Both the position numbers and the translations under genes were made by a program. This document shows positions 1 through 41,771 of a stretch of 41,771 nt of DNA, piece after piece. Numbering within the stretch: the first letter of the stretch is position 1; each line of letters starts with the position of its first letter. Source of the stretch: an uncultured Bacteroidota bacterium (GTDB lineage: Bacteria > Bacteroidota > Bacteroidia > Bacteroidales > GWA2-32-17); NCBI GenBank assembly GCA_903837285.1, contig CAILUD010000188.1, forward strand, positions 1 through 41,771, given 5' to 3'. The notes below the pieces were generated by a model. It was not told the origin of the DNA, searched no databases, and worked only from the letters and a program-made list of their open reading frames with translations.

Positions 1-312
1 ATCTTAATAAAATTATTTTAAATTTTATAACTGTAATTGTAATGTTAATAAAATGAATAATTTATACTTGCGAATTTATGTTATTTTATGATTAAATAAG
101 AAATTCAATTTGTTAATAAAAAAGTAAATTTAAAATTTAACTAAAATGGCAATCAAAAAGTTAATTATTTAATTATTTGCTATTTTTGTAAGTTGCTTAA
201 AAACAGATATTCAACATGGCTAAATGTTTCTGTTTTCTGATTTTGATGATTTAATGATATAGATACTTATATATTCTAAAATGTCAATCAGTTATTTTGT
301 CAAGAATCTGAC
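1..312. other. AT-rich intergenic leader, no gene seen
   Basis: I see no credible reading frame, RNA gene or repeat here on either strand. It is very AT-rich and leads into the promoter of the acyl-CoA dehydrogenase gene. The upstream neighbour lies outside the window. Confidence 0.6.
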
Positions 313-343
313 TTTGTTTTTTACCATAATCCTTTTAAATTTG
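313..343 (+). promoter_or_regulatory. Bacteroidota-type promoter of the acyl-CoA dehydrogenase gene
   Basis: TTTG at 313-316 is followed by exactly 19 bases and then TAAATTTG at 336-343. This fits the Bacteroidota housekeeping consensus TTTG-N19-TAnnTTTG in both boxes and in spacing. It predicts a start of transcription near 349, about 20 bases before the ATG at 368. Confidence 0.65.
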
Positions 344-367
344 CAACCCTTAAAACATATATAATTG

Positions 368-2152
368 ATGGAAAATATTAAAGTATTAAAGGGAGGAGAA
401 TTTCTAATAACAGAGTCATCTGCAAAAGATGTTTTCATTCCAGAAGAGTTTAATGAAGAGCAGAAAATGATACTCGGAATGTGTCAGGATTTTTTAAAAC
501 AGGAAGTACATCCTTATCTTGAAAGAATTGATAGTATGGAGCCTGGATTAATGAGAAGTCTTGTTGCCAAATCAGGTGAGATGGGATTGTTGGGAATTTC
601 TGTTCCTGAAGAGTATGGTGGTTTCGGACAACCTTTTGTAACATCAATGATAGCTTCTGACGAATTAGGCGCAGGTTATTCATACGCAGTTGCTTTTTCT
701 GCTCATACTGGAATTGGAACTTTACCCATATTATATTATGGTACAGAAGAGCAGAAACAAAAATATTTGCCAAAATTAGCTAGTGGTGAGTGGGTTGGTT
801 CATATTGTTTAACTGAACCTAATGCAGGATCTGATGCAAACTCAGGCAGAACAAAAGCTGTTTTATCTGAAGATGGAAAAAATTATATTCTGAATGGTCA
901 GAAAATGTGGATCACTAATGGTGGTTTTGCAGATGTATTAACCGTATTTGCTAAAATTGATAACGATAAAATTTTAAGTGCATTTATAGTAGATCGCAAT
1001 TATCCCGGTATTACTTTTAATCCTGAGGAAAAGAAATTAGGCATAAAAGGTTCTTCAACTGTTCAGATTTTCTTTAATGATTGTGTTGTGCCAGTTGAAA
1101 ATTTATTAGGTAAAAGAGGTGAAGGTTTTCGTATTGCATTAAATATTTTACATATTGGACGTATTAAATTAGGAGCAAATGTATTAGGAGCATCCAGAAC
1201 AGCTATTTCAGAATCTGTAAAATATGCAAATGAAAGAAAACAGTTTGGAAATTTTATTTCAAACTTTGGTGCAATTAAATACAAATTAGGTGAGCAGGTT
1301 ATTCGCATGTTTGCCGCAGAAACAGCGCTTTATCGTACTAGTAAATATGTTGATGATACTATTAGTTTTAATATTGCTAATGGTATGGATAGAGTTAAAG
1401 CATACATGGATGCTTTAGGTGAATATGCAATGGAAGCAGCTATTTTAAAGGTACTGGGTTCAGAAGCTTTAGATTATATTGTTGATGAGGCTGTTCAAAT
1501 ACATGGTGGTATGGGGTACTCAGCTGAAATGGCTGTTGAACGTGGCTACCGTGATTCAAGAATAAACAGAATATTTGAAGGCACAAATGAAATAAATCGT
1601 TTAGTTGCAACAGATACCTTATTAAAACATGCTAAAAAATGTGATTCAGTAGTTTTTGGAATCGGTAAATCAGTATTTGAACAAATTGATAGCAATAATG
1701 AAAGCTCTACTTCTTATTCTGATTATTTTGAAAAGAAGCACTTTTATATCAGACAATTAAAGAAAGCTGTACTTCTTATTCTTAATCGTGCCTATGATGC
1801 AGTTGGAAAGCAATTTAACATTGAACAAGAAATAATGATGAGTATTTCAGACATGTCTATTCAGGCATATGCTGCTGAGTCTGTAGTTTTAAGAGTTGAG
1901 AAATTAAAATCTATAAAGAGCGAAGCAGATTTTTCTGTGTATGCTGATATTTGTGATGTTCATACTTATGAAACATCAAATAAATTATTTAAGGCAGGAA
2001 TGGACGCAATTAATTCATTTGCTCAAAATGATGAGTATATTAAACTTAAAAAAGGTTTACAGCAATTAACAAGTATTGAGCCTGTTAATATTAAGGAAGC
2101 AAGAAGACGGATTGCAAATAAACTGATAGAAGATAACGTTTATAAATTCTAA
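368..2152 (+). CDS. acyl-CoA dehydrogenase family protein
   Basis: FAD-dependent acyl-CoA dehydrogenase, expected to oxidise an acyl-CoA to the 2-enoyl-CoA and pass electrons to electron-transfer flavoprotein in the cytoplasm. The N-terminal helical domain, the middle beta domain (YCLTEPNAGSDA, then MWITNGG) and the C-terminal helical domain follow in order. The catalytic glutamate is expected in the IFEGTNEI motif, E404 counted from the ATG at 368. The protein is about 594 residues, longer than the ~380-residue short-chain enzymes. The extra ~160 C-terminal residues match the long VLCAD/ACAD9-like layout common in Bacteroidota. A TTG lies one codon upstream at 365, but ATG at 368 is the better start. 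A perfect promoter lies upstream and a hairpin terminator follows, so it is probably transcribed alone. The exact acyl chain cannot be read from sequence. Confidence 0.93.
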   Translation: MENIKVLKGGEFLITESSAKDVFIPEEFNEEQKMILGMCQDFLKQEVHPYLERIDSMEPGLMRSLVAKSGEMGLLGISVPEEYGGFGQPFVTSMIASDELGAGYSYAVAFSAHTGIGTLPILYYGTEEQKQKYLPKLASGEWVGSYCLTEPNAGSDANSGRTKAVLSEDGKNYILNGQKMWITNGGFADVLTVFAKIDNDKILSAFIVDRNYPGITFNPEEKKLGIKGSSTVQIFFNDCVVPVENLLGKRGEGFRIALNILHIGRIKLGANVLGASRTAISESVKYANERKQFGNFISNFGAIKYKLGEQVIRMFAAETALYRTSKYVDDTISFNIANGMDRVKAYMDALGEYAMEAAILKVLGSEALDYIVDEAVQIHGGMGYSAEMAVERGYRDSRINRIFEGTNEINRLVATDTLLKHAKKCDSVVFGIGKSVFEQIDSNNESSTSYSDYFEKKHFYIRQLKKAVLLILNRAYDAVGKQFNIEQEIMMSISDMSIQAYAAESVVLRVEKLKSIKSEADFSVYADICDVHTYETSNKLFKAGMDAINSFAQNDEYIKLKKGLQQLTSIEPVNIKEARRRIANKLIEDNVYKF

Positions 2153-2161
2153 AATAATTTG

Positions 2162-2190
2162 AAAAAGACGTCTTAAGACGTTTTTTTTTT
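2162..2190 (+). terminator. Rho-independent terminator after the acyl-CoA dehydrogenase gene
   Basis: The perfect palindrome ACGTCTTAAGACGT at 2168-2181 is preceded by AAAAAG and followed by a run of T to 2190. This gives a stem flanked by an A-tract and a U-tract, ten bases after the stop codon, and separates this gene from cysQ. Confidence 0.8.
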
Positions 2191-2208
2191 GCTCTTAAAT
2201 ATAATAAT

Positions 2209-3006
2209 ATGTTGAATAATTTACTCGTATTAGCTGTAAATGCTTCGTTAAACGCTGGTAAAGCAATACTCGAAGTTTATAAAAATGAAAAAATTGAAGC
2301 AGAATTAAAAGATGATAATTCTCCTTTAACTCTTGCAGATAAAAATGCTCATTTAGAAATTATTAAAATTTTAGAGAATACAAATATTCCTGTTTTAAGT
2401 GAAGAGGGTAGACATATTTCATTTGAAGAAAGAAAAAATTGGGAATATCTTTGGATAGTTGATCCACTGGATGGAACAAAAGAATTTATAAATCGCAATG
2501 GTGATTTTACAGTAAATATTGCCCTGATAAAAAACCAGGAACCTGTTCTTGGAGTTGTTTATGTTCCCGTTTCTGGGCAAATTTATTTCTCGGTAAAAGG
2601 GGAAGGAGCTTACGCTACAATACTTCATTATACCGAAATGTTTAATTCTGATTATAAGAAATATACAAAGATTCCAAACCGCGCGAAGAGGGAAGGTTAC
2701 GTGGCGGTAGCTAGCCGTTCGCACATGAATTCTGAAACAAAAGACTATATTAGTAATCTTGAGAAATCTAAAGGAAAAATTGAATTGCAATCTCGCGGAA
2801 GCTCATTAAAAATTTGTATGGTTGCCGAAGATGAAGCAGATATTTATCCCAGATTTGGTCCAACTATGGAGTGGGATACTGCCGCTGGTCATGCTATAGC
2901 AATTGAAGCTGGTTGCACTTTTATACAAGCCGATGAAACAACCCCTTTTATTTATAACAAAGAAAATTTATTAAACCCATATTTTATAGTTAAAAGAGAG
3001 ATTTAG
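2209..3006 (+). CDS. cysQ: 3'(2'),5'-bisphosphate nucleotidase CysQ
   Basis: Member of the inositol monophosphatase superfamily. It is expected to hydrolyse 3'-phosphoadenosine 5'-phosphate (PAP) to AMP, removing the by-product of sulfate activation and sulfotransfer. The metal-binding motifs are in order: the acidic pair in SEEGR (E65, E66), DPLDGTKEF from D85, and EWDTAAGHA with D223. The length of 265 residues is normal for CysQ. No sulfate-assimilation genes are adjacent, so its pathway is inferred from the family. The MFS transporter follows 37 bases later on the same strand and may be co-transcribed. Inositol-phosphatase activity is the main alternative, but DPLDGTKEF is typical of the CysQ branch. 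Confidence 0.9.
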   Translation: MLNNLLVLAVNASLNAGKAILEVYKNEKIEAELKDDNSPLTLADKNAHLEIIKILENTNIPVLSEEGRHISFEERKNWEYLWIVDPLDGTKEFINRNGDFTVNIALIKNQEPVLGVVYVPVSGQIYFSVKGEGAYATILHYTEMFNSDYKKYTKIPNRAKREGYVAVASRSHMNSETKDYISNLEKSKGKIELQSRGSSLKICMVAEDEADIYPRFGPTMEWDTAAGHAIAIEAGCTFIQADETTPFIYNKENLLNPYFIVKREI

Positions 3007-3043
3007 TTATCTGATTACAAATTTTAATAAACAAAGCGTTTAA

Positions 3044-4480
3044 ATGTCTGGCTTTTTAAAAACTGTAAAAACTTTACCAAAAACTTTTTGGGCAGCTAAT
3101 ACTTTAGAGTTATTTGAGCGATGGGCTTATTATGGTCTTTTTAATTTATTGGCAATATATCTTACAAATTCAACTATTACAGGTGCATTAGGATTTTCTC
3201 AGGTTGAAAAAGGTATGATAATGGGAATTGTAAATGCCATTCTTTATTTTCTTCCAATTATTACTGGTTCTATTGCAGATAAGTTTGGTTATAAAAAAGT
3301 TTTAATAATTGCTTTTGTTATTCTTTCTTCTGGATATTATGTTATGGGTTTAGTAACATCTTTTGCTGCTGTATTTCTTGCTTTTTTGTATGTAGCAGTT
3401 GGAGCAGCTTTATTTAAACCAATTATTTCTGCAACTATAGCTAAAACTACAAATGAATCTAATGCAAGTCTTGGTTTTGGAATATTTTATATGATGATAA
3501 ATATTGGTGGGTTAATAGGGCCATTTACTGCATCATATTTAAGAGAAATAAGCTGGAATTATATGTTTTTAATGTCATCTGGAGCTATACTGCTTAACCT
3601 TTTGATTGTAATCTTATTCTTTAAAGAACCAGTGAGAGTTCAAAATACAGAATCTTTAGCAAAAAGTTTGGGCACGGTGTTTAGAAATATTTTCATGGTG
3701 CTTAAAGATTTTAAATTTGTTTCATTTTTGCTTATTATTGTGGGCGCATGGACAGTTTATTGGCAATATTTTTATAGTCTACCAGTTTTTATTGAGCAAT
3801 GGGTTGATACAGCACCAATGTATAATGCATTATATTCAGTATGGCCAGGCTTTGCAAAAGCAATAGGTACAGCAGATGGACTAATTCTTACTGAAAAAAT
3901 TATTGCGATGGATGCATTTTTTATTGTTGCATTTCAGGTAATGGTTAGCTACGTTGTTATGAAGTTAAAACCGTTGTCATCAATGACAATTGGAATACTT
4001 ATTAATTCATTAGGTCTTGTTCTAATGGTTTTAACACGTAACCCATTTTTTGTATTAACATCAATTATTATATTCTCAATAGGAGAGATGACATTTTCTC
4101 CAAAAATATTAGAATATATAGGAGGAATAGCACCTAAAGACAAAGCTGCATTATATATGGGAACGCAGTTTTTACCAATTGCATTAGGTAATTTTTTTGG
4201 AGGATTTATTTCAGGAGGTGTTTACCTAAATCTTTCAGATAAATTTGAAATGATAAAGAAAATGTTTCCAGAATTATCGTCTTTAAATCTGACAAATGAA
4301 CAATTAACCGAAAAAGCTATTTTATTGTTAAATACAGATTCTAAAGGTTTAAATGAATTGTTATGGAATACATATCATCCATATATGTTTGGTGCTGTAC
4401 TTCTGGGATTAGGTATTGTAACAGTAATCCTTCTGTTTTTATATGACAGAAAATATAAAAAAGAGGTAATAAATATCTGA
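3044..4480 (+). CDS. POT/PTR-like MFS transporter, probable oligopeptide:proton symporter
   Basis: Inner-membrane protein of 478 residues with about 12 hydrophobic segments. The first helix carries ELFERWAYYGLFNLLAIYL, which resembles the ExxER(F/Y)xYYG motif of proton-dependent oligopeptide transporters. IADKFGYKKVLI after helix 2-3 is the usual MFS loop motif A. Long polar stretches near residues 250-275 and 400-440 are loops between helices. The peptide substrate is inferred only from the family; nearby peptidases (M6, S46) would fit peptide use, but they are far away and not in an operon with it. It converges with the small minus-strand gene, the two stop codons being only 2 bases apart. 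Confidence 0.82.
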   Translation: MSGFLKTVKTLPKTFWAANTLELFERWAYYGLFNLLAIYLTNSTITGALGFSQVEKGMIMGIVNAILYFLPIITGSIADKFGYKKVLIIAFVILSSGYYVMGLVTSFAAVFLAFLYVAVGAALFKPIISATIAKTTNESNASLGFGIFYMMINIGGLIGPFTASYLREISWNYMFLMSSGAILLNLLIVILFFKEPVRVQNTESLAKSLGTVFRNIFMVLKDFKFVSFLLIIVGAWTVYWQYFYSLPVFIEQWVDTAPMYNALYSVWPGFAKAIGTADGLILTEKIIAMDAFFIVAFQVMVSYVVMKLKPLSSMTIGILINSLGLVLMVLTRNPFFVLTSIIIFSIGEMTFSPKILEYIGGIAPKDKAALYMGTQFLPIALGNFFGGFISGGVYLNLSDKFEMIKKMFPELSSLNLTNEQLTEKAILLLNTDSKGLNELLWNTYHPYMFGAVLLGLGIVTVILLFLYDRKYKKEVINI

Positions 4481-4482
4481 AT

Positions 4483-4764
4483 TTAAAACTGAGTTTTATA
4501 TATCCAAACTGCAGCAATAATAACAACTGCAACTGCTAATATTATTAATACAGTTTTAGTTTCAAAACCTTTTTTATTCGTAACTAATGCAAGTTTTTCA
4601 TTAACTAACTTATCATTAAAATGCATTTCAAGTGCTTCATTATAATGTTCTCTGGAAGCCATATATTGATGAATATTAAATAAATCATCGCCACGACGAA
4701 TGCAATCATTGAATTTTATTTCTTCAGGACTTAAGTGTTCGTTTTCCTCATGATGGTGAGCCAT
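4483..4764 (-). CDS. small TPR-like protein with C-terminal membrane anchor
   Basis: Unrecognised 93-residue protein. The N-terminus is His/Glu-rich (MAHHHEENEHLSPEE). Residues about 15-60 look like one and a half TPR helices, with the typical pattern of a small residue and EALEMH. Residues about 70-90 form a single hydrophobic helix (VLIILAVAVVIIAAVWIY) with a lysine just before and a short tail after. It would be tail-anchored in the inner membrane with the helical part in the cytoplasm. It is a convergent neighbour of the transporter gene and lies downstream of RNase HI on the same strand. It could be a scaffold for a larger complex, but the sequence does not show a partner. Confidence 0.6.
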   Translation of the reverse strand: MAHHHEENEHLSPEEIKFNDCIRRGDDLFNIHQYMASREHYNEALEMHFNDKLVNEKLALVTNKKGFETKTVLIILAVAVVIIAAVWIYKTQF

Positions 4765-4811
4765 AATTCTTATATTAAATGTGTTTATTTAAAAATATAT
4801 AAAGCATAAAA

Positions 4812-4845
4812 TTAATAGTATTTTGTATTAATACAAAATTATTAA
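4812..4845 (-). terminator. possible AT-rich hairpin downstream of RNase HI
   Basis: The arms TTAATAGTATTTTGTAT (4812-4828) and ATACAAAATTATTAA (4831-4845) pair almost perfectly, with a two-base bulge. It lies about 80 bases after the RNase HI stop codon on the minus strand and before the next minus-strand gene. It has no clear U-run, so the terminator call is tentative. Confidence 0.35.
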
Positions 4846-4922
4846 AAAGATAGATATGTTAATCTGAAAAGAATCATGGTACTAATTATAGATAAGATTG
4901 TTAAACAAATATTTTTCCTGAA

Positions 4923-5393
4923 TTAATTGTGGTAAACTGCATCTCTAACAATTTGACGAGCCAACTTATCAACTTCAATATTATAGTTAATGTTTTCTAA
5001 TTCTGCTCTTTGATGTGCTTTGACTTTTACAAATTCAATTTTGTAAGTTTCAATTTTATTAATTAATGCTTCAATTAAATCATTGTTATGTAATAAATAT
5101 CCCTTTTTTGTAATAAAATTATTCTTTTTTAATTTTTCCATTCTTTCAGGAATTCTAAAAACATATTGGCTGTCAGTATGTATTACCAAAGAAATGTTTT
5201 TATGTTTTTCATGTGCAAATTCAATAGCTCTTATTACTGCTAATAGCTCCATTCTATTGTGAGTAGTGTTAATCTCTTTTCCTTTTAAAATAATTTTTTC
5301 GTTTTCGAATAATAATATAGCAGCCCAACCACCAATATTTAATTGAGGATGACAGCTTCCGTCTGTAAATATATTAATTATTTTTTTTGTCAT
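4923..5393 (-). CDS. rnhA: ribonuclease HI
   Basis: Cleaves the RNA strand of RNA-DNA hybrids in the cytoplasm (R-loops, Okazaki primers). The family's four acidic residues are present in order: D11 in FTDGSC, E49 in NRMELLA, D74 in HTDSQY and D142 in VDKLAR. The flexible-loop histidine H127 lies in KVKAHQRA. The length of 156 residues is typical. The gene diverges from the DEAD-box helicase gene, from which 156 bases separate it. A -7-like box (TAATTTTG read on the minus strand, 5401-5408) lies just upstream of the ATG, without an obvious -33 box. Both genes act on RNA structures, but the divergence alone does not prove shared control. Confidence 0.93.
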   Translation of the reverse strand: MTKKIINIFTDGSCHPQLNIGGWAAILLFENEKIILKGKEINTTHNRMELLAVIRAIEFAHEKHKNISLVIHTDSQYVFRIPERMEKLKKNNFITKKGYLLHNNDLIEALINKIETYKIEFVKVKAHQRAELENINYNIEVDKLARQIVRDAVYHN

Positions 5394-5519
5394 TTTATTG
5401 CAAAATTAGGCAAATTGTTAAGAAGTTTTACTTGCATGTACAAAATTAGATTCTTATGTCAATAATGATAAAATAAAATTGATTATTTTAAAATACTGCA
5501 ACTTAACGCAGATTCTAAC

Positions 5520-5527
5520 TACCTTTG
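5520..5527 (+). promoter_or_regulatory. -7 box upstream of the DEAD-box helicase gene
   Basis: TACCTTTG matches the Bacteroidota -7 consensus TAnnTTTG exactly and lies 22 bases upstream of the GTG start at 5550. I find no matching TTTG at the expected -33 position. Confidence 0.45.
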
Positions 5528-5549
5528 CAATTGATTAAAAAATAAAATT

Positions 5550-6893
5550 GTGACTTTTGAAGAATTAAACCTAAATGCTACTTTATTAAAGGCATTATCA
5601 GAATTAGAATATGTGTATCCTACACCAATTCAGGAAAAAGCGTTTCCTATAATAATGTCGGGTAGAAATGTTGTAGGAATTGCACAAACGGGTACTGGTA
5701 AAACATTTGCATATTTATTGCCAATGTTAAGGCAGTTATCATTCTCTGACCAAAAAGATCCCCGAATATTGATTTTAGCACCTACTCGCGAACTTGTAAT
5801 TCAGATTTTAAATGAAATAAAAAAACTAACTGCATATACTCAAATAAGATCGGGAGGAATTTATGGAGGTACAAATATTAATACTCAAAAACAGCTTATT
5901 TATAGCGGAATAGATATTTTAGTTGCTACTCCAGGCAGATTAATTGATTTGGCTTTTACGGGTGTTTTGCGTTTAAAGAGTATTCAAAAACTGGTAATCG
6001 ATGAAGTTGATGAAATGCTAAGTCTTGGTTTTCGTGCTCAGTTAACTAGTTTATTGGGTTTGTTACCTCAAAAAAGACAAACTTTAATGTTTTCGGCAAC
6101 ACTTACTCAAGATGTTGAGACATTTATTATAGATGCTATTCCAATACCACTTAAAATTGAAATTGCTCCACATGGTACTCCAATAGAAAAAATCATACAA
6201 AAAGCTTATCATATTCCAAATTTCAACACAAAAGTTAATCTTTTAAAACTGTTGCTTTCTAAAGATGATGAGTATAGTAAAGTGCTTATTTTTGTTGATT
6301 CCAAAAAATTAGCTGATAGATTATTTGATCAGATGGATAAAATATTTCCAAATTTATTTGGTGTTATTCATTCAAATAAATCTCATAACAATAGACTGAA
6401 TGCATTAAAGCTTTTTCAGGAGGGTAGTCATAAATATTTAATTGCAACAGATATTATTGCCCGTGGAATGGATATTACTGATGTTTCGCACGTAATTAAT
6501 TTTGATATGCCAGAAGTTCCTGGTGATTATATTCATCGTATTGGTAGAACTGGTAGAGCAGAGAAAGCAGGTATTGCAATATCTTTTGTAAATAAAATTG
6601 AGCAAGAATATCAGGATGAGATTGAGAAATTAATGAGGAAGAAAATTCCAAACGAGTTGTTACCAGAAAACCTTATTATCTCAAAAATTTTTAATGACGA
6701 CGAAAAACCTGCAAATTTATTTGATAAGAACTACCATAAAGAGCCTTCAATAAAGGGTTCGAAGGGGGCTTTTCATGAGAAAAAGGATAAAAACAAGAAA
6801 GTAAATTTGGGTGGTCCAGGAAAAAGAAATCCTAAATTTAGTAAATCAGGCAAGCTTAATAAACAGAGAAATACTGGTAAAACAAGGTTTTAA
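5550..6893 (+). CDS. DEAD-box ATP-dependent RNA helicase (RhlE-like)
   Basis: Cytoplasmic RNA helicase of 447 residues, expected to unwind short RNA duplexes in ribosome assembly or mRNA turnover. The motifs appear in order: Q-motif region (YPTPIQ), Walker A AQTGTGKT at 45-52, PTREL, GG, motif II, SATL, and the C-terminal RecA-like domain with IATDIIARGMD and HRIGRTGR. Motif II reads DEVD (151-154), not DEAD. The alanine-to-valine change is at a tolerated position and both acidic catalytic residues remain. The tail after about residue 385 is basic, rich in K, G and N, and probably binds RNA. It starts at GTG 5550, the only start in good register with the family's TFEEL-type N-terminus. Confidence 0.9.
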   Translation: MTFEELNLNATLLKALSELEYVYPTPIQEKAFPIIMSGRNVVGIAQTGTGKTFAYLLPMLRQLSFSDQKDPRILILAPTRELVIQILNEIKKLTAYTQIRSGGIYGGTNINTQKQLIYSGIDILVATPGRLIDLAFTGVLRLKSIQKLVIDEVDEMLSLGFRAQLTSLLGLLPQKRQTLMFSATLTQDVETFIIDAIPIPLKIEIAPHGTPIEKIIQKAYHIPNFNTKVNLLKLLLSKDDEYSKVLIFVDSKKLADRLFDQMDKIFPNLFGVIHSNKSHNNRLNALKLFQEGSHKYLIATDIIARGMDITDVSHVINFDMPEVPGDYIHRIGRTGRAEKAGIAISFVNKIEQEYQDEIEKLMRKKIPNELLPENLIISKIFNDDEKPANLFDKNYHKEPSIKGSKGAFHEKKDKNKKVNLGGPGKRNPKFSKSGKLNKQRNTGKTRF

Positions 6894-6926
6894 TCTGAGA
6901 AATATTTAATGTTAGCAGAATTTGTT

Positions 6927-6943
6927 CCCCTCCAGTGGAGGGG
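6927..6943. repeat. GC-rich palindrome at the edge of the DUF559 module
   Basis: CCCCTCCAGTGGAGGGG is a perfect 17-base palindrome (8-base arms around one G). Its GC content contrasts sharply with the surrounding DNA. It marks the left edge of the foreign-looking stretch that ends just after the endonuclease gene. Confidence 0.6.
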
Positions 6944-6948
6944 TCGGC

Positions 6949-7145
6949 CAATGTCATTGACTTAAGCTCAGACTTCCTCTAGTTCTCGATTGAACTCGAA
7001 CAAGCATTATAGTTATAGCTCCAAGCTCCTTTGCTGAGGATAAACAAATTCTATTTGCTTCTTCGTCCGCCGCGGCGGAGCGAAGCGTATCGAGAAGTTA
7101 GCAAATGGGTTAACGAAATGAAATTTTCTTAAGTCAATGACATAT
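6949..7145. mobile_element. MITE-like element with terminal inverted repeats and target duplication
   Basis: Non-coding element of 197 bases. ATGTCATTGACTTAAG at 6951-6966 is repeated inverted at 7128-7143 without a mismatch. AGGGGTCGGC occurs directly on both sides, at 6939-6948 and 7146-7155, as expected for a 10-base target-site duplication. Inside lies a strong GC hairpin around TCCGCCGCGGCGGA, flanked by CTTCG and CGAAG. There is no transposase, so it must have been moved in trans. The 10-base duplication would fit a DDE transposase such as one of the IS4 group, but the family is inference. Confidence 0.75.
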
Positions 7146-7176
7146 AGGGGTCGGCGGGGGCAGGTCAACACGAAAT

Positions 7177-7617
7177 ATGAAACGCAAAATATTGCCATAT
7201 AACCCAATTTTAAAGGAGCTTGCTAAAAAGCTTCGAAGGAATATGACATTTTCTGAAGTATTGTTATGGAATGAGCTAAAACAAAAGAAAATGCTGGAAA
7301 TGGATTTTGATAGACAGAGACCTATATTAAATTATATAGTTGATTTTTATTGTAAAGATTTAATGCTTGCAATAGAAGTTGATGGAGGTAGTCATAATCA
7401 GAAGTTTGAGCAAGACCAAAAAAGACAACAAGAATTAGAAAATATAGGAGTTCGATTTTTAAGATTTGATAATTTAGAAGTTAAAAAAGATATGAATAAT
7501 GTTCTGAGAATAATTCAGTTTTGGATACTTGAAGAAATAAAAAAGAATGGGTTTGTGGGGAGAGAAGGTGAGGCGGGAGTACCCACCCCTGGCTTCTCAA
7601 CGGAGGGAAAAAGATAA
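7177..7617 (+). CDS. DUF559 (Vsr-like) solo endonuclease
   Basis: Small protein of 146 residues of the DUF559 family, related in fold to the very-short-patch-repair endonuclease Vsr and the PD-(D/E)XK nucleases. Recognisable parts are the leader with ARKLR-type spacing (LAKKLRRNMTFSEVLLWNEL), then RQRPILNYIVDFYC, LAIEVDGGSH and RFLRFDNLEV. The candidate active-site residues are the conserved E/D and H in these motifs. No methyltransferase or restriction partner is adjacent. The gene lies inside GC-rich flanks, and the last ~20 codons (VGREGEAGVPTPGFSTEG) are themselves read through such repeat DNA. Its stop abuts the tpiA stop with no spacer. DUF559 genes are often scattered as solo copies, which fits a mobile or selfish module. 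Confidence 0.82.
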   Translation: MKRKILPYNPILKELAKKLRRNMTFSEVLLWNELKQKKMLEMDFDRQRPILNYIVDFYCKDLMLAIEVDGGSHNQKFEQDQKRQQELENIGVRFLRFDNLEVKKDMNNVLRIIQFWILEEIKKNGFVGREGEAGVPTPGFSTEGKR

Positions 7618-8376
7618 TTACAAAGCTTTAATTATCTCAATAAATTCAGCAGATTTTAACGAAGCACCACCAACTAATCCACCATCTACATCTGTTTGGG
7701 AGAATAATTCTTTTGCATTTGCTGCATTACAACTACCACCATATAAAATTGAGGTTTCGTTGGCAATTGTTACTCCATATTTTTCTGTAATTAATTTACG
7801 AATAAATGCATGCATTTCCTGTGCCTGAGCAGGCGATGCTGTTTTGCCTGTACCTATAGCCCAAACTGGTTCGTAAGCAATTACCACTTTGCAAAAATCT
7901 TCTGCACTTAGCTCAAATAATCCTTCAGTTAATTGCTTCTTAACAACGTTAAATTGATTTTCCGATTCACGTTCTTGTAACAATTCACCGCAACAGTAAA
8001 TAGGTAATAACGAATTTTTTAAACAGAGCTTTACTTTTGTTAAAAGTGTATTATTGTCTTCGTTAAAATACTGACGGCGTTCAGAGTGCCCGATAATAAC
8101 GTAGTGTGCGCCAATTGAGCTAATCATTTCTGCAGAAACTTCGCCTGTGTATGCACCTTTCTCCCATGCAGCGCAATTCTGTGATGAAACAGAAATTTTA
8201 GTACTGTCAACCTCTTTTATTATTGAGGCTAAATGGGTGAATGGGGGTGCAATAATAACTTTGTTATTTCCTAAATTAAAGTTCAATAAAAACTCGTTAA
8301 GCTCTTTTGCGAGTTTAATACCATCATTTAAGTTGGTATTCATTTTCCAGTTTCCTGCAGCAATATTTTTTCTCAT
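7618..8376 (-). CDS. tpiA: triosephosphate isomerase
   Basis: Interconverts dihydroxyacetone phosphate and glyceraldehyde 3-phosphate in glycolysis and gluconeogenesis; cytoplasmic TIM barrel. The catalytic residues are present: K11 in GNWKMN, H97 in IIGHSERR and E169 in [15 protein letters not shown], the flexible-loop motif. The phosphate-binding GGASL segment is near the end. The length of 252 residues is normal. Its start follows the stop of the DoxX-like gene with one base between them (TAAaATG), so the two are probably translated from one message. The pairing of a DoxX-like gene with tpiA is a recurring Bacteroidota neighbourhood. Confidence 0.96.
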
Positions 8377-8377
8377 T

Positions 8378-9526
8378 TTATTTTGTTAAAAAATCTTTTT
8401 CAAATTTTTCCGGACTAGGAATATCATTACTATGATATTTTGCAACTATAATACCTTTTTTAAATACAATTAATCCTGGGTTTGCTCTAATCATTGTTTT
8501 TAATGTTATTTCATCACAAGTATAGAATAAATAAGTGGATTTTGTTGAAGTAATAAATGTATTAATTTCTTCTTGTAATGAAGATGTAAGCCCAATAAAC
8601 ATTAAATTTTCAGAAACAGCCCAACTAGCTAAATCATTTATTTCTTTAATGTTTGAAGTATTCGCTTTTTTGAGTTTTGTTGAAACTAATATAAAGGTAT
8701 AATCCTCAATTGCTAAAACAGAATCAAGAATATTTTCTCCGTTTTCTGTGTTTATTGTTAGGTCGTGAATTTGTGATTCATATCCTTTTTTAACTAGTTT
8801 TGGTTCAGAAATGCTTACATATTTGTATTTTGTTCCGGTTCCCCAATAAGTAGAATCATTAGAATAAGTATCAACAGTTATTTCAATATTCTTATTTGTT
8901 ATAGTGTCTTTTACAATAATAAATTGTTCGTAGACATCTTTTGGCATGTTTGCAGGAACTTTCATTTTATCGGCTAAGTTTGTTCCAACTTTATAAGGTA
9001 AGAAATCAATTATTGGTAAGTGAGCATATGAACACCACATAATGCCAGCAATAATAAATGCACCAACTCCAGCAAAAATCCATTGTTTACCGCATGATAA
9101 AAATGGTTTAAATCTTTTTTGCTGAATAAATAATACTAAAGTTGGAATCATTATTATAACATTCTTGTAAAATGTTTCCCAGTTTGTAAGCTTTATAGCA
9201 TCACCAAAACAGCCACAATCTGAAACTTTATTTGAAATTGCAAGCCATAATGTTAATGGAAGGAAAAATAGCATTAATAATAGAGCTCCCCATGTAGAAA
9301 GTCTTAGTTTAAAACCAAAGAATAAACAAAATCCAACTAAAAATTCTGCGCCAATCATAATTACAGAAAAAGCAAATGCATATGGTGCAAGCCATTCCAT
9401 GCCTAATGCTTCAAAATATTCTTTAAATTTATAAGTGGAACCAAGCGGATCAACACCTTTTATAAAACCAGAGAACATAAAAACTGCTCCAACAAGTAAT
9501 CTGCAAATAAGTCTTAAAATTTTCAT
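8378..9526 (-). CDS. DoxX/MauE-like membrane protein with C-terminal extracytoplasmic domain
   Basis: Inner-membrane protein resembling the Bacteroides BT_3928 family. The N-terminal ~150 residues have four membrane helices, with [19 protein letters not shown] after the first and the cysteine pair CGCFG before the fourth, as in MauE/DoxX quinone-linked redox proteins. After a fifth hydrophobic segment comes a ~200-residue region that may take a thioredoxin-like fold, but it has no CxxC pair (single C in YTCDEITLK). I chose the start at [11 protein letters not shown] because family members begin at this helix. An in-frame ATG at 9568 would add 14 polar residues. It is the first gene of a pair with tpiA and follows tmk on the same strand. 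A redox role is inferred from the family. Confidence 0.75.
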
Positions 9527-9608
9527 TTTAGTAGATTTTATATTATTGTCTAAAATTACATATTCCATTTATTCTAAGATTAAATAGATATAGTATTTTA
9601 AAACATTT

Positions 9609-10298
9609 TTAAACTTTTTTAAGATGTCTTTCAAATTCAATCTTTATTCTGTTAAAGATATCTTCAGGTGTAGCCATATTTTGGCTATTATCGCTACAAT
9701 CAATACGTTTAAAATTTGATTCAATTTCGCATAAATGAAGATATTCATTTCTTACTTGTTCTTGAAAATCAAGATTTTTTTCGTGTATATCACTATTTCC
9801 GTTCAAATAATCTCTTTCACTGCCAGTGCGTGATTGAGTAAGTTTGTTTTTAGTAAATAAAAATGGAACGTCAAGAAAAAGATTTAAATCTGGTTTTGGT
9901 AAATTATAATAGCCAAATTCAAAGTCAATTATCCAGTTTCTTAGTTTGTCTTTTTCTATTTGTGATTTTAGTTTTGCACATTGATATGCAATATTAGAAA
10001 ATACATATCTGTCGGCAATAACTACAAAATCTTCATTTATCCACGAAATAATTTCTTCTGAGGCATCTTTTCGGTCGCCTGCATATAGCATTGCAACTAT
10101 GTATGGATTAACATTATCGATATCTCCAAAATCGCCACGTAAAAAACGGGCAATCATTTCTCCAAAAAATGGAGATTCGGTTCTCGGAAAATGAAGAAAC
10201 TTAGTTTGAATATTTTGTTTATTTAAATATTCAGTTAAAAGCGAAACCTGGGTTGACTTTCCAGCACCATCCAATCCTTCTAATACAATAAACTTCAT
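9609..10298 (-). CDS. tmk: thymidylate kinase
   Basis: Phosphorylates dTMP to dTDP for DNA synthesis in the cytoplasm. Seen in order: P-loop LEGLDGAGKST near residues 6-16, the DR(Y) motif in VIADRYVFSNIAYQ, and the lid region SRTGSERDYLNG. At 229 residues it is slightly longer than usual (about 205-215), mainly in the lid and C-terminal segments. It diverges from folP with about 45 bases between start codons, so the two promoters must overlap or lie back to back. The DoxX-like gene follows downstream on the same strand. Confidence 0.93.
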   Translation of the reverse strand: MKFIVLEGLDGAGKSTQVSLLTEYLNKQNIQTKFLHFPRTESPFFGEMIARFLRGDFGDIDNVNPYIVAMLYAGDRKDASEEIISWINEDFVVIADRYVFSNIAYQCAKLKSQIEKDKLRNWIIDFEFGYYNLPKPDLNLFLDVPFLFTKNKLTQSRTGSERDYLNGNSDIHEKNLDFQEQVRNEYLHLCEIESNFKRIDCSDNSQNMATPEDIFNRIKIEFERHLKKV

Positions 10299-10318
10299 AA
10301 ATAATTAAGACGATTAAC

Positions 10319-10326
10319 TAACTTTG
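10319..10326 (+). promoter_or_regulatory. -7 box of folP
   Basis: TAACTTTG fits TAnnTTTG and lies 17 bases before the ATG at 10344. The leader would be short. No -33 TTTG is visible at the expected distance. Confidence 0.4.
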
Positions 10327-10343
10327 AAAAATTTTAATTGAAC

Positions 10344-11204
10344 ATGTGTAAAGATACATTTTTTAATAAAAAGAAAACATTACGATTCAGACAAGAAATT
10401 TATGAACTTAATAGTCCAATAGTAATGGGTATTTTAAATGTTACACCCGATTCATTTTACGATGGAGGAAAATATAATTCTGAAAAAGATATTATTGAAA
10501 ATGTTGAGAAAATGATTTCAGAAGGCGCTACAATTATTGATGTTGGTGCAGTTTCTACTAAACCATTTTCTATTCAGATTAATGCTGAAGAAGAAGTCCA
10601 GAGATTAAAACCAGTATTTAAAATTTTATTAAAACATTTTCCAAATACATGGTTCTCAATTGATACTTATAGGGCTGACGTTGCTAAAATGGCTGTTGAG
10701 GAATATGGATTTGGAATGATTAATGATATTTATGCAGGTGAATTTGATAAAAAAATGTTTTTAGAAATTGCTAGATTACAAGTTCCTTATCTTATTATGC
10801 ATATGCAGGGTACTCCTGAAAATATGCAGCAAAAACCTGATTATTTAAAAATAACACAAGAAATCATTTCCTATTTTTCAAATAAAATAAATGAATTAAA
10901 ACAATTAGGAATAAACGATATTTTAATTGATCCTGGATTTGGTTTTGGAAAAACATTGGAACATAATTATAAATTATTAAAAGAAATATCAACATTTAAA
11001 ATATTCGAATTGCCAATTGTTGTAGGCTTATCAAGAAAATCCATGATTTATAAATTACTTGAAAATACACCTGATGAAGCATTAAATGGAACATCAATAG
11101 TGAATTCAATTGCATTGTTGAATGGTGCTGATATTCTTCGTGTTCACGATGTGAAACAAGCTGTTGAAGCATTAAAAATAGTAGAGTTTTACGAAAATTG
11201 TTGA
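10344..11204 (+). CDS. folP: dihydropteroate synthase
   Basis: Condenses 6-hydroxymethyl-7,8-dihydropterin pyrophosphate with p-aminobenzoate to make dihydropteroate for folate; the target of sulfonamides. The family motifs appear in order: MGILNVTPDSFYDGG, GATIIDVGAVSTKP, ND(I), LIMHMQGTPENMQ, DPGFGFGKT and GLSRKSMI. These include the pterin-binding N and D residues and the final (S)RK. The length of about 286 residues is normal. A TTG lies two codons upstream at 10338, but ATG at 10344 is more likely. The cdaA gene follows after 116 bases, which is the usual Bacteroidota order. Confidence 0.95.
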   Translation: MCKDTFFNKKKTLRFRQEIYELNSPIVMGILNVTPDSFYDGGKYNSEKDIIENVEKMISEGATIIDVGAVSTKPFSIQINAEEEVQRLKPVFKILLKHFPNTWFSIDTYRADVAKMAVEEYGFGMINDIYAGEFDKKMFLEIARLQVPYLIMHMQGTPENMQQKPDYLKITQEIISYFSNKINELKQLGINDILIDPGFGFGKTLEHNYKLLKEISTFKIFELPIVVGLSRKSMIYKLLENTPDEALNGTSIVNSIALLNGADILRVHDVKQAVEALKIVEFYENC

Positions 11205-11233
11205 TTTTTTCTTAATTTTACCAAGAAATAAGT

Positions 11234-11316
11234 TTAAAGTGCCTAAAATACTTAAAGTGTCTAAAGTTAATTTTAAAATCAAAAATAATTAATCATCAAA
11301 ATCCTAAATCCTAAAT
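11234..11316. repeat. short tandem-like repeats in the folP-cdaA spacer
   Basis: TTAAAGTGCCTAAA (11234-11247) recurs as TTAAAGTGTCTAAA (11252-11265) with one difference. Farther on, ATCCTAAATCCTAAAT (11301-11316) repeats its 7-base unit. The spacer has no gene, and its function is unknown. Confidence 0.5.
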
Positions 11317-11320
11317 AAAT

Positions 11321-12106
11321 TTGATTCCTGCATTTATAAATATTACATTTTTTGATATTCTTGATATAGTTCTTGTTGCTTTTTTGCTTTATAAGGTTTA
11401 CATGCTAATTAAGGGTTCTGTAGCCATTAATATTTTTGTTGGAATTGCTCTTATTTATGTCGTTTGGATAATTGTTAAGGCATTAAAAATGCAAATGCTT
11501 AGTTCTATTTTAGGACAAGTTATGGGTATTGGTGCAATTGCATTAATAATTGTATTTCAACAAGAAGTAAGAAGATTTTTATTGCTTATTGGGTCTAAAT
11601 ATTTTACCGAAAATTATAAATTACGTTTTACCAAGTTATTTAGTCTTAAATTTAAACCACAACCATTATTAAATATTAAATCAATTATGGTTGCAATTGA
11701 CAGTATGTCAAAAAAGAAAATAGGTGCTCTAATTGTTATTTCTAAGAAAATGAGTTTAGATAATTACTCTCATATTGGCGATGTTTTAGATGCAAAAATT
11801 TCCAGTCGTATTTTAGAATCAATTTTTTCGAAAGAAAGCCCTTTACATGATGGTGCAGTAATTATTTATAATAATAAAATTCAATCCGCACGGTGTATTT
11901 TACCTATTTCTGATAGAATTGATTTGCCTCCTCATTTTGGTACCAGACACCGTGCAGCGCTTGGGATGACAGAAGCTACAGATTCATTTATCATTGTTGT
12001 TTCTGAAGAGACTGGCACTATTTCATACGCCATAAACGGTGAATTAACATATGATGTAACTTCAATTCAACTCACAGGTATACTCGAAAAAGAATTTAAT
12101 TATTAA
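11321..12106 (+). CDS. cdaA: diadenylate cyclase CdaA (c-di-AMP synthase)
   Basis: Makes cyclic di-AMP from two ATP at the inner membrane. The first ~80 residues hold three membrane helices. The DAC (DisA_N) domain follows, with the catalytic DGA motif at 177-179 (SPLHDGAVI) and the RHR motif at 209-211 (GTRHRAA). The length of 261 residues fits the TIGR00159 family. The start is a TTG; the family N-terminus (IPAFINITFFDILDI) fits it and no ATG is available nearby. It follows folP, as in many Bacteroidota, and the epimerase gene begins right after its stop (TAAATG). No YbbR-domain regulator gene is next to it, unlike in Firmicutes. Confidence 0.93.
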   Translation: MIPAFINITFFDILDIVLVAFLLYKVYMLIKGSVAINIFVGIALIYVVWIIVKALKMQMLSSILGQVMGIGAIALIIVFQQEVRRFLLLIGSKYFTENYKLRFTKLFSLKFKPQPLLNIKSIMVAIDSMSKKKIGALIVISKKMSLDNYSHIGDVLDAKISSRILESIFSKESPLHDGAVIIYNNKIQSARCILPISDRIDLPPHFGTRHRAALGMTEATDSFIIVVSEETGTISYAINGELTYDVTSIQLTGILEKEFNY

Positions 12107-12967
12107 ATGAAAATTTTAATAACAGGGGCAACCGGATTTGTTGGAACAAATCTCGTTAATTATCTTGCAAATAATAATTTTGAGGTTATTTCTATTTCCA
12201 GAAGTGATTTAAATGGTACATCGCAAGAGTTATCATTAAAAATTGAAGGAGCATATGCAATTATTAATCTTGCAGGTGCAACAATTAGTAAAAGATGGAC
12301 ACGAAAATATAAACGTGAGATTTATACAAGTAGAATATTTACAACAAAAAAAATTGTTGAAGCAATTGGAATATGCAAACAACGTCCAAAAATTCTTATA
12401 AATGCATCTGCAATTGGAATTTATGATGATATTCATATTCATGACGAACAAAGTAAACATATTGCATATAATTATTTAGCAAAAGTTGTAAGAGATTGGG
12501 AACATGTTGCAAACAGTGCAATGGAATTCGGAACTCAGGTTTATGTTTTTAGATTAGGTATAGTGTTAGGAAGAGACGGTGGGATTCTAAAAAAGATGGT
12601 TTCTATTTTTAAATTAGGGCTAGGTGGAAAGATAGGTAATGGTAAGCAATATTTCAGTTTTATACACATAAAAGATATTTTAAGTGTATTTGAATTAGCA
12701 TTAATGAATAAGTTGTCGGTAGGGGTTTATAATCTTACTTCTCCTGAAATTTTGTCGAATAAAGATTTAACTAAACAAATTGCAAATATTTTAAAAAGAC
12801 CTGCTTTTCTAGCATTACCTACCAGTATTTTACATCTTTTATATAATGAAGGCGCAACTGTATTGGTTGGAGGACAAGCTGCAGTTCCTGCAAATTTATT
12901 AGAACAAGGTTATAAATTTCATTTTATTAAACTTTTTGATGCTTTAACACATGAACTAAAAAAATAA
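12107..12967 (+). CDS. TIGR01777 family epimerase (NAD-dependent short-chain fold)
   Basis: Extended short-chain dehydrogenase of the YfcH/TIGR01777 group. The nucleotide-binding GATGFVGTNL lies at residues 7-16. INLAGATISKRWT near 45-60 and NASAIGIYDD near 97-106 are typical of the family. The C-terminal ~50 residues match DUF1731 (ALPTSILHLLYNEGATVLVGGQAAVPANLLEQGY). The biochemical substrate is unknown for the family. It starts directly at the stop of cdaA with no spacer, so the two are likely co-translated. The 286-residue length is slightly short but complete. Confidence 0.88.
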   Translation: MKILITGATGFVGTNLVNYLANNNFEVISISRSDLNGTSQELSLKIEGAYAIINLAGATISKRWTRKYKREIYTSRIFTTKKIVEAIGICKQRPKILINASAIGIYDDIHIHDEQSKHIAYNYLAKVVRDWEHVANSAMEFGTQVYVFRLGIVLGRDGGILKKMVSIFKLGLGGKIGNGKQYFSFIHIKDILSVFELALMNKLSVGVYNLTSPEILSNKDLTKQIANILKRPAFLALPTSILHLLYNEGATVLVGGQAAVPANLLEQGYKFHFIKLFDALTHELKK

Positions 12968-12971
12968 TTAC

Positions 12972-14786
12972 ATGAAAAAGATAATTTTATTATTTGTTGC
13001 AAGTTTATTCTTCGTTAAAATATTTGCAGCATATCTCGAAAATGTTCCTGTTACATTAAAACAACCTGATGGTACAGTTCTTAATTGTTTTGCATCTGGT
13101 GATGAATTTCACAATTGGTTGCACGATGTTAATAATTATACTATTATTCGAAATTCAAAAACGTGTTATTATGTATATGCAATTAGAGAAAATAATGAAT
13201 TAATTGCTTCAGATTTTGTTGTAGGAAATGTAAATCCAGCTACAGTAAATATTCCAAAGGGGTTAAATCTTTCATCGCAAAAAATTGAAGCCAAAAGAAG
13301 TGTTTTTAATCAGCAGTTAAAAGCAAATGCAAAATTGCACAATGTTAAATCGCTAAAATCAGTTCAAACTATTAATAATATTGTAATTTTTATCAGGTTT
13401 TTTGATGAAGCAGAATTTACCGATCAGGTAAGTATATATGATAGTATGTTTAATAGTCAGGTTTCTACAGCTAATTCTATGGGTCATTATTTCAAAGAAA
13501 TGTCATACGATCAATTAGAAATAAATTCAACTTTATATCCACTAACAACTAATACAGTTTTATCATATCAGGATTTATACGATAGAAGCTATTATCAGCC
13601 TTATGATGAATTTTTAAATATTGATGGGTATATTGACGATAATGACAGAACGATGCGTGAACAGTTATTACTTAAAAATGCAGTGGATTTTGTTAGCTCC
13701 GAAATTCCTGCCTCAATTAATTTAGATTATAATAATGATGGTTATGTTGATAATGTTTGCTTTATTATTCAAGGAAATGTTGGAGGTTGGGCCGAGCTTT
13801 TATGGCCTCATAGATGGTCATTATACACCGAAAATGCATTTATTAATGGGAAACAGGTTTATGATTATAATTTTCAGCTTCAGGAATTTTTCTTTTTACC
13901 TACACGTGGTGTTGGAGTATTGTGTCACGAAATGTTTCATACTTTAGGTGCGCCTGATTTATATCATTATAGCTTGGAATATAGAAATTTCAGATCAGTA
14001 GGTTATTGGGATTTAATGGATAGGTCAACAAATCCATCTGAATCTATGTTAATGTATATGAAATATACATATGCAGGTTGGATTAATGATATTCCAGAAA
14101 TTACAACTCCCGGAACCTATACTTTAAATCCAAATTCTTCATTAACTAATAATTGTTATAAAATTATTTCGCCAACAAATCCCAACGAATTTTTTATGTT
14201 TGAGTATAGAAAAAAAGAAGGTGTATTTGAGTCCTCATTAAAAGGTCAGGGATTACTTATTTATAGAATAAATTTAGCTGCTCAATATTTTGGGAATAGC
14301 GATTATCCAAATAATCCAGATGAAATATATGTATATCGCCCTGATGGAATAGATACTACTACCGGATTTATTGATAGTGCTGCATTTAGTTTAAATTCGG
14401 GGCGTGTAGCTTTTACAAATTCAACTAATCCTGCTTGCTTGTTATCAGATAATAGTGATGGTGGAATTACAATTACAAATATTACTTCAATTGATAATAC
14501 AATTTCATTTTGTTATAATTGTCCAAATAATGTTCAAACTGATGAATTAAAATTAGAAGTTAAATGTTATCCAAATCCTGCAACAGATAAATTATTTATT
14601 GAAATGCCTTCTGGATTAAATAACGCAAAAGTTAAAATAATAAATGCTTTGGGTGAATGTATTTATAATGAAAATAGTAATAATAAAACTAGTAAAATTA
14701 ATCTTAGTTCATTTGGAAATGGAATTTATTTAGTTATTATTTCATCTGAAAGCGCCCAATATCAAACTAAATTTCTTAAAAATTAA
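12972..14786 (+). CDS. M6 family metalloprotease with T9SS sorting domain
   Basis: Secreted zinc protease of the immune-inhibitor-A-like M6 group. A signal peptide (about 1-20, ending FAA) is followed by the N-terminal region with GDEFHNWLHD typical of this group. The zinc site is HEMFHTLGAPDLY (H319, E320, H323), and GYWDLMD at 344-350 is the usual downstream motif. The last ~75 residues (YPNPATDKL... ending with a short basic tail) form a T9SS type A sorting domain, so the protease should cross the outer membrane and be attached or released at the surface. It starts four bases after the epimerase stop. It is followed by a possible AT-rich hairpin and then the B12 riboswitch, so it is probably not in the B12 operon. 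Confidence 0.9.
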   Translation: MKKIILLFVASLFFVKIFAAYLENVPVTLKQPDGTVLNCFASGDEFHNWLHDVNNYTIIRNSKTCYYVYAIRENNELIASDFVVGNVNPATVNIPKGLNLSSQKIEAKRSVFNQQLKANAKLHNVKSLKSVQTINNIVIFIRFFDEAEFTDQVSIYDSMFNSQVSTANSMGHYFKEMSYDQLEINSTLYPLTTNTVLSYQDLYDRSYYQPYDEFLNIDGYIDDNDRTMREQLLLKNAVDFVSSEIPASINLDYNNDGYVDNVCFIIQGNVGGWAELLWPHRWSLYTENAFINGKQVYDYNFQLQEFFFLPTRGVGVLCHEMFHTLGAPDLYHYSLEYRNFRSVGYWDLMDRSTNPSESMLMYMKYTYAGWINDIPEITTPGTYTLNPNSSLTNNCYKIISPTNPNEFFMFEYRKKEGVFESSLKGQGLLIYRINLAAQYFGNSDYPNNPDEIYVYRPDGIDTTTGFIDSAAFSLNSGRVAFTNSTNPACLLSDNSDGGITITNITSIDNTISFCYNCPNNVQTDELKLEVKCYPNPATDKLFIEMPSGLNNAKVKIINALGECIYNENSNNKTSKINLSSFGNGIYLVIISSESAQYQTKFLKN

Positions 14787-14803
14787 GATTAAAAGTTCAT
14801 TTG

Positions 14804-14840
14804 TTTAAAACTACTGATATTTTAAATTTTTAGTTTTAAA
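14804..14840 (+). terminator. possible hairpin after the M6 protease gene
   Basis: TTTAAAACTA (14804-14813) is repeated inverted as TAGTTTTAAA (14831-14840), giving a perfect 10-base stem with a 17-base loop, 18 bases after the stop codon. The stem is AT-rich and no clear U-run follows, so it is a weak terminator at best. Confidence 0.3.
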
Positions 14841-14849
14841 ATAAAATAA

Positions 14850-14857
14850 TATTTTTG
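14850..14857 (+). promoter_or_regulatory. -7 box for the B12 operon
   Basis: TATTTTTG fits TAnnTTTG and lies just before the start of the riboswitch fold, predicting transcription from about 14863. A clear -33 box is not visible. Confidence 0.4.
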
Positions 14858-15035
14858 TATCGGTTAAAGGAAAATTTTTTCAGTTGAAAAAATTGCAAGG
14901 GAATCACGTTAAAATCGTGAGCAGTTCCCGCTGCTGTAAGCTCCTTAATACTTTTCGAAAAACTACGCCACTGTTCTATATTAGAATGGGAAGGCTCATC
15001 GAAAAGGGAGTAAGCCAGAAGACCTGCCTAAAACC
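14858..15035 (+). promoter_or_regulatory. cobalamin (adenosylcobalamin) riboswitch
   Basis: The conserved core is clear. GGGAATCACG and the facing GTGAGCAGTTCCCGCTGC fall at about 14899-14936, TGTAAGC follows, then GGGAAGGC, then the B12 box AGCCAGAAGACCTGCC at 15013-15028. GGTT near 14862 and AACC near 15032 can close the outer stem. It controls the four-gene operon that begins at 15153, whose products look like cobamide uptake components. The expression platform (15036-15152) holds a short AAGCTTT/AAAGGCTT hairpin, but I cannot decide between transcriptional and translational control. A reading frame inside it (14884-15120) is not a gene. Confidence 0.93.
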
Positions 15036-15152
15036 AAAATTTTTCAAAGCTTTCGGGATAAAGGCTTGGGAAGAGAAATGCAAGATTTTCTTTCCAAATC
15101 AATGTTTGCCGAAGTTTTGAAGTTAACAGTATTAACTTTAAAACTTGATGTT

Positions 15153-16130
15153 ATGTTTAAAAAAATCGTTTTCTGTGCATGCATTTTATGCAGCATATTT
15201 CAAGATTCGAAATCGCAAAATGTTGATTTTGAAGATTTAACTTTACAACCAGATACGTTTTGGAATGGTTCCGATTTAAATGGATGGTTTAATACAGGAC
15301 CATACTCTCATTTTCCAAATAATTTTATTGACTATGGTGGTGGTTATACTGCCTGGGATGGATTTGCATATTCTAATAAGGTAAATGATAATTTACAGGA
15401 TTTTTCTAATATGTATAGTGCTTTTGCTGGTCATCAAATTGTTAGCTCAAATGTTTTTGGGATTTCATATAATCCTATGAATTTTACTACATATGAGACG
15501 ATACCAACCGAATTAAGTTTTTCAGTACCAGCAATTCCTCAATCCATTTGGGTAACAAATTCTACATACCCTGCATTGACAATTAAAAATGGTGATTCAT
15601 TTAGTAAGAAATTTGGTGGACTTTCTGGAGATGATCCTGATTGGTTTAGACTTGATATTATAGGTTATAATGGGGCTGTAGTTACTGATACAATTCAGTT
15701 TTATCTTGCAGATTATCGTTTTGTTAACAATGTTCAAGACTATATCATTAAAGAATGGACTGAAGTAAATTTAAATCAACTTGGAGAAGTAACAAAAATT
15801 GATTTTATTTTATATTCTACAGATACTGGTGCTTATGGTATGAATACACCATCATTTTTCTGTTTCGATAATATAAACTGTACATTCTTAACAAATATCA
15901 ATAATAAATCTGAAACTACATTTAATATTTATCCAAATCCTGTAATTGATAAGGTTAATTCAACCAAGGAATTTAATGCAGTAAAGGTTTTTGATATTTC
16001 AGGACAATTGGTTTATGAGTTAAATGAAAAATCTAAATCATTTGATATTTCAAATCTTAATTCAGGTTTATATTTAATTAAAATGACTGTTGAAGGAAAA
16101 GAAACAACTCATAAAATAGTAAAAGAATAA
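15153..16130 (+). CDS. DUF4465 surface protein with T9SS sorting domain, in B12 operon
   Basis: Secreted protein of about 325 residues. I chose the ATG at 15153 because it begins a proper signal peptide (MFKKIVFCACILCSIF...); the longer upstream frame runs through riboswitch leader sequence. The body matches DUF4465: DFEDLTLQPDTFWNGSD, then YGGGYTAWDGFAYSN, and FYLADYRF. The final ~75 residues (YPNPVIDK, SGLYLIKM, ending IVKE) form a T9SS type A sorting domain. It is the first gene after the cobalamin riboswitch and overlaps the next start by one base (TAATG). A cobamide-binding or presenting role is inferred from position; DUF4465-like proteins recur in Bacteroidota cobamide loci. The ligand is not shown by sequence. 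Confidence 0.82.
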   Translation: MFKKIVFCACILCSIFQDSKSQNVDFEDLTLQPDTFWNGSDLNGWFNTGPYSHFPNNFIDYGGGYTAWDGFAYSNKVNDNLQDFSNMYSAFAGHQIVSSNVFGISYNPMNFTTYETIPTELSFSVPAIPQSIWVTNSTYPALTIKNGDSFSKKFGGLSGDDPDWFRLDIIGYNGAVVTDTIQFYLADYRFVNNVQDYIIKEWTEVNLNQLGEVTKIDFILYSTDTGAYGMNTPSFFCFDNINCTFLTNINNKSETTFNIYPNPVIDKVNSTKEFNAVKVFDISGQLVYELNEKSKSFDISNLNSGLYLIKMTVEGKETTHKIVKE

Positions 16131-17089
16131 TGAGAGTTATTTTATTCATATTATTTGTTTTTGTTGTAAAATCAACTTTTTCACAGTATCCTCCTGCTGC
16201 CGGATTGTCTGGTACTACTGCGATTTATAAAGATAGTAGTGTCTTTGTTAATTGGGCAAAATCATGCATTGTTAAACGGGGTTATGTTGATATTTCCAAT
16301 TCCAGAGATAGTTTGTCAACAGGTGGATTAGAAATAGATGTATTAGGTAAAGCAGATAATTTTACTGTAAGTCTTGGTGATAGTGGTGAGGCTGTTGTCT
16401 CTTTTTATCCCGCAATAACAAATGGTAGTGGTTTTGATTTTGCTGTATTCGAAAATTCTTTTGATGGACAATTTTTAGAATTAGCTTTTGTAGAAGTCAG
16501 CAGCGATAGTGTGCATTGGTATCGTTTTGATGCTGTTTCGTTGACTCCAACTGATGCTCAGATTACTACTTTTGGATTGTTAGATCCAACAAAAATTAAC
16601 AATTTAGCTGGGAAATATTCTGCTTTATACGGTACACCTTTCGATTTACAAGAGTTGTCTGGAAAACCATATTTAAATATCGATTCTGTGTCATTTGTTA
16701 AAATTATAGATGTTGTAGGAAGTATAAATGGTTACTATACTTCATTTGATTCGCAAGGAAATAAAATTAATGATCCTTTTCCAACACCTTTTTTTACCAG
16801 TGGGTTTGATATAGATGCAATCGGTGTAATTCATCAACTAACGCAAAGCGTAAATCAACTGGTTTTAGAAAATATAACAGTTTTTCCCAATCCTTTTGTT
16901 GATAACATTTGTTCATACATTAAAGGCTGTGGAAGTTATGAATTAGTTGATATTACTGGAAAAATATTATTCACGGATGAATTTTGCGATAAAGTTTTAA
17001 TAAACACAAATTCTATAGAAAAAGGGATTTACATTTTAAAAGTTAATGTGAATTATAAATCTGGTTCGACAAAAATTGTAAAAATGTAA
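16130..17089 (+). CDS. unknown surface protein with T9SS sorting domain, in B12 operon
   Basis: Protein of 319 residues without a domain I can name firmly. A signal peptide (1-18, ending TFSQ) is followed by a mostly beta-sheet body. Notable segments are FDFAVFENSFDGQFLELAFVEVS and DSVHWYRFDAV, which resemble a jelly-roll carbohydrate-binding-like surface fold, and then FDIDAIGVIHQ. The end (FPNPFVDNI, GIYILKVN, ending IVKM) is a T9SS type A sorting domain. Its start overlaps the stop of the DUF4465 gene and its stop overlaps the start of the receptor gene (TAATG both times), so translation is coupled through all three. From context it should be an accessory protein for cobamide capture at the cell surface. 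Confidence 0.8.
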   Translation: MRVILFILFVFVVKSTFSQYPPAAGLSGTTAIYKDSSVFVNWAKSCIVKRGYVDISNSRDSLSTGGLEIDVLGKADNFTVSLGDSGEAVVSFYPAITNGSGFDFAVFENSFDGQFLELAFVEVSSDSVHWYRFDAVSLTPTDAQITTFGLLDPTKINNLAGKYSALYGTPFDLQELSGKPYLNIDSVSFVKIIDVVGSINGYYTSFDSQGNKINDPFPTPFFTSGFDIDAIGVIHQLTQSVNQLVLENITVFPNPFVDNICSYIKGCGSYELVDITGKILFTDEFCDKVLINTNSIEKGIYILKVNVNYKSGSTKIVKM

Positions 17090-19020
17090 TGAGTAAAACA
17101 AATTACATATTAAAACAATTTATTATTTTATTTGTTAGCATTTTTCCTTTTTCTGTATATTGTCAAATAGATACGGTTCATTTAAAGGAAGTTGAGATTA
17201 AAGAAAAATTTCCTCTGTATTCTGTTATTAAACGAACTGAGGTTGACTCTATAAGAATGATGCGAAGCATTAGCGCAAATCTGGGAGAAGTGCTTGCTTT
17301 TGAACCAGGTTTATCTATTAAGCATTCCGGTGATGGAAGTCTTGCTACAGTTTCTTTTCGTGGTGCCGATGCTTCTCATACAAAAATAAACTGGAATGGA
17401 ATGCCTGTTAATTCAAATATGAATGGCCAGGTCGATTTCTCATTAATCCCTGCTTGTCCCACCGATAAAGTAAATATTTTATATGGGGCAAATAGTTTAA
17501 TTTCTGGCTCAGGAGCTTTAGGTGGAACAATAAGTTTAAATTCTGCAAATTTTGAAAGCATTAAACAAAATGCAGAAATAAAACAGGAATTTGGAAGTTT
17601 TGGATTATCTAATTCATATTTAGGAGTTGCATTAGGTAAAAAATATTTAAAATCTTTAACAAGTTTTTCATATCATAAATCAGAAAATAAATTTAAATAT
17701 CAGAATATTGCAGTTCTTCCAAATCAGGAAATGATACAAAATAATGCAGAATTTGATAGGTTAAGTATAAAAGAAGAACTGATATATAAAAAAGAAGCAA
17801 ATGAGTTTGCCTTACATTTCTGGCAAAATTCAGCATTCAGAAGAATTCCTGTTTTAATGACTAATGTTTTTTCATCAAGGCACGACGAAAACCAGATTGA
17901 TGAATCAACTAGAGTAATTACATCTTGGAGTTATAAGCATAATTGTTTTCGTTCATATATTAAACAAGGATTTAGTTATAGTTATTTGAATTATAATTTA
18001 AGCCAATATTCTGGTAACAATCTGGTTACTTTTATTAATTCTAAGAGCAAAGAGAATCAGTATTACACTGCAATTGGTTCAAGGTATTGTTTAACAGATG
18101 ATATAAAAATTAGTGCCACTTTAAATTATTCAAAACAAAATGCAGAAATTTACGAAAAAAATTATAATCAGGGATATAATATAATTCATAATGTTATAGA
18201 TGGAATGGCAGATATTGAAGTATCGCCTTATAGCTGGTTTAATATTTCTTTATTATCAAGAGTTAAAAAGCAGGGAAGCTATAAGCTTGTTTATATTCCT
18301 GCAATATTTTTCTTAGTTCAACCATATAAAACTTTTCAGATTAAATCGTCTTTATCGCATAATGTTAATTTTCCTACTTTAAATGATTTGTATTTTATTC
18401 CGGGTGGTAACATTAATCTTAAACCAGAGAAAGGTGTACAGAGTGATATTAGTTTTGAATATCAGAATTCGTTTGGAAAAAGAACTATTAAACATGAATT
18501 AAAATCAGAAATAGGATTGTTTTATACTAATATTAATAGTTGGATTTTATGGCAGCCATCTCAGTTTGGATACTGGACTCCGCAAAATATCAGAAATATG
18601 ATTTCAAAGGGGATTCAATTTAAATCCAGTTTTGTTTATAATCTTAACAAAATTAAAATAATTGTGCATGGAGCATATACTTTTAATATTGCAAAAGCAA
18701 ATGATGCTGATTATATAACTGAGCAACTTCCATATTTGCCAAAGCATTCAGCAAATACTTCAATGAACATTAATTTTAAAAAATTTAATTTTAATATAGA
18801 AGAAATATATACAGATAAAAGAACGACTTCGTTTTATAATCACGATTTACAGCCATTATTTCTTACTAATATTTCAACCTCATATTTAATAAAATTTAAA
18901 AACTTTTCATTAAATACAGAAATAAGATTAAATAATTTATTAAATGAAAACTATCAACTAGTGCAATGGAGACCAATGCCAGGTCGGAATTTATCTATTT
19001 CTTTAAGTATTAAAATATAG
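17089..19020 (+). CDS. btuB: TonB-dependent outer-membrane receptor, BtuB-like
   Basis: Outer-membrane barrel of 643 residues for energised uptake, most likely of cobamides because of the riboswitch and the BtuG-like neighbour. A signal peptide ends near YC-Q. Next come a TonB-box-like stretch (DTVHLKEVEIKE), the plug domain with LGEVLAFEPGLSIKHSG and SFRGADASHTKINWNG, and ILYGANSLISGSGALGGTISL. The remainder is a beta-barrel ending in an aromatic/hydrophobic strand (LSISLSIKI). The length is close to E. coli BtuB, much shorter than SusC proteins, and there is no carboxypeptidase-like N-terminal extension. The start overlaps the preceding stop by one base. The lipoprotein gene starts 3 bases after its stop. 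Confidence 0.88.
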   Translation: MSKTNYILKQFIILFVSIFPFSVYCQIDTVHLKEVEIKEKFPLYSVIKRTEVDSIRMMRSISANLGEVLAFEPGLSIKHSGDGSLATVSFRGADASHTKINWNGMPVNSNMNGQVDFSLIPACPTDKVNILYGANSLISGSGALGGTISLNSANFESIKQNAEIKQEFGSFGLSNSYLGVALGKKYLKSLTSFSYHKSENKFKYQNIAVLPNQEMIQNNAEFDRLSIKEELIYKKEANEFALHFWQNSAFRRIPVLMTNVFSSRHDENQIDESTRVITSWSYKHNCFRSYIKQGFSYSYLNYNLSQYSGNNLVTFINSKSKENQYYTAIGSRYCLTDDIKISATLNYSKQNAEIYEKNYNQGYNIIHNVIDGMADIEVSPYSWFNISLLSRVKKQGSYKLVYIPAIFFLVQPYKTFQIKSSLSHNVNFPTLNDLYFIPGGNINLKPEKGVQSDISFEYQNSFGKRTIKHELKSEIGLFYTNINSWILWQPSQFGYWTPQNIRNMISKGIQFKSSFVYNLNKIKIIVHGAYTFNIAKANDADYITEQLPYLPKHSANTSMNINFKKFNFNIEEIYTDKRTTSFYNHDLQPLFLTNISTSYLIKFKNFSLNTEIRLNNLLNENYQLVQWRPMPGRNLSISLSIKI

Positions 19021-19023
19021 GTA

Positions 19024-20088
19024 ATGAAAATTAAAGATTTAAATATTGTTTTTTGTTTATTGATTTTTGTTATTTACGTTAGTTCCTGTCGTAACAAAGA
19101 AGAAAAGCCAGTGCCTGTAAGCATTAATAAAAAAGGTTTTTTTGTTGTTAATGAAGGAAACTATACATGGGGAAATTCTTCGCTTTCGTTTTATGATGAA
19201 ATAAATGACAAGTTTTATCCTGATATTTTTTATGATGCAAATGCAGTACCTCTCGGTGATGTTGCTTTTTCAATGACAGTACGAAATAATAAATGCTACA
19301 TTGTTGTAAATAATTCAGGATTAATTTATATTGTTAATGCAGATGATTTAAAATATATTGGAAAAATAACAGGACTAAATTCTCCAAGACAAATTGTTAT
19401 AGTTAATGATACACTAGCATATGTTTCTGACTTATATGATACAAGAATAGCTAAAGTAAATTTATTAAACAATACTATTTCTGGTTATATTAATATTGGA
19501 CATTCAACAGAAAAAATGTTATTTAGTTCTGGAAAAATATTTATTACATGCTGGTCGTATGGAAATTTAGTATATTCAATTGATGCATTAACTGGAGTTA
19601 AGCTGGATTCTGCAGTAGTAGGAAAGCAACCAAACAGTATTGTTAATGATATAAACGGAAATCTTTGGGTGCTTTGTGACGGTGGTTTTACAGGAAGTAC
19701 ATATGGTGAAGAAAATGCTACTCTTTGGTGTCTTAACAACTCAAATTTGGATGAAATAAAACATTTTACATTCCCTCAAATTCAATCATCACCAACTCAT
19801 TTAAATATTAATGGAGCAGGAGATAGTCTTTATTTTATTAATAATGATATTTTCCAAATGTCAATTAATGATAACAATATGCCAATAAATCCAATAATAA
19901 TTTCTTCAGGAAAAAACTTTTATAGCATGGCTGTTCACACTCACTCAAATGAAATAATTGTTGCCGATGCAAAGAATTATGTAGCTAATGGTGAAGTTAT
20001 GGTGTATTCTAAAAGCGGACAATTAAAAAAATCTTTTGCAACCGGTGTTAATCCTGGTTGGGTTGAGATTTATGACATGACTTATTAA
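19024..20088 (+). CDS. btuG: BtuG-like surface lipoprotein (DUF5074/YncE-like beta-propeller)
   Basis: Lipoprotein of 354 residues. The signal peptide ends in a lipobox-like VSSC (C22), followed by RNKEEK, a polar, charged stretch as seen in surface-exported Bacteroidota lipoproteins. The body has repeated four-stranded blades of YncE type: FFVVNEGNYTWGNSSLSFYD, then YIVNADDLKYIGKI, VAYVSD-like (LAYVSDLYDTRIAKVN) and ILWVLCDG-type strands. The family includes BtuG, which binds cobamides with very high affinity and hands them to BtuB in Bacteroides. It is the last gene of the riboswitch operon. A truncated dispersed repeat and the cassette-like region follow its stop. Confidence 0.85.
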   Translation: MKIKDLNIVFCLLIFVIYVSSCRNKEEKPVPVSINKKGFFVVNEGNYTWGNSSLSFYDEINDKFYPDIFYDANAVPLGDVAFSMTVRNNKCYIVVNNSGLIYIVNADDLKYIGKITGLNSPRQIVIVNDTLAYVSDLYDTRIAKVNLLNNTISGYINIGHSTEKMLFSSGKIFITCWSYGNLVYSIDALTGVKLDSAVVGKQPNSIVNDINGNLWVLCDGGFTGSTYGEENATLWCLNNSNLDEIKHFTFPQIQSSPTHLNINGAGDSLYFINNDIFQMSINDNNMPINPIIISSGKNFYSMAVHTHSNEIIVADAKNYVANGEVMVYSKSGQLKKSFATGVNPGWVEIYDMTY

Positions 20089-20089
20089 T

Positions 20090-20102
20090 TGTCATTCTGA
20101 AC
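20090..20102. repeat. truncated half-copy of the dispersed TGTCATTCTGA repeat
   Basis: TGTCATTCTGAAC matches the left arm of the dispersed hairpin repeat that is complete at 24100-24171, but no right arm follows. It breaks off next to the partial cassette-like repeat at 20122-20148. Confidence 0.5.
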
Positions 20103-20121
20103 ATCCGCCGCTTTGAACTTC

Positions 20122-20148
20122 ACGGTGTTGTTGTAGGTGGTGTTAGCA
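20122..20148. repeat. attC-like repeat, partial copy (3' of the toxin gene)
   Basis: The 16-base block GTAGGTGGTGTTAGCA at 20133-20148 is repeated exactly at 21014-21029, and similarity extends further left (ACGGTGTTGTT versus ACGTTGTTATC). Both copies lie 3' of minus-strand genes. Only one arm is present here. Confidence 0.55.
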
Positions 20149-20262
20149 AATGTAAGTATTGTTGTTGTCGAATTTCATTCGATGTCAACGAGCTGAATAG
20201 TTTTCAATTTGCAAAAGTTTTCAACGAGAAGAGACGTTCTTTTAAACTAAATCTAAAAATAA

Positions 20263-20559
20263 TTAGTATTTCTTTTTCTTCGGTTTTTGCCTGTTATCGT
20301 AGAAATTTATGAGAATAATTTTATTTACTCTAATTTGGTAAAATAAAGTTACTTGTTTAAATATTACAAAACCTCTAATATTAAGGTCGTTATTTTCAAT
20401 TGTGCCAATTTCTGGAAGTTCTTTTATAGTATCTAAAAAGTCATATACTTTTTTAACGAAAATTTTAATACTTGATTCTCCCCATTCTAATCTGAGATAT
20501 TCAATAATCAAGTCAAATTTCTTGTCAGCCTGTTTTGACCAATAAATTTCTAAAGCCAT
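20263..20559 (-). CDS. RelE/ParE-family toxin
   Basis: Toxin of 98 residues of the ParE/RelE fold. Features are the N-terminal EIYWSKQADKKFDLIIEYL helix pattern, the central GESSIKIFVKKVYDFLDTIKELPEIG, then RGFVIFKQVTLFYQIRVNKIILINFYDNRQ, where the FYDNRQ end is typical of these toxins. The strongly basic tail (KPKKKKY) is notable. It is either an mRNA interferase (RelE-like) or a gyrase poison (ParE-like); the sequence alone does not decide. Its start overlaps the end of the antitoxin gene by 10 bases, the usual coupling of type II pairs. Confidence 0.85.
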   Translation of the reverse strand: MALEIYWSKQADKKFDLIIEYLRLEWGESSIKIFVKKVYDFLDTIKELPEIGTIENNDLNIRGFVIFKQVTLFYQIRVNKIILINFYDNRQKPKKKKY

Positions 20560-20792
20560 TTTTTATGCTTTTTTGAAACTTCTGAATGTTTGATTAAGTT
20601 TTCGTCATTATGGCTTTCTTTTTCAATAAGAATTAATTCTTCTTGTTCTTCTTTAGTCAACCTAGACCACAATTGATTATTTTTAGCATCTTTTGCCTTT
20701 AAAAGTAATTCATAAAATTTATATAAAACGCTCTCATTGTTGAAAGTATCTATTAATTTATGAAAATTAGTTTTTAGTTCTATCGTGCTCAT
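20550..20792 (-). CDS. antitoxin of the RelE/ParE pair
   Basis: Protein of 80 residues immediately upstream of and overlapping the toxin gene. It begins STIELKTNFHKLIDTFNNESVLYKFYELLLKAK, a short N-terminal strand and helices as in a family of Bacteroidota ParE antitoxins. The Glu/Lys-rich tail (EEQEELILIEKESHNDEN) would wrap the toxin. I do not see a classical ribbon-helix-helix or HTH consensus, so self-regulation through DNA binding is uncertain. A -7 box lies 16 bases upstream in a leader shared with the neighbouring lipoprotein gene. Confidence 0.78.
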   Translation of the reverse strand: MSTIELKTNFHKLIDTFNNESVLYKFYELLLKAKDAKNNQLWSRLTKEEQEELILIEKESHNDENLIKHSEVSKKHKKWL

Positions 20793-20815
20793 AATAGTTA
20801 TTTTTTACAAATTTA
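20790..20815 (-). promoter_or_regulatory. shared promoter/leader of the antitoxin gene
   Basis: On the minus strand TAAATTTG (20808-20815) fits the -7 consensus, followed by GTAAAAAATAACTATTATG into the start codon. The block at 20790-20812 differs at only two of 23 positions from that at 21618-21640, before the lipoprotein gene. Confidence 0.6.
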
Positions 20816-20900
20816 ATGAAATTAATAGTTTTTTGCAATTATTATTTAAAAGTCAAATTTAAAGTACTTTAGCGAAGGTCTTTTTTTTCCTCTTATATTT

Positions 20901-21031
20901 TCTAACGGTTCAAGCTACGTAACGACGTGCATTTACTTGTAGTCGGTGTCAAACCGCTAAGAATTTATTTAATGTTAAAGTTGTCAAGTTGCCTATAACT
21001 GCACGTTGTTATCGTAGGTGGTGTTAGCACC
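20901..21031. repeat. 130-bp imperfect palindrome resembling an integron attC site
   Basis: The arm CTACGTAACGACGTGCA (20915-20931) pairs with TGCACGTTGTTATCGTAG (21000-21017), with one bulged base and one mismatch. The outer ends carry TCTAAC (20901-20906) and GTTAGCAC (21023-21030). Size, imperfect pairing and CTAAC/GTTAG ends fit an attC-like recombination site, but the exact R-box consensus is not met and there is no integrase in the window. Confidence 0.55.
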
Positions 21032-21041
21032 TGTATTTTAT

Positions 21042-21620
21042 TTAGAAAGGTCTCATTCCATCATCACTTCTATATATTTGTCCATTAGTAGCGTCAAGAA
21101 TTACCCAAGGATAACCATTGTCACCATTAATTTTCCACACTAATTTATAAGATTTTTGATAATTTTCGTTATATGCATTTAAATCGTATATACCAAGTCT
21201 ATATGCAATGCAGGTATTAGAATAATCCATTTTTTGCCTTGCAATTTTAATCGCTGTAAAATAATCAATAGTTGGAGTCAATGAAATCGGAATTGAAAGG
21301 TGACATAGTGTGTCATAAGAAGTTATTGTGTTATTATAATATGATAAAACATAACCAGAAGTAAATACTATTAAATTCTCATAAAACACATTGCAAAACA
21401 CTGTCCAATGATCTGGGTATGTTTTAATTTTATAAATCTGCAACTCTGGATATTTTGTTAAAGTGTCATTTAATGCTTGGGAATTTAATGAACTTGGGTC
21501 AACAAGATGGTTTTTATCTTTAAGTTCAGTAATATTATTGCATCCTTCATTCTGCTTTTTACAAGTTGTCATAAAAAGCGAAATTGTCAAAATTACTGTA
21601 AGTAAAAGTTGCGTTTTCAT
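21042..21620 (-). CDS. putative lipoprotein with PepSY-like C-terminus
   Basis: Protein of 192 residues with a signal peptide ending at a lipobox-like MTTC (C20), followed by KKQ, so probably a periplasmic or outer-membrane lipoprotein. The C-terminal ~70 residues (AIKIARQKM, then YKLVWKINGDNGYPWVILDATNGQIY) resemble a PepSY domain: an IA-containing helix and a VDA-TG-I hairpin. No function can be assigned; PepSY domains often inhibit peptidases. It lies between a cassette-like palindrome and a GTTAGCACC end box, and shares its promoter/leader with the antitoxin gene. Confidence 0.6.
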   Translation of the reverse strand: MKTQLLLTVILTISLFMTTCKKQNEGCNNITELKDKNHLVDPSSLNSQALNDTLTKYPELQIYKIKTYPDHWTVFCNVFYENLIVFTSGYVLSYYNNTITSYDTLCHLSIPISLTPTIDYFTAIKIARQKMDYSNTCIAYRLGIYDLNAYNENYQKSYKLVWKINGDNGYPWVILDATNGQIYRSDDGMRPF

Positions 21621-21640
21621 AGTAGTTGTTTTTTACAAAT
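21618..21640 (-). promoter_or_regulatory. leader of the lipoprotein gene, copy of the antitoxin leader
   Basis: This 23-base block runs into the ATG and matches the block at 20790-20812 except for two A/G changes. It contains the TTTG of a -7 box (AATATTTG on the minus strand). Confidence 0.55.
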
Positions 21641-21643
21641 ATT

Positions 21644-21652
21644 GGTGCTAAC
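21644..21652. repeat. cassette-like end box upstream of the lipoprotein gene
   Basis: On the minus strand GTTAGCACC lies about 24 bases before the ATG. It is the complement of the GGTGCTAAC-type outer box of the palindrome at 20901-21031, and could be the right end of a third site. Confidence 0.4.
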
Positions 21653-21746
21653 TCTTTTATATGTATGATACTTTCACACACATTTACCAATTAAGTGTGT
21701 TTATGTATGACTGAATTTATTCTTATATAATTAAAATTGCTAATTG

Positions 21747-23894
21747 TTATTTTACAATCATCATTTCATCTACAAGGTTTGTAGCACCTGCAAATTTATC
21801 TATAATAAATAGCACATAACGTATATCAACAGAAATTGTACGTTGTAATGCTGGTTCAAAAGCAATGTCACCACTCATGGCTTCCCAGTTACCGTCAAAT
21901 GCAATACCTATTAGCTCGCCTTGCGAATTTAAAACAGGGCTACCACTATTGCCACCGGTAATGTCATTATTGCTCAGGAAACAGGTTTTCATTAAGTTGT
22001 TTTCGCCATACTGTCCATAATCTTTGTTTTTCCATAGCTCTTTCAATCTGGCAGGAACTTTAAATTCATTAACAGTAGAATCTTCTTTCTGCATAACACC
22101 GTTCAGTGTTGTAAAAAGGTCATATTCTACAGCATCTCCTGGCGAATATGCAAGTGCGTTTCCAAAAGTTAATCTCATGGTCGAATTAGCATCAGGATAA
22201 AAAACTTTATCAGTTTCCATCTCACGCAATCCTTGAATAAATAATCGGTTTGCTTTATCTAATTCTGTTTGTTGTTGTTCATAAATTGAACTGAATTTTT
22301 TATACCCACCGTATATTGAGTACATTGTTTCAAATAACAAATCTCTGTCTATTGCTTTGTAAGTAGGGTCTTGAAGTAGTCCTAATACAGACTCGCGATT
22401 TGAAAAAACTGAGTTTGAATAAACATAATTAGCAAATTTATCAAAATCTCCTTTGTATGACTTTTTAATTTCTTTAAATATTGAAGGATGATAATCTGGT
22501 TGAATATCCTCGTAATACATTTTTAATAGTGACGAAAACAGTTTTTTATCAGTTTCTAAATTAAAATCTTTGTAAAAGCTAAGCGTTTGCTCAACTAATT
22601 CAGACGACATTTTATTTTTATTTTCAATTTTTATAGTGTCATTTTCTAAAACTTTATAAAGAGGAATAAACCTACTTGCAAAAGAAATTGCATCTACTCC
22701 TCTTAATCCAGCTTCGTTCATGTAAGTTTTAAGTAAATTAAAATCTTTTAATTGAGTATAATATTTTTCAATGTTGCCAAGAACCTGACCGTATTTATTC
22801 TTGCGTTCTTGTGATTGATTCACCCAATTATCGAATTTTTTTTCAATTGATTTTTTTGAGCCCAAAACATCTAAACGAATTAATCCTTTTGTTTGGCCAA
22901 TAAAATATTTCCAGTAGTTTGCTGTTTGAGCATATTTTGCTGCATATTTTATTCTTATTGCATCACTTTTGCCCATATCTTCGCGTAAAATTGAAAGCTT
23001 TTTGTCACGTATTTTTACAACTGCTGGGTTTGTAACATTCATTGCTTCAGAAACTCCCCAAGAAGAAAGGTAACGGCTTGTTCTGCCAGGATATCCCATA
23101 ATCATGGTAAAATCACCTTCTTTAACTCCGGCAATTGATACTGGAAGAGAATGTTTTGGAATATACGGAACGTTAGCTTGAGAAAATTCAGCAGGTTTTC
23201 CATCGGGCGACATATAAACTCTAAAAACAGAAAAATCGCAAGTATGCCTTGGCCACATCCAATTATCGGTATCGCCACCAAATTTTCCAATTGATGAAGG
23301 AGGAGCGCCTACAAGTCTTACGTCTTTATATATTTCATATTTAAGTAAATAAAAATCATTTCCTCCAAAAAAACTTCTTACATTAGCCACATAGCCTGTT
23401 CCTGAAGTTGCCTCTTTTTCTATTTTTTTTGAAATGGTTTTTATTTTATCAGCCCTATCAGATTCTGACATGTTATCATTTATTTCGCTTCTTACTTTTT
23501 CAGTAACATCTTCAATGCTGATTAAAAATTTGGCTGTTAATCCAGGGTTTGGTAATTCTTCTTTTTGATTCATTGCCCAAAAACCATCTGATAAATAATC
23601 GTGTTCAACTGTACTATGTGCTTGAATAGCACTATAACCACAATGATGATTAGTAAGAATTAATCCTTGTTTTGAAACAATTTCTCCGGTACAACCATTT
23701 CCAAATTGAATAATTGCATCCTTTAAGCTAGCATGATTAATATTGTATATGTCATCAGCAGAAAGTTTTAGACCAGCTTTTTTAATGTCGTCATATTTTT
23801 TATTAATCATGGTAAGCAACCACATTCCTTCATCAGCAAATGAGAAAGTCCATGAACTTAATAACAACAGAATAAGAGATAATTTTCGTAACAT
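21747..23894 (-). CDS. S46 family dipeptidyl-peptidase, DPP7-type
   Basis: Periplasmic serine exopeptidase of 715 residues that releases dipeptides from the N-terminus of oligopeptides. A signal peptide (about 1-20, ending SFA) is followed by DEGMWLL, as in the family. The catalytic histidine lies in LTNHHCGYSAIQ (H83/H84) and the serine is S650 in GGNSGSPV. The residue 18 positions after that serine is glycine (FDGN). In the family, Gly here marks DPP7 (hydrophobic P1) and Arg marks DPP11 (Asp/Glu P1), so hydrophobic P1 preference is predicted. The gene diverges from the AddB-like gene. On the minus strand a near-consensus TACCTTTA box lies at 23921-23928. Confidence 0.93.
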   Translation of the reverse strand: MLRKLSLILLLLSSWTFSFADEGMWLLTMINKKYDDIKKAGLKLSADDIYNINHASLKDAIIQFGNGCTGEIVSKQGLILTNHHCGYSAIQAHSTVEHDYLSDGFWAMNQKEELPNPGLTAKFLISIEDVTEKVRSEINDNMSESDRADKIKTISKKIEKEATSGTGYVANVRSFFGGNDFYLLKYEIYKDVRLVGAPPSSIGKFGGDTDNWMWPRHTCDFSVFRVYMSPDGKPAEFSQANVPYIPKHSLPVSIAGVKEGDFTMIMGYPGRTSRYLSSWGVSEAMNVTNPAVVKIRDKKLSILREDMGKSDAIRIKYAAKYAQTANYWKYFIGQTKGLIRLDVLGSKKSIEKKFDNWVNQSQERKNKYGQVLGNIEKYYTQLKDFNLLKTYMNEAGLRGVDAISFASRFIPLYKVLENDTIKIENKNKMSSELVEQTLSFYKDFNLETDKKLFSSLLKMYYEDIQPDYHPSIFKEIKKSYKGDFDKFANYVYSNSVFSNRESVLGLLQDPTYKAIDRDLLFETMYSIYGGYKKFSSIYEQQQTELDKANRLFIQGLREMETDKVFYPDANSTMRLTFGNALAYSPGDAVEYDLFTTLNGVMQKEDSTVNEFKVPARLKELWKNKDYGQYGENNLMKTCFLSNNDITGGNSGSPVLNSQGELIGIAFDGNWEAMSGDIAFEPALQRTISVDIRYVLFIIDKFAGATNLVDEMMIVK

Positions 23895-24204
23895 AATTAT
23901 AGAAATTTTTTACAGAACTGTAAAGGTAAGAATTTATTGATTTAAGATTTTATTTTTTAATCAATTCAGAATATTTAAGTATGGAGATTTGTGAATGTGT
24001 TCAATTTTTATTTCAGAAATATCAAATTCATTGAATTTTATTACCTTTAGCATTGATAGTTTTAGGATTTTTTATTGAATCTTTAAAACTAAAATTCTTT
24101 GTCATGTTGAGCGTAGTCGAGACATCTATTTTGATTATTATTATAGATTCTTCACTTCGTTCAGAATGACATTTGTTTGAAATGTAAGCAAAAATAATAT
24201 TTAC
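23895..24204. other. 310-bp divergent intergenic region
   Basis: No gene is seen. It holds the possible promoter of the S46 peptidase gene near its left end and a complete copy of the dispersed hairpin repeat at 24100-24171. The rest is AT-rich without further structure. Confidence 0.6.
24100..24171. repeat. dispersed hairpin repeat, intergenic copy
   Basis: It begins TGTCATGTTGAGCG and ends TTCAGAATGACA, with ACATCT and AGATTCTTCACTTCG in the inner arms, so it folds as a long imperfect hairpin. The same family occurs inside three phosphatase genes downstream. Such TGTCAT...ATGACA elements are widespread between genes in Bacteroidota. Confidence 0.75.
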
Positions 24205-27012
24205 TTGAAACCTTTTCTAGAATCATTTACCGATTATTTGCTTGAAAATTATCAGGACGATTTTTCGCAAAGTTGTGTTATTTTTCCAAGCAGGCGTGCA
24301 GGAGTGTTTTTTCAGAAACAACTTTCATTAAAAACGACCAAAACATGTTGGTTGCCAAAAATTTCAACTTTAAATGAATTTATTGGAGATATTTCAGAAA
24401 TACAATCTGCAGATCAGTTACAATTAATTTATAAATTATATCAGGTATTTTGTAAAAATACTGGGATTAATGAAAGCTTTGACGAATTTTATTTTTGGGG
24501 CCAAGTAATTTTATCCGATTTTAATGATATAGATAATGAGCTTGTAGATGCCGAAAAACTATATACAAATCTTTCAGATATAAAACTTATTGAGAGCACA
24601 TTTATTGATTGGACAGAAGAACAGAAAAAGGCAATTGAACAATTTTGGGGTTCAATTGATTTTAATGAAAAATCTGATGGCAAGCAGAAATTTCTTGTTT
24701 TATGGGAAAAATTATATTCAGTTTATAAAGATTTTAATTTAAAACTTGATGAAGAAAAAATTGGTTATGATGGTAAAATTTATAGAAATATTACCGAACA
24801 ATTAAATTCATCTGAGAATGTAAAAATTAATTATAAAAGAATATTTATTGTAGGTTTTAATGCATTGTCAAAAGCCGAACAAAAGCTGTTTTTATATTTA
24901 AAGAAGCTCGGAAATACTGAGTTTTTCTGGGATTTTGATTCTTTTTATTTTAATGATAAAGAACATGAAGCTGGTTACTTTATAAGAAAAATGACAGAAA
25001 ATTTTCCTGCTCCCAAAAGTTTTAATTTTGAGACTGGTATAACAACATATAAAAATATTAATATTTTTGCTTCACCAACTCAAACCGGACAAGCAAAAAT
25101 TTTACCGGAAATATTAAAGAATTTAAATAATGAATTTGAACAAACAGCATTGGTTTTAGCTGATGAAACATTGTTGTTACCAGTATTGTATTCTTTGCCA
25201 GCTGATGTTACTAAGCTTAATGTTACAATGGCTTTTCCTGTAAAACAAACTTCTTCTATTCAGTTTGTGAATTTGTTGTTAGAAATGCAAAGAAATATTC
25301 GAAAATCTAAAGATGGCATTTTTTTTAAATTTCAGGATATTGTAGAAGTTGTTAATCATCCTTTTATTAGAGATTATAAGTGGGTTGGTAAGCTGAAAAA
25401 TGCACTGTCAGAGAATAAAAGAGTTTATTTAAAACAAAATTTTTTGATCGAAGAAGGTGCTAGTTCAAATATTTTTTTATGTCCTGAAAGTACTTTGAAT
25501 TATTGCAAATATTTGCTAGATGTTATTTCAGAAATTTTTGAAACTGGTTTTGATTCCGATAATCATAGGCAAGTTATAGAAAAACAGGTTTTGTATTCTG
25601 TTTATCGAGAAACTTTAAATTTAAATGAGTTATTAATAAATAATAATATTGAAATTTCAAAGCATGATACTTTTGTAAAAATATACAAACAAACACTTTC
25701 TAATGTTAGCGTTGCTTTTAAAGGTGAACCCTTAGCTGGTTTGCAAATAATGGGAATTCTTGAAACCCGATTATTAGATTTTAAAAATATTATTCTGCTC
25801 TCTGTTAATGAAGGTATTTTGCCTGTTGGCTCGGCTGCTATGTCATTAATCCCTTACAATTTGCGAAAAGGTTTTGGATTATTAACAATTGAACATCAGG
25901 ATGCGATATTTGCATATCATTTTTATCATTTTATGCAACGTGCAGAAAATGTAAATTTGGTTTATTGCACCAAGCAACCAGAAGGAGGGAGGGGTGAAGC
26001 TAGCAGATTTATTCATCAGTTAAGGTATAGTGATAAATTAAATGTTTCTGAATTTTTCATATCCGATAAACCAGGTGTTTTTACAAATAAATTAATAATT
26101 GTTGAAAGAACTGAAAGCATTAACATAATGCTTGAGAAATACTTAACCGATAATAAACAACTTTCGCCCACTTCAATAAGTACTTTTATCTCGTGTCCGT
26201 TAAAATTTTATTTCCGATATATTGTTGGAATGAAACAAATAGAAGAATTAACAGAAGGGGTTGACGGAATGCTTTTTGGCTCTATCTTTCATAAGGCAAT
26301 AGAGTATTTATTTGCAGAAAAAGTAGGTAAATTAGTTACAGAAAATATTATAAATGAATTAAAAACTGACGAAAAACTTGATAAATGTTTAACACTAGCA
26401 TTTGATGAAATTGTGTCTAACGGTAAGCCCACAGGTACTTTATCAGGACTTTATCTTCTTAATTATCAGATTTTAAAAAAATATCTTATTCGTTTAATTG
26501 AATTTGATAAACAAAGAGCACCATTTACTGTTTTAGGATTTGAAAAGGAGGTTACTTATCTAGTAAATATTGAATTAGAAGATAATAGTCAAACTATTAA
26601 AATCAGAGGTTTTATTGATAGATTGATTGAAAAGGAAGGAAGAATTATTGTGCAGGATTTTAAAACAGGAAATGTTGAAATAAAATCGAATGCCTTTGAT
26701 GAAATGTTTTCTGAGTCTGGAAATAAAAGTTTTTCAGCAATGAGGCAGGTCATTATTTATTCTTTAACTTTTAATGATGATAAAAGGGTTAAGCCCGAGA
26801 TTATTTCTGTAAGAAAATCAATTTCAAGTGATAGTATAAGCTTGAAAGTTGGTAATATTGAGATGGATAGTGTAATGGAAATAAAAAATAACTTTGATGC
26901 TGAATTAAAAAATATTTTGGCAAGAATTTTTAGTAAAACTGAACCATTTACACAAACTGAAAATCAAAAATCATGTGAATTTTGCGATTACAAACAAATT
27001 TGTCGTCGATGA
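24205..27012 (+). CDS. AddB-like PD-(D/E)XK nuclease of double-strand break repair
   Basis: Protein of 935 residues matching the AddB side of AddAB helicase-nucleases, which resect broken DNA ends for recombination. The N-terminus has the degenerate helicase-like start VIFPSRRAGVFFQKQL, and a UvrD-like LLSVNEGILP lies near residue 535. The C-terminal nuclease has LSPTSISTFISCPLKFYFRY, GSIFHKAIE, FIDRLIE and VQDFKTG with the D and K of the active site. The iron-sulfur cysteines are SCP and the final SCEFCDYKQIC. The start is TTG at 24205, because an in-frame stop lies just upstream and no ATG is available. An AddA partner is not adjacent in the window, so it must be encoded elsewhere. Confidence 0.85.
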   Translation: MKPFLESFTDYLLENYQDDFSQSCVIFPSRRAGVFFQKQLSLKTTKTCWLPKISTLNEFIGDISEIQSADQLQLIYKLYQVFCKNTGINESFDEFYFWGQVILSDFNDIDNELVDAEKLYTNLSDIKLIESTFIDWTEEQKKAIEQFWGSIDFNEKSDGKQKFLVLWEKLYSVYKDFNLKLDEEKIGYDGKIYRNITEQLNSSENVKINYKRIFIVGFNALSKAEQKLFLYLKKLGNTEFFWDFDSFYFNDKEHEAGYFIRKMTENFPAPKSFNFETGITTYKNINIFASPTQTGQAKILPEILKNLNNEFEQTALVLADETLLLPVLYSLPADVTKLNVTMAFPVKQTSSIQFVNLLLEMQRNIRKSKDGIFFKFQDIVEVVNHPFIRDYKWVGKLKNALSENKRVYLKQNFLIEEGASSNIFLCPESTLNYCKYLLDVISEIFETGFDSDNHRQVIEKQVLYSVYRETLNLNELLINNNIEISKHDTFVKIYKQTLSNVSVAFKGEPLAGLQIMGILETRLLDFKNIILLSVNEGILPVGSAAMSLIPYNLRKGFGLLTIEHQDAIFAYHFYHFMQRAENVNLVYCTKQPEGGRGEASRFIHQLRYSDKLNVSEFFISDKPGVFTNKLIIVERTESINIMLEKYLTDNKQLSPTSISTFISCPLKFYFRYIVGMKQIEELTEGVDGMLFGSIFHKAIEYLFAEKVGKLVTENIINELKTDEKLDKCLTLAFDEIVSNGKPTGTLSGLYLLNYQILKKYLIRLIEFDKQRAPFTVLGFEKEVTYLVNIELEDNSQTIKIRGFIDRLIEKEGRIIVQDFKTGNVEIKSNAFDEMFSESGNKSFSAMRQVIIYSLTFNDDKRVKPEIISVRKSISSDSISLKVGNIEMDSVMEIKNNFDAELKNILARIFSKTEPFTQTENQKSCEFCDYKQICRR

Positions 27013-27047
27013 TTATAATAATTTATCTAATTTGTTAAATTTGCATC

Positions 27048-28796
27048 ATGATTTCAGATTTTTCATCTTATAAAGTTAAAATTCGGGATATCGAATTTAT
27101 TACGCCTGACGGTAATGCATGCACTCACACTGCTGCAATTTCTTTTTTTGATAAAAACAAGAAAGAACTTTTTTATATCGAGTTGGGTTATATCGATGCA
27201 AATAGAATTTATGATAAGATTAAAATAGGCGAGCCTGTAAATCTTGACAATTGTTATGTAGAAGAGTTTTCTTTGTCAAAGTACAGGAAAATGAATAATC
27301 TTGGCGCTGAAGATTTGGTTGTAATAAGATCATTCAGAGCAAAAAATGCAATTTTTGATGCAGTTGAAGTAACTGACTTTTCATTTGTGTCGTTTAGCGA
27401 AAAGCCTGTAACATTTCAAAACACTGCTTTTATTCATGGAGGTGTAACCTTTGCTTCTTCTGTATTTGAGGCAGGAAAAGTGAATTTTAATTCCTGCATT
27501 TTTAATAATGGAAATCTTAATTTTAGTAATACAAATTTTGGTCACGATGGCTTAAATTTTAAAAATGCAATAATTGGAAATGGTTTTAAAGATTTTCAAT
27601 ATGCATATTTTGGAAATGGTGATGTGTTATTTGCTAATACTTCTTTTGGAAATGGCGATATTTCTTTTATAAATTCAAATTTTGGTAATGGCGAAGTTTC
27701 ATTTAAAGTTGCAGTATTTGGTAATGGTAAAATCGATTTTCATTATGCAACATTTGCCGAAGGTGATATAAGTTTTGAAAGAGCAGAATTTGGTGCAGGA
27801 AGAGTTGATTTTAGAACCGTTGAGTTTGGCTCAGGTAAAATTAATTTTAACAAAGCTGAGTTTAACGATGGTGATGTGACTTTTGATGAATCTGAAATGC
27901 AGGGTGGTAAGCTCACTTTTAAAAATGCTAATCTGGGAAACGGAGATTTTAGTTTCCAAAATTCACAATATGCAAAAACTGATGTCTCTTTTGAAAAAGC
28001 ATTATTTGGAAAAGGAATAGTATCGTTTTATAATTCAAGTTTTCATACACTTTCTCTTAAATCTTGTCAGCTTAATAACTATGTTGATCTAAGAGTTTCT
28101 GAAGCTAATTTGCTTGATTTAAGCGATATTGTTGTTCGCGATATTATTGATCTAACTCCTCATGATTTTGAAGTTAAAGTAAAAGTTATGAGCATGACAG
28201 GTATGAGATTACTTGGAAGAGTTTACCTGGATTGGCGTGCTAATGGAGTTAAGAAAATGATTTATTCGCAAGAAAATACTGATTATTGGATGAAGGCGGA
28301 ACAATTCAGAACTCTTAAACAAAATTTTAATGTTACTGGCCGATATGATGACGAAGATCTTGCTTATGTTGAATTTAAACGAAATGAATCAAAAGCTATT
28401 CTTAATGATGGTTTAAAGGAAAGTAAAATTTCTTCAATCTTGCATTATCCTGCATATTGGTTTAAGCTATGGGTTTTTGATAAAATGGGTTTATATGCAA
28501 CTTCACCTATGCGAGTATTGGTAAGTGTTGCCGTGACCTTTTTTGCTTTGGTTTTTATTTCTTTTGGACTCACCCTAGTAACAGATACCTGCATAAATTG
28601 TACTGCTGCCGATGCTTCATTATGGGTTCGGTTTTGGGATTTGACATATTATAGCGCAATAACATATTTAACTATTGGATATGGTGATTGCTCTCCAGTT
28701 GGAATTTTACGAATAGTTGCAGGTGTAGAGGGATTTATTGGAGTGTTTATGATGGCGTATTTTACAGTTGCTTTTGCCAGAAAAGTATTGAGATAA
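27048..28796 (+). CDS. potassium-channel pore fused to an 18-unit 12-residue beta-repeat domain
   Basis: Protein of 582 residues. Residues 1-115 are a soluble N-terminal part without a recognised domain. Residues 116-331 are 18 tandem 12-residue units of the pattern F-G-N-G-x-(I/V)-x-F-x-x-(A/S)-x, distantly like pentapeptide repeats and expected to form a beta-solenoid. After a linker region (332-485) come a membrane helix (about 488-511), a pore loop with selectivity filter TIGYGD (542-547) and a second helix (about 553-580), the two-helix K+ channel layout. No signal peptide is present, so the repeat domain should be cytoplasmic. It starts 35 bases after the AddB-like gene. What the repeats sense is unknown. 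Confidence 0.85.
   Translation: MISDFSSYKVKIRDIEFITPDGNACTHTAAISFFDKNKKELFYIELGYIDANRIYDKIKIGEPVNLDNCYVEEFSLSKYRKMNNLGAEDLVVIRSFRAKNAIFDAVEVTDFSFVSFSEKPVTFQNTAFIHGGVTFASSVFEAGKVNFNSCIFNNGNLNFSNTNFGHDGLNFKNAIIGNGFKDFQYAYFGNGDVLFANTSFGNGDISFINSNFGNGEVSFKVAVFGNGKIDFHYATFAEGDISFERAEFGAGRVDFRTVEFGSGKINFNKAEFNDGDVTFDESEMQGGKLTFKNANLGNGDFSFQNSQYAKTDVSFEKALFGKGIVSFYNSSFHTLSLKSCQLNNYVDLRVSEANLLDLSDIVVRDIIDLTPHDFEVKVKVMSMTGMRLLGRVYLDWRANGVKKMIYSQENTDYWMKAEQFRTLKQNFNVTGRYDDEDLAYVEFKRNESKAILNDGLKESKISSILHYPAYWFKLWVFDKMGLYATSPMRVLVSVAVTFFALVFISFGLTLVTDTCINCTAADASLWVRFWDLTYYSAITYLTIGYGDCSPVGILRIVAGVEGFIGVFMMAYFTVAFARKVLR
27393..28040 (+). repeat. coding repeat: 18 tandem 36-base units
   Basis: This stretch encodes residues 116-331 of the channel protein as uninterrupted 12-residue units, each with an aromatic or hydrophobic residue at positions 1 and 8 (for example FGNGDISFINSN and FGSGKINFNKAE). 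The central units at residues 188-235 are most alike. Confidence 0.85.
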
Positions 28797-28919
28797 TTTT
28801 GTTTTATTCAATTAAAATTACTTAAAAATTTACTATTTTAGTATGCTATAATTTAAGAAGTCTATTCTTTTATTTCTGCTTTATTTGTTGTAATATGCAG
28901 TAAATTTTAAAGTGTAATA

Positions 28920-29016
28920 CCAACTATAATTATAAAATAGTACAACCAATTGCCACTCTTTTTAGAAGAAGGTAGGGAGATGAATAAAAAATGGGCTATT
29001 TTATAATTGTAACTGG
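28920..29016. repeat. 97-bp element with imperfect terminal inverted repeats
   Basis: The 21-base left end (28920-28940) and right end (28996-29016) are inverted copies matching at 17 of 21 positions, sharing the core ATTATAAAATAG. The interior is GC-richer than the flanks. It fills most of the 265-base gap between the channel gene and the lipoprotein gene. It may be a small MITE or a processed hairpin; no target duplication is clear. Confidence 0.5.
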
Positions 29017-29061
29017 TTTAAAAAGGTAGAATAATTAATTAAGGATTTTAATAATAATCAA

Positions 29062-30027
29062 ATGAAAAATATTTATTTCTTAATAATATTGTTATTTGTT
29101 ATAGGATGTAAATCGTCGCATAACAATTATACAGCTAATAATCAAGCCGTAGTTTTGCAATTTAAAGAAGATTCATTAATTAGAAAAGAGTTTAATAGAA
29201 TTAGTCCTGAATATAAATTCAACGACTTATTCAAAACTGAATGTGCAAAATTTTATAAAGGAGATAATTTAATTGAAATATGTGCATTTAATGATCAGGA
29301 TTCTACTTATCAAAAATCCAATTTTGTAATAGTAAAATTAATTAATAGTGAAGTGCAAATCTCTGATACAATTTTCATGGAACAACCGGTATATGTATCA
29401 AGTTTGAATTTATCTGTTGATGTATATAATGATTATTTTTTTATTGCTTGGGTAACTGAGAATACTCAAACCTATATTCCATCAACAATTAATATTAAAT
29501 GTTTTAATATTAAAACAAAAGAGAAAATTTTTCAACATATAGTTTATGAACAAACATGGGGAATTATGTTTTTATCGGTAATTTATAACCCATTTACTAA
29601 TTCTGTTTTATTTGCATATAATGACTATAATGAAAAAGGTAGTAGTTCACTGTTTTATGGAAGTTTACAGTTTAATTATCTGTTAAGTCAAAATCCAAAG
29701 CTTAAACCATTTTCTATTTTAAAGTATGAAAAAACTGACAAAAGTAATCCTCATTTTATCAGAACTAAACAGAAAATGTTTTTATATCACTCAGCAGGTG
29801 GTAAATATGGAATTTTTGCGAATAACAGACAGGGCGGAGTTGGTTTTTCAATAATCAGTAAACAGAATGTACCAAAAGTTTACAGAACTATTTCTGATAA
29901 AAGAACTGTTAATAATAAATTAATTATTATAAGTGATACTGTTTATTATCAGCATGTAATAGGCGTATATGATGAAGATTATGAAATCAAGAAAATTGCT
30001 GTTAAAGATATTGAGGTATTTGAGTGA
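29062..30027 (+). CDS. putative lipoprotein of unknown function
   Basis: Protein of 321 residues. The signal peptide ends in the lipobox VIGC (C16), followed by KSSHNN, so it is a lipoprotein beyond the inner membrane. The body is mostly predicted beta strands with recurring aromatic and asparagine-rich turns (for example FFIAWVTENTQTYIP and SVIYNPFTNSVLFAYND), which may be propeller blades, but I do not recognise a family. It lies 24 bases upstream of the first gene of the phosphatase array on the same strand and may be co-transcribed with it, so a ligand-binding or accessory role for the receptors is possible but unproven. Confidence 0.65.
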   Translation: MKNIYFLIILLFVIGCKSSHNNYTANNQAVVLQFKEDSLIRKEFNRISPEYKFNDLFKTECAKFYKGDNLIEICAFNDQDSTYQKSNFVIVKLINSEVQISDTIFMEQPVYVSSLNLSVDVYNDYFFIAWVTENTQTYIPSTINIKCFNIKTKEKIFQHIVYEQTWGIMFLSVIYNPFTNSVLFAYNDYNEKGSSSLFYGSLQFNYLLSQNPKLKPFSILKYEKTDKSNPHFIRTKQKMFLYHSAGGKYGIFANNRQGGVGFSIISKQNVPKVYRTISDKRTVNNKLIIISDTVYYQHVIGVYDEDYEIKKIAVKDIEVFE

Positions 30028-30051
30028 CTTTTATTTTAAAACTGTTTTGTA

Positions 30052-32517
30052 ATGAATGTGTTTGTATACTTTATTAAAAGATTTTTGATCATAATAATTG
30101 TTTCTTTATTTATTGGTGCAAATTGTTATTCTCAAATTGTATTAAATGATAGAAAATCTGAAATTACAACTCCACAAATTGATTCTTTAAAAAATATTCT
30201 TAAAACTATAAAACCTGATACAATAAAAGTAAAAGTATTAAAAGAATTGTGTCAAGAATACATTGATCATAACTCCGAAAAAGCACTGCAATATGGTGAA
30301 CAAGGTCTACAGCTTTCTATTAAGTTAAATTATAAACTTGGGCAAGCCAATTGTCTTCGTTTGCTAGGAATTTATTATGATAATAATGGTAACTATAAAC
30401 TTGCTTTTGAGAATTATATAAAATCTTCTGAAATATATAGCCAGCTTGGAATAAAAGATAAAATGGCAAGTTGTTATACAAATATTGGAGTAATATTTTA
30501 CTCTCAGGGAAATCATTCTAAAGCACTAGAATTTTATCGAAAATCATTAAAACTATATAAAATATTAGGAAATGAAACTTCAATAGCATATTGTTATACA
30601 AATATTGGGAATTTATATCTAGATCAAAGTGATTATTCTAAAGCTGTTGAATATTTTCAGAAAGCAGAAAAAATTGCCGAAAAAGTTGGCGATAAATTAG
30701 TGATTGCTGCATGTAATGCTAATATTGGAGGAATATATTATTATCAACAATCATTTAGTAAGTCACTTGAATATTACAATAAAGCGCTTAAAATAAGCGA
30801 AGAAATTGACGATAAAAGTGGTTCAGCTAATTGCTTAAATAATATTGGTAATATATACTATAGCCAAAACTTTTTTAAAGAATCATTAGTGTTTTTTCAA
30901 AAATCTTTAAAAATTCGTCAAGAAATAGGCGACAATCAGGGTATCGCTTCATGTTATAATAATTTAGGGAATGTTAACAATGGTCAAAATAATTTTGTAA
31001 CTGCAAACGATTATTTTTGTAAGGCATTAAAAATATATGAAACTCTAGGCGACACTGGCTGGATCTCGGTCGTTTATTTAAATCTTTCGGAGTTAAATGT
31101 AAAATTAAAAAAATATAATATTGCTAAAGAATATGCAGAAAAAAGTTTATTGTTAGCTTCTAAAATTGGCGAATTGCAAACGGTTTCTTTGGCATACGAA
31201 AACCTAGCTAAATCATATAAAGGTTTATTTAATTATCAAAAAGCTTTTGAGAGTTATGAATTATTTAAAAAGGTAAATGATTCAATTTTCAATTCAGATA
31301 AACATCAGCAATTTGTTGAAATGGAAGCTATATACCAAGGCGAAAAGAAACAAAAAGAAATAGAACTTAAAGAGACTCAATTAGCAAAAAAGGATATTGA
31401 AGTTAAGCAAGAAAAAACCATGAAATATGCCTTTGTTATTGGATTTATTCTAATGATAATTTTATCAGGATTTATTCTTAAAAGTTATAGAGATAAAAGA
31501 AAGGCAAATCTTAAATTAAGTATACTTAACAATGAAATAACTATTCAAAGTCATAAAATTGAAGAAAAAAATGAAGAGCTAAATCAACAAAATGAAGAAA
31601 TTAGAACACAAAGAGATGAAATAGAATCGCAAAGAGATTTAGTTGAAGTTCAGAAAGAACATATTCAGGAAATTTTTAAACAGGTAACTGATAGTATTAA
31701 TTATGCAAAACGAATTCAAGAGGCTGTTTTACCTATTAGTATTGAATCAAGATCTGTATTAGGTGAACATTTTATACTTTTTAAACCTAAAGATATTGTT
31801 TCTGGAGATTTTTACTGGACAGTTAAAATAAATAATCTTCTCTTTGTTGCAGTTGCTGATTGTACCGGACATGGTGTTCCAGGTGCTTTTATGTCAATGC
31901 TTGGAATTAGTTTTTTAAACGAAATTGTACATAAGCAAGAAATAAAAAACGCTAACTTAATTTTAAATCATCTGAGAGTAGAAATTATTAATGCCCTTCA
32001 ACAAAAGGGTGTGCAGGGTGAACAAAAAGATGGTATGGATATTTCTTTGTTAGTTGTTAACGCAGACACAAATGAAGCGCAGTGGGCAGGAGCTAATAAT
32101 CCTCTTTACATCATTTCTTCTGTCATTCCGAGCGAACGTGAGGAATCTAGTCTGAATATAAATATAGCTGCGCATGAAAATTGTTCTTTTCAAACTCAGA
32201 ATGATAATAGAGAATTAATTGAACTTAAAGGTAATAAAATGCCAATTGCCATATACCCTCAAATGAATGAATTCACAAATCATGAATTTTTCTTACATAA
32301 AGGAGATAGCGTCTATCTTTTTACAGATGGTTATGCCGACCAGTTTGGTGGACTAAAAGGAAGGAAATTTATGTACAAACAATTTAAAGAAATTTTACTT
32401 CAAAACAATTATAAATCAATGATGGAACAAAAATCATTACTTGAAGTAGCTTTTAAAAACTGGAAAGGTGAATTTGAACAAATTGATGACGTGACAATAT
32501 TAGGAATTAAAATATAG
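30052..32517 (+). CDS. TPR receptor-like SpoIIE/PP2C phosphatase, array member 1
   Basis: Membrane protein of 821 residues. A signal peptide (about 1-28, ending CYSQ) is followed by eight TPR units of 40 residues each (about 95-415, of the SCYTNIG...YSKALEYYxKSLKI type), in the periplasm by topology. One membrane helix lies at about 457-478 and a charged coiled coil (QRDEIESQRDLV) at about 500-550. The C-terminal SpoIIE-type serine/threonine phosphatase has its metal-binding acids: SGDFYW, VADCTGHGVPGAF, KDGMD, FTDGYADQFGG and QIDDVT. It should remove phosphate from a cytoplasmic protein in response to periplasmic binding. Residues about 690-718 are an in-frame copy of a dispersed repeat. The next paralog starts 4 bases after the stop. 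Confidence 0.88.
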   Translation: MNVFVYFIKRFLIIIIVSLFIGANCYSQIVLNDRKSEITTPQIDSLKNILKTIKPDTIKVKVLKELCQEYIDHNSEKALQYGEQGLQLSIKLNYKLGQANCLRLLGIYYDNNGNYKLAFENYIKSSEIYSQLGIKDKMASCYTNIGVIFYSQGNHSKALEFYRKSLKLYKILGNETSIAYCYTNIGNLYLDQSDYSKAVEYFQKAEKIAEKVGDKLVIAACNANIGGIYYYQQSFSKSLEYYNKALKISEEIDDKSGSANCLNNIGNIYYSQNFFKESLVFFQKSLKIRQEIGDNQGIASCYNNLGNVNNGQNNFVTANDYFCKALKIYETLGDTGWISVVYLNLSELNVKLKKYNIAKEYAEKSLLLASKIGELQTVSLAYENLAKSYKGLFNYQKAFESYELFKKVNDSIFNSDKHQQFVEMEAIYQGEKKQKEIELKETQLAKKDIEVKQEKTMKYAFVIGFILMIILSGFILKSYRDKRKANLKLSILNNEITIQSHKIEEKNEELNQQNEEIRTQRDEIESQRDLVEVQKEHIQEIFKQVTDSINYAKRIQEAVLPISIESRSVLGEHFILFKPKDIVSGDFYWTVKINNLLFVAVADCTGHGVPGAFMSMLGISFLNEIVHKQEIKNANLILNHLRVEIINALQQKGVQGEQKDGMDISLLVVNADTNEAQWAGANNPLYIISSVIPSEREESSLNINIAAHENCSFQTQNDNRELIELKGNKMPIAIYPQMNEFTNHEFFLHKGDSVYLFTDGYADQFGGLKGRKFMYKQFKEILLQNNYKSMMEQKSLLEVAFKNWKGEFEQIDDVTILGIKI
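32121..32206 (+). repeat. dispersed hairpin repeat inside phosphatase gene 1
   Basis: It begins TGTCATTCCGAGCGAACGTG and ends CTCAGAATGATA. It is read in frame and adds about 29 residues (SVIPSEREES...QNDN) between NNPLY and ELIELKG, compared with the fourth paralog, which has LLRNG there. The inner arms have diverged. Confidence 0.75.
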
Positions 32518-32521
32518 AATT

Positions 32522-35029
32522 ATGAAAAATTTAAATTTTAAATTATTTTTATTCTGTGCAAATTTAATATTAGTGTTAAATGTTAATTCACAGGATTTAA
32601 TAAATAATAATAATTATTCTAAACAAGATACTTCCACAGTTAGAAAATTAATCGAATTAAGTGAACATTATCAGGATATTAATCCAGACTCTCAATTGTT
32701 TTGTTTAAACAAAGCTATAGTTTTAGCCACAACTTTAAAAAATAATGTGTCAATTGCAGATTGCAATGTGAATATAGGATTATTTCATGCAAAATCTAAT
32801 AACTTTAATAAAGCATTAAGGTATTTTACTACATCATTAAAATTATATAGAAAAGAAAAGGATAAGAAGGGAATTATAGATTGTCTTATAAATATTGGCT
32901 TAGTATACAATTATCAGGATGATTATCCTAGTTCAATTAAATATATTTCTATTGCTCTTTTGCAATCTATTGAAATAGCAGATAATAAACGAACTGGTAA
33001 ATGTTATAACAATTTAGGAATGACATATTCAAGTATAGGGAATTCGGATTCATCAAAAATTTGCTTTAATGAAGCTATTAGATTATATAAAACTATTGAT
33101 AACCAAAAAGGATTGGCAAGTTGTTATGGTAATCTAGCTAATTTATATTTTGATTTAGGCAAACATCAACTTTCAATTGATTATAATATTAAAGCATTAC
33201 AAATATCCGAAAAACTTAATAATAAATCAGAGATTTCCAATTATTATAATAATATTGGTTTAGTATATGAAAATATTGAAAATTATGAAAAGGCTATAGA
33301 ATATTATACTAATTCATTAAATATTGCGATAGATATTAAGGATAGTTTATCAATTGCATATTCATATGGTAATATTGGAAATGCTTATACTAATACTAAA
33401 AAATTTAAAGAAGCTGAAATTTATTTAAATAAATGTCTAGATATTTTAATAAAATTAAATCAATTGCATGGAATTGCAACTTGTTATAGTAGTATAGGTA
33501 TAATTGAAGCAGAATTAGGCAATTTATATAAATCAGAAAGTTATTTATTAAATGCTTTAAAAATTAATCTGGAAATAGATAATAAGCCTAGTATAATTGT
33601 TAGTTATAATAATTTATCTGGGTTATATGTTAGATTAAAACAATATAATAAAGCAATAGATTTTGCATTAAAAGGAGCTGCGCTTTCTGAAGAATTAGGA
33701 GCGGTTAGAAATCGTATTTTTTCATATCAGTATTTGTATTCAACTTATGATAGTTTAGGTGATTATAAGAAAGCCTATTATTATCATAAATTATTTAAGC
33801 AATATAATGATAGTATAAACAATGAACAGAATTACAATAATATTAATGATATTGAAGCAAAATATCAAAATGAAAAGAAACAATTAAAAATTGAAAATCT
33901 TGAAAAAGAAGATATTATTAAAACTTCTAAACTTCAAAAACAATTAATATTAATTATTTCATTTGTTATTGGGTTTGTGTTAATTTTATTATTCTCTATT
34001 CTGCTATACCGACTTTTTTTACAAAAGAAAAAAGCAAATATTTTATTGGCAAAAAGGAATACCGAAGTACTTCAACAAAAGGAAGAAATTTCAACACAAC
34101 GAGATGAAATCGAAGCTCAGCGTGACGAAATTGAAGCGCAACGCGACTTGGTAACAATACAAAAAGAAAGTATTGAAGAAATACATAAAGAAGTAACCGA
34201 TAGTATCAATTATGCAAAGCGAATACAGGAAGCAGTTTTGCCAATAAGTATTGAATCAAGATCTGTGTTAGGTGAACATTTTATACTTTTTAAACCTAAA
34301 GATATTGTTTCTGGAGATTTTTACTGGACAGTTAAAATAAATAATCTGCTATTTGTTGCGGTTGCTGATTGTACCGGACATGGTGTTCCTGGTGCATTTA
34401 TGAGCATGCTTGGAATTTCATTTTTAAACGAAATTGTACATAAACAAGAAATAAAAAACCCTAATCAAATTTTAAATCATCTAAGGGAAGAAATTGTATA
34501 TGCGCTTCAACAAAAAGGTGTGCAGGGTGAACAAAAAGATGGTATGGATATTTCATTGCTAGTTGTTAATACTGATACCAATGAAGCACAATGGGCTGGA
34601 GCTAATAATCCTCTTTACATCATTTCTTCTGTCATTCTGAACGTATGTGAAGAACAATTTTCTTGCGAAGCAAAATCTATTTCTAGTAATATAGATTCTT
34701 CGCAAGCTCAGATTGATAATAGAGATATAATGGAACTAAAGGGTAACAAAATGCCAATCGCCATTTACCCTCAAATGAAAGACTTTACCAGCCATGAATT
34801 TTCGTTGCAAAAAGGAGATAGTGTATATCTTTTTACAGATGGTTATGCCGACCAGTTTGGTGGTCCAAGTGGAAGAAAATTTATGTATAAACAATTTAAA
34901 GAAATGTTACTGCAAAACAATAATAAACCTATGAAAGAACAAAGAGAAATTCTTGAATTTGCATTTGAAAACTGGAAAGGTGAATTTGAACAAATTGATG
35001 ATGTAACGATTTTAGGTATTCGTATATAA
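32522..35029 (+). CDS. TPR receptor-like SpoIIE/PP2C phosphatase, array member 2
   Basis: Protein of 835 residues with the same layout as its neighbours: signal peptide (about 1-24, ending VNSQ), nine TPR units (about 75-435), a membrane helix at about 474-500, then a coiled coil with the heptad QRDEIEA twice before QRDLV. It ends in a SpoIIE/PP2C phosphatase whose acidic motifs are intact (SGDFYW, ADCTGHG, KDGMD, FTDGYADQFGG, QIDDVT). The TPRs differ strongly from those of member 1, but the phosphatase is nearly the same, with a 101-base stretch matching except for one base. Residues about 703-732 are a diverged, in-frame dispersed repeat. It starts 4 bases after the previous stop, indicating a common transcript. 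Confidence 0.87.
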   Translation: MKNLNFKLFLFCANLILVLNVNSQDLINNNNYSKQDTSTVRKLIELSEHYQDINPDSQLFCLNKAIVLATTLKNNVSIADCNVNIGLFHAKSNNFNKALRYFTTSLKLYRKEKDKKGIIDCLINIGLVYNYQDDYPSSIKYISIALLQSIEIADNKRTGKCYNNLGMTYSSIGNSDSSKICFNEAIRLYKTIDNQKGLASCYGNLANLYFDLGKHQLSIDYNIKALQISEKLNNKSEISNYYNNIGLVYENIENYEKAIEYYTNSLNIAIDIKDSLSIAYSYGNIGNAYTNTKKFKEAEIYLNKCLDILIKLNQLHGIATCYSSIGIIEAELGNLYKSESYLLNALKINLEIDNKPSIIVSYNNLSGLYVRLKQYNKAIDFALKGAALSEELGAVRNRIFSYQYLYSTYDSLGDYKKAYYYHKLFKQYNDSINNEQNYNNINDIEAKYQNEKKQLKIENLEKEDIIKTSKLQKQLILIISFVIGFVLILLFSILLYRLFLQKKKANILLAKRNTEVLQQKEEISTQRDEIEAQRDEIEAQRDLVTIQKESIEEIHKEVTDSINYAKRIQEAVLPISIESRSVLGEHFILFKPKDIVSGDFYWTVKINNLLFVAVADCTGHGVPGAFMSMLGISFLNEIVHKQEIKNPNQILNHLREEIVYALQQKGVQGEQKDGMDISLLVVNTDTNEAQWAGANNPLYIISSVILNVCEEQFSCEAKSISSNIDSSQAQIDNRDIMELKGNKMPIAIYPQMKDFTSHEFSLQKGDSVYLFTDGYADQFGGPSGRKFMYKQFKEMLLQNNNKPMKEQREILEFAFENWKGEFEQIDDVTILGIRI
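34630..34717 (+). repeat. dispersed hairpin repeat inside phosphatase gene 2
   Basis: It begins TGTCATTCTGAACG and ends GCTCAGATTGATA, with ATAGATTCTTCGCAAGC in the right arm. In frame it adds about 30 residues at the same point of the phosphatase domain as in gene 1. It is the most diverged of the three copies. Confidence 0.65.
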
Positions 35030-35033
35030 TGTT

Positions 35034-37415
35034 ATGAAGATAAATGATTTAAAGTATTTATTGCTCTTTTTATTGTGCCTTTTTGTTTTAGCATTAAGAT
35101 CGCAAGAAACTAAAATAATTGATTCTCTTAAACAGGCTCTTAAAAGCTCTAAACACGATACAACACGTTGTAGTATTTTAAATGAGTTGATAACTGCAGA
35201 ATATGATGAAAAGGTTTGGCCAAAATATAATCAGCAATTACTCGATATTTCGCTTAAAAATATAAAAATTTCAAATCCAAATGAAAGAAAATTTTATTTA
35301 AGTTGTTATGCAGTTTCATTAAATAATTTTGGTTATTTATATGTGAAACAAGGTGATATTTTAAAAGCATTTGAATATTTTAATAAATCATTACCTATAC
35401 AGAAAGAAATAAATGATAAATTAGGAATGGCTGGTTCATTATTGAATCTTGGTATGTTATTCCGTCAGCAAGGAAATATAACAAAAGCCTTAGAATACTA
35501 TCACAGTGCATTGAAACTGCAAATTGATGTTAATAACAAAACCGGTATTGCTGATTCATACAATAATATAGGTTTTATTTATGATAGTCAGGGAGAATAT
35601 TTAAAAGCATATGAATATTACAATAAAGCATTAAATATTAATATTCAAATTAATAACAAAAATGGTATTGCAATATGTTATACTAATATTGCATTTCTTT
35701 ATAATACAAAAAGTGAGCTTTTCATTTCTGGATCAAATGAACAGCGAGCTAAAAATGGTCATAAACAAGCTTTAGAATATTTAAATAAGTCTAATAAAAT
35801 TCAGGAAGAAATAAATGATAATGAAGGACTGGCAAGCTCATTAAATAGCATTGGTAATTTATACGAGAATTATGGAGATCCAAATTGTAATTTATCAATT
35901 GATGAATGTATTATTATTAGTCAAAAGAAAGCATTTGATTATTATATAAAAGCTTTAGAATTACGTAAAGACATTAATAGTAAAGCAGGGATAGCAATTT
36001 CATATGAATCTCTTTCGGCATTAATGTTAAAGCAAAATAAAATTGAAGAAGCATATAAATATGCAGATTTAAGTATGAAAACTGCTAAAGAATTAGGATT
36101 TCCTGAAGCTATAAAAGATGCAGCCATTCTTCTAAAAATGATATATGAAAAACAAGGAAAATATAAGCAATCAATGGAAATGTTTGAATTATATATTCAA
36201 ATGCGTGATAGTATTATAAACAATGAAAACAGGAAAGCAACATTTAAAAAGCAATTTCAGATTGAATATGAGATTCAGGCAACAAAGGATAGTATTACAA
36301 ATGTAACAAAGGTTAAAGAAGAGCAATATAAACACGAGCAGGCAATTAAACAGCAACGGATGTACACTTTTGGCGGGCTTTTTGGATTTATCCTTATGCT
36401 AGTTGTTGCGGCTGTCTCGTATTATGCTTTCAAAAATAAAAAGAAAGCAAATATCTTATTAGAACATAAAAATTTTGAAATTAATCAGCAAAAAGAAGAG
36501 ATTTCCACTCAGAGAGATGAAATTGAGTTGCAAAGGGATTTAGTAACAATTCAGAAAGAAGAAATAGAAGAGATTCATAAAGAGGTTACTGATAGTATAA
36601 ACTATGCAAAACGAATACAAGAAGCTGTTTTGCCGGTTAGTAATATTGCAAGATCTGTTTTAGGCGAACACTTTATTCTGTTTAAACCAAAAGATATTGT
36701 TTCGGGTGATTTTTACTGGACAGTTAAAATAAATAATCTGCTATTTATTGCAGTAGCTGATTGTACAGGACATGGAGTTCCAGGAGCTTTTATGAGTATG
36801 CTAGGTATTAGTTTTTTAAATGAGATAGTACAAAAACAGGAAATAAATAAAGCAAACCAAATATTAAATATTCTAAGAAAAGAAATCATTAACGCACTTC
36901 AACAAAAAGGTGTGCAGGGTGAACAAAAAGATGGAATGGATATTTCATTACTCATTGTTAATACAGATACATATAATGCACAGTGGGCGGGAGCTAATAA
37001 TCCTTTATACGTCATCCCTTCTATCATTCCTTCTGTCATTCTGAACGAACGTGAAGAATCTGTCTCTAGTAATACAGATTCTTCGGATTTGCCTCAGAAT
37101 GACAATTATAATTTAGTTGAACTTAAAGCAAACAAAATGCCTATTGCTATTTACCCTGAAATGAAAGAATTTGCAAATCACGAATTTATATTGCATAAAG
37201 GCGATTCTGTATATTTATTTACTGATGGATATGCCGATCAGTTTGGTGGTTTAAAAGGAAGAAAATTTATGTATAAGCAATTTAAAGAAATATTATTGAA
37301 GCATTCAAATAAACCATCGTCTGAACAAAAGGAATTATTGGAATCTGCTTTTGAAAACTGGAAAGGTAATTATGAACAAATTGATGATGTAACAATTTTG
37401 GGAATAAGAATTTAA
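35034..37415 (+). CDS. TPR receptor-like SpoIIE/PP2C phosphatase, array member 3
   Basis: Protein of 793 residues: signal peptide (about 1-23), TPRs (about 85-385) of 40-residue type, two of them stretched by inserts (a stretch around SGSNEQRAKNGHK, and NCNLSIDECIIISQ). The membrane helix lies at about 443-465, the coiled coil has one QRDEIE heptad, and the SpoIIE/PP2C domain has all acidic motifs. The in-frame dispersed repeat (residues about 667-690) is the best preserved of the three copies. It is preceded by short duplications of its own beginning (PSIIPSVIL), as if the repeat end had been copied. It starts 4 bases after the previous stop. Confidence 0.87.
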   Translation: MKINDLKYLLLFLLCLFVLALRSQETKIIDSLKQALKSSKHDTTRCSILNELITAEYDEKVWPKYNQQLLDISLKNIKISNPNERKFYLSCYAVSLNNFGYLYVKQGDILKAFEYFNKSLPIQKEINDKLGMAGSLLNLGMLFRQQGNITKALEYYHSALKLQIDVNNKTGIADSYNNIGFIYDSQGEYLKAYEYYNKALNINIQINNKNGIAICYTNIAFLYNTKSELFISGSNEQRAKNGHKQALEYLNKSNKIQEEINDNEGLASSLNSIGNLYENYGDPNCNLSIDECIIISQKKAFDYYIKALELRKDINSKAGIAISYESLSALMLKQNKIEEAYKYADLSMKTAKELGFPEAIKDAAILLKMIYEKQGKYKQSMEMFELYIQMRDSIINNENRKATFKKQFQIEYEIQATKDSITNVTKVKEEQYKHEQAIKQQRMYTFGGLFGFILMLVVAAVSYYAFKNKKKANILLEHKNFEINQQKEEISTQRDEIELQRDLVTIQKEEIEEIHKEVTDSINYAKRIQEAVLPVSNIARSVLGEHFILFKPKDIVSGDFYWTVKINNLLFIAVADCTGHGVPGAFMSMLGISFLNEIVQKQEINKANQILNILRKEIINALQQKGVQGEQKDGMDISLLIVNTDTYNAQWAGANNPLYVIPSIIPSVILNEREESVSSNTDSSDLPQNDNYNLVELKANKMPIAIYPEMKEFANHEFILHKGDSVYLFTDGYADQFGGLKGRKFMYKQFKEILLKHSNKPSSEQKELLESAFENWKGNYEQIDDVTILGIRI
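37034..37104 (+). repeat. dispersed hairpin repeat inside phosphatase gene 3
   Basis: Both arms are intact: TGTCATTCTGA pairs with TCAGAATGACA (11 bases), and AGAATCTGT pairs with ACAGATTCT (9 bases). It encodes SVILNEREES...LPQND in frame. Just upstream, GTCATCCC and ATCATTCC (from 37011) look like partial duplications of the left arm. Confidence 0.8.
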
Positions 37416-37429
37416 TTTTATTATTTTTG
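37397..37429 (+). promoter_or_regulatory. possible internal promoter before phosphatase gene 4
   Basis: TTTG at 37397-37400, 21 bases, then TATTTTTG at 37422-37429, which matches the Bacteroidota consensus with a slightly long spacer. It lies at the end of gene 3 and 10 bases before the ATG of gene 4, so gene 4 may also be transcribed separately. Confidence 0.35.
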
Positions 37430-37438
37430 TAGTAGTAT

Positions 37439-40018
37439 ATGAAATTTTACAAAAATAAAAAAGCAAATAAAAATTTGATGTTTGTTCCTCTTAACAGACT
37501 TAATTTGCTATATTTTTTATTAGTATTTTATTTATCAAGCATCTGTAATTATTCTTCTGCGCAAACCAAAGCGGTTGATTCACTTAATCTTATAATTAAG
37601 AATGCTAAACACGATACAATTCGAATGCGTATTCTTAATGAAATGGCTAAAACAGAAAATGATGACAGCCTTATAATAAATATAGATAATAAAATAGAAA
37701 TTCTAGCAAAGAAAAATCTGGCTTCAAGTCCAACAGCAGTTGTAAGAAATACCTGTTTACAATATAGAGCAAATACAATTTATAGAAAAGGACTTAGTTG
37801 TTACAGGCAAAGTGATTATTCAAAAGCCATTGAATATTACAATCAAAGCTTAAAAATTCGTGAAGAAATAAGCGATAAAATTGGAATCTCATATTCCTTA
37901 AATAGCATTGGTTTAGTTTATTCTAATCAGGGCGATTACGCAAAAGCAATTGATTATTACAATAAAAGCTTAAAAATAAGTACCGAGCTAAAAAATAAAA
38001 GCAGAATTTCTACTACTTTATATAATATTGGAATTGTATATTACAATCAGGGTGATATTCCTAAAGCGCTCGAAAATTATAACAAAAGTTTAAAAATTGA
38101 TAAAGAGCTAGGTGATAAAGGAGGAATATCATTTTCATTAAATACAATAGGAGTTATTTATTACAACCAAGGCGATATTCCTAAAGCAATAGAATATTTT
38201 AATAATAGTTTAAAAATTTTAGAAGAAATTGGTGACAAAAGAGGTATTTCAAATGCTTTAGTCAATTTTGGTATGATTTATTCTGAGCAAGATGATTTTA
38301 TTAAAGCATTAGAATATTTTAACAAAAGTTTAAAAATACTTAATGAAATTGGAGATAAAAACGGAATTTCATTGTCATTAAATAATGTTGGAATAGTATA
38401 TTCAGAATTGGCAAATGAAGCAAAGTTAAAACATGATGATAAAGGCTGCGATTCTTTAATAAATATATCTCTTGATAATTATAATAAGAGTATGAAAATT
38501 TGTGAAGAAATAGGCGACAAAAGTGGCATCTCTGCTTCATTAAATGGAATGGGACAAATTTATTTTAGTCATAAACAATACAATAAATCAATAGAGTATT
38601 TCAATAAAAGTTTAAAGCTAAGTGAGGAATTAGGCGATAAAAGTGGTATTTCAGCCTCATTAAATAATCTTGGAAAAATTTATCTAATAAATAACGAAAC
38701 TCAAAAAGCCTTATCCTGTGCTCAAAGGGCATATAATCTTACAAAAGAGACAGGTTATGTTCAAGATATTAAAAGTGCTGCCAAACTATTAGAAGAGATT
38801 TATGCTAAACAGGGTAATTATAAATTATCGAGATTGTATTTTGGCGAATATATTGCAATGAGCGATAGCATGAAAAAAGATGAAAATCAAAAACTAGTTC
38901 AACAAAAATATTTTCAATATCAATATGAAAAGCAGGCAAGCATTGATAGCATTGCAAATAGCAAAGCAATGGAAATAAAAAATATTGAGCTGGGGAGACA
39001 AATTGCCGAAAGTAAAAAACAAAAAATTATTATTGTATTTGTTGTTTTAGGATTAATCTTTATAGCTATAGTTGCAGTTTTTATATTTCGTTCGTTGCGA
39101 ATTACTCGTAAGCAAAAAAATATTATCCAGGACCAAAAGCAAATGGTTGATGAAAAGAATTTCATGCTTAATCAACAAAATGAAGAAATATCTACTCAAC
39201 GTGATGAAATTACTGCTCAACGTGATTTAGTAACATTACAAAAAGAAGAAATTGAGTTTATACATAATGAAGTTTCACAAAGTATAAATTATGCAACTCG
39301 TCTGCAATCTGCTATTTTGCCAGGATTTGAAATTATTAAAGATTTTGTTTCTGATCACTTTGTTTTATATAAACCCAAAGATAAAGTTAGTGGCGATTTC
39401 TACTGGTGGTCAGTAGTTGAGGACCATTTAATTATTGCAGTAGCCGATTGTACAGGTCATGGAGTACCCGGAGCATTTATGTCTATGCTTGGCACTTCAT
39501 TTTTAAGAGAAATTGTTGTAAAAGAATATATGACTAATCCTGGAATAATTTTAAAACGTTTACGTAAAGAAATTATTCATACTTTAAAACAAAAAGGTAC
39601 AGCAGGAGAGCAAAAAGACGGAATGGATATGGCTCTTATTGCAATAAATAAAGATAATCTTGAATCGCTATTTGCAGGAGCAAATAACCCTCTATATTTG
39701 TTAAGAAATGGTGAGTTGATAGAGATTAAAGGAGATAAAATGCCTATTTCAATTCATTTGCGAATGGAACCTTTTAAAAATAATAATATAAAATTAGAAA
39801 AAGGCGATTGTTTATACCTGTTTACTGATGGTTTTGCCGATCAGTTTGGCGGTCCAAAAAACAGGAAGTTTATGTACAAACAATTTAAGGATATATTGTT
39901 ATTAAATTGTAATAAACCCATGTCAGAGCAAAAAGAGATTATTGAAAGTGCCTTTGATAATTGGAGAGGAGAGGGCGAACAGATTGATGATGTTACTGTT
40001 GTTGGAATAAAAATTTAA
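37439..40018 (+). CDS. TPR receptor-like SpoIIE/PP2C phosphatase, array member 4
   Basis: Protein of 859 residues. It has a longer, basic N-terminus before the signal peptide (the hydrophobic core starts near residue 22, cleavage after SSAQ). The TPRs (about 110-450) are highly regular 40-residue units (SLNSIGLVYSNQGDYAKAIDYYNKSLKI). The membrane helix lies at about 528-550, then a coiled coil and a SpoIIE/PP2C domain with SGDFYWW, ADCTGHG, KDGMD, FTDGFADQFGG and QIDDVT. Unlike members 1-3 it has no dispersed-repeat insert: PLYLLRNGELIEIKG is continuous. Its phosphatase is also the most diverged. Spacing of 23 bases from gene 3 and a possible promoter suggest it is the head of a second part of the array. 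Confidence 0.88.
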   Translation: MKFYKNKKANKNLMFVPLNRLNLLYFLLVFYLSSICNYSSAQTKAVDSLNLIIKNAKHDTIRMRILNEMAKTENDDSLIINIDNKIEILAKKNLASSPTAVVRNTCLQYRANTIYRKGLSCYRQSDYSKAIEYYNQSLKIREEISDKIGISYSLNSIGLVYSNQGDYAKAIDYYNKSLKISTELKNKSRISTTLYNIGIVYYNQGDIPKALENYNKSLKIDKELGDKGGISFSLNTIGVIYYNQGDIPKAIEYFNNSLKILEEIGDKRGISNALVNFGMIYSEQDDFIKALEYFNKSLKILNEIGDKNGISLSLNNVGIVYSELANEAKLKHDDKGCDSLINISLDNYNKSMKICEEIGDKSGISASLNGMGQIYFSHKQYNKSIEYFNKSLKLSEELGDKSGISASLNNLGKIYLINNETQKALSCAQRAYNLTKETGYVQDIKSAAKLLEEIYAKQGNYKLSRLYFGEYIAMSDSMKKDENQKLVQQKYFQYQYEKQASIDSIANSKAMEIKNIELGRQIAESKKQKIIIVFVVLGLIFIAIVAVFIFRSLRITRKQKNIIQDQKQMVDEKNFMLNQQNEEISTQRDEITAQRDLVTLQKEEIEFIHNEVSQSINYATRLQSAILPGFEIIKDFVSDHFVLYKPKDKVSGDFYWWSVVEDHLIIAVADCTGHGVPGAFMSMLGTSFLREIVVKEYMTNPGIILKRLRKEIIHTLKQKGTAGEQKDGMDMALIAINKDNLESLFAGANNPLYLLRNGELIEIKGDKMPISIHLRMEPFKNNNIKLEKGDCLYLFTDGFADQFGGPKNRKFMYKQFKDILLLNCNKPMSEQKEIIESAFDNWRGEGEQIDDVTVVGIKI

Positions 40019-40035
40019 TTTCCATAAAAAAAAAT

Positions 40036-41771
40036 ATGCAAAAACGAATAATTTTTATTGTTCTATGTTTTTCGTTTTTTGTTGTTAATTCGTTTTGCTT
40101 TTCGCAGAATACCAGAATTGATTCTCTAATAAATGCCCTTAAAACAATAAAAGCAGATACTTTAAAGGTTAAAACTTATAATAAACTTTTTTTAGAATTT
40201 GAATATGAGGATACAATAAAAGCCCGAGAATATTTAAATAAAGCACTTGCAATATCAAAAAAAAATAATTATAAAAATGGACTTGCAGATACTTATTTAT
40301 ATTTTGGATATTATTATGAAGATAATGGAAATTATTTAGATGCATTAAAAAATCATCTCGAGAGTTTAAAAATATGTAAAATTTTAAATGATAAAAGAGG
40401 TATTGCAAGTTCATATAACAATATAGGAAATATTTTTCAGGCACTAGGCAATTATCCAGAAGCGTTAAAAAATTATTTATCTTCTTTAAAAATTAAAGAA
40501 GAATTAGGAGATAAAGTAGGCATTGCACGTGCTTATAATAATATTGGAATTATTTATAGAGGTCAAAACAATTATAAAGAAGCATTAAAAAATTATAATA
40601 TTTGTTTAAGGTTATGCGAAGCTTTGGGCGATAAAGCAGGTGTTGCAAGTTCGTATAATAATATAGGGCTTATTTGTTTTTATACACGCAAATATGAAGA
40701 AGCATTAACAAATTACTTTGCATCGTTAAAAATTGTAGAAGAAATAGAAGATAAAGTTAGTATTGCATATACTTATAATAATATTGGAGGAGTATATTTT
40801 GATCAAGGCAATTATAACGAAGCTTTAAAAAGATATTTGGCTTCTTTGACAATAGAAAAAGAATTAGGTAACAAAGCAGGTGTTGCAAGTTCTTATATAA
40901 ATATTGGTGATGTTTATACTAAACAAAAGAAATACAAAGAAGCTAAAGAATTTCTTGTAAAAGCAAAAGAATTTTCAAATGAAATTGGACATAAAGAATA
41001 TTTAAGAATTTCATACTGCAGTTTAACAGTTCTAGATAGCGCTATAGGTAATTATAAAGGAGCTTATGAAAATTATAAGCTTTATATTTTGTATCATGAT
41101 AGTATAGATAATGAAGAAACTCGAAAAAAAACAATTCAATCTCAAATGACTTTTGATTTTGAGAAAAAAGAAGCTGTTGCAACTGCCGAACATAAAAAAG
41201 AACTAGAAAATCAACATTCTTTAGCCGAAGAAAAAAGTAGGAAACAGAAAATAGTTATAATGTTTGTAGTATTTGGTCTATTGTTAGTACTTGTATTTGC
41301 AGGGTTTATTTTCCGTTCATTAAGAATTACAAGAAAACAAAAGAAAACAATTGAAAAACAAAAAATAGTTGTAGATGAGAAGAATATTCAGTTAGGGCAA
41401 CAAAATGAAGAAATTTCAACTCAGCGTGATGAAATAGAAGCCCAGCGCGACGAAATTGAAGCTCAACGTGATTTGGTAACAATTCAAAAAGAAAGTATCG
41501 AAGAAATTCATAAAGAAGTAACAGATAGTATTAATTATGCAAAACGAATTCAGGAAGCTTTACTTCCGGTTACTGAATCTTCTAGATCAATATTAGGAGA
41601 ACATTTTATACTTTTTAAACCTAAGAATATTGTAAGTGGAGATTTTTACTGGACTACAAAAATAAATAATTATTTAATTGTAGCAGTAGCAGACTGCACA
41701 GGACATGGAGTTCCCGGAGCTTTTATGTCAATGCTTGGTATTAGTTTTTTAAATGAAATAGTACAAAAGCA
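40036..41771 (+). CDS. TPR receptor-like SpoIIE/PP2C phosphatase, array member 5 (partial)
   Basis: Open from the ATG at 40036 to the window end with no stop, 578 whole codons. It starts with a signal peptide (MQKRIIFIVLCFSFFVVNSFCFSQ), then TPR units (ASSYNNIGNIFQALGNYPEA and similar) to about residue 340. A membrane helix lies at about 406-428, followed by a coiled coil with the heptad QRDEIEA twice before QRDLV, as in member 2. The phosphatase begins (SGDFYW, ADCTGHGVPGAFMSMLG) and is cut at LNEIVQK, so whether it carries the dispersed-repeat insert cannot be seen. It begins 17 bases after the stop of member 4. Confidence 0.88.
   Translation, partial: MQKRIIFIVLCFSFFVVNSFCFSQNTRIDSLINALKTIKADTLKVKTYNKLFLEFEYEDTIKAREYLNKALAISKKNNYKNGLADTYLYFGYYYEDNGNYLDALKNHLESLKICKILNDKRGIASSYNNIGNIFQALGNYPEALKNYLSSLKIKEELGDKVGIARAYNNIGIIYRGQNNYKEALKNYNICLRLCEALGDKAGVASSYNNIGLICFYTRKYEEALTNYFASLKIVEEIEDKVSIAYTYNNIGGVYFDQGNYNEALKRYLASLTIEKELGNKAGVASSYINIGDVYTKQKKYKEAKEFLVKAKEFSNEIGHKEYLRISYCSLTVLDSAIGNYKGAYENYKLYILYHDSIDNEETRKKTIQSQMTFDFEKKEAVATAEHKKELENQHSLAEEKSRKQKIVIMFVVFGLLLVLVFAGFIFRSLRITRKQKKTIEKQKIVVDEKNIQLGQQNEEISTQRDEIEAQRDEIEAQRDLVTIQKESIEEIHKEVTDSINYAKRIQEALLPVTESSRSILGEHFILFKPKNIVSGDFYWTTKINNYLIVAVADCTGHGVPGAFMSMLGISFLNEIVQK

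Follow-up and report, generated by a model that had tools for sequence, protein, structure and literature searches.

A palindromic repeat as in-frame loop DNA in SpoIIE/PP2C phosphatase paralogs of an uncultured Bacteroidota bacterium

Introduction

Palindromic repeats have been described inside bacterial protein genes. Rickettsia palindromic elements (RPEs; Ogata/Claverie) lie in frame within protein genes (PMC2229807, PMC3733652), and intragenic REPs are known from many bacteria, in assorted proteins (PMC3733652). REPs tagged GTAG or CGTC, often present as dimers, encode 20–30 residues for which a role as linkers or loops has been suggested (Di Nocera et al. 2013, PMC3733652). As far as the accessible parts of these reports go, the locus described here resembles the RPEs in that a dispersed palindromic element, also present between genes, is carried in frame, and its translation forms a stretch that the protein tolerates. 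RPEs, however, occupy varied sites in many unrelated proteins, whereas here the coding copies found lie at a single hairpin of one paralog family, and its loop DNA appears to pass among paralogs independently of the genes; among the REP heads located, RPE-like in-frame insertion in many unrelated genes is not apparent. With the GTAG/CGTC-tagged REPs the locus shares REP hairpins that are often dimeric, coding and loop-like. Those REPs sit in varied unrelated proteins, though, with no exchange between paralogs mentioned in the accessible part of the report, and the tag here is mostly TGTC.

Cassette gene conversion provides a second point of reference. In the antigenic variation of pilE and vlsE, short tracts from related sequences, supplied by silent donors, alter a surface segment encoded at one expression locus. 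The loops described below likewise suggest short tracts copied into a gene so as to alter a surface segment, although here the copies seen are the phosphatase genes themselves and the segment originated as a dispersed repeat. We found no report in the open-access literature of one recurrent repeat site in a paralog family with exchange of loops. In-frame palindromic elements are already known; what seems to be new is that one site in a family of paralogs is used repeatedly and its content exchanged.

A cluster of SpoIIE phosphatase genes

The window, meaning the whole stretch of 41,771 nt analysed here, is the entire contig C188, one of the 233 contigs that make up a 4.29-Mb draft genome. It carries the following phosphatase genes:

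30052-32517, plus strand: gene 1, TPR, coiled coil and SpoIIE/PP2C phosphatase (Pfam TPR_12 and SpoIIE over cut-off; coiled coil judged by eye)
32522-35029, plus strand: gene 2, TPR and SpoIIE/PP2C (Pfam)
35034-37415, plus strand: gene 3, TPR and SpoIIE/PP2C (Pfam)
37439-40018, plus strand: gene 4, TPR and SpoIIE/PP2C, without insert (Pfam)
40036-41771, plus strand: gene 5, truncated by the contig end upstream of its loop; the rest lies on contig C213, where the loop holds the gene-1-type insert

Pfam finds TPR plus SpoIIE in all four complete genes, with PF07228 scores of 62.6, 69.2, 62.8 and 77 bits (cut-off 25). In an alignment of 63 sequences D56, D211, D264 and D265 are invariant and D39 nearly so; we take these five residues to have a metal role in the PP2C domain. 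On the Pfam matches, the modelled PP2C fold and the invariant aspartates, the window genes are predicted to be SpoIIE/PP2C phosphatases, a class that acts on an anti-sigma-factor antagonist or a comparable partner.

The end of the window (41632-41771) is identical over exactly 140 nt to the end of C213. The phosphatase cluster therefore runs on into C213, and gene 5 is the first of the three insert-bearing SpoIIE copies on that contig. The SpoIIE profile has 49 matches genome-wide; in ten genes a long loop divides the domain into two matches, which leaves ∼39 domains.

The dispersed REP-like element

The reference copy of the repeat is intergenic:

24100-24171, plus strand: complete REP pair with two inverted heads (TGTC...GACA)

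Its head at 24146-24171 on the minus strand matches the head pattern without mismatch. That pattern, a 26-base standard head with a TGTC tag, T:A-type, and up to three mismatches, has 67 matches in the genome, against none for the reversed control pattern. One of the 67 carries a CGTC tag, a count that reflects a pattern which itself asked for TGTC. Of 75 unique heads, taken from DNA chosen by the T:A-type pattern with up to three mismatches, 68 can pair stem position 7 with position 23, using T:A, C:G, G:C or A:T. Because complementarity is kept through varied base pairs, the repeat is, on this sequence evidence, a hairpin element of the REP type.

An inverted second head is present in many of the 30 copies printed, and none of the 67 standard heads lies inside an open frame of 360 nt or longer that extends at least 60 nt beyond it on both sides. 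The repeat thus described appears mainly intergenic and often paired head to head, as expected of REP or REPIN-type elements. The genome also has seven matches to Y1_Tnp. No REP head was found within the ≤1.5 kb examined on each side of any of them, and a RAYT transposase gene flanked by the repeat was not apparent. CGTC REPs are likewise tied to no transposase in the accessible part of the published account (PMC3733652).

A 14-base palindrome, TCCGCCGCGGCGGA, is nested whole or in most of its length in several REP copies (L019, L023, L025, L027 and L032), as if a micro-element had entered the repeat; it occurs 30 times in overlapping DNA.

Repeat-derived inserts in frame at one site

Three window genes carry a copy of the repeat in coding sequence, and a fourth has an unfilled site:

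32121-32206, plus strand: REP-derived insert of gene 1, the same insert as in two C213 genes
34630-34717, plus strand: REP-derived insert of gene 2, long-arm type (sequence comparison)
37034-37104, plus strand: REP-derived insert of gene 3, its arms without mismatch (sequence comparison)
39698-39721, plus strand: empty loop of gene 4, LLRNGELI, eight residues (sequence)

All three genic copies are in frame at one site, with NNPLY upstream and ELKG or ELKA downstream. The preliminary description of this DNA had placed the intergenic repeat in frame at one site of three phosphatase genes and had reported a fourth paralog without it; coordinates, frame and the empty gene 4 loop all hold. Its account of perfect arms in gene 3 was right for the 11-base arm (TGTCATTCTGA/TCAGAATGACA), but the second arm (GAAGAATCTGT/ACAGATTCTTC) is 11 bases long, not 9. 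Where this insert begins, at 37017-37040, there is a near-duplication of a 12-nt unit.

Compared at this site, nine SpoIIE paralogs on four contigs have REP-type loops: three in the window, three on C213, one on C203 and two on C167, the second of which (167b) is degenerate. Paralogs without an insert read NPLY-LLRNGELI-EIKG or similar. A tenth long-loop gene, on C117, has a different long loop that is not REP-type. Likeness to repeats was also looked for in the long loops L059, L061 and L065 of this genome, and none was seen.

Compared with the common intergenic form, the coding REP head has one extra base. This longer head has eight matches in the source genome (G000), all of them in SpoIIE loops, so coding copies of REP heads were found in SpoIIE loops alone, given the absence of standard heads from long open frames. 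In the sister genomes, SpoIIE loops hold four of five longer heads in G003, the single one in G004 and one of two in G001, and G002 has none (0/0). We considered whether the longer head is found exclusively in coding copies and dropped the idea: with one intergenic case each in G001 and G003 this is nearly but not strictly true.

Structure of the insertion site

An AlphaFold model of the gene 3 domain, built with 62 relatives, has a mean pLDDT of 89 and a pTM of 0.86. Confidence falls below 50 at residues 158–169, inside the insert, between strands 138–141 and 175–177. In this model the insertion site would be the tip of a β hairpin, and its very low confidence is as expected of a flexible loop. 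We take the tip to be directed away from the metal site, going by the general PP2C fold. The nearest solved structure, and the closest solved homolog by sequence as well as fold, is the SiaA PP2C domain of Pseudomonas aeruginosa (PDB 6k4e; E 2e-30, TM 0.80); it differs in having a short hairpin, LYA-SDGEEV, with no insert. The head census and the paralog loops, together with the model as far as it goes, support the original suggestion that a dispersed hairpin repeat has turned into in-frame coding sequence tolerated as a surface loop.

Inserts younger than their flanks

The inserts of paralogs 203 (on C203) and 167a (on C167) are identical at 103 of 108 nt. The flanks of the same two genes are 62% and 56% identical in DNA, with third positions below 50%, and their proteins are 43% identical upstream and 47% downstream of the loop. 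A second set gives the same picture: the inserts of gene 1 and two C213 genes (213a and 213b) agree at 87–88 of 90 bases and at every third position, against ∼0.8 overall and ∼0.6 at third positions in the flanks. When the insert of a C213 gene was used as query, gene 1 matched at 97% and the other C213 gene at 96%; the genome has three full-length copies, each of them in a SpoIIE loop. For neither of these two shared inserts did we find a full-length donor elsewhere in the source genome, inside or outside genes.

We compared 17 non-independent pairs from five genomes, selected for their similar inserts. Where both genes have the same residue, they use the same codon in 85–100% of cases in the insert vs 55–72% in the flanks (Fisher p 8e-6 to 8e-3, to be used as a guide only given the non-independence). 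The insert is more alike than every other window of equal length in 14 of the 17 pairs; in the other three another window outdoes it, a sign of some background conversion. The shared tract ends at most 62 nt from the insert in all but one of 15 pairs, the exception extending 167 nt upstream. Judged by these comparisons, the gene copies are far older than the insert DNA they contain.

Identity between 203 and 167a ends within a few nucleotides of the element termini on both sides. Such sharp ends look more like the insertion of an element than like homologous conversion. These two loops also share an unusual tail, which is seen again, eroded, in 167b, where it matches at 32 of 36 bases at best. 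We dropped the idea that the tail is a change private to the source genome, since it is apparently also found in L287, a non-orthologous gene of G003 that resembles the 167b form. The tail may have moved between paralogs more than once, or it may be old; either way, its presence outside the source genome slightly lowers our confidence in the history proposed below.

Orthologs and the paralog tree

The genus sample comprised five genomes (G000-G004). Orthologs of 167a in G003 and G004 are collinear with it on both sides of the loop and 83–86% identical in nucleotides upstream, 81–85% downstream. At the loop itself the alignment breaks: 167a has a REP loop, and the G003 and G004 genes have KSEK-type loops. 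The 167a loop is near-identical to that of its paralog 203, unlike those of its own orthologs. A loop difference of the same kind separates 167b from its two orthologs. The loop of the G004 ortholog of 203 (88%) is of REP type and ends in a plain REP tail. Collinear orthologs in sister genomes can thus bear unrelated loops at one site.

We removed the loop from the PP2C domain and built a tree from 58 of 61 extracted rows, leaving out three cut by contig ends. On this tree the REP-type loops require nine changes, at least six of which are forced by well-supported branches.

The loop site in other Bacteroidota

The loci read gave 132 rows, from which 126 SpoIIE loops under 29 genome labels were kept, the rest being duplicates or having an unclear end; the sample represents the closest relatives and is not a census. 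At least 18 residues are present in 85 of the 126 loops. Several unrelated repeat-like types occur, including KSEKLKVKSEK...STFNFQL, QSAVSSMQSAF...LPTATASCQL, KKFDNLKM...LQISQL, MPPFEKVASL and VIASEAQRNEAI...ADRNDDYQL. Distant homologs with the residues of the window genes but no repeat, which would have spoken against an origin from the repeat, were not seen in the loci read; other loops stand there, many of them repeat-like themselves.

Single-strand folding of the 84 loops of at least 54 nt, compared with shuffles, gave a median z of −1.87, vs −0.02 for flank windows of equal length (Wilcoxon p 2e-10, with near-copies among the loops, which are not independent). A z below −2 was reached by 39 loops and two flank windows, so a clear hairpin signal is confined to 39 of the 84 long loops. 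As a set, the loops are palindromic.

Several genomes repeat the distribution seen in the source genome. In G004 one loop has 22 matches; all eight copies at ≥97% lie in SpoIIE loops, and the others are short or weak. In the MEOF genome (GWF2_33_38) all ten long copies of one loop, at ≥88%, are in SpoIIE loops. Among 20 further MEOF matches with loci, six loci correspond to SpoIIE loops, from five genes, and the other 14 fall outside long genes or at gene edges (17 more matches, having no loci, were left out). In G001 five of eight loop matches are in SpoIIE loops (79–100%), and the three short ones are in open frames below 330 nt. JACREX has a VIASEAQ loop, of which two partial copies occur at other places in its genome, within open frames shorter than 320 nt.

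A second hairpin just upstream, before AQFAGANN, has extra repeat-like residues in L151 and L165 (MEOF) and in L071 (C117), for example IDNSQFIINNYYHAQFAG. In L177 (second PP2C) and L188 the loops consist of near-perfect palindromes, such as GAGACGGGACATGTCCCGTCTC and GACCCGCAAGGTCA...TGACCTTGCGGGTC.

Origin and exchange of the loops

We propose that dispersed palindromic repeats are repeatedly captured at the hairpin tip and that a loop, once captured, spreads to other paralogs as short copied tracts, in the manner of a cassette, a history to which we assign a probability of roughly 70%. The hairpin tip of the SpoIIE/PP2C domain would be a flexible surface loop that tolerates extra residues. 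Palindromic repeats, REP-like in the source genome, would have been caught there in frame several times, from unrelated families in different lineages. Loop DNA of one paralog would then reach the same site of others by short-tract recombination (gene conversion or an equivalent), and the conserved GANNPLY and KGDKMP blocks flanking the loop would aid recombination between paralogs. Such copying would homogenise loops within a genome and let orthologs of sister species differ, while the rest of the gene descends vertically. We infer gene conversion as the mechanism, as well as the order and direction of events and the neutrality or use of the loop. We speculate that the hairpins themselves provoke exchange, for example via breaks at the hairpin.

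Each loop might instead be an independent insertion of a mobile repeat, by a site-specific enzyme such as a Y1/RAYT-type transposase, at a target conserved across paralogs and with no copying between them. The several unrelated repeat-like types at a single site and the seven Y1_Tnp matches suit this explanation, and it is mainly the sharp ends of 203/167a that keep repeated transposition to one target under consideration. The shared inserts, however, have no other full-length copy in the genome, genic or intergenic; no REP head lies within the ≤1.5 kb examined on each side of the Y1_Tnp matches; the repeat types have unrelated ends; and other shared tracts enter the flanks, by up to 62 nt. 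Independent insertion throughout is, in our judgement, unlikely. The preliminary description had favoured a single REP insertion in an ancestral gene, followed by duplication with the frame kept. The longer head is common to REP loops of G000 (8 of 9), G001, G003 and G004, and one founding REP loop in the genus may have existed. Yet the insert is far more alike than the flanks between old paralogs, the REP label needs its nine changes on the tree, and the unrelated loops of orthologs contradict such a history, which we now consider very unlikely.

The youth of the insert could also be only apparent, if it were old in all paralogs and held by very strong purifying selection on DNA, RNA or protein. 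Inserts identical at all third positions in gene 1, 213a and 213b would fit, but other paralogs and orthologs vary freely at the loop in both sequence and length, and AlphaFold confidence there is very low; we find this highly improbable. That short-read assemblies mixed loops among paralogs deserves consideration because the genomes are drafts throughout, mostly MAGs, and repeats are a usual cause of misjoins. Against this, the shared inserts are ∼60–130 nt long and a few substitutions apart, they lie within ortholog alignments collinear on both sides, and the same pattern recurs in five separate assemblies, which leaves an artefact little credence.

If capture and copying are the correct history, repeat DNA enters proteins through a single reusable site in a large family of paralogs, not as scattered accidents, and loop segments evolve on a history separate from that of their genes. 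Phylogenies or annotations resting on the loop will then mislead. The family would also offer a natural system for measuring rates of short-palindrome capture and of copying from gene to gene, and for seeing whether the copying is triggered by hairpin DNA. It is tempting to see the loop as a working variable segment, with ∼40 parallel SpoIIE phosphatases re-tagged from repeats by copying between paralogs, for partner specificity or pathway insulation. We hold this to be doubtful; were it true, the loop would constitute a natural loop-diversification system for sensor phosphatases.

Other repeats in the window

Two further repeats lie elsewhere in the window. Direct repeats of 39 nt, 85% identical, are found at 20116-20154 and 20997-21035, and the ∼0.8 kb between them has no listed ORF of at least 100 aa. 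An imperfect inverted repeat at 28904-28940 and 28996-29032, between two genes, has 37-nt arms that are 73% complementary and 55 nt apart.
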